Assembly: GCF_010468615.1 (NCBI RefSeq)
Contig: NZ_WUEH01000023.1
Coordinates: 1-64,000 of the forward strand
Source of the DNA: Pseudodesulfovibrio sp. JC047
GTDB lineage: Bacteria > Desulfobacterota > Desulfovibrionia > Desulfovibrionales > Desulfovibrionaceae
Length of the DNA: 64,000 nucleotides
Direction: 5' to 3'
Numbering within the stretch: the stretch's first letter is position 1; the number at the start of each line of letters is the position of its first letter. Made by a program: the position numbers and the translations under genes. The notes beneath the pieces were generated by a model, which worked only from the letters and a program-made list of their open reading frames with translations, was not told the DNA's origin and did no database searches. Below are positions 1 to 64,000 of this stretch, piece by piece.

Positions 1-401
1 TCAATTGATAGTGTACCGAATCGGTACTTGGTGCCGCAGAGCACGAATAAGAAAAGGAATACATTACTAATACGCCATAAGGCGAGGGTGAAGCCTGGCC
101 TTATTAAAGAGAAAACAACGAAGAAAGGGAGTTCTTGACATGGTGCCGCATAAGAAAAGCCCTTTTCAAAGGGTTTGTCTCTCCCTTTCCCCCAGCCGCC
201 GGAGGCATTCTTCCCTCGATCTGCCGTTCACCGGGTAAAATCGGACCGTTCACCTAAAAAAGAGCGCGGTTGCGCAGTTCTTTGAATACATGATATTTAT
301 TCAACGCGAGCCTTTCCATGACGGGAAACGCATTTCAGAAGGTTGCGGTCCGAATTTGAGACGGACCTTGCAGACACAACCATAGATCAGGAGAACAGAC
401 G
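1..401. other. Non-coding region upstream of acs
   Basis: No supported gene lies here. A near-perfect inverted repeat GTACCGA-A-TCGGTAC spans 13-27. TGGTGCCGCA occurs at 29-38 and 141-150, and ATAAGAAAAG at 47-56 and 150-159, so the region contains an imperfect internal duplication. A short hairpin CCCTTT/AAAGGG (160-173) and GCCGCCGGAGGCAT (195-208) match the repeat family at 46687-47063. A further inverted repeat TTGAATA/TATTCAA with a 9-base spacer covers 282-304. One or more of these may regulate acs, but I cannot place a convincing promoter; TTGACA at 135-140 lacks a good -10 at normal spacing. Confidence 0.5.
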
Positions 402-2384
402 ATGAGTGAAGAGAAAAAGATCGAGACGCTGCAAAGAGAGGGGCAGATATTCGAACCCGATACATCCATGCAGGCCGAGGCGTGGATTCAGAACATGGAC
501 GCCTATGACGCGGCCAATGAACGGGCACTCACTGATCCTGAAGGGTATTGGGGCGATCGGGCCAAGGAATTACTGACCTGGTTTTCCGATTTCGATTCAG
601 TGTTGGAAGCGGACTATGAGAAACCCGAATTCAAATGGTTTTCGGGCGGCACGACCAATGTTTCATATAACTGCCTGGATCGACACCTGACAGATGGCCG
701 ACGGAACAAGGCCGCACTTATCTGGCAGGGAGAACCGGAAGAAGACACCCGGGTATATACCTATCAGATGCTGCATACCGAAGTCTGCCGATTCGCCAAT
801 GTCTTGAAAAAGAAAGGCGTGAAACGGGGCGATCGGGTGGCACTGTATATGCCCATGATTCCTGAGTTGGCCATTGCCATGCTCGCCTGCACCAGACTCG
901 GCGCATTACATTCAATCGTGTTTGCGGGATTTTCCTCCATTGCCCTGCAATCGCGTATCGAGGATTGTCAGGCCAAAGTGCTGGTGACAGCGGATGCCGT
1001 ACTGCGTGCGGGCAAGACCATTCCGCTCAAACCCAATGCAGATGAAGCACTCAAGGACTGCCCGTCTATGGAACAGTGCATCGTGGTGCAACGGGGCGGC
1101 AATGAAATTTCCATGGTGGAAGGCCGGGATTCCTGGTGGCATGATGAAATCAATGCTGAAGATATCACGTCCGAATGTGATTTTGAAAAGATGGATGCGG
1201 AAGACCCGCTGTTCATTCTGTACACATCCGGCTCCACGGGCAAACCCAAAGGCGTGCTGCACACCACGGGCGGCTACCTGACCTATGCGGCCCACACCAC
1301 ACAATGCGTTTTTGATATGAAAGACGATGATGTCTATTGGTGCACGGCGGATATCGGCTGGATCACCGGACATTCCTATATCGTCTATGGCCCGCTGGCA
1401 CTGGGTGCCACATCTGTCATGTTCGAGGGCGTGCCGAGTTACCCCAAACCAGATAGATTCTGGCAGATCGTGGACAAGTTCAAGGTCAATATCTTTTACA
1501 CCGCCCCCACGGTCATCCGTGCGCTCATGAGAGAAGGCGAGGAATGGACCAAAAAGTATGATCTGTCCTCGTTGCGGCTGCTCGGGTCCGTGGGAGAACC
1601 TATCAATCCCGAGGCATGGCTCTGGTTCCACAACAATATCGGCGGCGGCAAACTGCCGATCGTGGATACCTGGTGGCAGACCGAAACCGGGGGCATCATG
1701 ATTTCCGCCATGCCATATGCCACCCCGCTCAAACCCGGGTCCGCCACCAAAGCCCTGCCCGGTATTTCCGCCAAAATCGTGCGCCGGGACGGATCAGAGG
1801 CCGATGCCAATGAAGGCGGCCACCTCATTATCGACAAACCATGGCCGGGGATGCTCCGCAATGTCTGGGGTGACCCGGATCGGTATAAATCCACCTACTT
1901 CGCAGGCTTTTCCGAAGCATATGAAGCCGGGGATGGCGCCCGGGTCGATGAAGACGGGTATTTCTGGATCATGGGCCGCCTGGATGACGTCATCAACGTG
2001 TCCGGCCACCGCATGGGTACAGCGGAAATCGAATCCGCATTGGTGGCACACAAGGATGTCACTGAAGCCGCAGTCGTGGGAATGCCACACGATATCAAAG
2101 GTGAAACCATCTATGCCTATGTCACTCTCAAATCCGATCTTGAACCGGACGATGACATGATAAAGGAATTGAAAACCTGGGTGCGTAAGGAGATTGGTCC
2201 CATTGCCACCCCGGAATTCATCCAGTTCGCGGACGGCCTGCCCAAGACCCGTTCAGGGAAAATCATGCGCCGGGTCCTACGAAAGATTGTCGAAGGCTCC
2301 AACGACTTCGGCGATACCTCGACTCTGGCCGATCCCGGTGTGGTCACCGATCTGGTCGAAGGCAACAAGGACCTTGTCGGCTAA
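402..2384 (+). CDS. acs: Acetyl-CoA synthetase (acetate--CoA ligase)
   Basis: This cytoplasmic AMP-forming enzyme activates acetate to acetyl-CoA through acetyl-AMP. The 660-residue length is normal for Acs. The adenylate-forming P-loop [11 protein letters not shown] is at about residues 274-284. The C-terminal catalytic-lysine motif PKTRSGK is at about 614-620; Lys620 is the residue reversibly acetylated in characterised Acs proteins. The N-terminal ACS domain with [17 protein letters not shown] is also typical. An ATG preceded by AGGAG supports the start. The gene is monocistronic: it has its own terminator and the next gene is on the other strand. In sulfate reducers Acs usually serves acetate assimilation, which is an inference here. 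Confidence 0.97.
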
Positions 2385-2402
2385 TAATTCACTCGCAAAA
2401 AA

Positions 2403-2436
2403 AAGGCTCCGTACAACAATACGGAGCCTTTTTTTT
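2403..2436 (+). terminator. Rho-independent terminator after acs
   Basis: A perfect 10-bp stem AAGGCTCCGT/ACGGAGCCTT with an 8-base loop is followed by a run of T. A-rich sequence on the other side means it could also serve the convergent transporter gene. Confidence 0.9.
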
Positions 2437-2515
2437 GCTCTTTGGGAAGACTGCGGTTCACCAGGAAACCGCCGTCCCAAAGAGAAAAGACGGACGAGAC
2501 AACGGGTAAAAGGCA

Positions 2516-3427
2516 TCAGGGTCTAAGCTGACTCAAAACCATCCCGACAAGCATGAGTCCACAGCCGATCAGGGCACGCATGGTCAGAACTTCGCCGAGC
2601 ATGAGACAGCCGCCAATGACGCCGAACACGGATTCAAGACTGAGGATGATCGCGGCGTGCGCGGGTTGGGCATCCCGTTGGGCCACAACCTGAAGGGTGT
2701 AGGCCACGCCCACGGACATGAGTCCTCCATAGGCGATTGACGGGGCTGCACCGATCAATCCGGTGAGGGTAATTTCTTCCGTGGCGAACGCGCCGACCAT
2801 GCTCAAAAAGGCACAGGCAATGAACTGTATCAGGGACAATTTGAGCGCGTCCACAGCATCCAGTCCCGGTGAAAGTTTTCCGACAAGCAACACATGCCCA
2901 GCCCAGAAAACCGCGCTGACCAACACCAATAGATCGCCAAAGGAAATGGTCAGATCCGACGTTACGGAAAGGAAATACATACCGACAACAGCCAAACCGG
3001 CTCCAATCCAGGTGCCCCATCCGGGCTTCTGGGCCAGAAGCAATCCGAAAATCGGCACAAAAACAACGTAAAGTCCGGTGATAAATCCGGCTTTTCCAGC
3101 TGTGGTGGCCTCGAAACCGAATTGGGTGAGCACTGGTCCGGCCAGTCCCATCTGTTGCAGGGACGCGCCGACAAACAAGGCGATACCGAGCAGCCCTCCA
3201 CCGACAAGCATCTTTCGACCACTCGCACCGACACTCGTTGTCGGTCGATTTTTCTGCATGTGCACAACCAGAGGAATCAGCGCCACAGCACCGAGAGCGA
3301 AACGGATACCGTTAAATGTCAACGGTCCGACGTGGTCCATGCCCACGCGTTGGGCCACAAAGGCCAACCCCCAGATGACGGCGGTGATGAAAAGCAGAAT
3401 GTCTGCACGAAGGGTTCGGGAATTCAC
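2516..3427 (-). CDS. EamA/DMT-family transporter
   Basis: This is a predicted inner-membrane protein of the drug/metabolite transporter superfamily with about ten hydrophobic segments in two EamA repeats; the substrate is unknown. The repeat signatures are visible near the start (AVIWGLAFVAQRVGMDHVGPLTFNGIRF) only in part, and again in the second half (ESVFGVIGGCLMLGEVLT). I chose the GTG at 3427, giving 303 residues, because AAGGAGAT lies just upstream. The open frame extends to 3484, but that extension is not hydrophobic and lacks a ribosome site. A second EamA protein lies at 39756. Confidence 0.88.
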   Translation of the reverse strand: MNSRTLRADILLFITAVIWGLAFVAQRVGMDHVGPLTFNGIRFALGAVALIPLVVHMQKNRPTTSVGASGRKMLVGGGLLGIALFVGASLQQMGLAGPVLTQFGFEATTAGKAGFITGLYVVFVPIFGLLLAQKPGWGTWIGAGLAVVGMYFLSVTSDLTISFGDLLVLVSAVFWAGHVLLVGKLSPGLDAVDALKLSLIQFIACAFLSMVGAFATEEITLTGLIGAAPSIAYGGLMSVGVAYTLQVVAQRDAQPAHAAIILSLESVFGVIGGCLMLGEVLTMRALIGCGLMLVGMVLSQLRP

Positions 3428-3501
3428 GCGTTGATCTCCTTTGAAACGATCAGCGTATGTACTGCATTCAAAGACCGTCGGCAAGGACGAAAGGCTTGGT
3501 A

Positions 3502-4077
3502 TTATGCGGAATCTTCCTCTTTGGCCGCCACCTGGTCCACCGCGGCATTGGCCTGTTCGGCCAGCGACTTGATCATGTTCAGCAAATAGGGTTCGGCTTC
3601 GGGCGACCCTTCACGAGGTGCCCAGTCAGGGACATTCTTGTCGTGCTCCTGCGTATAGGGTCCGGTCTTGGTCTCGAAAATCAGGGTATCCTGCTTGAGG
3701 GGAATATACGTGTGATAGACATGGGGAGCCACGTCAATGCCGAAATTTTCCGTCCCGGGCTGAAGCAGCAGGGTTTTCTCGATATCTCCTGCATCCGAAA
3801 ACTGGATGAAAAGCACTGAGCCAGCCATGACCAGCACCGTTTCATCCTTTGGCGGATCAAGATGGCGATGGGGCATGATATATGTCCCGGGCTGCATGGC
3901 GTTGAACATGCGATGAGACAGCGCATCATGAGACGAATGCAACTTTTGCAGCATCCGTTTGCGCGCACTGTCCCTGGACCGGGCCAGCAGATCGCCGACC
4001 ATGGTCAAACTCAAGGGAGTAACCGCACCCTCCGGTGCGTCCATAGCCACGGGAACATCAGTGGATTTATGTGTCAT
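3502..4077 (-). CDS. WbuC-family cupin-fold metalloprotein
   Basis: The protein has about 191 residues and the central cupin signature MPHRHLDPPKDETVLVMAGS, with His residues expected to bind a metal. Its order of conserved segments (MQPGTYIMPHRH, then VAPHVYHTYIPL) is that of the WbuC family, whose members often sit in surface-polysaccharide loci. The reaction is unknown. The GNAT/deacetylase/glycosyltransferase cluster just upstream fits a glycan role. The start is uncertain: ATG at 4077 is used, but a TTG at 4083 is better spaced from AGGA. Confidence 0.78.
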   Translation of the reverse strand: MTHKSTDVPVAMDAPEGAVTPLSLTMVGDLLARSRDSARKRMLQKLHSSHDALSHRMFNAMQPGTYIMPHRHLDPPKDETVLVMAGSVLFIQFSDAGDIEKTLLLQPGTENFGIDVAPHVYHTYIPLKQDTLIFETKTGPYTQEHDKNVPDWAPREGSPEAEPYLLNMIKSLAEQANAAVDQVAAKEEDSA

Positions 4078-4117
4078 GGGCAAGAGATATCCTGCCCATG
4101 CACTTTCGGCAAGCCGA

Positions 4118-4975
4118 CTAATCCAGCTTCAATCCAAGCAGTGACAATTCAGAATAGGTCAAATCGATATCGCGCGGTTCGACACGGGACGACTTGTAGA
4201 AACGAGGGGACTTGATGACCTCGACCTCGGCTCCGGGACCATCGTCATCCACGAACCGTCGATCGGCCGCCAACACACACTCGCTGTCCGGCAACAATGC
4301 TTCCGCAATATCCTGCACCCGTTGGGTGAAAAGGGCGGGATTGCTCCGATACAAAACGTCATAATAGACCCGATCGTTTTTCACGGCTCGCGCAAGAAGC
4401 AACAGACATTGTGCGCAGCGGGTCGCGACCAGCACCGGCATCACCCGAAGAGGGATGTGATCGTCAAAAAACGGCAGATCATACGGAGCCGATTGAGCAC
4501 GGATCTTGACCGGATCAACGATCAGCTCCAAGTTGTCATACAGCTTTCCCTGTTTGCGCCACAGCAAGCGTTCCTCATCAAGAACGTTCATGCCAAGGGA
4601 TTTGAAAAATTCAATTCGTTTCGGAGAAAGGGAAAAAACCGTGTACGTGGTTTCGGGATCGGCAGTGGCCATTTCGAGCATTTTGCTTCCCAACCCGTTT
4701 TTCCGATATTCCTTGCGAATATACCAGGATGTGAAGTTGGTGAATCGTTCCCAATATCCATCAATGATGCGATGGGAACAGATATGCCCATGAAAACCGA
4801 CAACCGCTCCGTTGTCATCAGCAACAATACCGAAATCCGGTTTTCCGGAACACCAACCATGAGTGAAAAGAGCACGCCATCGCTGTATTGAAAAAGCTGG
4901 ATTCATATATGTATGCAGCAGTTCACAGATGGCGTCAAAATCATTCGGTGTGGCTCGACGCAGTATGGCAGTCAT
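4118..4975 (-). CDS. GNAT-family N-acyltransferase-like protein
   Basis: The 285-residue protein starts with a typical GNAT fold (RRATPNDFDAICELLHTYMNP). The acyl-CoA binding motif RKNGLGS is at about residues 91-97. The C-terminal half does not match a family I recognise. It starts 8 bases after the stop of the deacetylase-like gene with GGAAG upstream, so the two are co-transcribed. A role in acylating a surface sugar or peptide is inferred from the neighbours only. The open frame upstream of 4975 overlaps the preceding gene and is not used. Confidence 0.75.
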   Translation of the reverse strand: MTAILRRATPNDFDAICELLHTYMNPAFSIQRWRALFTHGWCSGKPDFGIVADDNGAVVGFHGHICSHRIIDGYWERFTNFTSWYIRKEYRKNGLGSKMLEMATADPETTYTVFSLSPKRIEFFKSLGMNVLDEERLLWRKQGKLYDNLELIVDPVKIRAQSAPYDLPFFDDHIPLRVMPVLVATRCAQCLLLLARAVKNDRVYYDVLYRSNPALFTQRVQDIAEALLPDSECVLAADRRFVDDDGPGAEVEVIKSPRFYKSSRVEPRDIDLTYSELSLLGLKLD

Positions 4976-4983
4976 TAAACTTC

Positions 4984-5766
4984 CTATTTTGGTTGCGGCC
5001 AGATAGCGGCCGGAACAAGCCATGTAACGCCAGTATGAAAAGTGGTCAAGGCGAAGATGTCTTCGACGAATTGCCACGCATCCTGATCCATTTCAAGATG
5101 ATGGGTCAACAGACATGTCGGTTCGCTTCGATCAACGGTACCAAGCCGTTTTTCCTTGAGATGCTGGACCAAAGATTGGAGACAACGCTCCAATCCGGCA
5201 AACCGTGCTTCCTTCTTTTTCCACGTCAGGACATCACAATGCGCGTCAGCCACACGCAAGCCAACGGGCGGTGTGGGACGATCTTTCTTGTAGCTGGCGG
5301 ACAGCCCTCGAAATCCCAAGACAGGCAGGTAAAACAACAATTGCGGATCGATGCGATTCCACGGCGGAACCAGAGCCGGAACAAAGCGGCTTTTGAAAAG
5401 TTGGCTGAGTTTGAGCATCCCGTCACGTAACTCATCAAGCACCACGGACTTGGGCCGATGTAGCCCCAGCTCCCATGCCCCCATGCCCGAACCGGACGGA
5501 GCGTGATTCACATGGGCATATCCATGTTGCAAAATCCAGAGATGCGCTGCCCCGGAGACGGTTTTCCTGAGAGACTCTCCGGCCCGGGCCGGAATGGTCG
5601 CCAATCCGCACGGGACGTCATACTGATCGCTGAGACGGATCAATCGATCCAGCTCCACAGTCGGTTCAGCCGCGTCATCATCTCGCCACCACAGTTCAAC
5701 CGGCAGTCCGGCTTTTTCGTAGGCATCGAGTTCCTGTACCAATATGTTCAAAGTGTCGTGATTCAT
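4984..5766 (-). CDS. Polysaccharide-deacetylase-like protein
   Basis: The protein has 260 residues. WWRDDDA (about 26-32) resembles the metal/catalytic Asp strand of the glycoside hydrolase/deacetylase fold. QHGYAHVNHA (about 80-89) resembles the metal-binding His strand, and LVPPWNRIDP is like the conserved PPWN segment of this group. Substrate and activity are unknown, and no signal peptide is visible. The ATG at 5766 is preceded by AAGGAGG at unusually short spacing; an upstream extension to 5898 is open but overlaps the promoter region of the divergent radical SAM gene. Confidence 0.68.
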   Translation of the reverse strand: MNHDTLNILVQELDAYEKAGLPVELWWRDDDAAEPTVELDRLIRLSDQYDVPCGLATIPARAGESLRKTVSGAAHLWILQHGYAHVNHAPSGSGMGAWELGLHRPKSVVLDELRDGMLKLSQLFKSRFVPALVPPWNRIDPQLLFYLPVLGFRGLSASYKKDRPTPPVGLRVADAHCDVLTWKKKEARFAGLERCLQSLVQHLKEKRLGTVDRSEPTCLLTHHLEMDQDAWQFVEDIFALTTFHTGVTWLVPAAIWPQPK

Positions 5767-5863
5767 ATCCTCCTTTTGTAGCAAAGGTTCCTCACAAAAG
5801 CCACCGCACCGCTGGCGTTTTCGCGCGATCCATGGCAGGACATATTCCGAAGAAGGGAGCACT

Positions 5864-6973
5864 ATGAAACCACCCCACAATAACATCATCTGGAACATGA
5901 CACGAAAGTGTAATTTCCGGTGCGAATATTGCTATTTCCCACACGATAATACCCCGGTGACCGAAACGTTGCCCGCCGAGCGAATCACCGCATTTCTTGA
6001 CAGCACCGGCGACACGTGGAAAGTCGGACTGACCGGCGGCGAACCTTTTATCTATCCGAATTTCGTTGATATCTGCGAAACGCTCACGGCATCGCACATC
6101 ATCGGCGTGGACACCAACCTGTCCATCTCGTCCAAAGTCAAAGAATTCGCCGAACGCATTGATCCCAAACGAGTCCACAATCTGTATGTGGCCCTGCACA
6201 TCGAAGAACGAGAACGAGTCAAGGGCGTGAACGCCTTTATTCGAAATGCACAATGCCTCATGGACGCGGGGTTTGAAATCATCGTCAATTATGTGGTCCA
6301 TCCGACCCTGGAAGATCGATTCCAAACCGACCGGACATTCTACGCGAAGCATGGCATCACCATCACTCCCCGGCCATTTAAAGGCGAATATGAAGGACGT
6401 CGATACCCCGAAGCCTATGGTGACCGGGCACAGATCATTTTCGGCGACCATCCCGAACAGGGCAAGAAGGTGGCATTCAATTTTCAGGGAGTTCCCTGCT
6501 CGGCCGGACGAACGCTCCTTCGCATGGAACCTGATGGCACCATTTTTCGCTGTCCGGGCGACAAGACCGTGCTCGGCAACGTCATGGATGAGGTCCGTCT
6601 CTACAAGGGAAATGAACCGTGCATCAAGAAACGGTGTCCCTGTCGGGGGTTGGACCATGTCCAACTGACCGACTTTGAGGCCCACATGGTGGACGGCATT
6701 CAATTTGCGGTGGTCGCCGACAACGAGCGTTCCCGGACAGCCTTCACCCAGGCTGCCGACCTGCTCCCGGGCAATCCGTGCGTCGAGAACAACCTCGGCG
6801 TCCTTGCCTGGCGTCGCGACGATCATTCCCAGGCCCGTTCTCATTTCGAAGTCGCCCTCACACAGAGGCCGGACAATGCGTTGTACCGAGCGAATCGCGA
6901 CGGCGCACAGATTGCCGACGCGGATTTTGATCCACAAATATGCCTCGATGTAAATTCTGATGTGACAAAGTAG
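5864..6973 (+). CDS. Radical SAM protein with C-terminal TPR-like region
   Basis: Cys16, Cys20 and Cys23 form the radical SAM CxxxCxxC motif, followed by the glycine-rich TGGEPF for SAM binding. A second Cys group (CSAGRTLL, FRCPGD, CIKKRCPC, about residues 217-260) looks like a SPASM-type auxiliary cluster region. Residues from about 280 to 350 contain two TPR-like helical pairs (ADNERSRTAFTQAADLLPGN; NNLGVLAWRRDDHSQARSHF). It is divergent from the deacetylase-like gene. SPASM proteins often modify peptides or sugars; the substrate here is unknown. The fused TPR suggests a protein partner. Confidence 0.75.
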   Translation: MKPPHNNIIWNMTRKCNFRCEYCYFPHDNTPVTETLPAERITAFLDSTGDTWKVGLTGGEPFIYPNFVDICETLTASHIIGVDTNLSISSKVKEFAERIDPKRVHNLYVALHIEERERVKGVNAFIRNAQCLMDAGFEIIVNYVVHPTLEDRFQTDRTFYAKHGITITPRPFKGEYEGRRYPEAYGDRAQIIFGDHPEQGKKVAFNFQGVPCSAGRTLLRMEPDGTIFRCPGDKTVLGNVMDEVRLYKGNEPCIKKRCPCRGLDHVQLTDFEAHMVDGIQFAVVADNERSRTAFTQAADLLPGNPCVENNLGVLAWRRDDHSQARSHFEVALTQRPDNALYRANRDGAQIADADFDPQICLDVNSDVTK

Positions 6974-6980
6974 AGGTAGC

Positions 6981-7000
6981 ACCCGACCCGGATGTCGGGT
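6981..7000 (+). terminator. Weak hairpin after radical SAM gene
   Basis: A 7-bp stem ACCCGAC/GTCGGGT closes a 6-base loop just after the stop codon. No T-tract follows, so it is an attenuator or mRNA 3'-end hairpin at best. Confidence 0.3.
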
Positions 7001-7109
7001 ACAGGTTCATGAGGGGTCCTTTCTGGACAAAATAGACACAAGACGATAGTATCTCGCCGCAATTGAAACCGGACGATATCACTGATTTTCAAGGCCACAA
7101 ACACACGCT

Positions 7110-8276
7110 ATGGAATCAAAAGCATACAATATCCTGATGTACTCCCATGACACGTATGGATTGGGACATATACGACGCACCATGGCCATTGCCCGAAATC
7201 TGGTCGCCCCGGATGTCAACATCCTCATTGTTACCGGATCTCCCATTGTCGGACGATACACCATGCCCAAGGGCATTGATTTTGTCCGTATGCCCGGCAT
7301 GATAAAAAAAACCAACGCCATCTATGTTCCGCACTCCATCAAGGTCGATCCCAAAATCGCCATTTCCATCCGAAAAAACATCATTTCCGCCACGGCCAAG
7401 ACGTTCAAGCCGGACCTCTTCATCGTGGACAAGGTGCCGACCGGACTCAAGGGCGAAGTGCTGCCGACGTTGAAATGGATCAAGAAAAACTTGCCATGCA
7501 CCCGGGTGGTGCTTGGATTGCGGGACATTCTCGACGATGCAGAATCCACTCGTACGGATTGGAAACGCAAACGATTTCCCGAAGTCCTGCGAGACCTCTA
7601 TTCCGAAATATGGGTCTACGGGTCCAAGACCATGTACGATCCCATCACCGAATACGCCTTTCCTGACGATATCGCGAAAAAAACGATTTTCACGGGCTAT
7701 ATTCCCCGCAAGGCCCCCCGGACCCGCAAGGTCAAACGCAAGCACAAACAGGTCGTGGTCACCATCGGCGGTGGCGGTGACGGATACAACGTGCTGGACA
7801 CCTATCTGAGAATGCTTGAGACAAATGGGACAGTGGACTTCAAGACACTCATGATTACCGGCCCGTTCCTTTCTCCCGAACGACTCGACGAACTGGCCGA
7901 CCGGGCACGCGCCATCAAGGTACAAATCAAGCCATTTGTCCGCAACATGGAAAAACGCATAGCCAAGGCCGACCTGGTCGTTTCCATGGGCGGCTACAAT
8001 ACCATGTGCGAAATTCTCTCGCTGAAAAAACCCGCCCTGATCATTCCACGCGACACGCCGCGTCTAGAGCAGCTTATCCGCGCCACGGTCTTCAAAAAAC
8101 AAGGCCTGTGTGATTTCATCAAATGGGACGATGTTTCCCCCGAAACCATGCGGGAAAAAATCAACGCCCTGCTGGATGATCCAACGCCGTACACCACACA
8201 ACTCGAAACATTTGCCATGACTGGGCTCACGGTCATGCGTGATCGACTCGAATACTACCGAAAAAACTGTTCCTGA
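7110..8276 (+). CDS. GT28/MurG-like predicted glycosyltransferase
   Basis: The 388-residue protein has a GT-B layout. The N-terminus MYSHDTYGLGHIRRTMAIARNL is the acceptor-domain signature of the group often called COG4671 predicted glycosyltransferases. VVVTIGGGGDGYNVLDTYL starts the second Rossmann domain, and the C-terminal segment VVSMGGYNTMCEILSLKKPALIIPR is like the nucleotide-sugar binding part of MurG/GT28 enzymes. No membrane helix or signal peptide is evident, so it should act in the cytoplasm. The linkage and sugar are unknown. No strong ribosome site precedes the ATG. Confidence 0.8.
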   Translation: MESKAYNILMYSHDTYGLGHIRRTMAIARNLVAPDVNILIVTGSPIVGRYTMPKGIDFVRMPGMIKKTNAIYVPHSIKVDPKIAISIRKNIISATAKTFKPDLFIVDKVPTGLKGEVLPTLKWIKKNLPCTRVVLGLRDILDDAESTRTDWKRKRFPEVLRDLYSEIWVYGSKTMYDPITEYAFPDDIAKKTIFTGYIPRKAPRTRKVKRKHKQVVVTIGGGGDGYNVLDTYLRMLETNGTVDFKTLMITGPFLSPERLDELADRARAIKVQIKPFVRNMEKRIAKADLVVSMGGYNTMCEILSLKKPALIIPRDTPRLEQLIRATVFKKQGLCDFIKWDDVSPETMREKINALLDDPTPYTTQLETFAMTGLTVMRDRLEYYRKNCS

Positions 8277-8277
8277 T

Positions 8278-8388
8278 GACTGTTGAAAAAGGCACGAATC
8301 CAAAGGGGCGGGCACGATCACGCCCGCAACCGAATCACAGCAATCCTCCGGCTGCCGCCCCCAAAGACTCGCCTCTTTTTGAACAGTC
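8278..8388. repeat. Structured intergenic inverted repeat between glycosyltransferases
   Basis: Arms GACTGTTGAAAAAG (8278-8291) and CTTTTTGAACAGTC (8375-8388) are complementary with a single mismatch. Inside lies a second hairpin GCGGGC/GCCCGC (8308-8327). The nested layout occupies most of the 145-base gap between the two glycosyltransferases and could be a processed RNA, attenuator or repeat remnant. Confidence 0.5.
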
Positions 8389-8421
8389 GTCTCCCACAAC
8401 CAACGAAAGAGACGCCTCCCG

Positions 8422-9693
8422 ATGACCACACACACAAAAAAGACCACACTGGGCATGGTACTCAAAGGGTATCCCCGTATTTCCGAGACATTCATTTCCA
8501 ATGAAATCAAGTTGCTTGAAGAGATGGGATTCAAAATCCACATCTATTCCATGCGCGCCCCCCGTGAAAACTTTGCCCACAAATCGATCAAGGAAATCAA
8601 GGCCAAGGTGACGTATCTTCCTTCGTCCATGATCTGGGGACTTCCGGCCTTTTTATGGTATAATATCAGATTGTTTTGCAAAATGCCCAAACGGTACATG
8701 GACTGCATCAAGCTCATGAAGTCCCGTTTTGCATTAGCTCCCAAGAAACACACTTGGATCAAGCACCTGCTCCAGGCCGGGTATATCGTCCAGAAATCCG
8801 TAATCGACGACGGGGTGGACCTCGGCCATCTGCACGGCCATTTCGCCCACACGCCGACCACGGTGACCATGTACGCCGCCTTTCTCGCCGGGATTCCCTT
8901 TTCTTTCACGGCCCATGCCAAGGACATTTACACGCAGGACCCTCGACGCATTCAGGACAAGGTGGATCGGGCAAAATTCGTGGTGACCTGCACCAAATAC
9001 AATGCCCGCCATCTCGAAAAAACCATGGGCGGCTCGAAACCCATTCACTGCGTGTATCACGGTATCAATCTCGACCTATTCTCACCCAATGGACGAAGCA
9101 CCTCGGCCAAAACCCCGTATCACATCCTCACGGTCGCCCGATTCGTGGAGAAAAAAGGATTGGATACCGTACTCATGGCGCTTGCCAAACTGCGAAGTGA
9201 AGGGCTGGATTTCCGCTACACATTGGTGGGTGAAGGCAAAGCGGAGTTCAACCGGAAAATCAAACAACTCGTCCACGATCTCGGGCTGGACGACATCACA
9301 ACCCTGACCGGCACCATCACGCACGAAGATGTCATCCAACTTCTCGGATCATCCGACTGTTTCACTCTGGGCTGTCGCGAAGCCAAAGACGGCGACCGGG
9401 ACGGCATCCCCAACGTGGTGGCCGAGGCCATGGCAACAGGTGTGCCGGTCACGGCCACCGAGGTTTCCGGCGTTCCGGAACTGGTCGTCCACGAAGAAAC
9501 CGGCCTGCTGTGTCCCTCCAACGACGTGGATGCACTGGCAACAATCATTCGCCGCGCTCTGACAGACGACGAACTGCGAGCACACATCATTCCAGCCGCC
9601 AACACACAGGTCCACACGCTTTTCAACAACAAGCAGCTCATCCGCACGCTGGGAGAAATATACAAATCCCATGGTGTCCCCTGCACCAAATAA
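8422..9693 (+). CDS. GT4-family glycosyltransferase
   Basis: The 423-residue enzyme has the N-terminal motif VLKGYPRISETFISNEIKLL, seen in colanic-acid-type GT4 enzymes, and LHGHFAHTPTTVTMYAA. The C-terminal Rossmann domain carries the retaining E-x7-E region in IPNVVAEAMATGVPVTATE. It should transfer a sugar from a nucleotide donor in the cytoplasm. Donor and acceptor are unknown. It follows the other glycosyltransferase on the same strand, consistent with one glycan pathway. Confidence 0.86.
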   Translation: MTTHTKKTTLGMVLKGYPRISETFISNEIKLLEEMGFKIHIYSMRAPRENFAHKSIKEIKAKVTYLPSSMIWGLPAFLWYNIRLFCKMPKRYMDCIKLMKSRFALAPKKHTWIKHLLQAGYIVQKSVIDDGVDLGHLHGHFAHTPTTVTMYAAFLAGIPFSFTAHAKDIYTQDPRRIQDKVDRAKFVVTCTKYNARHLEKTMGGSKPIHCVYHGINLDLFSPNGRSTSAKTPYHILTVARFVEKKGLDTVLMALAKLRSEGLDFRYTLVGEGKAEFNRKIKQLVHDLGLDDITTLTGTITHEDVIQLLGSSDCFTLGCREAKDGDRDGIPNVVAEAMATGVPVTATEVSGVPELVVHEETGLLCPSNDVDALATIIRRALTDDELRAHIIPAANTQVHTLFNNKQLIRTLGEIYKSHGVPCTK

Positions 9694-9815
9694 CATGATA
9701 AAGGTGCCGGAACAGGAAAAATCCTCACCCCCTGATACATCGTGGGCAATTCCAACCGGACGGCTGACGTCAAACCAGACTTTGACTCAATGTCTTTTGT
9801 ATGGGAAATTGCCCC

Positions 9816-10238
9816 ATGTTCAACTTCTCGCAGATCATGTCCGAAGAACATATCAAACGGGCAATCAAGGACGGTGCGTTCGAACACCTTGCCGGACAGG
9901 GAAAACCCTTGCCCAAGGATGACACGGAAAACCTGCCGCCCGAACTCCGCATGGCATACCGCGTGTTGAAAAATTCCGGCTATGTCCCCGCTGAAATTGC
10001 TGAAGAAAAAGAAATAACGCGCACCATTGATCTGCTGGCAACCATGAAAGATGAACAGGAACGGTATCGACAGATACAAAAGTTGAACGTCATGATACTG
10101 AAAATGAATGAACGGCGCGGCCGTCCCATCATCCTGGATACATCGGACGAATATTATCGACGCATCGTCGAAAAAGTACGGATCGCAGAAGAACGATTCG
10201 ACACCACCCATAAAAAACAACGAGAACATCATGCATAA
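9816..10238 (+). CDS. DnaJ-homologue subfamily C member 28-like (DUF1992) protein
   Basis: The protein has 140 residues with the DUF1992 signature [28 protein letters not shown] near the N-terminus and [18 protein letters not shown] after it. The bacterial function is unknown; the eukaryotic relatives are J-domain proteins, but no J domain (HPD) is present here. The ATG at 9816 fits the family start better than the ATG at 9801. The stop overlaps the start of era by 8 bases, so the two are translationally coupled. Confidence 0.82.
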
Positions 10239-11139
10239 ATTCGGAATGGTCGCATTGATCGGCCCACCCAATGCAGGGAAATCCACCCTGATGAACACCT
10301 ACCTCGGACAAAAGGTCGCCATTGTGTCGCCCAAGCCGCAGACCACGCGCAATCGCATCAGCGGCATCCTGACTGAGGAAGAGGCCCAGATCGTCTTTCT
10401 GGATACCCCAGGCATCCACCAGTTGCGTGGCAAAATGAATCGATTCCTGCTGGAATCCGCCTGGAGCGCACTGTCTTCAGCGGATGCAGTCGTGGTCCTG
10501 ATCGACGCCGCGCTCTACTGCGCCAAGCCCCACTTGTTGGACAAGGAAATCGTCCCGCTGGTCAAACCCATCGACGAATCCGGCAGGCCGGTCCTCATTG
10601 CCATCAACAAAATCGATCGGATCAAGGAAAAGGACAAATTGCTCCCGCTCATGGCCCGTGTGGCCGAGATGTGGCCCAAAGCGGAATACATCCCGGTTTC
10701 AGCACTGCGAGGCAAGGGCACGGACCAGCTCATGGACCGTATTCTGTCGCTGCTCCCCGAGGGACCGCCCATGTTCCCGGAAGATCAGGTTTCCACCGCG
10801 CCCATGCGATTCATGGCCTCGGAAATCATCCGCGAAAAACTGTTCTATTCGCTCAGGCAGGAACTCCCGTACTCAACTGCTGTCGAGATTGAACAATGGG
10901 ATGAAGAGTCCCGCGAGGATCTGATTATCATCAATGCGGTCATCTACACGTCACGCAAAAGCCACAAAGGCATGATTATCGGCAAACAGGGCGCCAATCT
11001 GAAACGAATCGGCACTGACGCCCGCAAAGACATCAGTGACCTGACCGGATCAAAAGTCCACCTTGAATTGTGGGTCAAGGTCCGCGAAGGCTGGACAGAA
11101 GATCCTGGATTCCTTCGGGCCATGGGGCTTGGAGAATAG
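10231..11139 (+). CDS. era: GTPase Era
   Basis: Era is a cytoplasmic GTPase that binds the 3' end of 16S rRNA during small-subunit assembly. The 302-residue length is normal. G1 is GPPNAGKS (residues 11-18), G3 is DTPGIHQ, and G4 is NKID. The C-terminal KH domain includes [17 protein letters not shown]. The ATG at 10231 overlaps the upstream DUF1992 gene by 8 bases; the longer open frame from 10108 would run through that gene and is rejected. Confidence 0.97.
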
Positions 11140-11212
11140 GCCGGTCCCGACTCCGGGAGACTGAGGGGAACAGAAAAGACAACACCATGGTCCTTCTAAC
11201 AACGAGGTGGTC

Positions 11213-13327
<2,115 letters not shown>

Positions 13328-13383
13328 AAGGCCGCTGCGTCCATTCGGATGCAACGACCTCAAAGAATTGCGTTGAAGACGAA

Positions 13384-13659
13384 TTAGTCAGCGGACTTTT
13401 TCCCGTGTTCAACGATGTAGGTCATCCACTCTTCACGATCCACCGCACGATCCGCATTGGTATCGATCTCGTCAAAAAGTCCCAATTCACCATTGGGAAA
13501 AGCCACCAGGAATTCCCCTTTGGTCATGGTCCCATTCACGTCCACGTCCAAGGCATTGAAACACACATCATAATTGGGACTGGCCACGCAGGGTTGGCCT
13601 GCCAAGAGCAACAGAAAAACCACACCGAATACTTTTTTCACAACGCCTTTAAACCGCAC
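13384..13659 (-). CDS. Secreted EF-hand protein
   Basis: The 91-residue protein has a signal peptide (about 1-26) and two EF-hand loops. Loop 1 is D38-V-D-V-N-G-T-M-T-K-G-E49, a full canonical Ca ligand set. Loop 2 is D66-T-N-A-D-R-A-V-D-R-E-E77, with Arg in place of the usual Gly. The mature protein therefore looks like a minimal calcium-binding module in the periplasm. The GTG start uses GAGGGG overlapping the stop of the CsoR/CstR-like gene, so the two are coupled. The link between calcium and the sulfur locus is not explained by any known family. Confidence 0.8.
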   Translation of the reverse strand: MRFKGVVKKVFGVVFLLLLAGQPCVASPNYDVCFNALDVDVNGTMTKGEFLVAFPNGELGLFDEIDTNADRAVDREEWMTYIVEHGKKSAD

Positions 13660-13662
13660 GAG

Positions 13663-13956
13663 CTACCCCTCGATAAATCCGGTCAAGACCTTAATGAGCT
13701 TATCCAGGGCCTCTTTTTCTTCAACTTCATTATCCAAGGCTTCAGCATAACACCTGAGCATATAGCGTTTCAAAATCAACTTGTTGGCCGACTGCAAGGC
13801 GGACCGTACCGCACGGACCTGTACCAGAATATCTTCGCATTCCTTTCCAGCCTCGATCATGCCCTGAATTCCCCGAACCTGACCTTCGATCCGCTTCATG
13901 CGGGACAACACATTCTTCTTGATCTGCTGCTCTTCACTCATTGATGCTGTTTCCAT
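13663..13956 (-). CDS. CsoR-family regulator with CstR-like (persulfide-sensor) residues
   Basis: The 97-residue all-helical protein has the DUF156/CsoR signature LSRMKRIEGQVRGIQGMI. Copper-sensing CsoR uses Cys-His-Cys. Here the positions are Cys40, Tyr65 and Cys69: the copper-ligand His is replaced by Tyr, while the 29-residue Cys-Cys spacing is kept. That pattern is known from CstR, which represses sulfide/persulfide detoxification genes and is released by Cys-Cys polysulfide bridging. The ATG at 13956 follows GAGGAG. Neighbouring rhodanese genes support the sulfur assignment, which remains an inference. Confidence 0.85.
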   Translation of the reverse strand: METASMSEEQQIKKNVLSRMKRIEGQVRGIQGMIEAGKECEDILVQVRAVRSALQSANKLILKRYMLRCYAEALDNEVEEKEALDKLIKVLTGFIEG

Positions 13957-14005
13957 GTCTTTCTCCTCGATTTGGATCAGGTTCCCGTTGCCTGTCACGA
14001 CTGTT

Positions 14006-14025
14006 TACCATACGATCGTATGGTA
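14006..14025. promoter_or_regulatory. Perfect 20-bp palindrome in regulator/chaperone intergenic region
   Basis: TACCATACGATCGTATGGTA is perfectly self-complementary. It lies 50 bases before the CsoR/CstR-like start and 30 bases before the divergent TorD-like start. Its 3' end overlaps a -10-like TATAAA (14024-14029) pointing to the TorD-like gene. Half-site ACCATAC resembles ACCTATAC in the 21171-21189 repeat. An autoregulatory operator is the simplest reading. Confidence 0.7.
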
Positions 14026-14054
14026 TAAACCGTTGCTCACAAAAGGATGTAAAC

Positions 14055-14687
14055 ATGTCCATATCGCCGTCACAAATATATATTCTCAACCTGTTGGAAC
14101 TGTGTGTTACCATCTTTCGCGGCCCGAACTCGACCGGCTGGACCCAACTGGCCCACGCAGGAGTGCCTGAACTCCTCCGCCATGTCCAGCAAAACCCCGA
14201 AAGCCTTAAATTGCCTATTCAGGAGCTGGGAAATACACTGATATCCCCAAAAAAAGCCGACACCGCCGAACTTGAAACCGAGTACGTCCGGTTATTCATC
14301 ACCAGTCCGAACGGCGTACCCGCTCCGCTCTATGCGTCCTGCCACCTCGATACCACGCCGCGCACCATGGGGCAAAGCGCTGTGGATATGCAGGCTCGAC
14401 TGCACCAGGCCGGACTTGAAATCGCTATGGCATCCAATGAACCGGCAGACCACCTCACCATCGAACTTGAATACCTCTATACCCTGCTGGCACAGGGATG
14501 GTCCGCTTCTCCGCAAGACATCCGGGACAGCAAGGATTTTGCCAGGGCCACCATGCTCCCGTGGGTCCGCACATTCCGCACGGCCCTGCTTTCGGCACAC
14601 CCGCATCCGGTCTTCGAACACGCGGGCAACCTGCTGGTGGCCGTGCTCGAAATCGTGGCCGACGGTCACTGTCGCGCATCATCCTGA
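14055..14687 (+). CDS. TorD-like molybdoenzyme chaperone
   Basis: The 210-residue protein is predicted all-helical. ELETEYVRLFITSPNGVPAPLYAS matches the TorD/DmsD family core (E-x-x-R-L-F, then P-x-P-x-Y-x-S), and HLTIELEYLYTLL matches the second conserved helix. Such chaperones bind the Tat signal peptide of a molybdopterin enzyme and keep it from export until cofactor insertion. The client is very likely the Tat-dependent molybdoenzyme at 18380. The ATG is preceded by AAGGA. Its last 22 bases overlap the convergent selenoprotein gene. Confidence 0.82.
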   Translation: MSISPSQIYILNLLELCVTIFRGPNSTGWTQLAHAGVPELLRHVQQNPESLKLPIQELGNTLISPKKADTAELETEYVRLFITSPNGVPAPLYASCHLDTTPRTMGQSAVDMQARLHQAGLEIAMASNEPADHLTIELEYLYTLLAQGWSASPQDIRDSKDFARATMLPWVRTFRTALLSAHPHPVFEHAGNLLVAVLEIVADGHCRASS

Positions 14688-15676
14688 CGCACGGCCGACC
14701 TGAGCACATCCAGGAAATCGGCATCCGGTTCAAAATATCCACGCCGAATCAGCTCAATGGTCCACGAGCCATCCCCTTCCGCCCGAACCAGATAGGCCAA
14801 TGGCAATTCGGCCTGTCCCAGACAGTCGAAAATCTGCCCGCTCTTATCGGAAAACAACGGATAGGCCACACCGTGCTTCTTCTTGAAGCGCACCACGGCC
14901 TGATTGGAATCATACACCCCAAGCCCGATGATCTTGAGCTGCCCGGCCAGCACGGGATCGCTTTCCACATCCTTGAAAAACGCCGACAGAAGACGGGTTT
15001 CCTTCACACAATCGTTACACAGGGTATTGTACAATTGAATCAACACGAACCGGGCGGACAATTCGGATAATTGCAGCCAACGGGTTCCTTTGGGCAATCC
15101 CAGATAGTCCCGATCAGCGTCGCCGTTCAGCACCGCCACCCGGCAGGTCGGGAAGGCATCACCCACGGCCAGAATGTGCGGTTCGTCCTCCACTCCCTCC
15201 ACCTGCCGAGGGTACGCGGCTTTCCAGGCATGAAAACCCGCCGCGTACCGATACACGTTGGTATATCCGAGACGCGCTGCCCAGCGCGCCGCAATGCCAC
15301 TGCGCAGTCACCTGAAGCTGCGGCAATACACCACCACCAGCCGGTCCCGGATCGGACCGACCACGGCCTCGAATTCCATTCGGCGGGCCTGAGACAGCTC
15401 AAGACGATCGCCGAGATCAAAAGCCATGTTCACCGCCCCCGGAATGTGTCCAGCGGCGAATTCATAATCGGCCCGGGCATCGATGACCAGCGGGTTTGCC
15501 CCGGATTCCAGCAGGGCCTTCAGTTCCTCGGTGGCGAGAAGCGCGTATCCTTCCTGTTCGGCTTCGGCCTGTGCATCGGCCCACCAGACCGCATTGTCAT
15601 CCGCATGAACCGGAACACTCCACACCACGCACGCGGCGAGGAGCATGAAGAAGATGGTTGATGGCTGTATCCACAT
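14666..15676 (-). CDS. Periplasmic rhodanese-thioredoxin-like fusion, candidate selenoprotein (in-frame UGA)
   Basis: Two same-frame open segments (15676-15308 and onward to 14666) are separated by one TGA at 15308-15310. Read through, they give 336 residues: signal peptide (1-25), rhodanese domain (about 45-155), and a redoxin-like domain with LYNTLCNDC (Cys220, Cys223). The UGA is residue 123 in C118-R-S-F-R-U123. The adjacent triple-rhodanese protein has C-G-G-F-H-C and C-G-G-H-A-C at the equivalent loop, so UGA replaces a conserved Cys. Homology continues without gap past the UGA (LGYTNVYRYAAGF against LGYTNVHVYAAGF). A hairpin at 15273-15288 suits a bacterial SECIS. A TGA sequencing error or nonsense mutation is possible but less likely. 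It should act on sulfane sulfur or disulfides in the periplasm. Confidence 0.82.
15273..15288 (-). promoter_or_regulatory. SECIS-like hairpin downstream of rhodanese UGA
   Basis: On the coding strand a perfect 6-bp stem CGCGCT/AGCGCG closes the loop GGGC. The loop starts 26 bases after the UGA. Bacterial SECIS elements lie directly downstream of the Sec codon and usually have G in the first loop positions, as seen here. The selD hairpin has nearly the same position and loop. Confidence 0.6.
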
Positions 15677-15738
15677 AAATGCTCCCCGCCTTGCGGTGTG
15701 ACGTGTGGCCGATTCATTCGGCCACTTTCAAGAGGACG

Positions 15739-16836
15739 TTATTTGTTCGGGTGGACTTCGTAGGTATTCTCCGCACCGAACTCGTTGGTGGCTTCCAGAT
15801 AAAACACATTTTTCGCATCGGGAATCATATCCATATACAGATAATACGCCTCGCCAGCTCGGGCACCGGTTGCGCAGGAAAAGACGATCGGCTTGTCCGT
15901 GGGGATATCCGACGCCTTCTTTTCAACCATATCGACCGGCATGTTGATGGCGGTCGGGAAATGCCCGGCAGCGAATTCCTCGGGGTCCCGGACATCGATC
16001 AGCAGAATGGAATCCGGATTGTCTTTAATCGTGGCGAGGAACCACTCGGTATCCACTGCACCTTCAGCCGCACCGGCCTTGACCGCAGTGTCTGCCCCGC
16101 CAAACATCTCCTTCCAGCCGGGATACCCGGCTTCGGCGACCATGACCTTCGTGTACCCGAGGTACCGGGCCTTGATGGCGGACTTGTGGGACAGGGCACA
16201 GGCGTGTCCGCCACAATAATAGATCAGCGGGACATCCCCTTTGCCGATCGGCAACATGCTTCGCTTGTCGGCAAATTCCCTTTCCGGGATGCCAATGGCG
16301 GACGGAATCGCACCGGCCAGGAACTTCTGATATGGACGGGCATCGACCAGCATGTACTTTTCACCCTTGGTCATCCGGGCATGAAGATTTTCCAGCCCGA
16401 TGGAATAATACAGGGCGCGCTTCTTGTAGTCCGGGAAACCGGCGGCGTAGACATGGACATTGGTATAGCCAAGTTTCTCTGCCTTCCAGGCGGCCTTATG
16501 AGAAAGCCCGCAGTGGAATCCGCCACAGTAGAAAATCACCATGTCATTCTTGTCGGCGGGCAACCTGTCCACCAACTTGTCGAATTGACTGGTGGGGATG
16601 GAGACCGCCGTCGGGATGTATCCATCCACATATTTGGGTTTGTAGGGCCGGGAATCCACGATCATGACACCTTTCGGTTTGGGCATGACGGCGTATTTGG
16701 CCACAACGTCATATTCCACAATGGAATGAAATTCCTTAAATACGGGCTTTTTGGTCTCCTCAGCCAGACCGACCCCGGCCATGGCCACAACGGCACAGGC
16801 CAGTATTACGGCAATACTCACTAATTTCCTGAACAT
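15739..16836 (-). CDS. Periplasmic triple-rhodanese-domain protein
   Basis: The 365-residue protein has a signal peptide (1-25) and three rhodanese modules. Modules 1 and 2 carry unusual two-Cys active loops, C104-GGFH-C109 and C208-GGHA-C213. Module 3 has the canonical CATGAR loop with Cys321. It may pass sulfane sulfur between domains, with the first two loops able to form a disulfide or trisulfide; that is inferred. It lies between the cytochrome b gene and the seleno-rhodanese gene. The ATG at 16836 follows AAGGGAG; the open frame to 17085 overlaps the cytochrome b gene and is not used. Confidence 0.88.
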   Translation of the reverse strand: MFRKLVSIAVILACAVVAMAGVGLAEETKKPVFKEFHSIVEYDVVAKYAVMPKPKGVMIVDSRPYKPKYVDGYIPTAVSIPTSQFDKLVDRLPADKNDMVIFYCGGFHCGLSHKAAWKAEKLGYTNVHVYAAGFPDYKKRALYYSIGLENLHARMTKGEKYMLVDARPYQKFLAGAIPSAIGIPEREFADKRSMLPIGKGDVPLIYYCGGHACALSHKSAIKARYLGYTKVMVAEAGYPGWKEMFGGADTAVKAGAAEGAVDTEWFLATIKDNPDSILLIDVRDPEEFAAGHFPTAINMPVDMVEKKASDIPTDKPIVFSCATGARAGEAYYLYMDMIPDAKNVFYLEATNEFGAENTYEVHPNK

Positions 16837-16885
16837 GACACACTCCCTTCCTTGCTGTTCATAGCTATTTTGTCCCAATGGGACA

Positions 16886-17635
16886 TCATTCTCCGGACAC
16901 ATTTCTTTCCGAAATTTCCTGACGGTCGGTCCTGATCTTTTCCCACCACAGACGGTGATGGTGCTTGGCGTATGTTCCGGGCACCTCGCCGGTGAACATG
17001 GATTTGAATCCGGGCCGCTCCTCCGGCGAAATGGCCGCCATGTACACATGGACCAACAATCCGGCAAAAACCACGCCCACGGCAATGAAATGCAAGGTGA
17101 TAGCCCACCCGACCAGCCCTGTGGCTGCGGCCCCGAACGTCCGATCGGACAGGAAGAGGATCACGCCGGTCACGGCAATGAGCACACCGCCCACCACACT
17201 GGCCTGGGCAAAGGCCTTCTGGCCCATGTTGTAATATCCCTGATCCGGCAGTTCCGGGCTGAGGCCAATCCATGCCAACGGCTTGGGACCAACGGTCATG
17301 AGCACCATTTTCTTGACTATCCACGCCATGTCACGGACCGGACTGACCGCAAAGACCTCGGCCAGAAAAAACCGTGCTCCAGCAAAATTGACCACGAGAT
17401 AGACCACAAATCCGATCAGCCACAACAGGCCCAGCCCTTCATGGATGGCCAGCAGATTTGCCCCGCCCCCGACCATGGCCCGCAGGGCCTCCGGGTACCC
17501 GGACCCGAAAGGATCGATGGCCGGGTGCTGAATCAGTCCCACGCCGGTCAGCAGCAGAAGCAGCCAACACACCGCGTTGAACCAGTGGATGAATATATCG
17601 GATCGGTCATGCCGCTTGTAGGTACGATCAGGCAT
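16886..17635 (-). CDS. Cytochrome b subunit (formate dehydrogenase gamma/cytochrome b561-like)
   Basis: The 249-residue membrane protein has about four transmembrane helices. Candidate haem-b His ligands are His17 in DIFIHWFNAVCW, a His in LAIHEGLGLLW, and two in LHFIAVGVVFAGLLVHVYMAA, the FdnI/FdoI-type arrangement. It should anchor the periplasmic molybdoenzyme and exchange electrons with menaquinone. Its ATG at 17635, after AAGGAGG, overlaps the end of the ferredoxin-subunit gene by 8 bases, showing tight coupling. PhsC and PsrC proteins differ in fold, so the pairing with a PhsA-like enzyme is a mixed type. Confidence 0.86.
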   Translation of the reverse strand: MPDRTYKRHDRSDIFIHWFNAVCWLLLLLTGVGLIQHPAIDPFGSGYPEALRAMVGGGANLLAIHEGLGLLWLIGFVVYLVVNFAGARFFLAEVFAVSPVRDMAWIVKKMVLMTVGPKPLAWIGLSPELPDQGYYNMGQKAFAQASVVGGVLIAVTGVILFLSDRTFGAAATGLVGWAITLHFIAVGVVFAGLLVHVYMAAISPEERPGFKSMFTGEVPGTYAKHHHRLWWEKIRTDRQEISERNVSGE

Positions 17636-18383
17636 CGGAGTCCTCCTTGTGTCCCGAAGTGGACGCATCGTCGGTCCCGGCAAACAACTGACGGCCCAGC
17701 ATGGCAAGCACCCCCAGACCGGACAGGGCAACAATCCCCTTGACCAGCGGCGCAGCCTGCTTCATGGCGACCATGGACGCGGGAATAACGGCTTCCCGTC
17801 CCCAGTCAGCCGGACCGGGGTTGCCGAGATAGAACATATTCGGTTTGGTATCTGTGGTGGCCGCCACGCGGGTCAGTCGATCCGCATTCTTGCGATACAG
17901 CCGACCGGCTTCGCTTTCGGGGTCGTTGATGTCACCAAAAACCCGAGCCTTGGTGGGACAGGTATCCACACACGCCGGAGGCAACCCTGCGGCCCTGCGC
18001 TCGGGGCAATAGTTGCACTTGTCCGCCTTGCGCTTGACCGCATTGCGAAACCGCGCGTCATACGGACAGGCCGGAACACAGTTGCCACACCCGATGCACA
18101 ACCCTTCGTCGATAACCACTTCGCCAGTGGCCATATCCTTGTATGTGGCTCCCGTGGGACACGCCTCCACACAGGTGGGGACATCACAGTGCATACACGC
18201 TCCGGGTTGAAACCGGGCGGTCTGACTCTTGGCACCAGGCACAGGTGTCTCACTGAGCGGTTTGATCCAGTTGCGCCACTGCCCTTCCGGGACCTCGTTG
18301 GCGACCTTGCAGGCAACCACGCACGCCTTGCAATCGATGCACTGAGCCGCGTCAATAACCATTGCGAGCTGTTGCGCCATCAC
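17628..18383 (-). CDS. Four-cluster ferredoxin-type electron transfer subunit
   Basis: The 251-residue protein has four Cys groups: CIDCKACVVAC, CMHCDVPTCVEAC, CIGCGNCVPAC, and CNYC with a later CVDTC. This is the 16-Cys pattern of PsrB/NrfC/DmsB subunits with four [4Fe-4S] clusters. A C-terminal hydrophobic helix (VALSGLGVLAMLG) may anchor it to the membrane. It lacks its own signal peptide, so export would piggyback on the Tat-targeted catalytic subunit. Its start overlaps the catalytic-subunit stop as ATGA. It relays electrons between the molybdenum centre and cytochrome b. Confidence 0.93.
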   Translation of the reverse strand: MMAQQLAMVIDAAQCIDCKACVVACKVANEVPEGQWRNWIKPLSETPVPGAKSQTARFQPGACMHCDVPTCVEACPTGATYKDMATGEVVIDEGLCIGCGNCVPACPYDARFRNAVKRKADKCNYCPERRAAGLPPACVDTCPTKARVFGDINDPESEAGRLYRKNADRLTRVAATTDTKPNMFYLGNPGPADWGREAVIPASMVAMKQAAPLVKGIVALSGLGVLAMLGRQLFAGTDDASTSGHKEDSDA

Positions 18384-20575
18384 GCCACCTTCCTTGTTAC
18401 AGAGACAAACGTCGTGTGCATCGAAGCATTACCGGTAATTGCATCATAGTCGTCCTCCAACAGCGCATTGATGGACGCGCCATTGCCATGGGACAGGGTC
18501 TGCATAGTGGACAGGGTATTGTATCCTGAAAGCATGTACACCGTATCCTTCCTGATCCTGTCAGTGACTTCCGCCACCAATTCCTGTCTGCCCACGGCAC
18601 TGGAAACTTCGACCAGATCGCCGTTCGCGATACCGAGTTTCCGGGCGGCCTCGGTATTGAGCCACAGGGTATTGGTGGGATTCAGTTCGTTGAGCACCCT
18701 GTTGTTGATCGTGGATGTCTGCGTCACCGACGCATCCCGCCCCAGCACCAGACGAAACCGGTTCTCCGGGACAATGGTCGGTGGGGTATACACCGGCATG
18801 GGATCAAGCCCCATCTGGGCATACCGCTGGTTGTACAGCTCCACTTTCTTGGACAGGGTCTTGTAGATACGGCCATCATAGATGCCATAGACCTTGGACG
18901 GGTTGTAATAGACCCCGTCCCGGTCCATGACCTCTAGGGCCTCGGGAATCTCGCGGGTCTGTTTGACGCGAAATTCATCGATGGTGAAATCAAAATATTC
19001 GCCCAGGTCCAGCCGCCCGGCAATGCCCTTCATAATGTCAAACAACGGTCGGGATTCGTAGAGCGGCTCGATCACGGGATCACGTTTGACCACACAGGCG
19101 CAGGCAACGGACCCCTGCAATCCGGCGCACGGGTCGGTACGTTCCAGATAACTCTGTGACGGCAGGACCAGATCCGCATACCAGGCCGTATCGGACATGG
19201 CGATATCCACCACGGTCACGAAATCCATGGACTGCATCATCTCGATGGTCTTCTGCCGATTCGGAGCCGTGCCCATGGGGTTGGTCTTGTACACGAACCA
19301 CCCTTTGACGGGATACGGATCCTCGGCCAACACCGCGTCCCGGGTCACGAGAAACGACCCTTCATGCTCGAACATCATGGGCACCGTGTGGGCGTCGATC
19401 CGGTCTTCCTGATTCTCGTCATACCACGGCGCGTCATAGGGCACGCCCTTGAGCCCCACCTGTCTGGCCGCCAATAGCCCACCGGGACGGTCCCAGTTGC
19501 CAAGCAATCCGTTGACGATGGCGAAACTGCGACGAATCTGGGTAGAATCCTCATAGTCCGAAGTCCGCCGTCCGGGATACACCATGGCCGCCGGAGCCGC
19601 AGCAGCCAGTTCCCGGGCCATGCGCGTGATGTCTTCCGCCGGAATCCCGCACTGCTCCGCCGCAAAACCGGGCGTGTACTGTTTGACGTGTTCAGCGAGC
19701 TGCTCAAGCCCATAGGTCTTTTCCGCGACCCATGTGGCATCATAGAGCTGTTCGCCGATGATGACGTGAGCCAGTGCGAGCATGAAGGCCATGTCCGTTC
19801 CCGGCCTGATGGGATACCACGCATCCGACAGGGCCGCGGTCTTGGTATACCGGGGATCGAGCGTCACCAGCGTACACCCTTTCTCGCGAATGGCTGTCAT
19901 CAGATCAATGGAATCCGGAGTGACCAATGCCTCGAATCGATTGGCACCGGCCATGATGATGTATTTGGAATTCAAGACGTCCGCAAAAGGGACTTCTCCG
20001 TAAGTGTCGAGAAATGCCCGATTGCCGGACACCAGACACAAGGATTCGTGCGACGTGACATTGAAGGAACCGTAAACCTCGGCAAACCGGCTGACAAACT
20101 GGGAATGCAGATCGGTCCCGGCAGAGAACAGATGGCCGCAGGGGGTATATTTGGCGCGGACCGCCTCCATCTTTTGGGCGGCCATGTCCAGGGCTTCATC
20201 CCATGGAATACGCTGCCATTTACCTTCGCCCCGCTCCCCCACGCGCAACAGTGGGTGCTTCAACCGATCCGGATCATAGACCTGATCGATGCCCGCGTTG
20301 CCGCGTGCGCACAACATGCCGCGAGATTTGAGGAATTGCGGATTGGGATCGAGTTTTCGAATGACCCCGTCTTCCACTCGGGCAATCACGCCGCATTTAT
20401 TGAAACACATATCACAGGCCGAGAATCGGGCATCCCAGGCCGGAACTGCGCTCGATGCTGCCTGCGCTTTTTTCAGGCCTCCCAACACAGCCGGACCGCC
20501 AACCGCCCCGGCCGCGACCAGACCAGACGCCTTGAAAAAATCGCGACGAGACATTTTCTGTTCAGAATTCGACAC
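18380..20575 (-). CDS. Molybdopterin oxidoreductase, thiosulfate/polysulfide-reductase-like (PhsA/PsrA-type)
   Basis: The 731-residue catalytic subunit has a Tat signal (SRRDFFK, residues 9-15). Cys54, Cys57, Cys61 and Cys89 bind the N-terminal [4Fe-4S] cluster. Cys180 in SHESLCLVSG is at the molybdenum-ligand position used by PsrA/PhsA. The molybdopterin-binding C-terminal domain includes LNTEAARKLGIANGDLVEV. I chose the GTG at 20575 because GGAGG lies 6 bases upstream. The substrate (thiosulfate, polysulfide or another sulfur compound) cannot be fixed from sequence; the flanking rhodaneses favour sulfane sulfur. Direction could be oxidative or reductive. Confidence 0.9.
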   Translation of the reverse strand: MSNSEQKMSRRDFFKASGLVAAGAVGGPAVLGGLKKAQAASSAVPAWDARFSACDMCFNKCGVIARVEDGVIRKLDPNPQFLKSRGMLCARGNAGIDQVYDPDRLKHPLLRVGERGEGKWQRIPWDEALDMAAQKMEAVRAKYTPCGHLFSAGTDLHSQFVSRFAEVYGSFNVTSHESLCLVSGNRAFLDTYGEVPFADVLNSKYIIMAGANRFEALVTPDSIDLMTAIREKGCTLVTLDPRYTKTAALSDAWYPIRPGTDMAFMLALAHVIIGEQLYDATWVAEKTYGLEQLAEHVKQYTPGFAAEQCGIPAEDITRMARELAAAAPAAMVYPGRRTSDYEDSTQIRRSFAIVNGLLGNWDRPGGLLAARQVGLKGVPYDAPWYDENQEDRIDAHTVPMMFEHEGSFLVTRDAVLAEDPYPVKGWFVYKTNPMGTAPNRQKTIEMMQSMDFVTVVDIAMSDTAWYADLVLPSQSYLERTDPCAGLQGSVACACVVKRDPVIEPLYESRPLFDIMKGIAGRLDLGEYFDFTIDEFRVKQTREIPEALEVMDRDGVYYNPSKVYGIYDGRIYKTLSKKVELYNQRYAQMGLDPMPVYTPPTIVPENRFRLVLGRDASVTQTSTINNRVLNELNPTNTLWLNTEAARKLGIANGDLVEVSSAVGRQELVAEVTDRIRKDTVYMLSGYNTLSTMQTLSHGNGASINALLEDDYDAITGNASMHTTFVSVTRKVA

Positions 20576-20620
20576 GTCAAACCTCCGGGTATCCACCTAT
20601 GGACCGTGGGTATCTCAGAT

Positions 20621-20660
20621 TCCCCGGCATCCCGCCTTCCCTCGGGCGCGTGATGCCGGG
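20621..20660 (-). other. Intra-operon hairpin between cytochrome and molybdoenzyme genes
   Basis: Arms CCCGGCATC and GATGCCGGG are perfectly complementary in the 152-base gap between the first two operon genes. No T-tract follows, so it may be an mRNA processing or stability element that sets different expression for the cytochrome and the enzyme. Confidence 0.4.
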
Positions 20661-20727
20661 ACCATTGCTGATGTCACACGCGCCCGGCGTATCGCGACTC
20701 AGGGCCGCCATGCCACCGGACACCGCA

Positions 20728-21051
20728 TTAGCTGCACTTGGCCGGAGACGGCGAGTCTTTTGCATAATCGTGCAGATAGGTGAAGATATCGTTCACATCC
20801 TTGTCTGAAACTCCCCACTCTCCGGCACACGGAATCGAAGTCTCATTCTTGAATGTATCCGTCCACTCGGCCTGAGTCCGATCAGCCGGACTCAAGTCAG
20901 GAGCCTGGGTGCCATTGTGACAGGTTCGACAGTTTTTGCGGTACAGGAATTTCCCCTTGCGGGCATTTCCATCCCCCATGGCAAAGGCCATGGACACGAC
21001 AAAGACAGTCATCAGAACAGACGCCACAGTCACAGTAAAAGTACGATGCAT
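20728..21051 (-). CDS. Periplasmic monohaem cytochrome c
   Basis: The 107-residue protein has a signal peptide ending near AFA (about residue 24) and one haem motif CRTCH (about 41-45). The C-terminal IFTYLHDYAKD helix is like small class I cytochromes c. Two extra Cys (near IPCAGEWG and the penultimate residue CS) could form a disulfide. It is the first gene of the molybdoenzyme operon and probably carries electrons to or from the complex. ATG at 21051 follows GGAGG with ideal spacing. Confidence 0.9.
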   Translation of the reverse strand: MHRTFTVTVASVLMTVFVVSMAFAMGDGNARKGKFLYRKNCRTCHNGTQAPDLSPADRTQAEWTDTFKNETSIPCAGEWGVSDKDVNDIFTYLHDYAKDSPSPAKCS

Positions 21052-21165
21052 AATTCCTCCAGAAAACATGTTGGTTCAACACGACAGGGATGCCATTTTT
21101 CCGCCGTATCATACGGTCGCATTCATGAACAGTATTCCCTGCTTTTTAGGTATACTTTCTATCGT

Positions 21166-21194
21166 CGTATACCTATACGGGGTATAGGTGTCAA
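21166..21194 (-). promoter_or_regulatory. Sigma-70-like promoter with operator in the spacer (cytochrome/molybdoenzyme operon)
   Basis: On the minus strand the -35 TTGACA (21194-21189) and -10 TATACG (21171-21166) are separated by 17 bases. A perfect inverted repeat ACCTATAC-GGG-GTATAGGT occupies 21171-21189, filling the spacer. ATACC...GGGGTAT resembles published CsoR-family operators. A second inverted repeat AGGTATAC/GTATACCT spans 21148-21174 over the start site. The leader to the ATG is about 110 bases. Confidence 0.78.
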
Positions 21195-21205
21195 CCAGAA
21201 GTCGC

Positions 21206-21244
21206 AAAAAAAAGGGCACCACAACACAACCGTGCGGTGCTCCC
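21206..21244 (-). terminator. Terminator after metallophosphoesterase gene
   Basis: On the minus strand GGG-A-GCACC pairs with GGTGC-CCC around a loop and is followed by eight T. It insulates the phosphoesterase gene from the cytochrome operon promoter. Confidence 0.75.
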
Positions 21245-21293
21245 GGGTGATCAGGAAATGAAACGATTTATGAAAAAAGAGAAAAGAGGACGA

Positions 21294-22019
21294 CTACCAG
21301 AGGCGGTCACCAAAGGCACGATGAAAGCCGTGTCGGCGAATACGATCCACAGTTTTCTGGATATCATACGGGACAAAACGCATGGTCAGGACACGGGAAT
21401 CGAGATCGAAGAGGCCGTACTTGGCGCGGTTGTCTCCGTCCCGTGGTTGTCCCACGGACCCGATATTCACCAGATGCCGCATCGCCGGTTCGAGAAGAAT
21501 GTCACCCTGCGGCAAAGAATATTGTTCCGACGAACTGCCCTGATGGACGTAGCGGACCAGATCGTGCGTGTGCCCGACGAAGCAGACGTCTTCCGCATAC
21601 CGGGAAAAAACCGCATTCATGTCTTTTTCGTGGGACCACAGATAGTCGCCCACACTGTCCGGCGGGGTTCCGTGGACCAACCGACATCCGAGGACCACTC
21701 GGGTCTTGGGCCGGGACACGAGCCATTGATACGCATCTTCGGACAGCATTTCACGGGTCGCACGCAAGGCGTCTGCCGCAGGCTGATTGAATCTCCGGAG
21801 GTAATAAATATTGATGAGTCCTTGTTCGTGGTTGCCCATGAGACACTGCACATCGCGTTCACGAAGCAGGTCCACACACTCCTGTGGCTGTGGCCCGTAC
21901 CCGATCTGATCGCCAAGGGAATACACCCCGTCCACCGTGAACCGGTCCAGGTCGGCAAAAACCGCCTGCAACGCCTCGAAATTGGCATGGATATCCGACA
22001 TGATGGCAATGCGACTCAT
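21294..22019 (-). CDS. Metallophosphoesterase (YfcE/DUF2437-like calcineurin fold)
   Basis: The 241-residue cytoplasmic protein has the dinuclear-metal motifs in order: SDIHANFEA (D-x-H), GDQIGYGP (G-D), GNHEQG (G-N-H-E), and VGHTHD (G-H-x-H) near residue 150. The substrate is unknown; relatives include phosphodiesterases and protein phosphatases. It is followed by its own terminator. The long open frame on the opposite strand is a shadow. Confidence 0.88.
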   Translation of the reverse strand: MSRIAIMSDIHANFEALQAVFADLDRFTVDGVYSLGDQIGYGPQPQECVDLLRERDVQCLMGNHEQGLINIYYLRRFNQPAADALRATREMLSEDAYQWLVSRPKTRVVLGCRLVHGTPPDSVGDYLWSHEKDMNAVFSRYAEDVCFVGHTHDLVRYVHQGSSSEQYSLPQGDILLEPAMRHLVNIGSVGQPRDGDNRAKYGLFDLDSRVLTMRFVPYDIQKTVDRIRRHGFHRAFGDRLW

Positions 22020-22100
22020 GACGCAATCCTATACACTTCACCCACAGACGGCAAGAAACCGGAACACGCGACCAGACCGGATTTCGGCCAACAATCACGG

Positions 22101-23300
22101 TCATTCACTGAGCACAGGCACAATCCGTTCAAGTGCCCACTCCACCTCTTCCCGGGTGATGACCAGTGGCGGCGCAAATCGGATAATGGTTTCATGGGTC
22201 TCCTTGCACAAAAGCCCCGCGTCCTTGAGTCGCTTGCAATACTGCCGTGCGCCCCCAGCGTCCGTGTGAAACTCCACGGCCAGCAACAATCCGCGACCGC
22301 GAACATCCTTGATCTTCGGATTGTCGATAGACCGAAGTCCCTTGATGAAAAGCGCACCCATTTCCCGAGCGTTTGCGAGAAGGTTGTCTTCCACAAGCAC
22401 CTTGAGTGCGGCCCGAGCCACGGCACAGGCCAGCGGATTGCCACCAAAAGTGGACCCATGTTCGCCAGGTTTGAACACCCCGAGCACTTCGGCATTGGAA
22501 AGCACGGCTGACACGGGATAGAACCCACCGGACAACGCCTTGCCGATCAGAGTCAGGTCCGCTTCGATACCTTCATGTTCTTCGGCCAACATGGTCCCGG
22601 TCCGCCCCAGCCCGGTCTGAATTTCATCGAGAATCAACACCAGCCCGTGCTCGTCGCACATTCGACGAATATCCCTGAGATATCCTTCAGGCGGGATGAT
22701 GACCCCGGCTTCACCCTGGATTGGTTCCACGAGAAAGGCCACGGTTCGCTCGGTAATCGCGGCTTCAAAGGCTGTCGCGTCACCAAAATCCACCACCTTG
22801 AATCCCGGGGTGAACGGGCCGAATCCGGTGGTCGAAACCGGGTCCGTGGAAAACGAGATAATGGAAATGGTCCGGCCATGAAAATTGTTCCGGCACACGA
22901 TGATTTCCGCTTCGTCCTCGGGAACCCCCTTGACCATGTATCCCCATTTCCGAACCGCCTTGAGCGCGGTTTCCACGGCTTCGGCCCCGGAATTCATGGG
23001 CAAGACCGTGTGAGAATGGGTCAGCTCGCACAACTCCTTGTACAACAGGCCAAGCTGGTCGTTACGAAAGGCCCGAGACGTCAGGGTCAGTTTCCTGGCC
23101 TGTTCAACCATGGCCCGCAGGATACTCGGATTGCAATGCCCCTGATTCACCGCAGAATACGCGGACAGGCAATCCATGTATTTTTTGCCGTCCACATCCC
23201 AGACCCAAACACCTTTTCCCCGTTCAAGCACCACATCGAGTGGTTTGTAATTGTGCGCTCCAAATTCTTCTTCAAGTAGGACATATTGCTCAGATCGCAT
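22101..23300 (-). CDS. rocD: Ornithine--oxo-acid aminotransferase
   Basis: This class III PLP aminotransferase (399 residues) converts ornithine and a 2-oxoacid to glutamate-5-semialdehyde and an amino acid. The N-terminus [43 protein letters not shown] is, in shorter pieces such as [11 protein letters not shown], characteristic of ornithine aminotransferase as opposed to Arg[15 protein letters not shown] holds the PLP Asp, and [12 protein letters not shown] the Schiff-base Lys. The ATG at 23300 follows GGGAGGAG. It is divergent from the PAS hybrid kinase. Confidence 0.92.
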
Positions 23301-23452
23301 GGCTCCTCCCGAAATTTTCAGAGATACTTTCAGACTACCCCTCATTGACCATTGCAGCAAGCCAGGAAGAATAGCGTTGGTATTTATTCTTAAAACCGTG
23401 TACCTCAAAGCAGGGGAATAACGACATTCGACCAGAGGGAAAAACGACGGAT

Positions 23453-26400
23453 ATGTCCAAAAAGACACACAAAAGCATACAACCAGCCACGCCGGGACAT
23501 TGCCGTGACAAAGGCTTGGATTTCGAAATCGACGATGGCTGCTTCAAGGCCCTGTTCGAATCAAGCAGAGATGGTCTCGTGTACACAAACGCCGAAGATG
23601 TCATACTCAAAGTCAACCCGGCCTTTTGTGACATAATCGGCTATTCGGCCAAAGCACTGATCGGCAAGACGCCACAGCACTTCACCCCGCCGGAAAAACG
23701 TGAAAGCGAACAGCAACTCGTTCGCCATATGATCCAAAAAAATCAAAAAAGAAAAGAACTTGAAACAGAATGTATCCATGCAGACGGGCACCGTGTTCAA
23801 GTCAAAGTTTCCTTCTGGGATTGCGAAAATAATGCCCATCGGCTTGGTGGCACCTGGCGCACCATCCGGGATATTTCGGCCCAGAAAAAAGCGGAACTCG
23901 AAGCGGATCAGTCCTTTGAACGATACCGCTTCATGGCGGAAAACACCGATGACGTCATCTGGATGTTAAATCCGGATCTCGTGTATTCCTATGTCAGCCC
24001 GTCCGTGGAACGCCTTCGCGGATTCGCCCCTCGAGAACTCATCGGCACCACCTGCACGGAATCCATGACTCCCGCCTCAAAAGCCACGCTCATGGATGCC
24101 TATGAAACAGCACGCCGAGAGGCCCTGTCAGGCAATGATTTCACCTTCAGCCGCCTGGAATTGGAAATTTTGTGCAAAGACGGGTCCACGGTCTGGGTAG
24201 AGTCTGTCATCAAGACACTCTGGGCCTCCTCCGGTACATGGTTGGGATCAGTGGGATCGTCACGAGATATTACTGACCGTCGGGAAATGGAGGGACGACT
24301 CAAAAAGAGTCAGGATGCCGTCCGCGCCCTATTGGATGCCATTACGGAACCCGTAGGATTGTTTGAATTGGAAGGAACAATTCTTGCCGCCAACCAGACA
24401 CTGGCCGAAATTCTCGGGCGATCCAAGAAAAACGTTATCGGGTGCAATGTCTTTGATTTCATGCCGGAAATGCTGGCAAAGGAAGTTCAGGCGGGCTTTG
24501 CCAAAGCCAAAACCGCACAACGTCCCATCGCCAAAGACACGGTCTGGGGAAACCGAATGCTCGAAAGCGTGATCTATCCCGTGGTGGATGACAATGATAT
24601 CACCACCATTGCCGTTTATGCCCGAGACGTGACCAACACCCGATACGCCGAAGCGGCTCGAAAAAAAATTCAGGAGCAATACCGACTGATTGTGGAAACA
24701 GCAAATGAGGGAGTCGTCGGACTGGATACGGATTGGCGGATCACGTATGTCAACGACATCATGGCCAACTTCCTTGGATACGACGCCATTGACATCATTG
24801 GCCAACGATACACCCATTTCCTGTTGTCCGAAGAACTGGAAGCCTTCGGCACCCACGCAAAAGAAGTTATGCATGGGAAACGGGATCGATATGAACGCCG
24901 ATTCATTCGCAAGGATGGCTCCATTGTCTGGGGGCTGGTGTCCGCCTCTCCCTTAAGCTCGGAAAAAGCCGAACACCTCGGGGCATTTGCCATGGTGGCA
25001 GACATCACAGAAGTCAAACAGGCCCACCAAAGACTCTTGACCATTCTCGACGGTATCAGCGCCAACATCTATGTCTCGGACTTGGAAACCAATGAAATTC
25101 TCTTCATGAACGCCCACATGAAAAACCGTTTTGGTCCGTATGACAAAAATACCCCTTGTCACAAGCACATCTGCGGACGTGACACGGTGTGTGACGACTG
25201 CGCCAAGCCCAGAATTCTCAATGAAAAAGGGGAACCACAAGGTCCCGTCATTACCGAACGGTACAAAGACGCCTACAAGGAATGGTCACTCAACTACGAC
25301 AGGGCTATCGAATGGATTCAGGGAAAATTGGTGCACATGCACATGGGGACGGACATCACGGAACTCAAGACCATGGCCGTCGAACTGGGACACGCCATGG
25401 TCGATGCCCGAGCAGCCAGTCTGGCAAAAAACGAATTTCTGGCAAACATGAGCCACGAGATCAGAACCCCGCTCAACGGGGTTCTCGGCATGATGCAGCT
25501 CCTCCAGCTCTCCGATCTGGAACCGACCCAAAGAGAATATCTCGATACCGCACTCACTTCCGGCCGCAATCTCTTACAGATTCTCAACGACATTCTGGAT
25601 TTGTCCAAAGTCGAATCCGGCAAACTGGAATTGGAGGAAAGTGCTTTCGAATTAGGGGAAATGCTTGATTCAGTCATCGGCACCTTTCGGCTCGATGTGG
25701 AAGAACGCGGGTTGGATATGGACTGGATCATCGACCCGGATCTGCCCCGACACTTCATGGCAGACAAGGGCCGATTACGCCAAATCCTGTTCAATCTGGT
25801 GGGCAACGCCGCCAAATTTACCGATCACGGGTCCATCCGTGTCGAAGCCTACCCACTCATGAACACCCTGACCGAAGACACTCTCAGCATCTTCTTCGAA
25901 GTCACTGACACCGGCATCGGCATCCCTCCCCACAAGATAAAGGACGTCTTCGATCCGTTCACCCAGGCGGACGGGTCCACCACCCGCAAATATCAAGGCA
26001 CGGGTCTCGGACTGGGAATCGTTCACCGACTGGTTTCGCTCATGAACGGCACCTTGCACGTCTCAAGCCGACTCAATGAAGGCACCACCATTCTTTTCAC
26101 CATCCGGGCCTGTCCGCTGGCCAAACCGATACATTCCGCGGCAATGGCATTAAAGACGATACCGCAGCAAAGGCTGTCCGTTCTGGTCGCAGAAGATGAG
26201 CACGTCAATCGGGTGGTAGTCGAGCGGCTTCTCAAGAAATTCGGGCACACGCCTTTCTGTGTGGACAGCGGAGAAAAGGCCATCGAAGCACTTCGAAAAG
26301 AACAATTCGACCTCTTTCTCACCGACATACAAATGCCCGGACTGGACGGGGTGGAAACCACCCGGGTCATCCGCGAGGAAATGGACATATCCATCCCGAT

Positions 26401-26551
26401 CATCGCCCTGACAGCCCATGCCATGAAAGGCGATAAACGCCGCTTCATGGAAGCCGGGATGAATGGCTACATTGCCAAGCCGTTTGACATGGAAAAATTG
26501 CGAAAGGAGATCAAGCGGGTCATGGCCGAAGCCACCATTCTCACTGATTAA
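23453..26551 (+). CDS. Multi-PAS hybrid histidine kinase with a Cys-cluster PAS
   Basis: The 1032-residue protein has no clear membrane segment. Four or five PAS modules fill residues 25-660. The H-box [13 protein letters not shown] places the phosphorylated His at 668. The HATPase has NLVGNAAKF and [11 protein letters not shown]-terminal receiver has Asp958 in FLTDIQMPG. The last PAS contains Cys569, Cys574, Cys580 and Cys583, a compact set that may bind a metal or Fe-S cluster or respond to redox state. The stop overlaps convergent selD by 4 bases. The signal and output are unknown. Confidence 0.9.
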
Positions 26552-27597
26552 AGAATCGACAGAGAAGCGGCACCGGGTTCATGCTCGAAGGCCTTGCCCA
26601 CATGGGCGGCAACATCTCCGGCATGAATGAGCATGTCCATGGCCCGGGTCAATTGATCCGGTTTGACCGCCAACAACAACCCACCCGAGGTCTGGGCATC
26701 GAACATGAGATCGAAATGAATGGGGTCCAAGCCGTCAGCGACATCCACCTGTGGCAGATAATAATTACGGTTGCAAATCGACCCGGCAGGCAACATTCCC
26801 ATGGAGGCCATTTCCAACGCCCCCGGCAATAAGGGAACATTCTTCATGCGTAGTTCCAGACGGACCCCGCTGGCCTTGGCCAGCTCCAACATATGTCCAC
26901 CCAGTCCGAATCCGGTAATATCCGTCGCACCTCGAACGCCCAATTCACGAATGACCTCGCCACCGGCCTTGTTCAGTCGGCCACAGGTCTCATACAACAC
27001 GGATTCCATCGGTTCATAGCCGGGCATTTCGCCCTTGACCGCCGTGGTCAGCACGCCGGTTCCGATAGGCTTGGTCAAAATCAGTTCATCCCCCGGTTCC
27101 ACGCCGCGATTGGACGCGAACCGCTCCGGGTCAACCACACCGGAAACAGCCAGACCGAACTTGATTTCGTCATCTTCCACACTATGCCCGCCAGCGGATA
27201 CGGCTCCAGCCTCATCCACCGCACTCTGTCCACCCTTGAGAATCGCGGTCAGCACCTCAAGTGGCAGTTTCTTTGGCGGAAAACAGACGATGTTCATGGC
27301 TGTCCACGGCTCGCCACCCATGGCGTACACATCGGACAGGGCATTGACCGCAGCGATACGGCCGAACTGATAGGGATCATTAACCACAGGGGTAAAGAAA
27401 TCCACGGTCTGCACCAGAGCCTTGCCAGCGGGAAACGCCACAATGGCAGCGTCCTCATTATCGCCAGGGCCTCCGGCAAGCGTGCGGGTATCGGGTCGAA
27501 CCTCAAGTCCGGAAAGTGCTATCTCCAGGTCCCCTGGAGCGATCTTGGCCGCTCAACCAGCGGCTTTGACCATGCTGACCAATTTGAATTTCTGCAT
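26548..27597 (-). CDS. selD: Selenide, water dikinase (selenophosphate synthetase) with Sec15
   Basis: SelD makes selenophosphate from selenide and ATP for Sec-tRNA synthesis. A naive frame starts only at 27441, but coding continues upstream to ATG 27597 through a single TGA at 27553-27555. This gives 349 residues with KAAGUAAKIAPGDLE, where U15 is at the known catalytic Cys/Sec site and Lys18 is the conserved partner. The downstream AIR-synthase-like domains are intact (VDFFTPVVNDP, GGHSVEDDEIKFGLAVSG, TDITGFGLGGH). Many Desulfovibrio SelD proteins are selenoproteins. It ends 4 bases into the convergent kinase gene, and lies 9 bases downstream of rfaE2. Confidence 0.95.
27523..27539 (-). promoter_or_regulatory. 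SECIS-like hairpin downstream of selD UGA
   Basis: On the coding strand a perfect 7-bp stem CTCCAGG/CCTGGAG closes the loop GGA, or a 6-bp stem closes GGGAC. The loop starts about 21 bases after the UGA, within the range of bacterial SECIS elements. Confidence 0.7.
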
Positions 27598-27606
27598 ATG
27601 ATCCAA

Positions 27607-28065
27607 TTAATTGTTGCGGACTTTCGTCAAAAAATCCGTTGTTGAATATCCTTCAAGCAGGGGCAGACTCACAACCTCGCCACCCGCTTTTGTCACCACA
27701 TCGGCACCCACAATCGTGTCTACCGGCCAATCGCCACCCTTGACCAACACCTGCGGACGGCAGGCCTTTATCAATTCGAGCGGCGTGGATTCATGAAAAA
27801 TCACGACAGCGTCCACACAGGACAATCCAGCCAACACAAACGCCCGGTCATCCTGCGGATTCACGGGACGATCGTCCCCTTTGCCAAGCATCTTGACAGA
27901 CTCGTCCGAGTTCAGCCCCACGATAAGCGAATCGCCCAATGCACGCGCCCTCGTCAAAAGGTCCACATGACCGGAATGCAGGACATCGAAACACCCGTTG
28001 GTAAAAACCAGCTTGTGGCCGGGCATGAATGCGGCCTTCCGTTTCAGGAAGGTCCGAATGGACAT
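27607..28065 (-). CDS. rfaE2: D-glycero-beta-D-manno-heptose 1-phosphate adenylyltransferase
   Basis: The 152-residue enzyme is a stand-alone HldE C-terminal domain. It activates heptose-1-phosphate with ATP to ADP-heptose for LPS core. [18 protein letters not shown] holds the cytidylyltransferase HxGH motif, and [18 protein letters not shown] plus [10 protein letters not shown] are typical. The ATG at 28065 lies 4 bases after the ykgJ-like stop, with little ribosome site; a GTG at 28092 overlapping that gene is an alternative. The three genes with selD form one minus-strand transcript. Confidence 0.92.
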
Positions 28066-28069
28066 CAAT

Positions 28070-28867
28070 TTAGGATTTACAGGCAGGCCCACGAGGCGTC
28101 ACTCCCTTTGTTTTCAATTTGGAGGTGTCATGAAACAGCATCAGTTCAAACCAGTCCATGGCAAAGGCCAAGGCGACTTGCTCATTGTCCAATATCGCCT
28201 TTTGCCGCTTTTCGTCTACCTCGACACGGTCGAAAAGCCGCATTTTCGTAATGAACCGCTGAAATTCATCGATCTTGTACATGGCCAGCGTAGCCATATG
28301 GCTCATTTTATCGGAAACAGGACGGCCTTCCTGCTTGATCTTGGACAAGATGTACATATAGCGGTCATTGCTCGCGGTGTATTCCTGAAATCCCTGATCA
28401 TTTTTCCAGGACGCCCCGGTCCACTCATCCTTTTCCAAAAAGCCCCTGCAATGCGGTTCCTTCACAACGAAAAATTGTTCGGCAACCCCACCCTTGCCGT
28501 CCGGCTTGGTGGCACGACCCAAAGGATACATGCGACACGCGCCCGGACGATCGTTATAAATACGACAGCCCTTGTCAGTCACAAAGGCGCAGGTCCGGGC
28601 CGCATCGTCGGTCATGCGAAACTTGAATATCGGGAAATTCGTGTCAGACGCCCGATGGCCAACCGTGTAGACACGGAGAAAATCAATACTGGACATTTTC
28701 AAGGCCGCACGCATCCGCATGATGTCATACGGGGTCAAAACCATGTCCAAGTCACTACAGCAGGCGTTGAAACATTCAATGCCCGGATAACACTTGAAAT
28801 GATAGGTCTTGCCCTCTTCCAATTCGGGGAGTGAAGCCAAAAATTCCTGGGTCTCGTCAGTGTGCAT
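28070..28867 (-). CDS. YkgJ-family cysteine-cluster protein
   Basis: The 265-residue cytoplasmic protein has the CxxCC-type cluster ([16 protein letters not shown]), then [25 protein letters not shown], the full Cys set of the YkgJ/Fe-S zinc-oxidoreductase-like family. It probably binds Fe-S or zinc. The function is unknown in general. ATG 28867 follows GGAG; the upstream extension to 28942 has no ribosome site. It is the first gene of the ykgJ-rfaE2-selD unit. Confidence 0.82.
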
Positions 28868-29079
28868 AATGAGTACTCCGGGGCGAATGCCCTCAGTGTT
28901 TCGGCTCACGGGAACGCCCATGAGCCGCAAATGTCCTAGCACTTGCCGACACAGAACGCAAAGCCCCGCCGTTCCTATCGATACCTGACCGATAATGCTG
29001 AATATTCAAAAGGGAAAATCTATAGAGAACCCGACGGCGTATTGGACTCATACCACGCCACCAATTGACATAAAGGCAC

Positions 29080-29115
29080 AAAAAAAGGGAGGGACGCACA
29101 CCGCGCCCCTCCCCC
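29080..29115 (-). terminator. Terminator after metH
   Basis: On the minus strand GGGAGGG pairs with CCCTCCC around a 13-base GC-rich loop and runs into seven T. Confidence 0.9.
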
Positions 29116-29134
29116 TATACGCGTGAAAACCCGC

Positions 29135-31552
29135 TTATTGCGTCAACCGTTGCGCCAATTTGACCGCGGCCACGGCATCGGTGGACCATCCAGCCGCACC
29201 AATGGCGGTACAGAATTTCTCCGTAACCACCGCCCCGCCGATAATGACTTTGGTTTCAAGACCACGTTCTTCGACCAGTTTGACGGTATCTTCCATCCGC
29301 ACCATGGTGGTTGTCATGAGCGCGGACAGCCCGATCAAGGCCGCATTATTTGCTTCGGCTGCGGCCACAATGGTTTCAGCGGGAACATCCTTGCCAAGAT
29401 CAATGACGTCGAATCCGTAATTCTTCAGCATCAGGCAGACGATGTTCTTACCGATATCATGGATATCCCCTTCGACGGTCGCCATGATGACCACCGGCTT
29501 GTCCCCGGCCCCACCATCCTCTTCAAGTAACGGTTGCAGTCGCTTGAAAGCTTCCTGCATGGTCTCGGCAGACTGCAACAGTTGCGGCAGAAAATATTCC
29601 TTGCTCTCGTACTTGTCGCCCACAACCAAGATACCGGGTATCAACATGTCGTTGACGACCTTCATCGCGGATATCCCGGCCTCAAGTTCGATTTCGACAA
29701 GAGCGAGAATACCGTCCTTGTTGCCTTTGACCACGGCGGCCTGGACCGGCGACATATCCCCGGTATCACTATTTTTCTTTGCCGGAGTCGAACCGGATTG
29801 TGCGGCCCCGTCCCCCCCGGTCCAATCGGAATATTTCTCGATATATTTTTCGGCCTGAGCGTCCCGGTTGAGCAAAACTTCGGTGGCGTGCAACGCTTCC
29901 TGAATCCGTGCGGAATTGGGATTGGCAATGAAGGAACACAATCCCGAGACCATGGACACACTCAGGAAGGTGGAATTCAGCAATTCCCGAGCGGGCAGGC
30001 CAAAGGAAATATTGGACAGCCCGATGGTGGTCGGCAACCCCCATTCATCTCGGCAATGCCGCATGACATCCATGGAATGTCGGGCGGCTTCCGGCTTGGA
30101 TGAAACGGTCAGAGCAAGGGCATCAACCATAATCAAACGCTTTGGTATGCCAAGCTTTTCGGCCTTGGCCAAAAGATCAGCGATCACCTCCAGACGTTCC
30201 TTGGCAGTGACCGGCAACTTCTTGCCCACAATGGGCAACAAAATGAACGGTGCGCCGAACAATTTGCACAGCGGGCCGAGCGTTTCCATCTTGCCGGGTT
30301 CGCCGGAAATGGAATTGACCAACGGCGATCCCGGATAATTCCACAGCCCGGCTTCGACCGCCTTGGGATCATTCGAGTCAATGGACAACGGCGTGGTAAA
30401 CCGACCGATCAACGACGTGACCAGTTCAGGTAACAACTCGACTTCATTGACCATGGGCGCGCCCACATTGACATCAAGCACAGGTGCACCCAGCTCGATC
30501 TGTTCTGTGGCAAACCGATGCGCTTCCGTGAAAAGGCCTTCCTGCAACTCGGCAATGAGCTGCTTCTTGCCTGTGGGATTGATCCGTTCGCCGATAATCA
30601 CCCCGGCATGATCGAACCCGATGGGCACGGACACGGCCCGAGAGGTCAGGACCATCTGGGCGGTATCGGTTTTCTGGGGCCGTTTCCACTGCGCATCACC
30701 GATCTTGGCCCGAACGGCGCGGATATGATCAGGTGTCGTGCCGCAACACCCGCCAATAAATTTTGCGCCAAGCTCCACGAATCCGGCGGCCTGTTCGGCA
30801 AACGGTTCGGGCGGCAACCGGAACGACGTGTTGCCGTCGTCATCCAGTTCAGGCAATCCGGCATTGGCTTCGGCAAAGGTTGGCGTTTCCAGCCGGGATT
30901 GCCATGCTCGCAAGGTGTCGTGCATCTGCTCGGGACCAGCGGAACAGTTGGTCCCAATCAATTCCACGCCCATATTCTGCATGGTGTCCACAAAGGTCAG
31001 CGGCGAGGTCCCCGTGAGCGACGCCGGCCCTTCAAAGGTCATGGACAGGGCCACCGGCAGATCACAGACCAACCGCGCGGCAATGACCACAGCCCGGGCT
31101 TCGGCCAAATCGAAATGCGTTTCACCCAGAATCAGGTCCGCGCCGCCATCGACACAGCCCTTGATCTGTTCCTTGTAGATATCTACCAACTCGCGAAACG
31201 TCATGTCTCCGAGCGGCTGCACAAAATGCCCGGTCGGTCCGATGGACGCGGCCACAAACGCGGTGTCCCCGGCCACGTCACGAGCGATTTCGGTCATGGT
31301 CTTGTTCAGGGCATACGGGTCCACTTCCCCGTCCAGCTTGCACCGGGAACCGCCAAAGGTATTCGTGGTCAGGACATTGGCACCGGCATCCAGATAATCC
31401 TGATGCACGCCCCGGATGACGTCAGGCCGTTCCAGCCCCCACAGCTCGGGCGAAAGCCCGGCCGGAAGGCCCCTGCTTTGCAGTAACGTGCCATAACCGC
31501 CGTCAAAGAAATAAATTCTGTCATCATCAAGTATAGACCTGAAATCGGGCAC
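29135..31552 (-). CDS. metH: Cobalamin-dependent methionine synthase without reactivation domain
   Basis: The 805-residue enzyme transfers the methyl of methyl-tetrahydrofolate through cobalamin to homocysteine. The Hcy domain (about 1-290) has zinc ligands in NCSAGPEQM and GGCCGTTPDHI. The pterin domain (about 310-570) includes GERINPTGKKQL and VNVGAPMVNE. The B12 modules (about 595-805) contain GDIHDIGKNIV with the cobalt-ligand His. The C-terminal SAM-binding reactivation domain of E. coli MetH is absent, a known short form in Desulfovibrio. GTG at 31552 follows GGAGG. Confidence 0.95.
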   Translation of the reverse strand: MPDFRSILDDDRIYFFDGGYGTLLQSRGLPAGLSPELWGLERPDVIRGVHQDYLDAGANVLTTNTFGGSRCKLDGEVDPYALNKTMTEIARDVAGDTAFVAASIGPTGHFVQPLGDMTFRELVDIYKEQIKGCVDGGADLILGETHFDLAEARAVVIAARLVCDLPVALSMTFEGPASLTGTSPLTFVDTMQNMGVELIGTNCSAGPEQMHDTLRAWQSRLETPTFAEANAGLPELDDDGNTSFRLPPEPFAEQAAGFVELGAKFIGGCCGTTPDHIRAVRAKIGDAQWKRPQKTDTAQMVLTSRAVSVPIGFDHAGVIIGERINPTGKKQLIAELQEGLFTEAHRFATEQIELGAPVLDVNVGAPMVNEVELLPELVTSLIGRFTTPLSIDSNDPKAVEAGLWNYPGSPLVNSISGEPGKMETLGPLCKLFGAPFILLPIVGKKLPVTAKERLEVIADLLAKAEKLGIPKRLIMVDALALTVSSKPEAARHSMDVMRHCRDEWGLPTTIGLSNISFGLPARELLNSTFLSVSMVSGLCSFIANPNSARIQEALHATEVLLNRDAQAEKYIEKYSDWTGGDGAAQSGSTPAKKNSDTGDMSPVQAAVVKGNKDGILALVEIELEAGISAMKVVNDMLIPGILVVGDKYESKEYFLPQLLQSAETMQEAFKRLQPLLEEDGGAGDKPVVIMATVEGDIHDIGKNIVCLMLKNYGFDVIDLGKDVPAETIVAAAEANNAALIGLSALMTTTMVRMEDTVKLVEERGLETKVIIGGAVVTEKFCTAIGAAGWSTDAVAAVKLAQRLTQ

Positions 31553-31614
31553 AACATCCTCCGTATAGCCTCCCCCTGAATCGACATATCGACCGGGACA
31601 GACATTGTATTCTT

Positions 31615-31626
31615 ATATCAAGATAT
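31615..31626. promoter_or_regulatory. Palindrome upstream of metH
   Basis: ATATC-AA-GATAT is a perfect 12-bp inverted repeat about 63 bases before the metH GTG, in the gap shared with rpoH. Methionine genes of Desulfovibrionales are known to be controlled by the ArsR-type SAH sensor SahR at AT-rich palindromes. I cannot confirm the exact consensus from memory, so the assignment is tentative. Confidence 0.4.
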
Positions 31627-31736
31627 CTCGATTTAGCGATGAAAACGCGAAAAATCAAGCATTTTTTCTCTGGAAGAAACCGCAGCAATCCGGGGAAAGG
31701 CAAGGATTTGCACATGTTCGGCTCTCCCGAAAAACA

Positions 31737-31763
31737 TTGATAAGGAAGAATAAAATCTATAGT
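31737..31763 (+). promoter_or_regulatory. Possible rpoH promoter
   Basis: TTGATA (31737-31742) and TATAGT (31758-31763) are separated by 15 bases, somewhat short for sigma-70, about 70 bases upstream of the rpoH ATG. Confidence 0.3.
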
Positions 31764-31830
31764 GTCCCTTTTTTGCTCTTTATATTAAGTATTGAACAGG
31801 GTCCAACAAAAGACCCGCACGAAATAGACA

Positions 31831-32862
31831 ATGACATCACAAAAAACACCGACCGTGGTCGAACCGGAAATTGTGGACTTTGACGAAAAGGACATCAAGA
31901 CACCGGAGCCGAACGCCGTCCCCATCAATGCCCCGGCCAAGGCCGAAGGGCTGGAGTCCAAACTCCCTGTCTTTGTCCCGCCGACCACGTCCAAAGAGGT
32001 CCGGGTCCGAGACCCACTTCAGCTGTACCTCAAGGAAATCGCCCGATTCCCCATGTTGGAGCCGGAAGAAGAATACGCATTGGCCAAACGAGTGCAGGAA
32101 GAAAACGACCAGGACGCGGCCTTCAAGCTAGTGTCCTCCCACCTCCGGCTGGTCGTCAAGATCGCCATGGACTTCCAACGACGGTGGATGCAAAACAGCC
32201 TGGATCTGATTCAGGAAGGCAATGTTGGTCTGCTCAAGGCCGTGACCAAGTTCGACCCGGAAAAAGGCATCAAGTTTTCCTACTATGCCGCGTTCTGGGT
32301 CAAGGCCTACATCCTGAAATACATCATGGACAACTGGCGGATGGTCAAGATCGGGACCACCCAGACCCAGCGAAAATTGTTTTACAACCTGAACAAGGAA
32401 CGGCAACGGCTTCAGACCATGGGGTTCGACCCCACGACCGAAGTCCTAAGCGAACGGCTGGGCGTCTCCGAACACGAAATCGTGGAAATGGATCAACGGT
32501 TGTCCAAAAACGACATGTCGTTGAACACCCCGTTGGGAGATGATTCCGACACCACCAAGATGGACTTTCTGCCATCGTTGGGACCAGGCGTCGAAGAATC
32601 CATCGCCAACAACCAGATCGTGGATCTCCTGCTGGACAACATCAAGGCCATTCGCCCCACGCTCAATGAAAAGGAAATCACGATTCTCGATGACAGGCTC
32701 TTATCCGAAGACCCCGTAACCTTGCGGGAAATCGGTGAGCATTTCGGCGTCACCAGAGAACGCGTGCGCCAGATCGAAGCCAGATTACTGGTCAAGATCC
32801 GCGAACACATGACGGACAAGATCAAGGGATTTTCCAAGGACTGGGTGGTCGAACAGGATTAA
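31831..32862 (+). CDS. rpoH: RNA polymerase sigma-32-type factor
   Basis: The 343-residue sigma-70-family factor has region 2 (SSHLRLVVKIAMDFQRRW, DLIQEGNVGLLKAV, FSYYAAFWVKAYIL) and region 4 with the HTH VTLREIGEHFGVTRERVRQIE. IMDNWRMVKIGTTQTQRKLFYNL is the RpoH-type region 2.4/RpoH-box area. A charged 60-residue N-terminal extension (EPEIVDFDEKDIKTPEP) precedes region 1.2 and is longer than in E. coli. The expected role is heat-shock transcription. It is followed 32 bases later by the TPR lipoprotein gene. Confidence 0.92.
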   Translation: MTSQKTPTVVEPEIVDFDEKDIKTPEPNAVPINAPAKAEGLESKLPVFVPPTTSKEVRVRDPLQLYLKEIARFPMLEPEEEYALAKRVQEENDQDAAFKLVSSHLRLVVKIAMDFQRRWMQNSLDLIQEGNVGLLKAVTKFDPEKGIKFSYYAAFWVKAYILKYIMDNWRMVKIGTTQTQRKLFYNLNKERQRLQTMGFDPTTEVLSERLGVSEHEIVEMDQRLSKNDMSLNTPLGDDSDTTKMDFLPSLGPGVEESIANNQIVDLLLDNIKAIRPTLNEKEITILDDRLLSEDPVTLREIGEHFGVTRERVRQIEARLLVKIREHMTDKIKGFSKDWVVEQD

Positions 32863-32894
32863 TCCTGCCAGATCGCTCCAACCGGGATACACGG

Positions 32895-34643
32895 ATGAAA
32901 TACACGCACCGGACAACTGTACTCGCAACAATGGCAGCCTTTGCGCTGGTCGCACTGGTCGGCCTCTCGGGGTGCGCTCCCCACAAGGCCCCGACTCCCG
33001 TGGACCTGCCACTGAGTCAGTCCGCACAACTGAACTACGACTATCTCGTCTATCGAGACCAGATGCAGCGGTTGCAACGGCACATTTCCGAAGGCAAACG
33101 GAGCACTCTGACGGCCGAAGAAGCGAACCAGCTCCACAGGACTGCGGTCGAGTCACTTGACCGGATTCTGGCGGTCGAGCCGTCCCCGGAACTCTATCTG
33201 GAAAAAGCCGGTCTGTTCTGGAATCACCCGGAAGGCACGAGTCGTTCCCGCGCCACACTCAAGGAAGGCCTGACCCATTTCCCCAATGATCGGATGCTGA
33301 CCATCTATCTGGCCAATTCCTACATTGCCGATGGTCGACAGGAAGACGCCATCAACGTGATGCATGAATATCTGGCCGTAAAGCCCGACGACATTCAGGC
33401 CCGAGAACGATTGGGCCAGATGTACATGGACGCCGGGCAAGACGCCAAAGCGTTGGATATGCTGAAACAGATTCCCGAAAAGAATCGCACAGCAAACACC
33501 CTGTCCATCATGGGCCGAGTACAGGGCAATCTTGGTATGCGAAAAGCGGCCATCGCCTCCCTGAAAAAAGCCATCGCCATGGACCCGAAATTCACCGAGG
33601 CTCTGGTCGAGCTGGCCTATCAATATGAACTGACCAAAGACTATGTGTCCGCCGAAAAAATCTACACCTCCATTCTGGAACAAAATGGGCCTTTTCCCGA
33701 AGCCCGGCTCCGACTCGTCAATCTGAATCTCAAATTGAACAATCCGGCCAAGGCTCTTCAATTGACGCTGGAAGGACCGCCGTCCAAAAGTTTCATTCTG
33801 GACGCGGTGCTCATGTTCATCAATAACGGATTCATCGCCCAGGGGTCCACGGCACTCGATCGATTGATCTCGGGCGGCACCATCCCGGCAGAATATTATT
33901 TCTACAAAGCGGTCATTGCCGGAGAAGGGGAAAACGACCCCGACAAGGCGTTGGAATACCTCGACAAGGTCAAGGAAACAGACCGACTGTATCCCCACGC
34001 CCTGCAATTCAAGGCACAGTTATTCAGCATCCAGGGCAAGCAGGAACAAGCCCTCGAACTGGCTCTCAAGGGAAAGGCTCTCTACCCGGATGCCCCGATC
34101 TTCTATGTACTCGAATCCACGCTGCATCGGCAAAACAACGATCTCGATGGCGCGGAACAGGCCCTGACGGAAGGACTTGCCCGGCTGAAAAACGACCCGG
34201 AACTGACCTACAAGCTGGCCATGATCTATGAATCGACCGGGAAACGTGAACAGGGACTCGCCCTGATGGAAACCGTGATCCGAGCTCACCCCGACCATTC
34301 GGACGCCCTGAATTATGTCGGCTACACCCTGGCCGAAGAGAACCGCGAACTGGATCGGGCCTTGGTACTGGTCACCAAAGCGTCGTCCCTTGACCCGGAA
34401 AACGGGTACATCCTCGATTCCGTGGCCTGGGTCCATTTCAAACGTGAAGAATTCGACACGGCCTGGAAATACATCCGCTACGCCGTGGACGTCGTGGACA
34501 GCGACCCCACCATCTGGGAACATTACGGGGACATCGCGGCAGCCGCCGGGCATGTCAAAAAAGCGCGCACGGGATATTCCAACGCCCTGAAACTGGGGCA
34601 CTCAAATCCCTCCGCCATCAAAAAGAAGCTGAATACTCTATGA
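32895..34643 (+). CDS. TPR-repeat lipoprotein
   Basis: The 582-residue protein has a lipoprotein signal ending LVGLSGC, with Cys27 as lipidation site. The rest is mostly TPR repeats from about residue 95 to the C-terminus (for example AINVMHEYLAVKPDDIQARERLGQMYMDAG and, near the end, VVDSDPTIWEHYGDIAAAAGHVKKA). It is probably periplasmic, on the outer membrane, as a scaffold for envelope assembly. The stop overlaps the next gene as ATGA, so the two lipoproteins likely act together. The function is unknown. Confidence 0.86.
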   Translation: MKYTHRTTVLATMAAFALVALVGLSGCAPHKAPTPVDLPLSQSAQLNYDYLVYRDQMQRLQRHISEGKRSTLTAEEANQLHRTAVESLDRILAVEPSPELYLEKAGLFWNHPEGTSRSRATLKEGLTHFPNDRMLTIYLANSYIADGRQEDAINVMHEYLAVKPDDIQARERLGQMYMDAGQDAKALDMLKQIPEKNRTANTLSIMGRVQGNLGMRKAAIASLKKAIAMDPKFTEALVELAYQYELTKDYVSAEKIYTSILEQNGPFPEARLRLVNLNLKLNNPAKALQLTLEGPPSKSFILDAVLMFINNGFIAQGSTALDRLISGGTIPAEYYFYKAVIAGEGENDPDKALEYLDKVKETDRLYPHALQFKAQLFSIQGKQEQALELALKGKALYPDAPIFYVLESTLHRQNNDLDGAEQALTEGLARLKNDPELTYKLAMIYESTGKREQGLALMETVIRAHPDHSDALNYVGYTLAEENRELDRALVLVTKASSLDPENGYILDSVAWVHFKREEFDTAWKYIRYAVDVVDSDPTIWEHYGDIAAAAGHVKKARTGYSNALKLGHSNPSAIKKKLNTL

Positions 34644-35524
34644 ATCACAAGGCCCTGTTGAAGCCCCTGGCGACATCAGCGGTCGCCCTGCTCCTGATGC
34701 TGGCTGTCGGTTGTACGACCAAAACACCGTCCGATATGGGCATGTCCTCTCCGGACATGGTCTGGACCGCGTTCAGGCAACAGTACTGTGTCACTCAGGA
34801 CACGACGGCCATCAAGGTCACTGCGAGTCTCTATTTCACCCGCGTCGCTCCACGCAAACGGACCAACCGGACACTCATGACCCTGTGGGGCGACACCAAC
34901 GGTACCATGCGGCTTGATCTGGCCGCGTCCATCGGCACATCGTTGGCCCATATTCGCGAGGACGACAGCGGCCTGCTGGTCTTCTACCCCTCGGACAAGG
35001 AGGCGTACACCCATGCCGACCCGGTCCTTGGCGTCACCCGGCTCGGAATGCCGTTTCCCTTTTCCGTGGCTGAACTGGGCAGAGTCCTGACCGGCCAGTT
35101 CTCCGATCTGGTGCCCGCACAATACAAATCGGTCGAACAACGTTCCACACCGGACGGAGGCTTCCGCTTCATGATGACCGATCCAGTGGTATCATCCATT
35201 TCACTCGACAGGGAAGGCCGTCCAGTCCGCATCACGGGACCACGAGCACACCCGTCCGATCACGCACCTCGATGGGTTCTCGAAATCGATCGATTTGACA
35301 CCGTGTCCCCTGACTCGGCCCCCCTGCCAGGCAGGATCACTCTGACGTTGAACACCGGGGAGAAGGGCGTCTTGCACATAAAGTCCCGCGAGTTTATACT
35401 GACGGCATGGCCTGCGAAATCGCTCGCATTGCCGCTGCCGGAGGGCATTGTTCCCATTCGGCTGGACGCAGGAAATCATGACCAACAAACCGGGGACATC
35501 CCCGTGACACACGAGGACAGATGA
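34640..35524 (+). CDS. Lipoprotein, possibly LolB-like
   Basis: The 294-residue protein has a lipobox LMLAVGC with Cys25. The body is predicted beta-rich with alternating hydrophobic strands (FTRVAPRKRTNRTLMTLWG, GLLVFYPSDKEAYTHADP), reminiscent of the LolA/LolB/DUF4292 half-barrel that handles lipoproteins. Coupling to the TPR lipoprotein supports an outer-membrane role. Family membership is uncertain. Confidence 0.6.
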   Translation: MNHKALLKPLATSAVALLLMLAVGCTTKTPSDMGMSSPDMVWTAFRQQYCVTQDTTAIKVTASLYFTRVAPRKRTNRTLMTLWGDTNGTMRLDLAASIGTSLAHIREDDSGLLVFYPSDKEAYTHADPVLGVTRLGMPFPFSVAELGRVLTGQFSDLVPAQYKSVEQRSTPDGGFRFMMTDPVVSSISLDREGRPVRITGPRAHPSDHAPRWVLEIDRFDTVSPDSAPLPGRITLTLNTGEKGVLHIKSREFILTAWPAKSLALPLPEGIVPIRLDAGNHDQQTGDIPVTHEDR

Positions 35525-35835
35525 TGGACACAAACACCAAAGATCAAAGCGTCACGGACATTTTTTTGCTCGGGCTGAAGACCTGGGTTGCGGAAGTGAA
35601 ATGGCTGGTTCGCTCCCGGCTCGGCAGCTTTGAAGTGAGAAGGCTTGAAAAAGAATTGGATCGGGAATATGGGATGCTCGGGCGGATTGCTGAACAGCCC
35701 AGAGGTAAAATGGCCGAGAAGGAACTCTGTCTCAAACAGATCGCCTTTCTCAAGGAAGAAATCGAAACGCTGAAAAGCGAACTGGCAGGCGACCGGGAAA
35801 AACGCATGAAAGACCTGCATGACACCAACCGTTAA
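35521..35835 (+). CDS. Small coiled-coil hypothetical protein
   Basis: The 104-residue protein has no signal peptide. Residues from about 40 to the end form a charged coiled coil (FEVRRLEKELDREY; KQIAFLKEEIETLKSELAGDREKR). I do not recognise a family. It overlaps the preceding lipoprotein gene by 4 bases and lies 12 bases before rpiB, so it is part of the same transcript. Confidence 0.65.
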   Translation: MMDTNTKDQSVTDIFLLGLKTWVAEVKWLVRSRLGSFEVRRLEKELDREYGMLGRIAEQPRGKMAEKELCLKQIAFLKEEIETLKSELAGDREKRMKDLHDTNR

Positions 35836-35847
35836 AAGGAACCTGTT

Positions 35848-36288
35848 GTGAGTAAAACCATAGTCATCGGCTCGGATCATGGCGGCTTCAATTTGAAAGC
35901 CCTGATCGTCAAAACCCTCAAGGAATGGGGCTATCAGGTGGAAGATGAGGGGCCGGACTGTCTGGACTCCTGCGATTACCCGCTCTTTGCGGCCAAGGTC
36001 TGCGAAAAAATCAAGGCCGACGACACCAAACTCGGCGTTCTCATCTGCGGCACGGGTCAAGGCATGACCATGACCGCCAACCGCATGGGCGTCCGGGCCG
36101 CACTCTGCACCAACGAATTTCTCGCTCGCATGGCCCGCGAGCACAACGATGCACGGATTCTCTGTCTCGGAGAACGCGTCACCGGCCAGGGATTGGCCCT
36201 GGGCATTCTCAAGGCTTTTCTGGACACGGAATTTGGCGGTGATCGGCACCAGCGGCGCATCGATCTCATCGACACCGTCTCCCAATAA
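35848..36288 (+). CDS. rpiB: Ribose-5-phosphate isomerase B
   Basis: The 146-residue enzyme interconverts ribulose-5-phosphate and ribose-5-phosphate. GSDHGGFNLK is the N-terminal phosphate-site motif, LICGTGQGMTMTANR contains the catalytic-base region, and GVRAALCTNEFLARMAREHNDA is the conserved C-terminal part. Start is GTG at 35848. It is followed 25 bases later by transketolase, forming a pentose phosphate unit. Confidence 0.95.
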   Translation: MSKTIVIGSDHGGFNLKALIVKTLKEWGYQVEDEGPDCLDSCDYPLFAAKVCEKIKADDTKLGVLICGTGQGMTMTANRMGVRAALCTNEFLARMAREHNDARILCLGERVTGQGLALGILKAFLDTEFGGDRHQRRIDLIDTVSQ

Positions 36289-36313
36289 CAACTTTTAGAA
36301 AGGGTATATCACG

Positions 36314-38278
36314 ATGACACAGATGACGGACAAGACCATCGCCGTGGTCAAGGGATTGATCATGGACGGCGTTGCCAAGGCCAACTCAGGCCACCCGGGC
36401 GGCGCAATGTCCTCCTCAGACTATGCCACGATCCTGTTCTCCGAATTCCTGAACACCAACCCGGATGATACCACCTGGTTCAACCGGGACCGGTTCATTT
36501 TGGCCGCTGGGCACGAATCCATGCTGCTCTACAGCCTGCTGCACTTGAACGGCCTGCTCTCCATTGATGATCTCAAGGAATTCCGCCAGCTCGGCTCGAT
36601 CACTCCCGGCCACCCGGAAGTCAACATGACCCCCGGTGTCGAGGCCACATCCGGCCCGCTGGGACAAGGATTCGCCGTTTCCGTCGGATTCGCCGCAGCC
36701 GAAGCGCACCTGCGCGCCAAACTCGGCAGCGATGTCATGGACCACTACACCTACGCCCTGTCCTGCGACGGCGACATTCAGGAGCCGGTGGCTCTCGGAG
36801 CCGCTTCCCTGGCCGGTCTGTGGGGACTGGGCAAACTCATCGTGTACTATGACTCCAACAAGATCCAGCTCGCCGGCCCCTGTAGCCAGGTGGACTGCAT
36901 GGACCATCGCAAGGTCTTTGAAGGCATGTGCTGGCAGGTGCTGGAAGTGGACGGACACAATCAGGACGAAATCCGCGCCGCCATCAAGGAAGGTCAGCTC
37001 GAAACAAACAAGCCGACCATCATTATCGGACACACCACCATGGCCAAGGGCTGCGCCACCATGGAAGGGAGTCACAAGACCCACGGTTCGCCGCTGTCCG
37101 CAGAAGAAATTCTGGCCACCAAGGACAAACTCGGCCTGCCCGCCGACGACTTTTACGTCCCCGAAGACGTGGTCGCCAATTTCCAGTCCCGGTTTGACGA
37201 TCTGCGCGCAACCGCTGCCGACTGGCAGAACACGGTCGATGCGAAACTGGCTGACGCTGATTTCGCCGCCCTGTGGAAAGAGGTCACCATGCCGCGTTCC
37301 GAACGCGTCATCGACTGGCCGGAATTCACTCCCGGCGAAACCATGGCCACTCGCAAGGCCTGGGGTTCCTGCCTGAATGCGGTCATGGACTCCCTGCCGA
37401 CCCTGGTCGGTGGGTCCGCCGACCTTGATCCGTCCAACCAGACACAGCATTTCCGCGACACCTATGGTGATTTCGCGGTGGATGGCTACGAAGCACGCAA
37501 CCTCGCCTTTGGTGTCCGGGAATTTCCCATGGCCGCCATCATGAACGGTTTGCAACTGCACGGCGGCCTGATGCCCTTCGGTGCCACATTCCTGACTTTT
37601 GCCGACTATTGCCGCAATGCCATCCGCATGTCCGCTCTTCAGGAACTGCCGGTGCTGTATGTGTTCACCCACGATTCCTTCTGGGTGGGCGAAGACGGTC
37701 CGACCCATCAGCCCATCGAGCACGTCAGCTCCCTGCGCCTGATCCCGGACCTGATTGACCTGCGGCCCGCCGATGCCATGGAAACAGCCGTCTGTCTCGA
37801 CATCGCGCTCAAGCAGGAAAAGCACCCATCCACGATCTTCCTGACCCGTCAGGGACTTCCGGTGCTCGACCCCGCCGAGTATCCAGCGGTCGTCGATGGT
37901 CCCCGCAAGGGTGGCTATGTGCTCAAGGATTGCGAAGGCACTCCCGACCTCATCCTGATCGGATCGGGTTCGGAAGTCGCTCTGTGTCTGGAAACAGCCA
38001 AGTTGCTCAAGCGCAACGTCCGCGTGGTATCCATGCCTTCGACCAAACTATTTGACGATCAGCCCGAATCGTATAAAAATGCAGTGCTGCCCGCAGATGT
38101 CACGGCCCGAGCCGCGGCAGAAGCCGGTCGCACCCCCTTGTGGCACAAATACGTCGGTTTAAACGGCGTCGTCCTCGGCCTGGACCATTTCGGTGCCAGT
38201 GCCCCCGGCAAAGTCCTGTCTGACAAATACGGGTTCACCCCGGAAAACTTTGCCCGAATGATTCGAGAGAAATACTAG
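36314..38278 (+). CDS. tkt: Transketolase
   Basis: The 654-residue ThDP enzyme exchanges two-carbon units among sugar phosphates. SGHPGGAMSSSDYATILF and TPGHPEVNMTPGVEATSGPLGQG match the N-terminal PP domain. The ThDP/Mg motif is CDGDIQEPVALGAASLAGLWGLGKLIVYYDSN (GDG to N, here read as GDI with a modified GCLMEG segment). The Pyr domain contains FTHDSFWVGEDGPTHQPIEH with the catalytic Glu region. The gene sits between rpiB and glpX. Length is normal. Confidence 0.95.
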   Translation: MTQMTDKTIAVVKGLIMDGVAKANSGHPGGAMSSSDYATILFSEFLNTNPDDTTWFNRDRFILAAGHESMLLYSLLHLNGLLSIDDLKEFRQLGSITPGHPEVNMTPGVEATSGPLGQGFAVSVGFAAAEAHLRAKLGSDVMDHYTYALSCDGDIQEPVALGAASLAGLWGLGKLIVYYDSNKIQLAGPCSQVDCMDHRKVFEGMCWQVLEVDGHNQDEIRAAIKEGQLETNKPTIIIGHTTMAKGCATMEGSHKTHGSPLSAEEILATKDKLGLPADDFYVPEDVVANFQSRFDDLRATAADWQNTVDAKLADADFAALWKEVTMPRSERVIDWPEFTPGETMATRKAWGSCLNAVMDSLPTLVGGSADLDPSNQTQHFRDTYGDFAVDGYEARNLAFGVREFPMAAIMNGLQLHGGLMPFGATFLTFADYCRNAIRMSALQELPVLYVFTHDSFWVGEDGPTHQPIEHVSSLRLIPDLIDLRPADAMETAVCLDIALKQEKHPSTIFLTRQGLPVLDPAEYPAVVDGPRKGGYVLKDCEGTPDLILIGSGSEVALCLETAKLLKRNVRVVSMPSTKLFDDQPESYKNAVLPADVTARAAAEAGRTPLWHKYVGLNGVVLGLDHFGASAPGKVLSDKYGFTPENFARMIREKY

Positions 38279-38287
38279 GAGTATCAG

Positions 38288-39271
38288 ATGGAAGCCCCAC
38301 AAAAAAACCTCGCATTGGACCTGGTCCGTGTCACCGAGGCCGCAGCACTGTCCTGTGCCCGCTGGCTTGGTAAAGGTGACAAGATCGCTGCTGACCAAGC
38401 GGCTGTCGATGCCATGCGCCTTTGTTTCAATACATTGGAAATCGAAGGCCGTGTGATGATCGGCGAAGGCGAAAAAGACGATGCGCCCATGCTCTATGCC
38501 GGTGAAAAACTCGGCCTGGGCCATGGTCCCAAAGTCGATATCGCCGTTGACCCGTTGGAAGGCACCAACCTGCTCGCCAATGGCCGTCCCAACGCCATTG
38601 CCGTTGTCGGTGTCGCCCCAGCCGGAGCCATGTTCGATCCAGGCCCGAGTTACTACATGCAGAAACTCGTTGTGCCCTCACAGGCAAAAGATGTCGTGGA
38701 TATCGAAGCCCCGACCGGCCACAACCTGAAGCTCATCGCTCGCGCGTTGGACAAGGATGTGGACGATCTGGTGGTCTTCGTGCTGGACAAACCCCGTCAC
38801 AAAAAACTGATTTCCGACATCCGCGAAGCTGGTGCACGCATTCAGTTGCACACTGACGGCGATATCACGGGTTCGCTCATGGCCATTGACCCGCGCTGCG
38901 AAGTCGATGTCATGATGGGAACCGGCGGCACCCCCGAAGGCGTGCTTTCGGCCATTGCCATCCGTATCATGGGTGGAGAGATGTTCGCCAAGCTCGACCC
39001 GCAGAAACAAACGGAAAAGAACGCCCTGGCCGAATTCGGCATGGATGTTCGCCGCGTGCTCACTGTGTCCGATCTGGTCAAATCCGAAGACCTGTTCTTC
39101 GCAGCCACCGGTATTTCCGGCGGCACCTTCCTCAAAGGCGTGACCTATCACGGTCACGGTGCCGAGACCTCTTCACTGGTCATGCGCGGCAAGACCGGCA
39201 CGATCCGCTACGTTGAAGCGATTCACAATTGGGAAACGCTCATGCAAATCAGTTCCGTGGAATACGACTAG
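38288..39271 (+). CDS. glpX: Class II fructose-1,6-bisphosphatase
   Basis: The 327-residue enzyme dephosphorylates fructose-1,6-bisphosphate in gluconeogenesis. GEGEKDDAPMLYAGEKLG and AVDPLEGTNLLANGRPNA are the metal and substrate motifs of GlpX, and MMGTGGTPEGVLSAIAIR is the conserved C-terminal loop. It begins 9 bases after tkt and ends with a strong terminator, closing the rpiB-tkt-glpX operon. Confidence 0.96.
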   Translation: MEAPQKNLALDLVRVTEAAALSCARWLGKGDKIAADQAAVDAMRLCFNTLEIEGRVMIGEGEKDDAPMLYAGEKLGLGHGPKVDIAVDPLEGTNLLANGRPNAIAVVGVAPAGAMFDPGPSYYMQKLVVPSQAKDVVDIEAPTGHNLKLIARALDKDVDDLVVFVLDKPRHKKLISDIREAGARIQLHTDGDITGSLMAIDPRCEVDVMMGTGGTPEGVLSAIAIRIMGGEMFAKLDPQKQTEKNALAEFGMDVRRVLTVSDLVKSEDLFFAATGISGGTFLKGVTYHGHGAETSSLVMRGKTGTIRYVEAIHNWETLMQISSVEYD

Positions 39272-39295
39272 TCCACACGAAACACTGCCTTTCAA

Positions 39296-39327
39296 GCCCG
39301 GAACGCACACTGCGTTCCGGGCTTTTT
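39296..39327 (+). terminator. Terminator after glpX
   Basis: A perfect 12-bp stem GCCCGGAACGCA/TGCGTTCCGGGC with a 3-base loop is followed by TTTTT. Confidence 0.95.
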
Positions 39328-39390
39328 CATGCCATGATTTTGAGTGATCGGGAATTGTATGCTATTCGTATAGGCAGGAGGGAAAGTGCC

Positions 39391-39747
39391 ATGTCGCACA
39401 ACAAACGCCGCAGCACCCGAGTTTCAGCCGATTTCGAAGCCTATGTCTCCATCGATGACGTGGTCATCCCGGTCGCCACACGAAATATCAGCCTCAAGGG
39501 CGCACTGCTCACAGGATGCGAAGACTGCAATCCCGGAACCCGGTGCGAACTTCATCTTCCCCTATCCCCCGGTGTTCGCATCGTGATCGATGGTGAAATA
39601 GTCCGACAAGGCACCACCGAATCCGCCATGCGTTTCACGGAAATGGATGACCTGAGTTTCACCTTTCTCCATCGATTGGTCACGCTCAATGCGGAACAAC
39701 CAGACGAGATCGACGACGAACTCCTGCAAATTTTTGAAGAGAAATAA
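39391..39747 (+). CDS. PilZ-domain protein
   Basis: The 118-residue protein has the PilZ c-di-GMP motif in two parts: NKRRSTRVSADFEAYV (RxxxR) and RNISLKGALLTGCE (normally D/NxSxxG). It is probably a one-domain c-di-GMP effector that controls motility or polysaccharide output. ATG 39391 follows GGAGGG; the longer frame from 39229 would overlap glpX and its terminator. c-di-GMP enzymes lie at 47064-60709. Confidence 0.85.
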   Translation: MSHNKRRSTRVSADFEAYVSIDDVVIPVATRNISLKGALLTGCEDCNPGTRCELHLPLSPGVRIVIDGEIVRQGTTESAMRFTEMDDLSFTFLHRLVTLNAEQPDEIDDELLQIFEEK

Positions 39748-39755
39748 TTCGAAGG

Positions 39756-40682
39756 TCAGTCCTTCTGAGCCGGAGCCGGACGAGTCTGTCCGCTTTTACC
39801 CAAAATCAACGTGCCAAAGACAATGAGGGAACCGCCGAGCACGGTCCACACATCTGGAATTTCACCCAGAAACATGAATCCCCAGACAACCGCAAACACG
39901 ATCTCCAGACACGAAATGCCACAAATCTTGGCGGCGGATTCAATGGCGTACCCCCGGGTCATGTAATATTGCCCGGCGTTCATGAACACGGCCACCCCCA
40001 GAATCATGCACCACTCCGTCAAGGATGGCATAACCCAATCGCTCGAAAAAAGCGGGGCGAGCATGGCAATAAAAAGTGGGGGATAAAACATGACAACCGC
40101 AGGGTGTTCGGTTTTTGCCAGACTCCGCACCGTCAGGATAGCCAACGATGTCAGCAACACGGCGAGCAACGCCACACCGAGCAGAAAGGGGTCCATGGCC
40201 GAACCGGTTCCAAACAGGAATCCCGGACGACACACCACCGCCACTCCAGCCAGCGAAATCAGGACGGCGACCATCCCGCCCTTGGAGACACGCTCTCGCA
40301 AAACCAACCAGCCCAGCAGGGCCACCACGATCGGATGGGAAAATAACAGCACCAATGCATCGGCCAACGGCAAATGCACGATGGTATAAAACTCGGCGAG
40401 CATGGATGCGAAACCGAGGAATCCTCGCATGAGCAACACGAACTTTCGCGTGCCGAACACGCCGATCCCGGCCTTGCGCAGGATGTACCAGCACAGCACC
40501 ACACCAATGATACCCCGCACGAAAAGGATCTCTGAGGTTGGCACCCGTATTCCCGCCAATTTGACGGACAACGAACCCAGAGAAAAAAGGAAGGTACCAA
40601 TGAGCATGTACCGCATACCCGGAGTCAAGAAGTTCATGGGGCGGAGAGTAGGCATTTCGGCAATCATGTCAAGAAGATTAGA
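39756..40682 (-). CDS. EamA/DMT-family transporter
   Basis: The protein (about 308 residues) has ten predicted membrane helices in two EamA repeats: GTFLFSLGSLSVKLAGI at the N-terminus and CLEIVFAVVWGFMFLGEIPD near the C-terminus. The substrate is unknown; relatives include S-adenosylmethionine and amino-acid exporters. The start is uncertain among three Met codons (40682, 40652, 40634). It is convergent with the PilZ gene. Confidence 0.85.
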   Translation of the reverse strand, partial: SNLLDMIAEMPTLRPMNFLTPGMRYMLIGTFLFSLGSLSVKLAGIRVPTSEILFVRGIIGVVLCWYILRKAGIGVFGTRKFVLLMRGFLGFASMLAEFYTIVHLPLADALVLLFSHPIVVALLGWLVLRERVSKGGMVAVLISLAGVAVVCRPGFLFGTGSAMDPFLLGVALLAVLLTSLAILTVRSLAKTEHPAVVMFYPPLFIAMLAPLFSSDWVMPSLTEWCMILGVAVFMNAGQYYMTRGYAIESAAKICGISCLEIVFAVVWGFMFLGEIPDVWTVLGGSLIVFGTLILGKSGQTRPAPAQKD

Positions 40683-40704
40683 CATATAGAGACACCGTTG
40701 CCCC

Positions 40705-40734
40705 AAAAAAAACCCACCCCTTTTCCGGGCGGGA
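40705..40734 (-). terminator. Terminator after the 40773-41672 gene
   Basis: On the minus strand CCCGCCC pairs with GGGTGGG (one G-U pair) around a 7-base loop and is followed by eight T. Confidence 0.8.
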
Positions 40735-40772
40735 CAAATTGAAAAATAAAGAAAATCAGCTGGACAGGCTGG

Positions 40773-41672
40773 CTAGACCATCTGGCTGGTAAACTGCGGT
40801 TCAGCAAATGACGGCTGGGCCTGATACGCGGCCACGGCGGACTCGCGATTGGCTGCGGTGGGATTGAATTTCGATTCGAGCGTGCTGGATAAATCCTGAA
40901 GTTCAGCAATCTGATCCAACTCGCCCTTGAGTTCATCAAGCACGGCGGTGAGCGACGCATCGGCCTCACTGGTCGCCGAAATCGGCGGTAATCCCTGCAC
41001 CACAAGCCGTTGTGTCTGATCCTGTGTGGTACTCGGTCCATCCTGCGGCGGAGCGTCTGCCACGAAAAAGACTTCATTCTTGCCGTTGTCGAAAAATGTA
41101 TTGGCCGCGTCATTGATTCCGCTGTTGAACCGCGAAATGGCCGCGTCACCGGCAGCATACCCAAAATTTCGGTCAATAAACTGCAAGGTATTCAGCAACC
41201 CCGTGCCCACGGTCTCTTCAGACACCTCTGAAGACGTGGCTTGAAGCACCATGCCTGATGCAGCAGCAGCGGTTTCATCACCAAACCGTTCGCGAATCCA
41301 GTCCATGGCGGAAGCAAGTGAATCCCGGAATTCCGACGAATCCTTGGGCTGCCCGTCTTCACCGTCAACTTCGCCCATGCGACGAATGACCTCGTTGGCA
41401 AAGACTGATCCAAGCGAATCCGAACCGCCGGAGATGCCGCCAGTCTGCCCCTGCGCCATGGCAGAAGGCTTCCGGACCAATTGCACGCCCACGGTTGCAG
41501 TATTGATATGCGCCATCTGGCCGAGCCGCATCGAAGGCTGCGTCTCAAGCAAAGCAGCGGCAGCACCAAGGTTTTCCCCTTGGTTTTGTCTGGCCTGCAA
41601 TTTTTGCATGAAGGCATGGTTGAGATGCGCGGCTTGAATCTGCATACATTTCTTATCGGACACTGAATCCAT
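40773..41672 (-). CDS. Hypothetical protein, Ala/Asp/Glu-rich
   Basis: The 299-residue protein has no signal peptide or membrane segment. A central block, ETVGTGLLNTLQFIDRNFGYAAGDAAISRFNSGINDAANTFFDNG in overlapping pieces such as LQFIDRNFGYAAGD and SRFNSGINDAANTFF, is compact and probably globular. It resembles a domain of unknown function that I recall from Desulfovibrio and Vibrio proteins, but I cannot name it safely. The flanks are low-complexity and acidic. Start may be 41672 or 41645. It has its own terminator. Confidence 0.6.
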   Translation of the reverse strand: MDSVSDKKCMQIQAAHLNHAFMQKLQARQNQGENLGAAAALLETQPSMRLGQMAHINTATVGVQLVRKPSAMAQGQTGGISGGSDSLGSVFANEVIRRMGEVDGEDGQPKDSSEFRDSLASAMDWIRERFGDETAAAASGMVLQATSSEVSEETVGTGLLNTLQFIDRNFGYAAGDAAISRFNSGINDAANTFFDNGKNEVFFVADAPPQDGPSTTQDQTQRLVVQGLPPISATSEADASLTAVLDELKGELDQIAELQDLSSTLESKFNPTAANRESAVAAYQAQPSFAEPQFTSQMV

Positions 41673-41723
41673 ATCTTTATGGACAAAATGTATTTTTTTT
41701 CAGTCCGCGTTGTCCTCACCCAC

Positions 41724-41770
41724 AAAAAAACCGCCTTGAAGCTGTATGCTTCAAGGCGGTCCGTTTTTTT
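41724..41770 (-). terminator. Bidirectional terminator after eno
   Basis: A perfect 13-bp stem ACCGCCTTGAAGC/GCTTCAAGGCGGT closes a 5-base loop. Seven A precede and seven T follow it, so it can work in both directions; the eno gene on the minus strand is the likely user. Confidence 0.9.
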
Positions 41771-41820
41771 CAAAATGATGAACCGGTCACCGTGCTTGGC
41801 ACCCGGTCCCTGAACACAGG

Positions 41821-43119
<1,299 letters not shown>

Positions 43120-43261
43120 CTATGATTGATGAAAAAAATAAACGTCTTGATGTGCGGGATTCTAGATGAATTCCCCGCAATGCTCAATTCTATATATGCA
43201 CCGTTCAGGGATCGCAGTTATTATCTTGCACCACCATCCCTGAAACCGCTCTGACACAGAC

Positions 43262-44032
43262 TTATCGATTATAATACGCCATCCACAATCCCTCCAGCAC
43301 CAGTTCCGGGCGGAGTTCGTCAATGGTTTCGGAAACCTGGGCAATGGTCCGGGCCAATCCGCCAGTGGCAACCACAAACGGATCATCCAGCTGAACCGAC
43401 AATTTCTGGACCAGTCCGTCCACCATGGACGCAAATCCGAAAACAAGCCCCTGATTCAAACACTCTTCCGTGCTGGTCCCCCATTTCAGGGCTTCATCAG
43501 TCACGGTCAAATCCACCTTGGGCAGTTTTGCCGTGCCGCCAGCCAAGGCTCCGGCAGAGGACAGAATCCCGGGACAAATCAACCCGCCCTTGAATGCGGT
43601 TTCCTGCACACACGCCAACGTGGTGGCAGTCCCGAAGTCAATGACAATGAGATTTCCGGTGTCATAGGTCATACGCGCCGAATAACAGCCGACCAGGATA
43701 TCCGCTCCAACCTGCTCGGGCCGGGCGTATTCATTATCCATGTCGATCGGCAAATCCCTGGCGGCAAACAGGGCCTCACATCCAAGAAATCGCCGGGCCA
43801 TCCGGGAAATCAACGGATCAAGGGGCGGGACCACGCTGGAAATGATACACGCCTCAATATCGGCTGAATCCACGCCTTCCCGCGACAGAATGGATTCCAC
43901 TTTGAGTCCCCAATCATCGTCAGTATTGGCCGGACGGGTCGGCAGCGTATAGCTTTCGCCCAGTCCCTGGTCATCGGCCAGACACAATTTGGTGTTGGTA
44001 TTTCCGGCATCAAAAAGCACTATCTTGCCCAT
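43262..44032 (-). CDS. coaX: Type III pantothenate kinase
   Basis: The 256-residue enzyme phosphorylates pantothenate, the first step of CoA synthesis. The N-terminal phosphate motif is LFDAGNTNTKL, with the catalytic Asp. VGADILVGCYSARMTYDTGNLIVIDFGTATTL, in shorter parts GADILVGC and VIDFGTATTL, fits the family. CoaX enzymes need a monovalent cation and are not inhibited by CoA. It follows nothing on the minus strand within 130 bases. Confidence 0.93.
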   Translation of the reverse strand: MGKIVLFDAGNTNTKLCLADDQGLGESYTLPTRPANTDDDWGLKVESILSREGVDSADIEACIISSVVPPLDPLISRMARRFLGCEALFAARDLPIDMDNEYARPEQVGADILVGCYSARMTYDTGNLIVIDFGTATTLACVQETAFKGGLICPGILSSAGALAGGTAKLPKVDLTVTDEALKWGTSTEECLNQGLVFGFASMVDGLVQKLSVQLDDPFVVATGGLARTIAQVSETIDELRPELVLEGLWMAYYNR

Positions 44033-44166
44033 ACGATTCTCCTTGCAGAGAACTTTCGCTTCTTTTCACACAAAAAACAAGGTGCTTCTCACACCACAAT
44101 ACTCGCGGAAATCCAGAGCAGACAGGGACAACCTCCGACAGATCGGACTGACTGGAAAGCAAGTAC

Positions 44167-45516
44167 CTATCCGTTTTTCGAGCTGTCCGGGCAGACATAC
44201 TGTCGCCGATAGCGCAGGTAGAAAAAAACCGACATGCCCACAGCCGCGACTTCCGACATGGGCACAGACAGCCAGATTCCCTGCAATCCCAAAAACGGCG
44301 GCAAAAGCATGACGAATCCCAAAGTGAAAACAAACGACTTCAAAAACGAAATCAGCGCGGAAATCTTGCCATTATTCACCGCTGTGAAAAAACCGGAAGC
44401 AAGAATACTCACGCCTTCCAGCAGAAAGCTGAAGGCAAAGATGTTCATCCCCCCTTCGCCAATGGTGATCACGTCCTGTTCGCCCTTGGCAAAAATCGCG
44501 ATGATATCCCCACCGTACACGATAGCCACACCAAAGGTCACGATGGAGGCAAACGCCATGGTCATCCCGGATGTTCGCACCAACTGCCGGATTTTCTGAA
44601 AATTCCGTTTCCCGTAATTGAAGCTGATGGCCGGAGCCACGCCAACGCTCAGTCCGATATGCACCGAAGACAACAAGTAATAGATAAACATCATGATCGA
44701 AAGCGCGGCCACCCCAAATTCCCCGGCATAGCGCAGGACCATGTAATTGAAGACCAGGGTTTTCACTCCGGCCGACATCTCCGACACCATCTCCGAAGAC
44801 CCGTTGACCATGGCCCCCAGCAAAAAACGAACATCCAGACGGGGTTTGACGAATCGAAGTCGTTTGGACTTGAACAGAAAATACACCACGCCCATGCCAA
44901 TGGCCACGAGCACGCCAGCGGTAGAAGCAATCCCCGCACCTTCAATCCCCATGCCCATCCGGACGATGAAGACATAATCGAGCACGATATTGGTCAGACC
45001 CGCGCCGCAGGAGGTCAGGAATGCCCCGCCGGGACGCCCATCGAGCCGCATAAAATATTCCACAGCCACTTGCAGGACCAACCCGCCCAAGCCCACGATA
45101 AACGTATTCAGATACCCCACACAATACGGCAGCAAGGCATCTGTCGCACCGAGCAGGCGTGCAAGAGTATCCGTCCCCCACCACACGGTCAGTCCAATGA
45201 TCATAACCATGAGCAGGCACAGCACTCCGCTCATCAGGGAAAAATGAGCCAGCGCCTTTCGGGGCTGTCCCTTGCCCAGTTCGATACCGATGATCGCACT
45301 CGATCCAGCTGCCAGCATCACCCCCATGCCAAAGGTGAAACAGAAAAATGGCAAAATGATATTGACCGCAGCCATGGCCAGCGGCCCGGCATATCGCGCA
45401 ATGAAAAAGGCGTCCACAATCTGATACAGCGAAATCAGAAACATGCTGAAGACAGACGGCATGACAAATCGGAGGTAGTCGAAAAACGACCACTTTCTAC
45501 TATAAAAATGTTCCAT
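44167..45516 (-). CDS. MATE-family efflux transporter
   Basis: The 449-residue inner-membrane protein has about twelve helices. The N-terminal half shows VMPSVFSMFLISLYQIVDAFFIARYAGPLAMAAVNI in parts such as YQIVDAFFIARYAGPLA, and the second repeat has GVAPAISFNYGKRNFQKIRQL, both typical of MATE proteins. Substrates are cations or drugs, unknown here. ATG 45516 follows AGGAAAAG; the frame upstream to 45555 is not used. Confidence 0.9.
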   Translation of the reverse strand: MEHFYSRKWSFFDYLRFVMPSVFSMFLISLYQIVDAFFIARYAGPLAMAAVNIILPFFCFTFGMGVMLAAGSSAIIGIELGKGQPRKALAHFSLMSGVLCLLMVMIIGLTVWWGTDTLARLLGATDALLPYCVGYLNTFIVGLGGLVLQVAVEYFMRLDGRPGGAFLTSCGAGLTNIVLDYVFIVRMGMGIEGAGIASTAGVLVAIGMGVVYFLFKSKRLRFVKPRLDVRFLLGAMVNGSSEMVSEMSAGVKTLVFNYMVLRYAGEFGVAALSIMMFIYYLLSSVHIGLSVGVAPAISFNYGKRNFQKIRQLVRTSGMTMAFASIVTFGVAIVYGGDIIAIFAKGEQDVITIGEGGMNIFAFSFLLEGVSILASGFFTAVNNGKISALISFLKSFVFTLGFVMLLPPFLGLQGIWLSVPMSEVAAVGMSVFFYLRYRRQYVCPDSSKNG

Positions 45517-45828
45517 ACTCTTTTCCTGAACCCAAAATTCCCAAAAAGCAGCCACTGTTTGCCACAGACGAATTCCCTCAGTTCAACGCTGTGTTCTAAG
45601 ATGACATGCTGTCAAAATTAACCGCTTAATTTCAGTAATTTACCATAGCGGATTCCCAAAGTATACCGCGTTCGGCCCCCATGTACCTTGAACCCGATAG
45701 AAATATGCGAGTTGCATAGTTGCGTCTTTTTCTTTAGGTACCGGCCAAGGCCTGTGACAAGTCGCCAGGGGTGGTTGGCTCTGTTGCACAGCAAATTTAC
45801 GTGATCCTGAAAGCCGTGGAGGCACAAC
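45517..45828. other. Divergent promoter region between MATE gene and folD
   Basis: This 312-base gap has no credible gene. The folD side contains GGCCAAGGCC (self-complementary) and a run of short complementary segments, but I could not match them to a ZTP or tetrahydrofolate riboswitch core. Confidence 0.4.
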
Positions 45829-46686
45829 ATGATTCTTCTGGACGGAAAGGGAACAGCGGCGAAAATTCGAGCCGAAATACAAGAGGAAACTGTCGGATTG
45901 GCAGCCAAATATGGTCGCAAACCCGGTCTGGCAGTAGTGTTGGTAGGTGAAGACCCGGCCAGCCAGGTCTATGTGCGGAACAAGGAACGAGCCTGCACCG
46001 ATTGTGGCATCGAATCCATGCCGCACCGCCTTGAAACAACCACACAACTCGAACTCGAAGGACTGATCCAGAAACTGAACCGCGACGTCAACGTCGACGG
46101 CATTCTCGTTCAGCTCCCCCTGCCCGAGGGATTGGATTCCCAAAAAATCCTGGATCTCATTGATCCGAACAAGGACGTGGATGGATTCCATCCCGTGAAC
46201 GTGGGCAAGATGTCCCTCGGCCTGCCGGGCTTCAAGCCCTGCACTCCCGCCGGTGTCATCAACCTGCTGAAACGCTACGATCTGGACCCGGCCTGCAAAA
46301 AAGCCGTGGTTATCGGACGCTCCAACATCGTGGGCAAACCCCTTGCCATGATGCTGTCCCAAAGCGGTCCCTGCGCCAACGCCACCGTGACCCTCTGCCA
46401 TTCCCGGACACAAAATCTCAAAGAAGAATGCCTGGAAGCGGACTTCATCTTCGCAGCCATCGGACGGCCCAATTTCGTGACCGCCGATATGGTCAAGGAA
46501 GGCGCTGTCGTGGTGGATGTCGGCATCAACCGAACTGACGAAGGACTCGCCGGAGATTGCGATTTCGAAGGACTCAAAGACAAGGTTCACGCCATGACAC
46601 CGGTCCCCGGCGGCGTGGGACCAATGACCATCGCACAACTGATGGTCAACACACTCGAAGCCTTCAAAATGCACGTCGGCGCATAA
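45829..46686 (+). CDS. folD: Bifunctional methylenetetrahydrofolate dehydrogenase/cyclohydrolase
   Basis: The 285-residue enzyme links methylene- and formyl-tetrahydrofolate. [25 protein letters not shown] includes the YxxxK catalytic pair (Tyr, Lys). [13 protein letters not shown] and [14 protein letters not shown] are the two FolD signatures, and [15 protein letters not shown] is the C-terminal conserved segment. ATG 45829 is supported by GGAGG. It supplies one-carbon units also used by MetH. Confidence 0.96.
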
Positions 46687-47063
46687 TCGCTTTCAGCGGG
46701 AGCCTACCGGCAGTCGCTTTCAGCGGGACCAGAGAACCCTTTGAAAAGGGTTCTCTGGACTCTCCGAAACTTTTTGTCGCTCGCTTCGCTCGAGGCTGTC
46801 GGCAGCATTTTTTCGTGCGGCTCTTGAAAGAGCGTTGTAAACAATGGTATTTTTTACAAACTCTATTGAAAAGGCTTAAAACATGTCTTTTCTTTACCCA
46901 TCCCCTCTTTCATCTCTCTTGTTTCTTCAATCCCACTCAACGAATGTCGTGAGAACCCGCCGAAGGCGCGATAAAAAGTTCTGGAAGGGAGTCCAGAGGG
47001 GAACCTCTTCCAAGAGGTTCCCCTCTGGCCGCCGGAGGCATACAAAGGCGTCCCCTTGGACTA
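46687..47063. repeat. MITE-like intergenic inverted-repeat element
   Basis: No gene is present in this 377-base gap. TCGCTTTCAGCGGGA is repeated at 46687-46701 and 46714-46728. A 14-bp hairpin arm pair CCAGAGAACCCTTT/AAAGGGTTCTCTGG lies at 46729-46758, and a perfect 17-bp pair CCAGAGGGGAACCTCTT/AAGAGGTTCCCCTCTGG at 46993-47028. Between them GGACTCTCCGAAACTTTTT (from 46757) faces an imperfect complement ending GGGAGTCC (to 46994), so the whole is a roughly 300-base imperfect inverted repeat. GCCGCCGGAGGCAT (47028-47041) recurs at 195-208. Confidence 0.65.
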
Positions 47064-48044
47064 TTAGATAATTTCGGCGCCGCTGAGTATGGCGACGAAT
47101 CGTTTGAAGATTTGCATATCGACACTTGCCCTCATTTCATTTCGAATGAGAGAGAGTGCTTCGTAGGGTTGCATGGCTTCGGCGTAGGGTCTGTTTGTCG
47201 TGAGGGCGTCGTAAATATCGGTAAGCGTGATAATGCGGACGGGCATGGGAACGTTGTCGCCTCTGATTCCGGCGGGGTATCCTTTGCCATCGAGAGTTTC
47301 GTGATGAAAAAGAATGCAGTTGATGGTATTTTGCGTCATGGGCAGATGTGCGCACATGGAAACACCATGAACGGGATGTTCCTTGATGATTTCGCGTTCT
47401 GCCTGAGTCAGAGGACCGCGTTTGTTGAGAATTCGTTTGGGAATTTTGGCTTTGCCAACATCGTGTAGAAGTGCTCCCAATCCGAATTCGAAAACTTCGT
47501 GGTCGCTCATTTCGTAGGTTTGAAAAAGGGCGACCGAATAGATGAACACCTGCATACAATGGGTGTATGTCTTGTAGTCGTGTGAGATGAACGGGGCGAC
47601 AGATGAAAGTGAGTTGTCGGCAGCGAGGAACTTGATGGAATTTTTGACCACGGCGGAAATGCGGTCGAAGTGCCTGGCGCGAAGTGCACTTGGCAGCTTG
47701 CGTTCAAAAACGTTCTGCATGACCACGTTGGCGGCTTCGTAAAGAATTTTGGTACGGACAGAAATAGAGAGCGTCTCGTCCTGAATGATTGTACCCAGGT
47801 TTTGCTCAATATACTTTTCATACAGCGGTTTGTCAGTCCCCTGAATGTAGATTTCCTTGATACCGTTCTTGTGAAGAACCTGACTATGGCGAATGGTGAA
47901 TTTCTGGCCGGAGGCGGTGTAAAGGACAAAGTCTCCACCCCGCCAAAGGTAGATAGAAAATTCCCCCAACGCTTCCGGAAACATCATGACCGGAGGTACG
48001 GGAAAGTAGGATACCGGCCGAGCGGCTCTTAATTTTGTACCCAT
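47064..48044 (-). CDS. HD-GYP-domain phosphodiesterase
   Basis: The 326-residue protein has a poorly conserved N-terminal regulatory domain (about 1-140). The HD-GYP domain follows, with LLHDVGKAKIP, EHPVHGVSM and HHETLDGKGYPAGI, the last containing the GYP triad. These residues are those needed for c-di-GMP hydrolysis in characterised enzymes. No membrane helix is seen, so it is cytoplasmic. It sits 110 bases after a giant hybrid kinase on the same strand, and might be its output partner. Confidence 0.88.
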   Translation of the reverse strand: MGTKLRAARPVSYFPVPPVMMFPEALGEFSIYLWRGGDFVLYTASGQKFTIRHSQVLHKNGIKEIYIQGTDKPLYEKYIEQNLGTIIQDETLSISVRTKILYEAANVVMQNVFERKLPSALRARHFDRISAVVKNSIKFLAADNSLSSVAPFISHDYKTYTHCMQVFIYSVALFQTYEMSDHEVFEFGLGALLHDVGKAKIPKRILNKRGPLTQAEREIIKEHPVHGVSMCAHLPMTQNTINCILFHHETLDGKGYPAGIRGDNVPMPVRIITLTDIYDALTTNRPYAEAMQPYEALSLIRNEMRASVDMQIFKRFVAILSGAEII

Positions 48045-48154
48045 GTTCGAATTTCATATAATAAGCAGCTTTGAAATGCTAGTGAAAATCGAGAAAATGT
48101 CTAAACAATTAACATATAGAACAATGCGTTGAAGCATGGTCAAGGTGCCAATTT

Positions 48155-51100
48155 TCAATCCTGAAAAAGACGCTTGAGGACCGATTCTATTTCGATGAAG
48201 TCGATGGGTTTGGCGATGTAATCTGTCATGCCGCTGTTGAGAAACATTTCGCGGTCTCCAAGCATGGCGTGGGCGGTCATGGCAATGATGGGGATATAGG
48301 GGTTCAGGGCGGAATCGGGGGAGGCATTTCGGATAATTTCCGTGGCCTGCACACCATCCATATCGGGCATTTGGATGTCCATGAACACGGCGTCAAATGA
48401 ACGCTCTCTGAGTTTGTCCAGGGCCTCTTGTCCATTGGAGGCCGTCTCTGACATGTGGCCAAGCTTGCCGAGCATCTGCGTTGCCATGTGCCGATTGATC
48501 CGGTTGTCTTCCACCACAAGAAAGGAAAGCCCTTCCTTGAGGGATTTGGTTGCCTGGCGGTGTGGGGTTTTGGAAGTGAGGGCAAATGGTTCGAAAAGCA
48601 TGTCGAGGGTCAGGTGAATGGTTGTTCCCTTGGTGTGCGTACTGTCGATGGCCAATTGGCCGTGGAGGAGATGGACAAGCCGTTTGACGATGCCGAGACC
48701 GAGACCTGTTCCTTGATGTTGACGGATATATGAGCCATCGACCTGGGTGAACGGTTCAAATATGCTGTCGAGCATGTTGTTCGGAATGCCGATGCCGGTA
48801 TCCTTGACGGAGAAGAGCAGACGAACCGTGCCGGCTTGCGTGTCTTTTTCAAGACAGCGAACGGTGATAGCGACTTTTCCCTTAGGGGTAAATTTAATCC
48901 CGTTTCCGATGAGATTGAAAAGAATCTGTTTGAGTCTGGTTTTCCCTCCGATGACCAAAGGCGGGACATTTTTGTTGATGTGAACTGTCAGGTCCAGTCC
49001 CTTGTCAGAGGCCTGCGGTTTGAATGGCGACACAACATCCTGAATCAGTCCCTTGAGAGAAAAGGGTTCAGTGAGTATTTCCAGTTTTCCGGCTTCGATT
49101 TTTGAAAAATCCAAAATATCGTTGATGATGGAAAGCAGACTTTTCCCTGAAGCAATTGCCGTTTCGATGTAATCGGTCTGCTCGTCGGTAAGGCTGGTCC
49201 GCTGGGCCAGTTGCAACATGCCGAGTACCCCATTCAGAGGCGTTCTGATTTCATGACTCATATTGGCCAGAAATTCACTTTTGGACTGGTTTGCCGCTTC
49301 TGCCTGTTCTTTGGTCAGCCGAAGATCCTGTTCAAATCCCTTGCGTTCAATGGCTAGGGCGATCTGTTCGGAAACCGAGGTCAGCATGTCCACATCGCGG
49401 CGAGAGAACTGGTACGGATTCGTGTATGATTGGACAGCCATCACACCGACAACCTCCCCTTTGATTTTAAGGGGAGCACCGAGCCATGCCTGAGCCTGGC
49501 TGCCAATCATGGCCTCTTCGTTGATGCCTTTTTCGCGAAAATAGTCTGAACGGGCCACATGAAACGCGTCACAGGTCGTTCTGTTGTGTTCGGACGGGCC
49601 TTTGGTGCTGATGAGCATGGGCTTGCCGCTTTTGATGATTTCGACACTCAGGCTGGTTTTGTGGTGCGTGTGGATGTTGAATACTTTACCCATGAAATCG
49701 TCTTTTTCATCGGCATAGTACGTGAATTTCAGGTGCTTGCGTTGCGCATCCAGCAAGCCGATGAAAAAATTTCTGGCCGCGATGTGCCCGCTGAGAATGG
49801 CGTGGATGCGGTGATACAGTTCGTCGAGATCAGAGGTGGTGCTCACCGTGTTGGAAATGCGATAGAGAAGGTGTGTCACGGCTTCGGTATAGCGTCGTTT
49901 GGTGATGTCCACCACGGTCCAACTGATTCCCTGGTCGAGGTTGTCCCTGTCTACTGCCTTGAAGAATATTGTGGCCCGCAACATGATGTCGTCCGGGCGA
50001 ACGAATTGATGTTCGGCCAGGTACTCCCCCTCTTCGATCAAGGCTATTTGCACGCGTCGTCGGAAACTTTCGTAATGTCGCCTGGATCGAAAGAGGTGTG
50101 AGCCGTCCGTGTGCAACAGGTCGTTTCGTTGAACGCCAAAGATATCTTCCGCCCGTTCATTGATTCGTTGGATGGTTCCGTGGCGAAACATGCCCATGCC
50201 GACCAAGGAGTTTTGCTGGATGACCTGCATTTCTCCCAAGGCAAGTTTGAGTCTGTTTTCCGATTGTTTCAAATCGGTGATATCAATCATGGAGGCAATG
50301 GATTGGGAACCTTCACCCAACATGTCGATCTGAATATGGATGTAGCGAATGGCTCCTGCCGTGTTGACGAATCGGAATTCATAAGACGTGGGAGTCGTAT
50401 GGGTGGCGACTCGGCGTGTGGCATGGTGTGTCAGAACCAATACCTGATCTTCCGGGGCCACAAAATCGATGAGCGACATTTTTCCTTCAATTTCATCAAG
50501 TTTCCTGCCAGAAAGTGTAGCAAACTGCTTGTTTGCCTTGGAGATAATCGTATTTTCCTCCACGATGACTGTGGCGGTTCCGGTGGCCTCGAAGACCTGT
50601 CGATATCGTTGGTCGCTTTTTTCCTTGGCTTTTTTTGTCTGTAACTGGCGAGTAATGTCTGTGGTCACTCCGACCAACCCAGCGGGGGTATCATTCTGAT
50701 CATGAAACAGGGCCTTGCGCATCAGAATATGCCGCTTTTCTCCTTTGATGAGCAGGGTTTTTTCGTATTCCTGAAACGGCCCATGGGTAAAAACCTTTTG
50801 ATCTCTTTCTGTAAAAAATGCGGCTTCGTTTTCAGGCTGAATGTCTTCGATCCGTTTGCCGATAAGGGTCTCTCTTGGCAGTCCTATATAGTCGATGAAC
50901 GCCTGATTACAGCCGATATACCGACCTTGAAGATCTTTGTAGAAAATCTGATTCGGCACAGCGTCAATAATGGCTTGCAAGGATGGTTGCCCAGGAGAAA
51001 AGGCCGTGTCCACTTCTGATGGTGTCGAAGAGACCGGGACAGTGAAAAATAGCGAAAGGATTCGGTCGAGTTCGTCCGGCATGGTGTGGTCCTTGACCAC

Positions 51101-51403
51101 ATAGTCGTATGCCCCGTGCCGAATGGCGGCGACGATGTCCCGAGGCGTGCTGCTTTGGGACAACACGATAACCGGCGGCAATGGTGCGGAGCAGGCCAGA
51201 AAATCAAGGGCTTCCAGCGCGGACATGCCCGGCAGATCCGCGTCGAGAAGCACAATATCCGGGTGGGTATCGGCAAGAATTTTTTGCGCGAAACAGATGT
51301 TTGACGTTGTCGCGAGCGTGTAGCCAGATGCGTCGAGACGATTGACCAGTGACGCCCTATCGGCAGGGAAGGCGTCGATGATGAGTATGCTGGGCAAGTT
51401 CAC
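48155..51403 (-). CDS. Hybrid histidine kinase with N-terminal receiver, PAS and GAF domains
   Basis: The 1082-residue cytoplasmic protein starts with a receiver (about 1-125, [10 protein letters not shown]). At least three PAS modules and a GAF domain (about 575-700, including [21 protein letters not shown]) follow. The H-box [16 protein letters not shown] has His717. The HATPase contains [11 protein letters not shown] and GTGLGLGIV, and a C-terminal receiver has [12 protein letters not shown] 51403 after AAAGGA is preferred because it begins at the receiver; the open frame to 51553 has no ribosome site. The signal is unknown. Confidence 0.9.
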
Positions 51404-51536
51404 ACGGCGGTCCTTTGGCTGAGTATGGAAAGGCCAAAAGAGGTACCACGCCTCTCGTCGCTCTGTCCATGGTCCCTTGTGCCGAAGCCGGGAACACGCT
51501 ACCATATGAAAATCCAAAAGTTTCAGGAGAAAATTG

Positions 51537-52304
51537 ATGCACCGTATTTTCATGATGATCGTTTGTCTTGTAACCCTGCTGGTTGTTCCGGTCAGGGCTT
51601 CGGAGAGTGTATTGTTTGTGGCTGACCGGGATTTTGCCCCCTATTCGATGATGGTCGAAGGCCATCCCGCCGGTATTGATGTGGATGTGTTGACAGAAAT
51701 CGCCCGTCGGGCGGACGTCCCGATCAAGATAGAATGCAAACCGTGGGAAACGGTCGTGTCCATGATCAAAAGCGGCGAGTGTGTTGGTGCGACCTCCTTG
51801 TTCAAAAATCCTGAACGCGAGCAGTTTGCCATTTTCATGGATGCGGCACCTGTTCATGTGAGTGATTATGTCATCTTCACCAAGGTGGGGACCAAATTCT
51901 CCTTTCGGACCTATGACGACCTGCGCGGCAAGATTCTCGGCAAGGTCGCCGGAGTTTCCTTGGGAGAGGAATTTGCTGCGGCTCGGGCTGATGGTCGTGT
52001 TGAAGTCAGGGAATATCCCGATATCGTCGCGTCCGTGCGAGGGCTTCTCGAAGGAGAAATCGATGGGTTCATCGGGAATATGGATGTCACCTACGCACTG
52101 TTGAAACCCATGGGGATGACCAGTTCCATCGTGTATCTGCCCAAAAAGATTATCGAGGACAAACCGTCGTATCTGGTCCTTTCCCGGGCTTCGGAGCTTG
52201 AAGACAAGGACGCTCTTATCAATACCTTTGAACACGTTTTGGCGCAGATGCGGGAAGATGGAACCTATAACGCGATTGCCAAACGGTATCTTTTCCGATT
52301 TTAA
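51537..52304 (+). CDS. Periplasmic solute-binding protein (SBP_bac_3)
   Basis: The 255-residue protein has a signal peptide (about 1-21, ending VRA) and the family 3 fold: [30 protein letters not shown] and, near the hinge, [16 protein letters not shown]. No ABC permease or ATPase gene is adjacent. It lies divergent from one giant kinase and convergent with the other, so a role as a sensory accessory protein is more likely than transport. ATG 51537 follows CAGGAGA. Confidence 0.85.
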
Positions 52305-52325
52305 ATGTATCGGTCTAACAACGAA

Positions 52326-55300
52326 CTACAAATGGGTGTCCATGATCTGAACGAGCAAGGTCATCTCTTTCTGGAAGGCGATCAGTTGCTCCGGCGTGTT
52401 CGTTTTTTCCCGACAGGCCGTCTCAAGGCTGGCCGCAGCCTGTGCCGCTGCGTCCGCACCGATGGACATGCATATTGACTTGATGGTGTGCGCCAGGGCG
52501 TGGGCATTGCTCGGGTCCTGTGCATCCAATGTCTGCTTCAATTCTTCCGTTCTGGTGTTCAATTCGGTCCGCGCGGCAAACAGGAAATCCTCAAATGTGG
52601 CCTTGTCCACACCGAGATAGTCCATTGCTGCGTCTGGCGTCCACGTTTCGCCCGGAGTATTTGGCCGGGGACTGATCGTTTTTTCAATTTTTTCGGTTTT
52701 TTGGGGCGGAACAGGCGGAGCCGTTCCGATCAGTCTATTAATGATGGTTGCAAGTTCAAGAAAATCAACGGGTTTTGAAATGTAATCGTTCATGCCCGCG
52801 TCCAGGCTCTTGTCTCTGAATTCCTTGAGAGCGTGTGCCGTGACGCCGATGATGGGGATGTCGGGATTTGGAATGGGACCACCGGGCACAGCGGACCGAA
52901 TGGTCTTTGTCGTTGAAATACCATCGAGTACGGGCATTTCGATGTCCATCAGAATCAGGTCGAACGGCTCCCGTTTGAGCAGATCGAGAACCGCCAGTCC
53001 GGTCCCGGCGACTTGATATGAATACCCGAGATCTTCCAATTTGAGCGTGGTGACCATGACGTTGACGTCATTGTCTTCTGCCACCAGTATTCGAATGGGG
53101 CGTTGTGGTGCTTCTGGCACTGAACGCTTGTTGACTGGGGGAATTGAACAGGACTCGCCTTGTTCGAACCAGACCGTGAAAGAAAAGATACTGCCTTGCC
53201 CCACAGTCGATTGAACGTGAATTTCTCCGCCCATGAGCGAAATGAGCCGGTTGCAGATGGCCAACCCCAGCCCGGTGCCGCCAAAGGCTCTGGTGGTCTG
53301 TGAAAAACTCTGAAAAACCGAATCCATGAATTCCTGGGGAATGCCGATGCCGGTGTCTTCCACTTCAAAGGCGATACCTTCCGTCAGGTCCGGGCTGTCT
53401 TGTGCCGGGGGCGTTTTGGCAGGCAGTACCCGAATGGTGATAGCGCCTCGATGGGTAAACTTGATGGCGTTGCCGACCAGGTTAACCAGCACCTGCCTGA
53501 GCGACAACGGATCGCCTTTGACGCAGGTACGAACGGATTCGTCCACTTGAAGAATGAGGTCCAGCCCTTTTTGCCGGGCCTGAATTTCCAGCCCCTTGAT
53601 GGTGGTGCGCACGTGGAAAATGAGATCAAAATCCACATGATCAAGTTCCAGTTTCTGCGCTTCAATTTTCGACAGATCCAGAATATCGTTGATGATGGAC
53701 AGCAGATGCTGAGCCGAATCCTGAACCGTTTTGAGATAATCTCGTTGTTCCTCGTTCAGGTCGGTCTGGAGTGTAATGTCTGTCATGCCCACGATGGCAT
53801 TCATGGGCGTTCGTATCTCATGGCTCATGGCCGCAAGGAATTCCGATTTGGCCCGGTTTGCGGCCTCAGCATCTTCACGGGCGCGCATGAGATCTTCTCG
53901 TGTGCTTCTATTCAGGGTGATGTCATCCCATGCCCAGATGATCCCCTTGTCCAATTGGTGCGGATCAACGGCCTTGGCATACATGCGGCACCATACCGGC
54001 ACTCCCGACTTGTTGATAAAGGCCCGTTCGGTATTGAAAACGCCGTTGTGGTGCAGGGCCTCCTTTGCCTGAACCAAAAATGCGTCCTTTTCTTCCTGAT
54101 TTTCGAACAGACAAACGAGATCCATCGTCAGGATTTCACCCTGAGTGTACCCGAATATTTCCGCTCCCCGTTGGTTGATGGCCGCAAGAGCCTCTTTGCT
54201 GGACATGGATATGCCGACAAGAGAATTCTCAAAAATCGCTTCGAATTTGAACAGAGACTGCCGGATGCTATTTTCCGATTCTTTGCGGATTGAAATATCC
54301 CGAACATTGGCCAAAATGGCATCTTGATCCCGGAAAAGGATATGATTGAGTGAGACTTCCACATCAAATTCGTGCTCATCACTGATCCGTTTTGCCCGCC
54401 ATTCGAAGTTTTGCGGCTGACCACTCAGGGCATTTTTCCAGATGGAAGAGAGTCGATAAATAGGATTGTCTCGGCTCGACATGTCCCTGGCAATGGAGAT
54501 ATTTTGAGGGTCTTGGCCCTTGAATCCGTACATTTCCAGTGTCCGGTTATTGGCCTCGATGATTCGTCCGCCCTTGTCATGGATAAAAATGGCATCCTGA
54601 GCGGAATCGAAGACCGTTCGTAGAGCCTTTTCCGAATTCATCATGGTGGTGGTCCTTTGCCGGACACGTTCTTCGAGTGAACGCTGAATCTGGCGCAAAT
54701 CCTTTTCTGCTCGTCTGCGCCTGCTGATATTTACGATGAGGAGAAGGATGATGACGCTCTGGGCAATCGCCAGTCCGCTGCCGAGCCAAATGAAGTCGGC
54801 GTGGGCCGAGTAAAAAGAAGACGGTCGGTTGATGACATCACTTCCATCAGGCAATTCTTCCAGATTCACCCCGAATCGTTTCATCTGCGTGTAGTCGAAC
54901 ATGGGATTGTACGCCGTATGATGGAGCACGGGAATGTTTTGTGGATTGCGTCCGGCGAGGACATGCAGGGCCATCTGCGCCATGGCCTGTCCTTGGTCAT
55001 AGCCTCTGGTGAGCAGGCCACCGACAATGCCGTGTCCAAGGTCAAAATCAAACAGGCCATAGACGGGAACATTAGATTTTTCTGACAGGATTTCAGTGGT
55101 CTCGGACAGATCATAAAATTGTCCGTCCCGATCTCGGTTAAAAATCCCCTGAAGGATAAGCCCATTTCGGGGCATGGATTGGACGTTGGCCAGAATTTCA
55201 GAAAAATTTTGATTTTCGGCGTAGGTTATTTTGATATGTGGCGAAAATGTTTTCAGTTGGCTTTTGATGGCCTGGGTGATGGATCGACCCGAAGGGGTAT

Positions 55301-55841
55301 CGTCGTTGATGATGTAAATGGACTTGGTGTGTGGGTGCAGCTTGAGCGCCCACCAGAGGGTGTCTTTGGCGTTGATGGATTCCGAAACGCCTGTGAAGGA
55401 GGGAAAATCAAGCATGGATTCAGCAGAAAACGAATTGACTCCACAAAAAACCACTGGGATATCAGGGAATAAAATTTCATGATATTTTTTTAGAAAAAGA
55501 AAGGCGTTATCATCTGTCGCAAAAATGAGATCCAGATCAATATCCTGATATTTGTGCCTGAAAACTTCCAGGAGTTGCTGTGCATAATGAGTATTGAATT
55601 CCACCCGTTTGGTGTCCATATTTTCAATATGCAGTAGCATCCCGGTTTCACGAGGGCGAAGCACATCGGTCAGTCCACGCAGGATATCTTCACTCCACTG
55701 GAAATTATGATGATACGAGTTGAGCAAAAGAATTTGCTTTTTACTGCCGGACCATGCCGGAGAAGAAAGCACCACGCACAGCGTGACAAGGGCTGCGAGC
55801 AGCACAAGGCGAGTTGAATGAAAATGGAGACGACGTGACAT
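52326..55841 (-). CDS. Hybrid histidine kinase with ABC-substrate-binding-like periplasmic domain and Hpt
   Basis: The 1171-residue protein has a signal sequence (1-31), then a periplasmic domain like ABC substrate-binding proteins of the PF04392 type (about 35-330, [21 protein letters not shown]), and a membrane helix (about 350-370). Two PAS domains are followed by an H-box [15 protein letters not shown] with His674. HATPase motifs are NLVGNAIKF and GTGLGLAI. The receiver has [13 protein letters not shown], and a C-terminal Hpt has the phosphorelay His in [12 protein letters not shown]. It is a complete phosphorelay in one chain. Confidence 0.9.
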
Positions 55842-56219
55842 GATCTTCCCGGGGTTGGCTTTTCGGACTCACTGAATACCAAAAGGGTGAGAATTAATAA
55901 AGTGAAACACAAATTTTGGAGGAAGTCTCCATGTGCTGGGCCGGTGTTGCTCCTTTTTTTCAGGATAAATCGAACCGAAAAGGGCATATCTTTTTCTGAC
56001 AAAATAATACGCAACAGAATGCAGGACATGGTATGGAGGATGATGGTTGGCGAAGCCTTCTTTATATATGTCGTGTCCAATCTGAAGACAGGACCGTCCA
56101 TTTTGGTGTCATATGTCGTTTTTTTGTCCCGTTTTTGACTCAAGTCATACTTTTGTCATCAGGTTTCGCATACATCTAGAATCTCCAAACGGAAATTCAT
56201 CACAACAAGGAGTGAAATC
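55842..56219. other. Intergenic region upstream of hcp
   Basis: The 378-base gap separates the divergent giant kinase from hcp. Besides the HcpR-like box and promoter near its right end I see no gene. Confidence 0.5.
56134..56149 (+). promoter_or_regulatory. HcpR-like operator of hcp
   Basis: TTTGACTCAAGTCATA matches the HcpR/Fnr-type motif known for Desulfovibrio hcp genes (TTGAC-N4-GTCAA) with one mismatch in the last half-site base. A promoter-like pair TTGTCA (56153-56158) and TAGAAT (56177-56182), 18 bases apart, puts the box around -47, suited to activation. Confidence 0.75.
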
Positions 56220-57827
56220 ATGTTTTGTTATCAGTGCGAACAAACTGCCAAGGGTGGATGTACCAGAATCGGCGTGTGTGGCAAGACCGACAATACGGCA
56301 TCCCTTCAGGACCTCTTGATGTATCTGACCAAAGGCCTTTCGCAGGTCGCTGTCGCTGCTCGCGAAGCCGGTATTGAAGACGCGGCTGTGAACCGCTTTA
56401 CGGTGGAAGCTGTTTTTTCCACCCTGACCAATGTCAACTTTGACGACGAACGGTTTGTGAAACTTATCAATCAGTGTGTTTCCCTCCGTGAAGCATTGAA
56501 AACCAAGGTTCCGGGCGTTGTTTTTGACGGTCCTGCGGTGTTCACTCCTGCCGTTGATATTGCCGGCATGGTTGCGCAGGGCAAGGAACATGGGGTGGAA
56601 AAAGACCCTGAACCCAATGCGGACCTCAAGTCCCTCAAACAAACCTTGATCTATGGTTTGAAAGGTGTCGCGGCCTATGCGGATCACGCGGCTATCCTTG
56701 GTCATGAAGACAATGCCTTGTACGCAAGAATTCAGGAACTGCTGGTCGTCACCCTGTCCACGGACCTGACTCTGGAAGAATGTGTTGAAGCCGCTCTTGA
56801 TTGTGGTCGAATCAACATTCGCGCCATGGAAATTTTGGACGCTGCCAATACTTCGACCTATGGGCATCCCGAACCCACCGAAGTCAAACTCGGAGCCACC
56901 GCCGGCAAGGCTATTCTGGTTTCTGGTCATGATTTGAAAGATCTGGATACCCTGCTCAAACAAACCGAAGGCATGGGCATCAATATATACACCCACGGTG
57001 AAATGTTGCCCTGTCACGGGTACCCGGGATTGAAAAAGTATCCCCATTTCGCAGGCCACTACGGTACTGCCTGGCAGAATCAGAAAAAAGAATTCGCGGC
57101 CTTCCCCGGGTCCATCCTGATGACCACCAACTGCATTCAGGACCCCAAGAATTACATTGACGCCATTTTCACCACCGGCCTGGTCGGATGGCCTGGTGCC
57201 GTGCATGTTTCCAATGACGACTTCACTCCAGTGATTGAAAAAGCTTTGGCAATGCCCGGTTTCCCGGAAGATACGGACAAGGGCACCGTCATGGTCGGAT
57301 TTGCCCGCAATGCAGTGATGTCTGTGGCCGGAACCGTGATCGATGCGGTCAAGGCTGGTGACATTCGTCATTTCTTCCTGGTCGGTGGATGTGACGGAGC
57401 CAAGCCCGGTCGTAATTATTACACCGAGTTTGTTGAAAAAGCACCTGAGGATACCATTATCCTGACCCTGGCGTGTGGCAAGTTCCGTTTCTTCGACAAA
57501 CAGCTTGGCGATATCGGTGGCATCCCCCGTCTCCTCGATGTGGGGCAGTGCAACGACGCCTATTCCGCCGTAAAAATCGCCATGGCCCTGGCCGAGGCCT
57601 TTGACTGCGACGTCAATGACCTGCCGCTGTCCCTGGTCCTGTCCTGGTATGAACAGAAGGCCGTTGCCATCCTGCTGTCCCTGCTGGCCCTCGGGATCAA
57701 GAATATCAAACTCGGACCAACACTGCCGGCGTTCATTACTCCCAACGTTCTGAACTACCTTGTGGAAAATTATAACATCGCACCGATCGCCACTCCTGAC
57801 GAAGATCTGGCCGAATTGCTCGGTTAA
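56220..57827 (+). CDS. hcp: Hybrid cluster protein (hydroxylamine/NO reductase)
   Basis: The 535-residue cytoplasmic protein has the class I N-terminal [4Fe-4S] set: Cys3, Cys6, Cys14 and Cys20 (MFCYQCEQTAKGGCTRIGVC). Hybrid-cluster residues lie in the later segments HGEMLPCHGYPGL, TTNCIQDPK, ACGKFRF and GQCNDAYSA. Hcp reduces NO to N2O in nitrosative stress and can reduce hydroxylamine in vitro. AAGGAG precedes the ATG. The upstream box supports HcpR control and a strong terminator follows. Confidence 0.97.
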   Translation: MFCYQCEQTAKGGCTRIGVCGKTDNTASLQDLLMYLTKGLSQVAVAAREAGIEDAAVNRFTVEAVFSTLTNVNFDDERFVKLINQCVSLREALKTKVPGVVFDGPAVFTPAVDIAGMVAQGKEHGVEKDPEPNADLKSLKQTLIYGLKGVAAYADHAAILGHEDNALYARIQELLVVTLSTDLTLEECVEAALDCGRINIRAMEILDAANTSTYGHPEPTEVKLGATAGKAILVSGHDLKDLDTLLKQTEGMGINIYTHGEMLPCHGYPGLKKYPHFAGHYGTAWQNQKKEFAAFPGSILMTTNCIQDPKNYIDAIFTTGLVGWPGAVHVSNDDFTPVIEKALAMPGFPEDTDKGTVMVGFARNAVMSVAGTVIDAVKAGDIRHFFLVGGCDGAKPGRNYYTEFVEKAPEDTIILTLACGKFRFFDKQLGDIGGIPRLLDVGQCNDAYSAVKIAMALAEAFDCDVNDLPLSLVLSWYEQKAVAILLSLLALGIKNIKLGPTLPAFITPNVLNYLVENYNIAPIATPDEDLAELLG

Positions 57828-57849
57828 TCGAAATCGGGTGAAATTCCCT

Positions 57850-57890
57850 GAAACCGTCCTGCCAGTTGCGACTGGCAGGACGGTTTCTTT
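57850..57890 (+). terminator. Terminator after hcp
   Basis: A perfect 17-bp stem GAAACCGTCCTGCCAGT/ACTGGCAGGACGGTTTC closes the loop TGCG and is followed by TTT. Confidence 0.9.
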
Positions 57891-57970
57891 ATGGTATTCA
57901 TTTGGTGGATTCCTTGCTTTTTTGTATGGATTACGCAATATAGTTGCATATCATTACACGGGGAGCGCGC

Positions 57971-59209
57971 ATGTCTATCGAACGACTCGCCAGCCGCGAT
58001 CAGGCGGTGATGGCCATTCTCAAGACGAGTGAAGAGGTTAACCAGCTCAAGGATGTTGATACTATTCTTGATAAAATCTTGTATGAATCCAGACAATTGT
58101 CTGGTGCTGACGCCGGGTCGATTTTTCTTGTCGAGAACGACACTCTGATCTTCAGCTATGTGCAAAACGACACGCTGTTTTGCAAGGAAACCACCAACGC
58201 CGCCCTCTATCAGAATTTTGGCATTCCTATCAGTGAACAATCCATCGTGGGATATGTGGCCAAGACACGACAGAGTCTCGCCATTGACGATGCCTACGAA
58301 CTGGACCCCACGCTGCCTTTCAGTTTCAATAAATCCTTTGATGAAAAATCCGGGTATCGAACCACTTCCATGCTAACCATCCCCCTCATTGCGCAGGAAA
58401 GTCGTCTGGTGGGAGTCATGCAGTTGATCAACGCGAAAAACGAGATGGGCAAGATCGGGCCTTTTTCCGAAGAGGCCCGGACCTATATTCCCCTGTTTTG
58501 CAATAACGCATCCGTGGCCATTGAACGGGGCATCATGAACCGTGAACTGATTTTGCGCATGATGCAGATGGCCGAGCTGCGGGACCCGTCGGAAACAGGT
58601 CCTCACGTTCAACGGGTTGGGGCATATTCTGCGGAAATTTATGAAACATGGGCTTCAAGGCGAAACCACAGCCCCAAGGCAATCAAACATGTTCGGGATA
58701 ACATCCGTCTGGCCGCCATGCTCCATGACGTCGGCAAGGTCGGTATCTCTGATACGATTTTGAAAAAACCTGCCAAACTCACAGACGAAGAATTCGATGC
58801 CATGAAGTGGCACACCATCTTTGGGGCACGGTTGTTCAAGAACCAGACCTCGGAGCTGGATCGCATGTCCATGGAGATCGCGCTGTGTCATCATGAGAAA
58901 TGGGAAGGTCGTGGGTATCCGGGGGTTCCGAACGCTGATGTCTGGAATGATGAACTCATTTTGGGAGGAGAACCGAAAAAGAGGGAAATTATTCCTTTGG
59001 CGGCACGTATCTGTGCCGTGGCCGATGTCTATGACGCGTTGGCCTCGCCACGATCTTACAAGGACCCCTTTCCCGATGAAAAATGTCTGGGCATCCTGGA
59101 AAAAGATTCCGGGACCCATTTTGATCCTGAAATCGTGGAGATTTTTTTCGAAATATTCCCGGTCATCAAGGCCATTCGTGAAAAATGGACGGACAATGAA
59201 ACGGTGTAG
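57971..59209 (+). CDS. GAF-HD-GYP phosphodiesterase
   Basis: The 412-residue protein has an N-terminal GAF domain (about 15-180, LSGADAGSIFLVENDTLIFSYVQ and MLTIPLIAQESRLVGVMQLINAKNE). The HD-GYP domain starts near residue 190, with RDPSETGPHVQRVGAYS, MLHDVGKVGISDTIL and HHEKWEGRGYPGV. It is expected to hydrolyse c-di-GMP under GAF control. ATG 57971 follows GGGGAG. It is 3 bases before the HD-domain gene, so they share a transcript. Confidence 0.9.
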   Translation: MSIERLASRDQAVMAILKTSEEVNQLKDVDTILDKILYESRQLSGADAGSIFLVENDTLIFSYVQNDTLFCKETTNAALYQNFGIPISEQSIVGYVAKTRQSLAIDDAYELDPTLPFSFNKSFDEKSGYRTTSMLTIPLIAQESRLVGVMQLINAKNEMGKIGPFSEEARTYIPLFCNNASVAIERGIMNRELILRMMQMAELRDPSETGPHVQRVGAYSAEIYETWASRRNHSPKAIKHVRDNIRLAAMLHDVGKVGISDTILKKPAKLTDEEFDAMKWHTIFGARLFKNQTSELDRMSMEIALCHHEKWEGRGYPGVPNADVWNDELILGGEPKKREIIPLAARICAVADVYDALASPRSYKDPFPDEKCLGILEKDSGTHFDPEIVEIFFEIFPVIKAIREKWTDNETV

Positions 59210-59212
59210 CCC

Positions 59213-60124
59213 ATGACGCATCCAACACCGAAACTGTATGATTTTGTCGATCCGGCAGACGGAGAGTGTGTTCGCCGAGAAACCGAAGATATTTTTCGTG
59301 TTTTCTTTGCGGACTACGACGGCAGCATTTTCAAGAAAGCATTTGAAGATGTGGAGCAATTATTTTTTGGCCTCTATCCCGGATATCGTGCCAGCAACAC
59401 GAAATATCATGATTTTGAACACACCTGCGCTGTGGTGTTGGCCACAGCCAGACTCATCGGTGGAGCCTTGGTTGAAGGACATCAATTTGCTGAAAAGGCC
59501 TGTCTGAAAGGGCTGCTGGCCGCATTGTATCACGATGTCGGGCTGATCCAGACCGAGGACGATATGACCGGGACCGGCGCGAAATACACCATCGGACATG
59601 AAGAACGGTCCATCATGTTCATGCGAACCAACCTTGCCGGAGTCCTGTCACAGGCCGACATGGATGATATCGCCGATTGTATTCGATGCACCGTCCTTTC
59701 CATGTCCCCTGCCAGAATTTCCTTTTCTTCGGACAGTATGCGAACCATGGGATATTTTCTTGGCAGTGCCGACCTGCTCGCCCAGGTAGCGGATCGGTAT
59801 TATCTGGAAAAATTGGTCCTGTTGTTTGAAGAATTTCAGGAGGCCAAGATTCCCGGGTATGATTCTGCCATGGATCTGTTTTCGAAAACCAATACGTTTT
59901 ATGAATCGGTGGTCAGGGTACGATTGGACACGGAATTCAATCAGGTGGACCGATTCATGAGTTTATATTTTCGCAAATGGCGGGAAATCGACAGAGATCT
60001 CTACGCCGAGGCCATTGATCGGAACCTGACGTATCTGAAAAAAATTCTGGCTGGCGGCGTCAAGAATGTGGAAGAAGTGCTGGCACGGTTCAGGCGGGGC
60101 GACACACTGACCTATTCGATTTAG
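59213..60124 (+). CDS. HD-domain phosphohydrolase-like protein
   Basis: The 303-residue protein has HDFEHTCAVVLATARL and, after it, LLAALYHDVGLIQTEDD, an HD pair. TIGHEERSIMFMR contains a further metal-ligand His. The overall plan (N-terminal RETEDIFRVFFADYDG, then HD) resembles cyclic nucleotide phosphodiesterase-type HD proteins more than HD-GYP; no GYP is visible. Substrate unknown. It is coupled to the upstream HD-GYP gene. Confidence 0.78.
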   Translation: MTHPTPKLYDFVDPADGECVRRETEDIFRVFFADYDGSIFKKAFEDVEQLFFGLYPGYRASNTKYHDFEHTCAVVLATARLIGGALVEGHQFAEKACLKGLLAALYHDVGLIQTEDDMTGTGAKYTIGHEERSIMFMRTNLAGVLSQADMDDIADCIRCTVLSMSPARISFSSDSMRTMGYFLGSADLLAQVADRYYLEKLVLLFEEFQEAKIPGYDSAMDLFSKTNTFYESVVRVRLDTEFNQVDRFMSLYFRKWREIDRDLYAEAIDRNLTYLKKILAGGVKNVEEVLARFRRGDTLTYSI

Positions 60125-60187
60125 GCCATCTTGCAGGGATGATGAAATTCTCGTTGAATTTGATCTGGAATTCTGTACAGTCCGCCT

Positions 60188-60709
60188 ATGGCAAGAATTA
60201 TTCCTACTTATGAAACTGTTTTCATTGCTCGTCAGCCGGTTTTTCGTTCCAACGAAACGGTGTGGGGATACGAGTTACTTTTTCGTTCCAGTGCAGAAAA
60301 TATCGCTTTGGTGACTGATGAAGACCGGGCAACGTCATCCGTGATCGCGGACGGTTTGGCCATGGCAACCGATGGAATGGATTCGGACAGCCGGATACTG
60401 ATCAATTTCCCTGAAAAACTGCTGGTGGAAGACGGTGGTTTTTCCCTGCCAAAAGAGCGGTGTATCATCGAAATTCTCGAACACGTCAAACCGCATGAGG
60501 AAACGCTCCAGGCCGTGAAGCGGCTCAAAGACGCCGGGTATACGATCGCTGTTGACGATTACTGCGGCCAATTCCATTTGCAACCGTTTCTCGATCTGGC
60601 CGATATCATCAAGGTGGACATTCTCGAATTTGGCAGCGATTTCGAACAGATTAAAAAAATCGTTCATCGTGCTCCCGAGGGGGTGACGCTTTTGGCGGAA
60701 AAAGGTTGA
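60188..60709 (+). CDS. EAL-like N-terminal half of a frameshifted EAL-HDOD (YuxH-type) gene
   Basis: The 173-residue segment matches the degenerate EAL domain of YuxH-type proteins: FIARQPVFRSNETVWGYELLFRS at the start, in pieces such as RQPVFRSNETVWGYELL, then IEILEHVKP and IAVDDYCGQF. Catalytic EAL and DDFGTG residues are altered (ELL, DDYCGQ), so it is probably not an active phosphodiesterase. The frame stops at 60707-60709 just after LLAEK, where homologues continue. Removing one base near AAAAAGG restores VEDTETFHRLCSLNFTLFQG and joins the HDOD half. It is therefore a frameshifted gene or a sequencing error. Confidence 0.82.
   Translation: MARIIPTYETVFIARQPVFRSNETVWGYELLFRSSAENIALVTDEDRATSSVIADGLAMATDGMDSDSRILINFPEKLLVEDGGFSLPKERCIIEILEHVKPHEETLQAVKRLKDAGYTIAVDDYCGQFHLQPFLDLADIIKVDILEFGSDFEQIKKIVHRAPEGVTLLAEKG
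60697..60709 (+). other. One-base frameshift site
   Basis: GAAAAAGGTTGA: reading GAA AAA GGT TGA stops, whereas deleting one base in the A5G2 run gives GAA AAA GTT GAA and an open frame through to 61451. The required shift is +1, for which this sequence is not a known slippery site. Confidence 0.75.
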
Positions 60710-60785
60710 AGATACTGAGACATTTCACCGATTATGTTCACTGAATTTTACACTTTTCCAGGGGTTCTTTTTCAGTCAGCCGGAA

Positions 60786-61451
60786 ATGATCCCTGGCAAA
60801 AAATTATCCACCAATGAAATGACCCGACTGCAACTTCTGGCCGAATTGAGTCAGTCGAATGTCGAACCTGCCCGGATCGCGTCGATCATTCAGACAGACC
60901 CCAGCCTGTCGTATCGATTGTTCCGATATATCAATTCGGCGGGCACGGGATTGGTCCAAAAAGTTTCAACCCCAAAACGAGCCATCGACATGTTGGGCCT
61001 GGTCCGGACCAAACAATGGCTTCGCAGTGTCTTGCTGGCGGATCTCAATCCGACACCCAAGGCCGGAGAATTGGCGTATATGGCTGTTCATCGGGCAAAA
61101 TTTTTGGAATCGGTCTGCCAACATTCTGTGCGAGAGACCAGTGAACCGGACACACTGTTCATGGTCGGCCTGTTTTCCCTGTTGGATTCGATGCTCGGAT
61201 TGCCCATGGACACCATCGTGTCCATGTTGCCGCTTGAAGAACCGGTGGTTCAGGGCCTGCGGGGTGAAGGGGAAATCGCGGACCTGTTACGCTTGGCCAT
61301 GAGTTATGAACGCGGAGAATGGGGCGGCATAGGCTCCCGGCTCAAACGGTTCGGACTGGAATCGCTTCAGGCGGAACTCATGTATGTTCAGGCACGAAGC
61401 TGGACCCAGAAAATGCTTGGATACAACGCGGCGGAACCGGTGGCAGCCTAA
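60786..61451 (+). CDS. HDOD C-terminal half of the frameshifted EAL-HDOD gene
   Basis: The 221-residue segment is the HDOD domain: LQLLAELSQSNVEPARIASIIQTDPSLSYRLFRYINSAG in parts such as IIQTDPSLSYRLFRYINSA, then VSTPKRAIDMLG. Its true N-terminus lies upstream in the same frame, joined to the EAL-like half by the one-base shift. Fused length would be about 420, the usual YuxH-type size. HDOD proteins act as signalling adaptors. If the shift is real, this half could only be translated by reinitiation at 60786 or nearby. Confidence 0.78.
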   Translation: MIPGKKLSTNEMTRLQLLAELSQSNVEPARIASIIQTDPSLSYRLFRYINSAGTGLVQKVSTPKRAIDMLGLVRTKQWLRSVLLADLNPTPKAGELAYMAVHRAKFLESVCQHSVRETSEPDTLFMVGLFSLLDSMLGLPMDTIVSMLPLEEPVVQGLRGEGEIADLLRLAMSYERGEWGGIGSRLKRFGLESLQAELMYVQARSWTQKMLGYNAAEPVAA

Positions 61452-61555
61452 CCGACGCTGCTGAAATTCGGGGTGAATTGACTTCGACTTTTTCCAAGAA
61501 ATATGTTGATTTCGGCGGCGTGCCGTCCCTGTGTCGGCACAAGGAGCAAATTTTC

Positions 61556-62395
61556 ATGGACACCAAAGCAACATATCCTATCGGCATGTTTGATTCCGGC
61601 GTGGGAGGACTGACTGTTCTCAAGGCCCTCAGACAGCGGATGCCGTGCGAAGATGTCATCTATCTGGGTGATACGGCCCGGTTGCCGTATGGCACCAAAT
61701 CACCGCAGACCGTCACTCGATACGGGGTGCAATGCAGTGCCGAACTGGTCAAACGGGACATCAAGCTGTTGGTGGTCGCCTGCAATACGGCCTCAGCCAT
61801 GGCCTTGACCGCCATCCGCGAAGCCTATCCCGATGTGCCGGTGATCGGCGTGGTCGAACCCGGTGCCAGAGCCGCCTGTGCGGTCACGAAAAATCAAACC
61901 ATCGCGGTACTTGCCACGGAATCCACCATTGCCGGTGGCGCGTATCAACGAGCGATTCATCACCTGGTGCCCACCGCTCGGACCATGGGGCATCCCTGTT
62001 CCCTGTTCGTGGCCCTGGCTGAAGAGGGATGGATCGACGGGGCTGTGCCCGAAGCCGTTGCCGCCCGATATCTTGACCCGGTGTTCAATCCCGCCTCGGG
62101 TTCGGTCGATCCCGTGATCCCGGATACACTCGTGCTCGGCTGCACCCATTTCCCGCTGTTGGCTCCAGCCATTCGAACCGTCACACCGCCATCCGTCACC
62201 ATTGTGGATTCCGCAGCCACAACCGCTGAAACCGTTTTTGACGAGCTGACCCGTCTTGGCCTGACCCGATCAGGAACCGGATGCGGGAAAACCGCATATC
62301 TCACCACGGATGACGTGCCTCGGTTTGCCCGAACCGGCACCCGCTTTCTCGGCACTCCGATTACGGAAAACGAAATAGAACTGGTTGATTTGTAA
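61556..62395 (+). CDS. murI: Glutamate racemase
   Basis: The 279-residue enzyme supplies D-glutamate for peptidoglycan. GMFDSGVGGLTVLKAL is the N-terminal motif with the catalytic region, LLVVACNTASAMAL contains the first catalytic Cys, and DTLVLGCTHFPLL the second. ATG 61556 follows AAGGAG. The frame open from 61319 overlaps the HDOD gene and is rejected. A terminator follows. Confidence 0.95.
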   Translation: MDTKATYPIGMFDSGVGGLTVLKALRQRMPCEDVIYLGDTARLPYGTKSPQTVTRYGVQCSAELVKRDIKLLVVACNTASAMALTAIREAYPDVPVIGVVEPGARAACAVTKNQTIAVLATESTIAGGAYQRAIHHLVPTARTMGHPCSLFVALAEEGWIDGAVPEAVAARYLDPVFNPASGSVDPVIPDTLVLGCTHFPLLAPAIRTVTPPSVTIVDSAATTAETVFDELTRLGLTRSGTGCGKTAYLTTDDVPRFARTGTRFLGTPITENEIELVDL

Positions 62396-62400
62396 AAATG

Positions 62401-62437
62401 AACGCCCCTCCCGGATGATCCGGTGAGGGGCGTTTTC
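62401..62437 (+). terminator. Terminator after murI
   Basis: AACGCCCCTC pairs with GAGGGGCGTT over a 14-base loop that itself can pair (CCGG/CCGG), followed by TTTT. AAAAA upstream lets it work for the convergent cytochrome gene as well. Confidence 0.85.
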
Positions 62438-62457
62438 TTGTGATGTTCTCGTCGTTT

Positions 62458-64000
62458 CTATTCCACACCCATTCCGGGATGGTGGGCCGCGTCGTCCATG
62501 GGTTCACCATGGCAGACAGCGCAACTGCCATTTGCGCCAAAGGCTTGTGCTTCATCCATATATTGCAACGGCATGACATTATCCCGATCCGATGCCGGAT
62601 AGATGGCGTGCGGGCTGCCGTGACAGGCTCCGCATCCCATGGAGTCCATTTCATCCCGTCGAGCCGCATAGAGTGCGTTTGGATCATCGGTCCAGCTATT
62701 GAAAGCTGAATCGGTTTCCGGTGCCTGGAAGTCCACATGACAGGTCAGGCAGTCCGGTTGATTGAGCCATGGCGTCCGTGGATTTATCGCGTCCTGATTG
62801 CCCACGGTGCGCGGAACAATAAGTTGCAACAGCCGATCGGCTCCGGGAACGGCTTGGGCCTGTTCCGCCTTGAGCAGGGAGATGGCATGGTCTTCCATGG
62901 TCCCGTGACAATCGGTACAGACAAACCCGACCAGATCGTGCTGGCCCCGAAGCGTGGAGACCGGATGGCATTTGAGACAGGAATTCTCGGCTTCCCGATC
63001 AGCGAGGTACACGGCATGGATGCCGTGGATGGCCGCAGACAAGTTCAATCGGGAATCCTTGCCGTCGGTGCCCTGTATGGGGTCGTCGTGGCAGGATGCA
63101 CATTCGATGGTCCCGGACCGATCTGCAAGGTCGGTTCGATTCGTGCGATCGTGAACAGCCAGGATATGCTCAACCGTGGCCGAGTCCACGCCGGAGGTTC
63201 CCTCTGCCCAGTCCCCGCCGTGGCAGTTGCGACAACCCATCTGGTCCGAGGTCGGCAGTGCGACTTTGGCGGTCGCTAATATCTCACCAGCCGTGTCTCG
63301 GGCTTCAAGTGCAACCACAGGCAGAGGGTTGTATGCACCATTCATACGGGATTCTATAGCGAGTTTGGCCTCGAATCGTTTGGATTCCTCATTGAGTTCC
63401 ATGGTGCCGGACAACGGTTCGCCCGTGAATCCGTCTTCGACCTGATAGGTAATGGTCACGTCTTCAAGCACCCGTTCAGGACCGGGACCGCGCAGAATAA
63501 GTTGAGCGCGGAGCGTATTGGATGGCGGCAACAGGGTCCAAGTGTCGTTTTGGGCATAGAAGCCCGCACCTCTCGCACACCAGGCCGTGAGGACGTATTC
63601 CGAAGAATCCGCGCCAAATTCCACGGGCTCGACTGCGGCCAATTCCGGCCGTTCCGTCGGGTCCGAAGGCGGAGTACCATTCAATTCTTCCGTAATGTAT
63701 CGGGCTAGGGTCAGCCTTTCGTCCGGTTTTCCGGCAAAGGGCGGCATATAGGTATTGAGTTTGCCCATCCCCGTGAGCATGGCGTCCAGTCCGTCAGTAT
63801 TGAACATGGCCGTGCGTTTGCGAATGTCATTCATGGGACCGCCAATGGAATGACAGGCAGAACATTCAAGCTGATAAAGAAAGGCTCCGGCCTGTTTCCA
63901 GTTGGTTTCGGTGATGCCGTCCTTGAGTTCCGGCGGTGCCCATTTGGCCGAGGCAATAGCCCCGTTCTGATTGATAGTCGGCATGTGCGCCTTGAGAATG
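62458..64000 (-). CDS. Multihaem c-type cytochrome, 5' end outside window
   Basis: At least 514 residues are visible, and the frame is open to the window edge, so the N-terminus and signal peptide are missing. Eight CxxCH motifs occur in order: CSACH, CRNCH, CASCH, CLKCH, CTDCH, CLTCH, CGACH and CAVCH. A haem-free stretch of about 160 residues separates the first from the second and may be a beta domain (LRAQLILRGPGPERVLEDVTITYQ). An MtrC/OmcA-like or other extracytoplasmic electron-transfer protein is likely, but I cannot assign the family. Confidence 0.85.
   Translation of the reverse strand, partial: ILKAHMPTINQNGAIASAKWAPPELKDGITETNWKQAGAFLYQLECSACHSIGGPMNDIRKRTAMFNTDGLDAMLTGMGKLNTYMPPFAGKPDERLTLARYITEELNGTPPSDPTERPELAAVEPVEFGADSSEYVLTAWCARGAGFYAQNDTWTLLPPSNTLRAQLILRGPGPERVLEDVTITYQVEDGFTGEPLSGTMELNEESKRFEAKLAIESRMNGAYNPLPVVALEARDTAGEILATAKVALPTSDQMGCRNCHGGDWAEGTSGVDSATVEHILAVHDRTNRTDLADRSGTIECASCHDDPIQGTDGKDSRLNLSAAIHGIHAVYLADREAENSCLKCHPVSTLRGQHDLVGFVCTDCHGTMEDHAISLLKAEQAQAVPGADRLLQLIVPRTVGNQDAINPRTPWLNQPDCLTCHVDFQAPETDSAFNSWTDDPNALYAARRDEMDSMGCGACHGSPHAIYPASDRDNVMPLQYMDEAQAFGANGSCAVCHGEPMDDAAHHPGMGVE

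Follow-up and report, generated by a model that had tools for sequence, protein, structure and literature searches.

We identified, on the minus strand of a 64-kb stretch of DNA from a sulfate-reducing bacterium (hereafter the window), a rhodanese gene with a single in-frame UGA, which is very probably decoded as selenocysteine (Sec) by SelB and tRNA-Sec with the aid of a hairpin just downstream. Judging from its motif, we infer that the product is a periplasmic rhodanese with a Cys118-Sec123 pair in the active-site loop, and by its predicted sequence this CxxxxU rhodanese/redoxin is a new variant beside the known UxxxxU rhodanese/DsbD protein TsoB. We propose, with a probability of roughly 0.45, that the sulfur-respiration operon of one order repeatedly places Sec at position +5 of the rhodanese loop, in a terminal rhodanese, a multi-rhodanese and TsoB DsbD fusions, where the Cys-Sec pair would make a persulfide-reducing enzyme, and that these proteins constitute a selenium-based sulfane-sulfur reductase module. 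The gene and its elements are the following.

14666-15676, minus strand: selenoprotein gene, 336 amino acids on read-through, encoding a signal peptide, a rhodanese domain with a CRSFRU loop and a TlpA/ResA-like redoxin; the range includes the ordinary stop (14666-14668)
15602-15676, minus strand: signal peptide, approximately residues 1-25, assigned by eye
15323-15325, minus strand: Cys118, the presumed catalytic (sulfane-sulfur-binding) cysteine, its role taken from the rhodanese family
15308-15310, minus strand: in-frame TGA, codon 123, with the Sec reading
15271-15290, minus strand: SECIS-like hairpin of 8 bp, GGCGCGCU-GGGC-AGCGCGUC, with the GGGC loop at 15279-15282
15008-15019, minus strand: CNDC redox motif (residues 220-223) in the redoxin domain

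The frame starts at an ATG at 15676 and, apart from the one TGA, is open to 14669. The TGA lies in the context Y-C118-R-S-F-R-U123-L-R-S and interrupts the rhodanese domain shortly past Cys118; a single PF00581 domain spans it (residues 49-154, 68.2 bits against the Pfam gathering score of 22.2). Further downstream, the frame encodes a PF00578 AhpC/TSA redoxin (residues 199-289, 29.3 bits, gathering score 26), and the best match of this half among solved structures is ResA (3c73, E 1.1e-12). Cys118, at the head of the loop as expected of the catalytic residue, is invariant in all 36 aligned long forms (of 44 such forms found). From base composition alone, the chance of 213 further open codons after the TGA is about 3e-4, and a chance open frame is untenable given the comparative evidence. 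The original prediction was therefore correct in placing a TGA in CRSFR-U, in reading through it into a CxxC redoxin and in pointing to CGGFHC and CGGHAC motifs in the adjacent multi-rhodanese, both of which are present there; of the interval that it assigned to the gene, 15273-15676, the start stands, and the end had been put at the hairpin though the gene runs to 14669.

In searches of 199 genomes of the family and then of 348 genomes of the class, most of the best matches retain one in-frame TGA. The codon aligned with codon 123 was compared in 63 loci, namely the window and 62 matches with E values up to about 6e-28, one per genome; among the weaker matches, it was read only in L033-L035, all of which have Cys. 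Locus L036, the one locus detected in a contig scan with the single protein, is identical to L105 of genome G342 in 13,354/13,354 bases and was removed from the counts as a duplicate. The original prediction anticipated Cys or UGA at this position and would have fallen with homologues that have neither: the codon is TGA in 56 of the 63 loci and Cys in 7 (TGC in 6, TGT in 1), and no homologue (0/63) has any other. On the best tree, for which the codon-123 residue was masked, Sec and Cys exchange five times, three of these changes being forced by well-supported branches. Downstream of the UGA, dN/dS is between 0.03 and 0.22 in 17 of 18 pairs, the remaining pair being not computable. Several of the TGA-bearing genomes are single contigs.

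The redoxin is less constant than the loop. It is absent in 19 of the 63 homologues, and the other 44 have a long tail, with CxxC in 39 and without it in 5. The rhodanese-redoxin fusion, which the original prediction made part of the architecture, is thus present in the window protein and is not an essential part of the family, because the redoxin is absent in 19/63 homologues and CxxC is missing in 5 more. In all five of the latter (L111, L113, L116, L120 and L131), the redoxin-like tail contains a CC pair (ELECCTPD), and this replacement of CxxC suggests an altered role of the tail. We also noted matches with two TGA codons in frames of about 600 amino acids, for instance G211:C15, G222:C1 and G228:C1, which may be TsoB proteins encoded alongside the window-type gene in the same genomes.

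Bacterial SECIS elements are hairpins close behind the UGA with a G in the apical loop. The hairpin with a G-rich loop that had been predicted 20-35 bases downstream was recovered: its 8-bp stem (GGCGCGCU/AGCGCGUC) closes a GGGC loop that starts 25 nt past the UGA. Among the UGA sequences of the genus (n = 24), 7.1 of the 8 pairs are formed on average, compared to 3.95 in synonymous recodings (500, each with the gene's own codon use), none of which (0/500) reaches the observed value; for the 7 Cys homologues, the corresponding values are 4.0 and 3.66, with 133/500 recodings reaching the observed value, so that there is no excess in the Cys homologues as a set. Individually, two of the 7 have equally good hairpins (score of about 2 or more) in other registers, and L106 retains 7 pairs at the hairpin site. 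In a scan of the genus sequences from -300 to +480 nt, using side-by-side 60-nt intervals, 7-bp stems and loops of 3-8 nt, by which hairpins that cross an interval border are missed, the excess is 0.41 at the hairpin and at best 0.16 elsewhere. The excess is alike (0.37) in 13 further sequences of the family, and in 19 sequences from other families it is weak at the UGA (0.12), with values of up to 0.18-0.21 elsewhere in the gene. When the best hairpin of each sequence is compared with that sequence's own recodings (n = 56), the mean z is only 1.0. Covariation in the hairpin is modest, its score being reached by 11/500 shuffles, and the folding energy after the UGA is ordinary (mean z -0.48, compared to -0.15 to -0.65 at control places in the gene). 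No RNA family of Rfam was detected in the 64-kb window at gathering thresholds. Support for the putative SECIS function of the hairpin comes from related sequences.

The source genome encodes SelA (601 bits), SelB (399 bits) and SelD (339 bits), as well as tRNA-Sec with the anticodon tca. The selD gene is located in the window, about 11 kb from the rhodanese selenoprotein gene, and itself contains a UGA, which makes it a positive control for the use of Sec.

26653-27582, minus strand: SelD, coordinates of the match; codon 10 of this stretch (27553-27555) is a UGA, in UAAKIAPG

SelB scores above the cut-off in 61 of the 63 genomes that carry the rhodanese gene, including all 7 with Cys versions, and was not found in the other two, G344 (82% complete) and G215 (96% complete, 510 contigs). 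Furthermore, the source genome has a second UGA rhodanese on contig 6 (L006:1246-1659), with the motif YCAUHN and a score of 154.7 bits against the NF041203 cut-off of 115.

The selenoprotein gene closes a conserved operon that also encodes a multi-rhodanese and a molybdoenzyme resembling thiosulfate and polysulfide reductases; the surroundings are as follows.

20728-21069, minus strand: small c-type cytochrome
18380-20596, minus strand: molybdopterin oxidoreductase, nearest to the thiosulfate reductase PhsA (528.6 bits)
17628-18383, minus strand: 4Fe-4S ferredoxin-type subunit
16886-17734, minus strand: cytochrome b561/FdnI-like membrane subunit; the open reading frame is given as listed, and the true start is probably nearer 17635
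15739-16836, minus strand: exported multi-rhodanese with CGGFHC and CGGHAC, that is, with Cys where some other loci have UGA
14055-14687, plus strand: TorD/NarJ-type chaperone, convergent with the operon
13663-13998, minus strand: CsoR/RcnR-family repressor

The score of the molybdoenzyme lies below the curated cut-off of the PhsA model (NF012032, 694 bits). In 57 of the 63 loci, genes for the multi-rhodanese, cytochrome b, FeS subunit and molybdoenzyme precede the selenoprotein gene on its own strand: 43 of the 44 loci of the family, the exception (L140) ending at a contig border, and 14 of the 19 loci from other families, where four of the five exceptions are on stretches of less than 10 kb and the fifth, L121, has the multi-rhodanese downstream. 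CsoR and TorD accompany 43/44 and 42/44 family loci, respectively; the 19 loci from other families yielded no CsoR, and 8 of them have TorD on the same strand. Within the genus, a strong match to the selenoprotein gene occurs together with the multi-rhodanese in 29 of the 36 genomes searched, and the remaining 7 lack both; outside the genus, 28 genomes have a multi-rhodanese match, of which 15 also contain a strong match to the selenoprotein gene and 13 are without one. Beside the operon, 21/44 family loci have a gene (13384-13659, minus strand, in the window) for a small protein that contains an EF-hand and begins like a signal peptide. In the CsoR-family repressor (13663-13998), the residue at what we take to be the position of a metal-site His looks by eye like Tyr instead, and this repressor may sense sulfur rather than metal.

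The gene for the multi-rhodanese was found in 61 distinct loci, the window included (the underlying set of 62 retains the duplicate L036), and in 8 of these it, too, contains a TGA in frame at position +5 of a rhodanese loop. These are L101, which belongs to the genus of the window organism and has the motif CGGFTU, L112, L121, L123, L124, L125, in which two UGA codons yield UxxxxU, L127 and L129; seven have complete frames, and L112 is cut by the end of its contig. At the 8 UGA sites, 5.88 of 6 hairpin pairs are formed, compared to 3.89 after recoding (0/500 reach the observed value). However, the 29 Cys sites with Trp at +8 (of 106) also have raised pairing, 4.76 against 3.93 pairs (0/500), and the hairpin is therefore not specific evidence for Sec in the multi-rhodanese. 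Together, the terminal rhodanese, the multi-rhodanese and TsoB would place Sec at +5 in three protein contexts.

Rhodaneses hold sulfane sulfur on the loop cysteine. In the reductase cycle that we envisage, Cys118 would be loaded with sulfane sulfur, the donor being thiosulfate, polysulfide or the neighboring multi-rhodanese; Sec123 would then attack the Cys118 persulfide, so that sulfide is set free and a Cys-Sec selenenylsulfide forms, which would be reduced by the fused redoxin or by a separate thiol-disulfide relay, resetting the pair. In TsoB, DsbD would act as the reducing dithiol. We consider the odds for the whole cycle, from the loading of Cys118 through the attack by Sec123 to reduction by the relay, to be about even. 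If it operates, the cycle would drain or buffer the sulfane sulfur that the molybdoenzyme of the operon produces or consumes. Because the redoxin is missing in 19/63 homologues and CxxC in 5/44 long forms, reduction could not always be internal and would be needed in trans. A separate protein of the source genome, L147, aligns with the latter portion of the TsoB profile (144 bits, profile positions 175-563) and is presumably DsbD-like.

The main rival to this cycle is that the selenoprotein is a sulfur carrier similar to Sud, in which Cys118 and Sec123 pass sulfane sulfur to the molybdoenzyme without net reduction on the carrier. Sud is a rhodanese, and the membrane subunit of the Psr type is NrfD-like, whereas that in the window is cytochrome b561-like. 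In the part of the Nautilia genome paper that deals with this system (PMC2628731), a Sud-like polysulfide carrier works with PsrABC, and the Sud/PsrABC system of Wolinella succinogenes is likewise a sulfur carrier working with a sulfur-reduction molybdoenzyme; Sud is not described there as a selenoprotein or as a redoxin fusion. The conservation of the gene beside a PhsA-like operon and the lack of a redoxin in 19/63 homologues are also consistent with a carrier. However, the long tail in 44/63 homologues, with CxxC in 39 of these, and the naming of TsoB as a DsbD fusion argue for redox turnover, and we regard a pure carrier as rather unlikely. Even less probable is that Sec123 protects Cys118 from over-oxidation or makes a peroxide or thiol-redox switch of it: this role would fit a CxxxxU pair beside a reactive Cys and the general statement in a 2026 review that most uncharacterized selenoproteins likely have redox functions, but the identified neighbors are sulfur-respiration genes, with no peroxide-defense gene among them. 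Readings without Sec are highly improbable: an ordinary stop, a pseudogene or a sequencing error, with a separate reading frame downstream (callable from a GTG at 15256), conflicts with a TGA, never TAA or TAG, in 56/63 homologues including single-contig genomes, with the splitting of a domain that the 7 Cys versions have intact and with low dN/dS past the TGA, and decoding as another residue (Trp, or Cys by a near-cognate tRNA), for which nothing beyond the open frame speaks, conflicts with Cys, never Trp, as the sole replacement and with the full Sec machinery and UGA-containing selD in the same window. Pseudogenization, sequencing error and other recoding were accordingly rejected on the conserved TGA, low dN/dS and Cys-only replacement.

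The inventory table of the 2026 review (section 7, parts 1 and 2) includes the rhodanese forms UxxS, UxxG, CxU, UxxG and UxxxxU, and the CxxxxU form is not among them. A 2022 review and the Sargasso and GOS papers mention rhodanese selenoproteins in the relevant parts, for the most part giving no motif, and CxxxxU is thereby neither shown nor excluded; the corresponding parts of the 2006 and 2025 papers do not name a rhodanese selenoprotein. We found no description of a CxxxxU rhodanese/redoxin in the titles and abstract openings searched. No NCBIfam 20.0 model matches the window protein above its cut-off. The best NCBIfam match to the rhodanese domain is TsoB (NF045694; 105.3 bits, residues 8-158, against a curated 805), which has Sec at the same +5 spacing (UxxxxU in the table) and likewise joins a thiol-disulfide module to the rhodanese. 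However, TsoB combines UxxxxU with a DsbD-like domain, neither of which occurs in the window protein, with its CxxxxU loop, one Sec, Cys at the catalytic position and a redoxin. The NF041203 (LYCAU) family, of which the source genome has one member (L006), also consists of rhodaneses with Sec, but there Sec follows Cys by two residues rather than five, and the window protein, which has no CxU, scores 27.2 bits against the cut-off of 115. Forms 1, 2 and 4 of the inventory (UxxS, UxxG) share PF00581 and Sec, but their listed motifs start with Sec, which in the window protein is the second member of CxxxxU. The redoxin half aligns to ResA structures and has CxxC, as in ResA/TlpA, but is fused to a rhodanese and, with 38.9 bits, falls short of the 170 required by the ResA model. 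The novelty claimed by the original prediction is therefore narrowed: Sec at +5 of the rhodanese loop was already present in TsoB, whereas the CxxxxU rhodanese/redoxin form is absent from the 2026 table.

To conclude, the CxxxxU rhodanese, observed with UGA in 56 genomes of one order, adds a predicted selenoprotein form that is lacking from the 2026 inventory table and from NCBIfam 20.0; standard gene calling would be expected to shorten or split such genes. This rhodanese links selenium with dissimilatory sulfur metabolism, and the Sec/Cys pairs that occur naturally at a single position of the loop, across three protein contexts, make the part of selenium in persulfide chemistry directly addressable.
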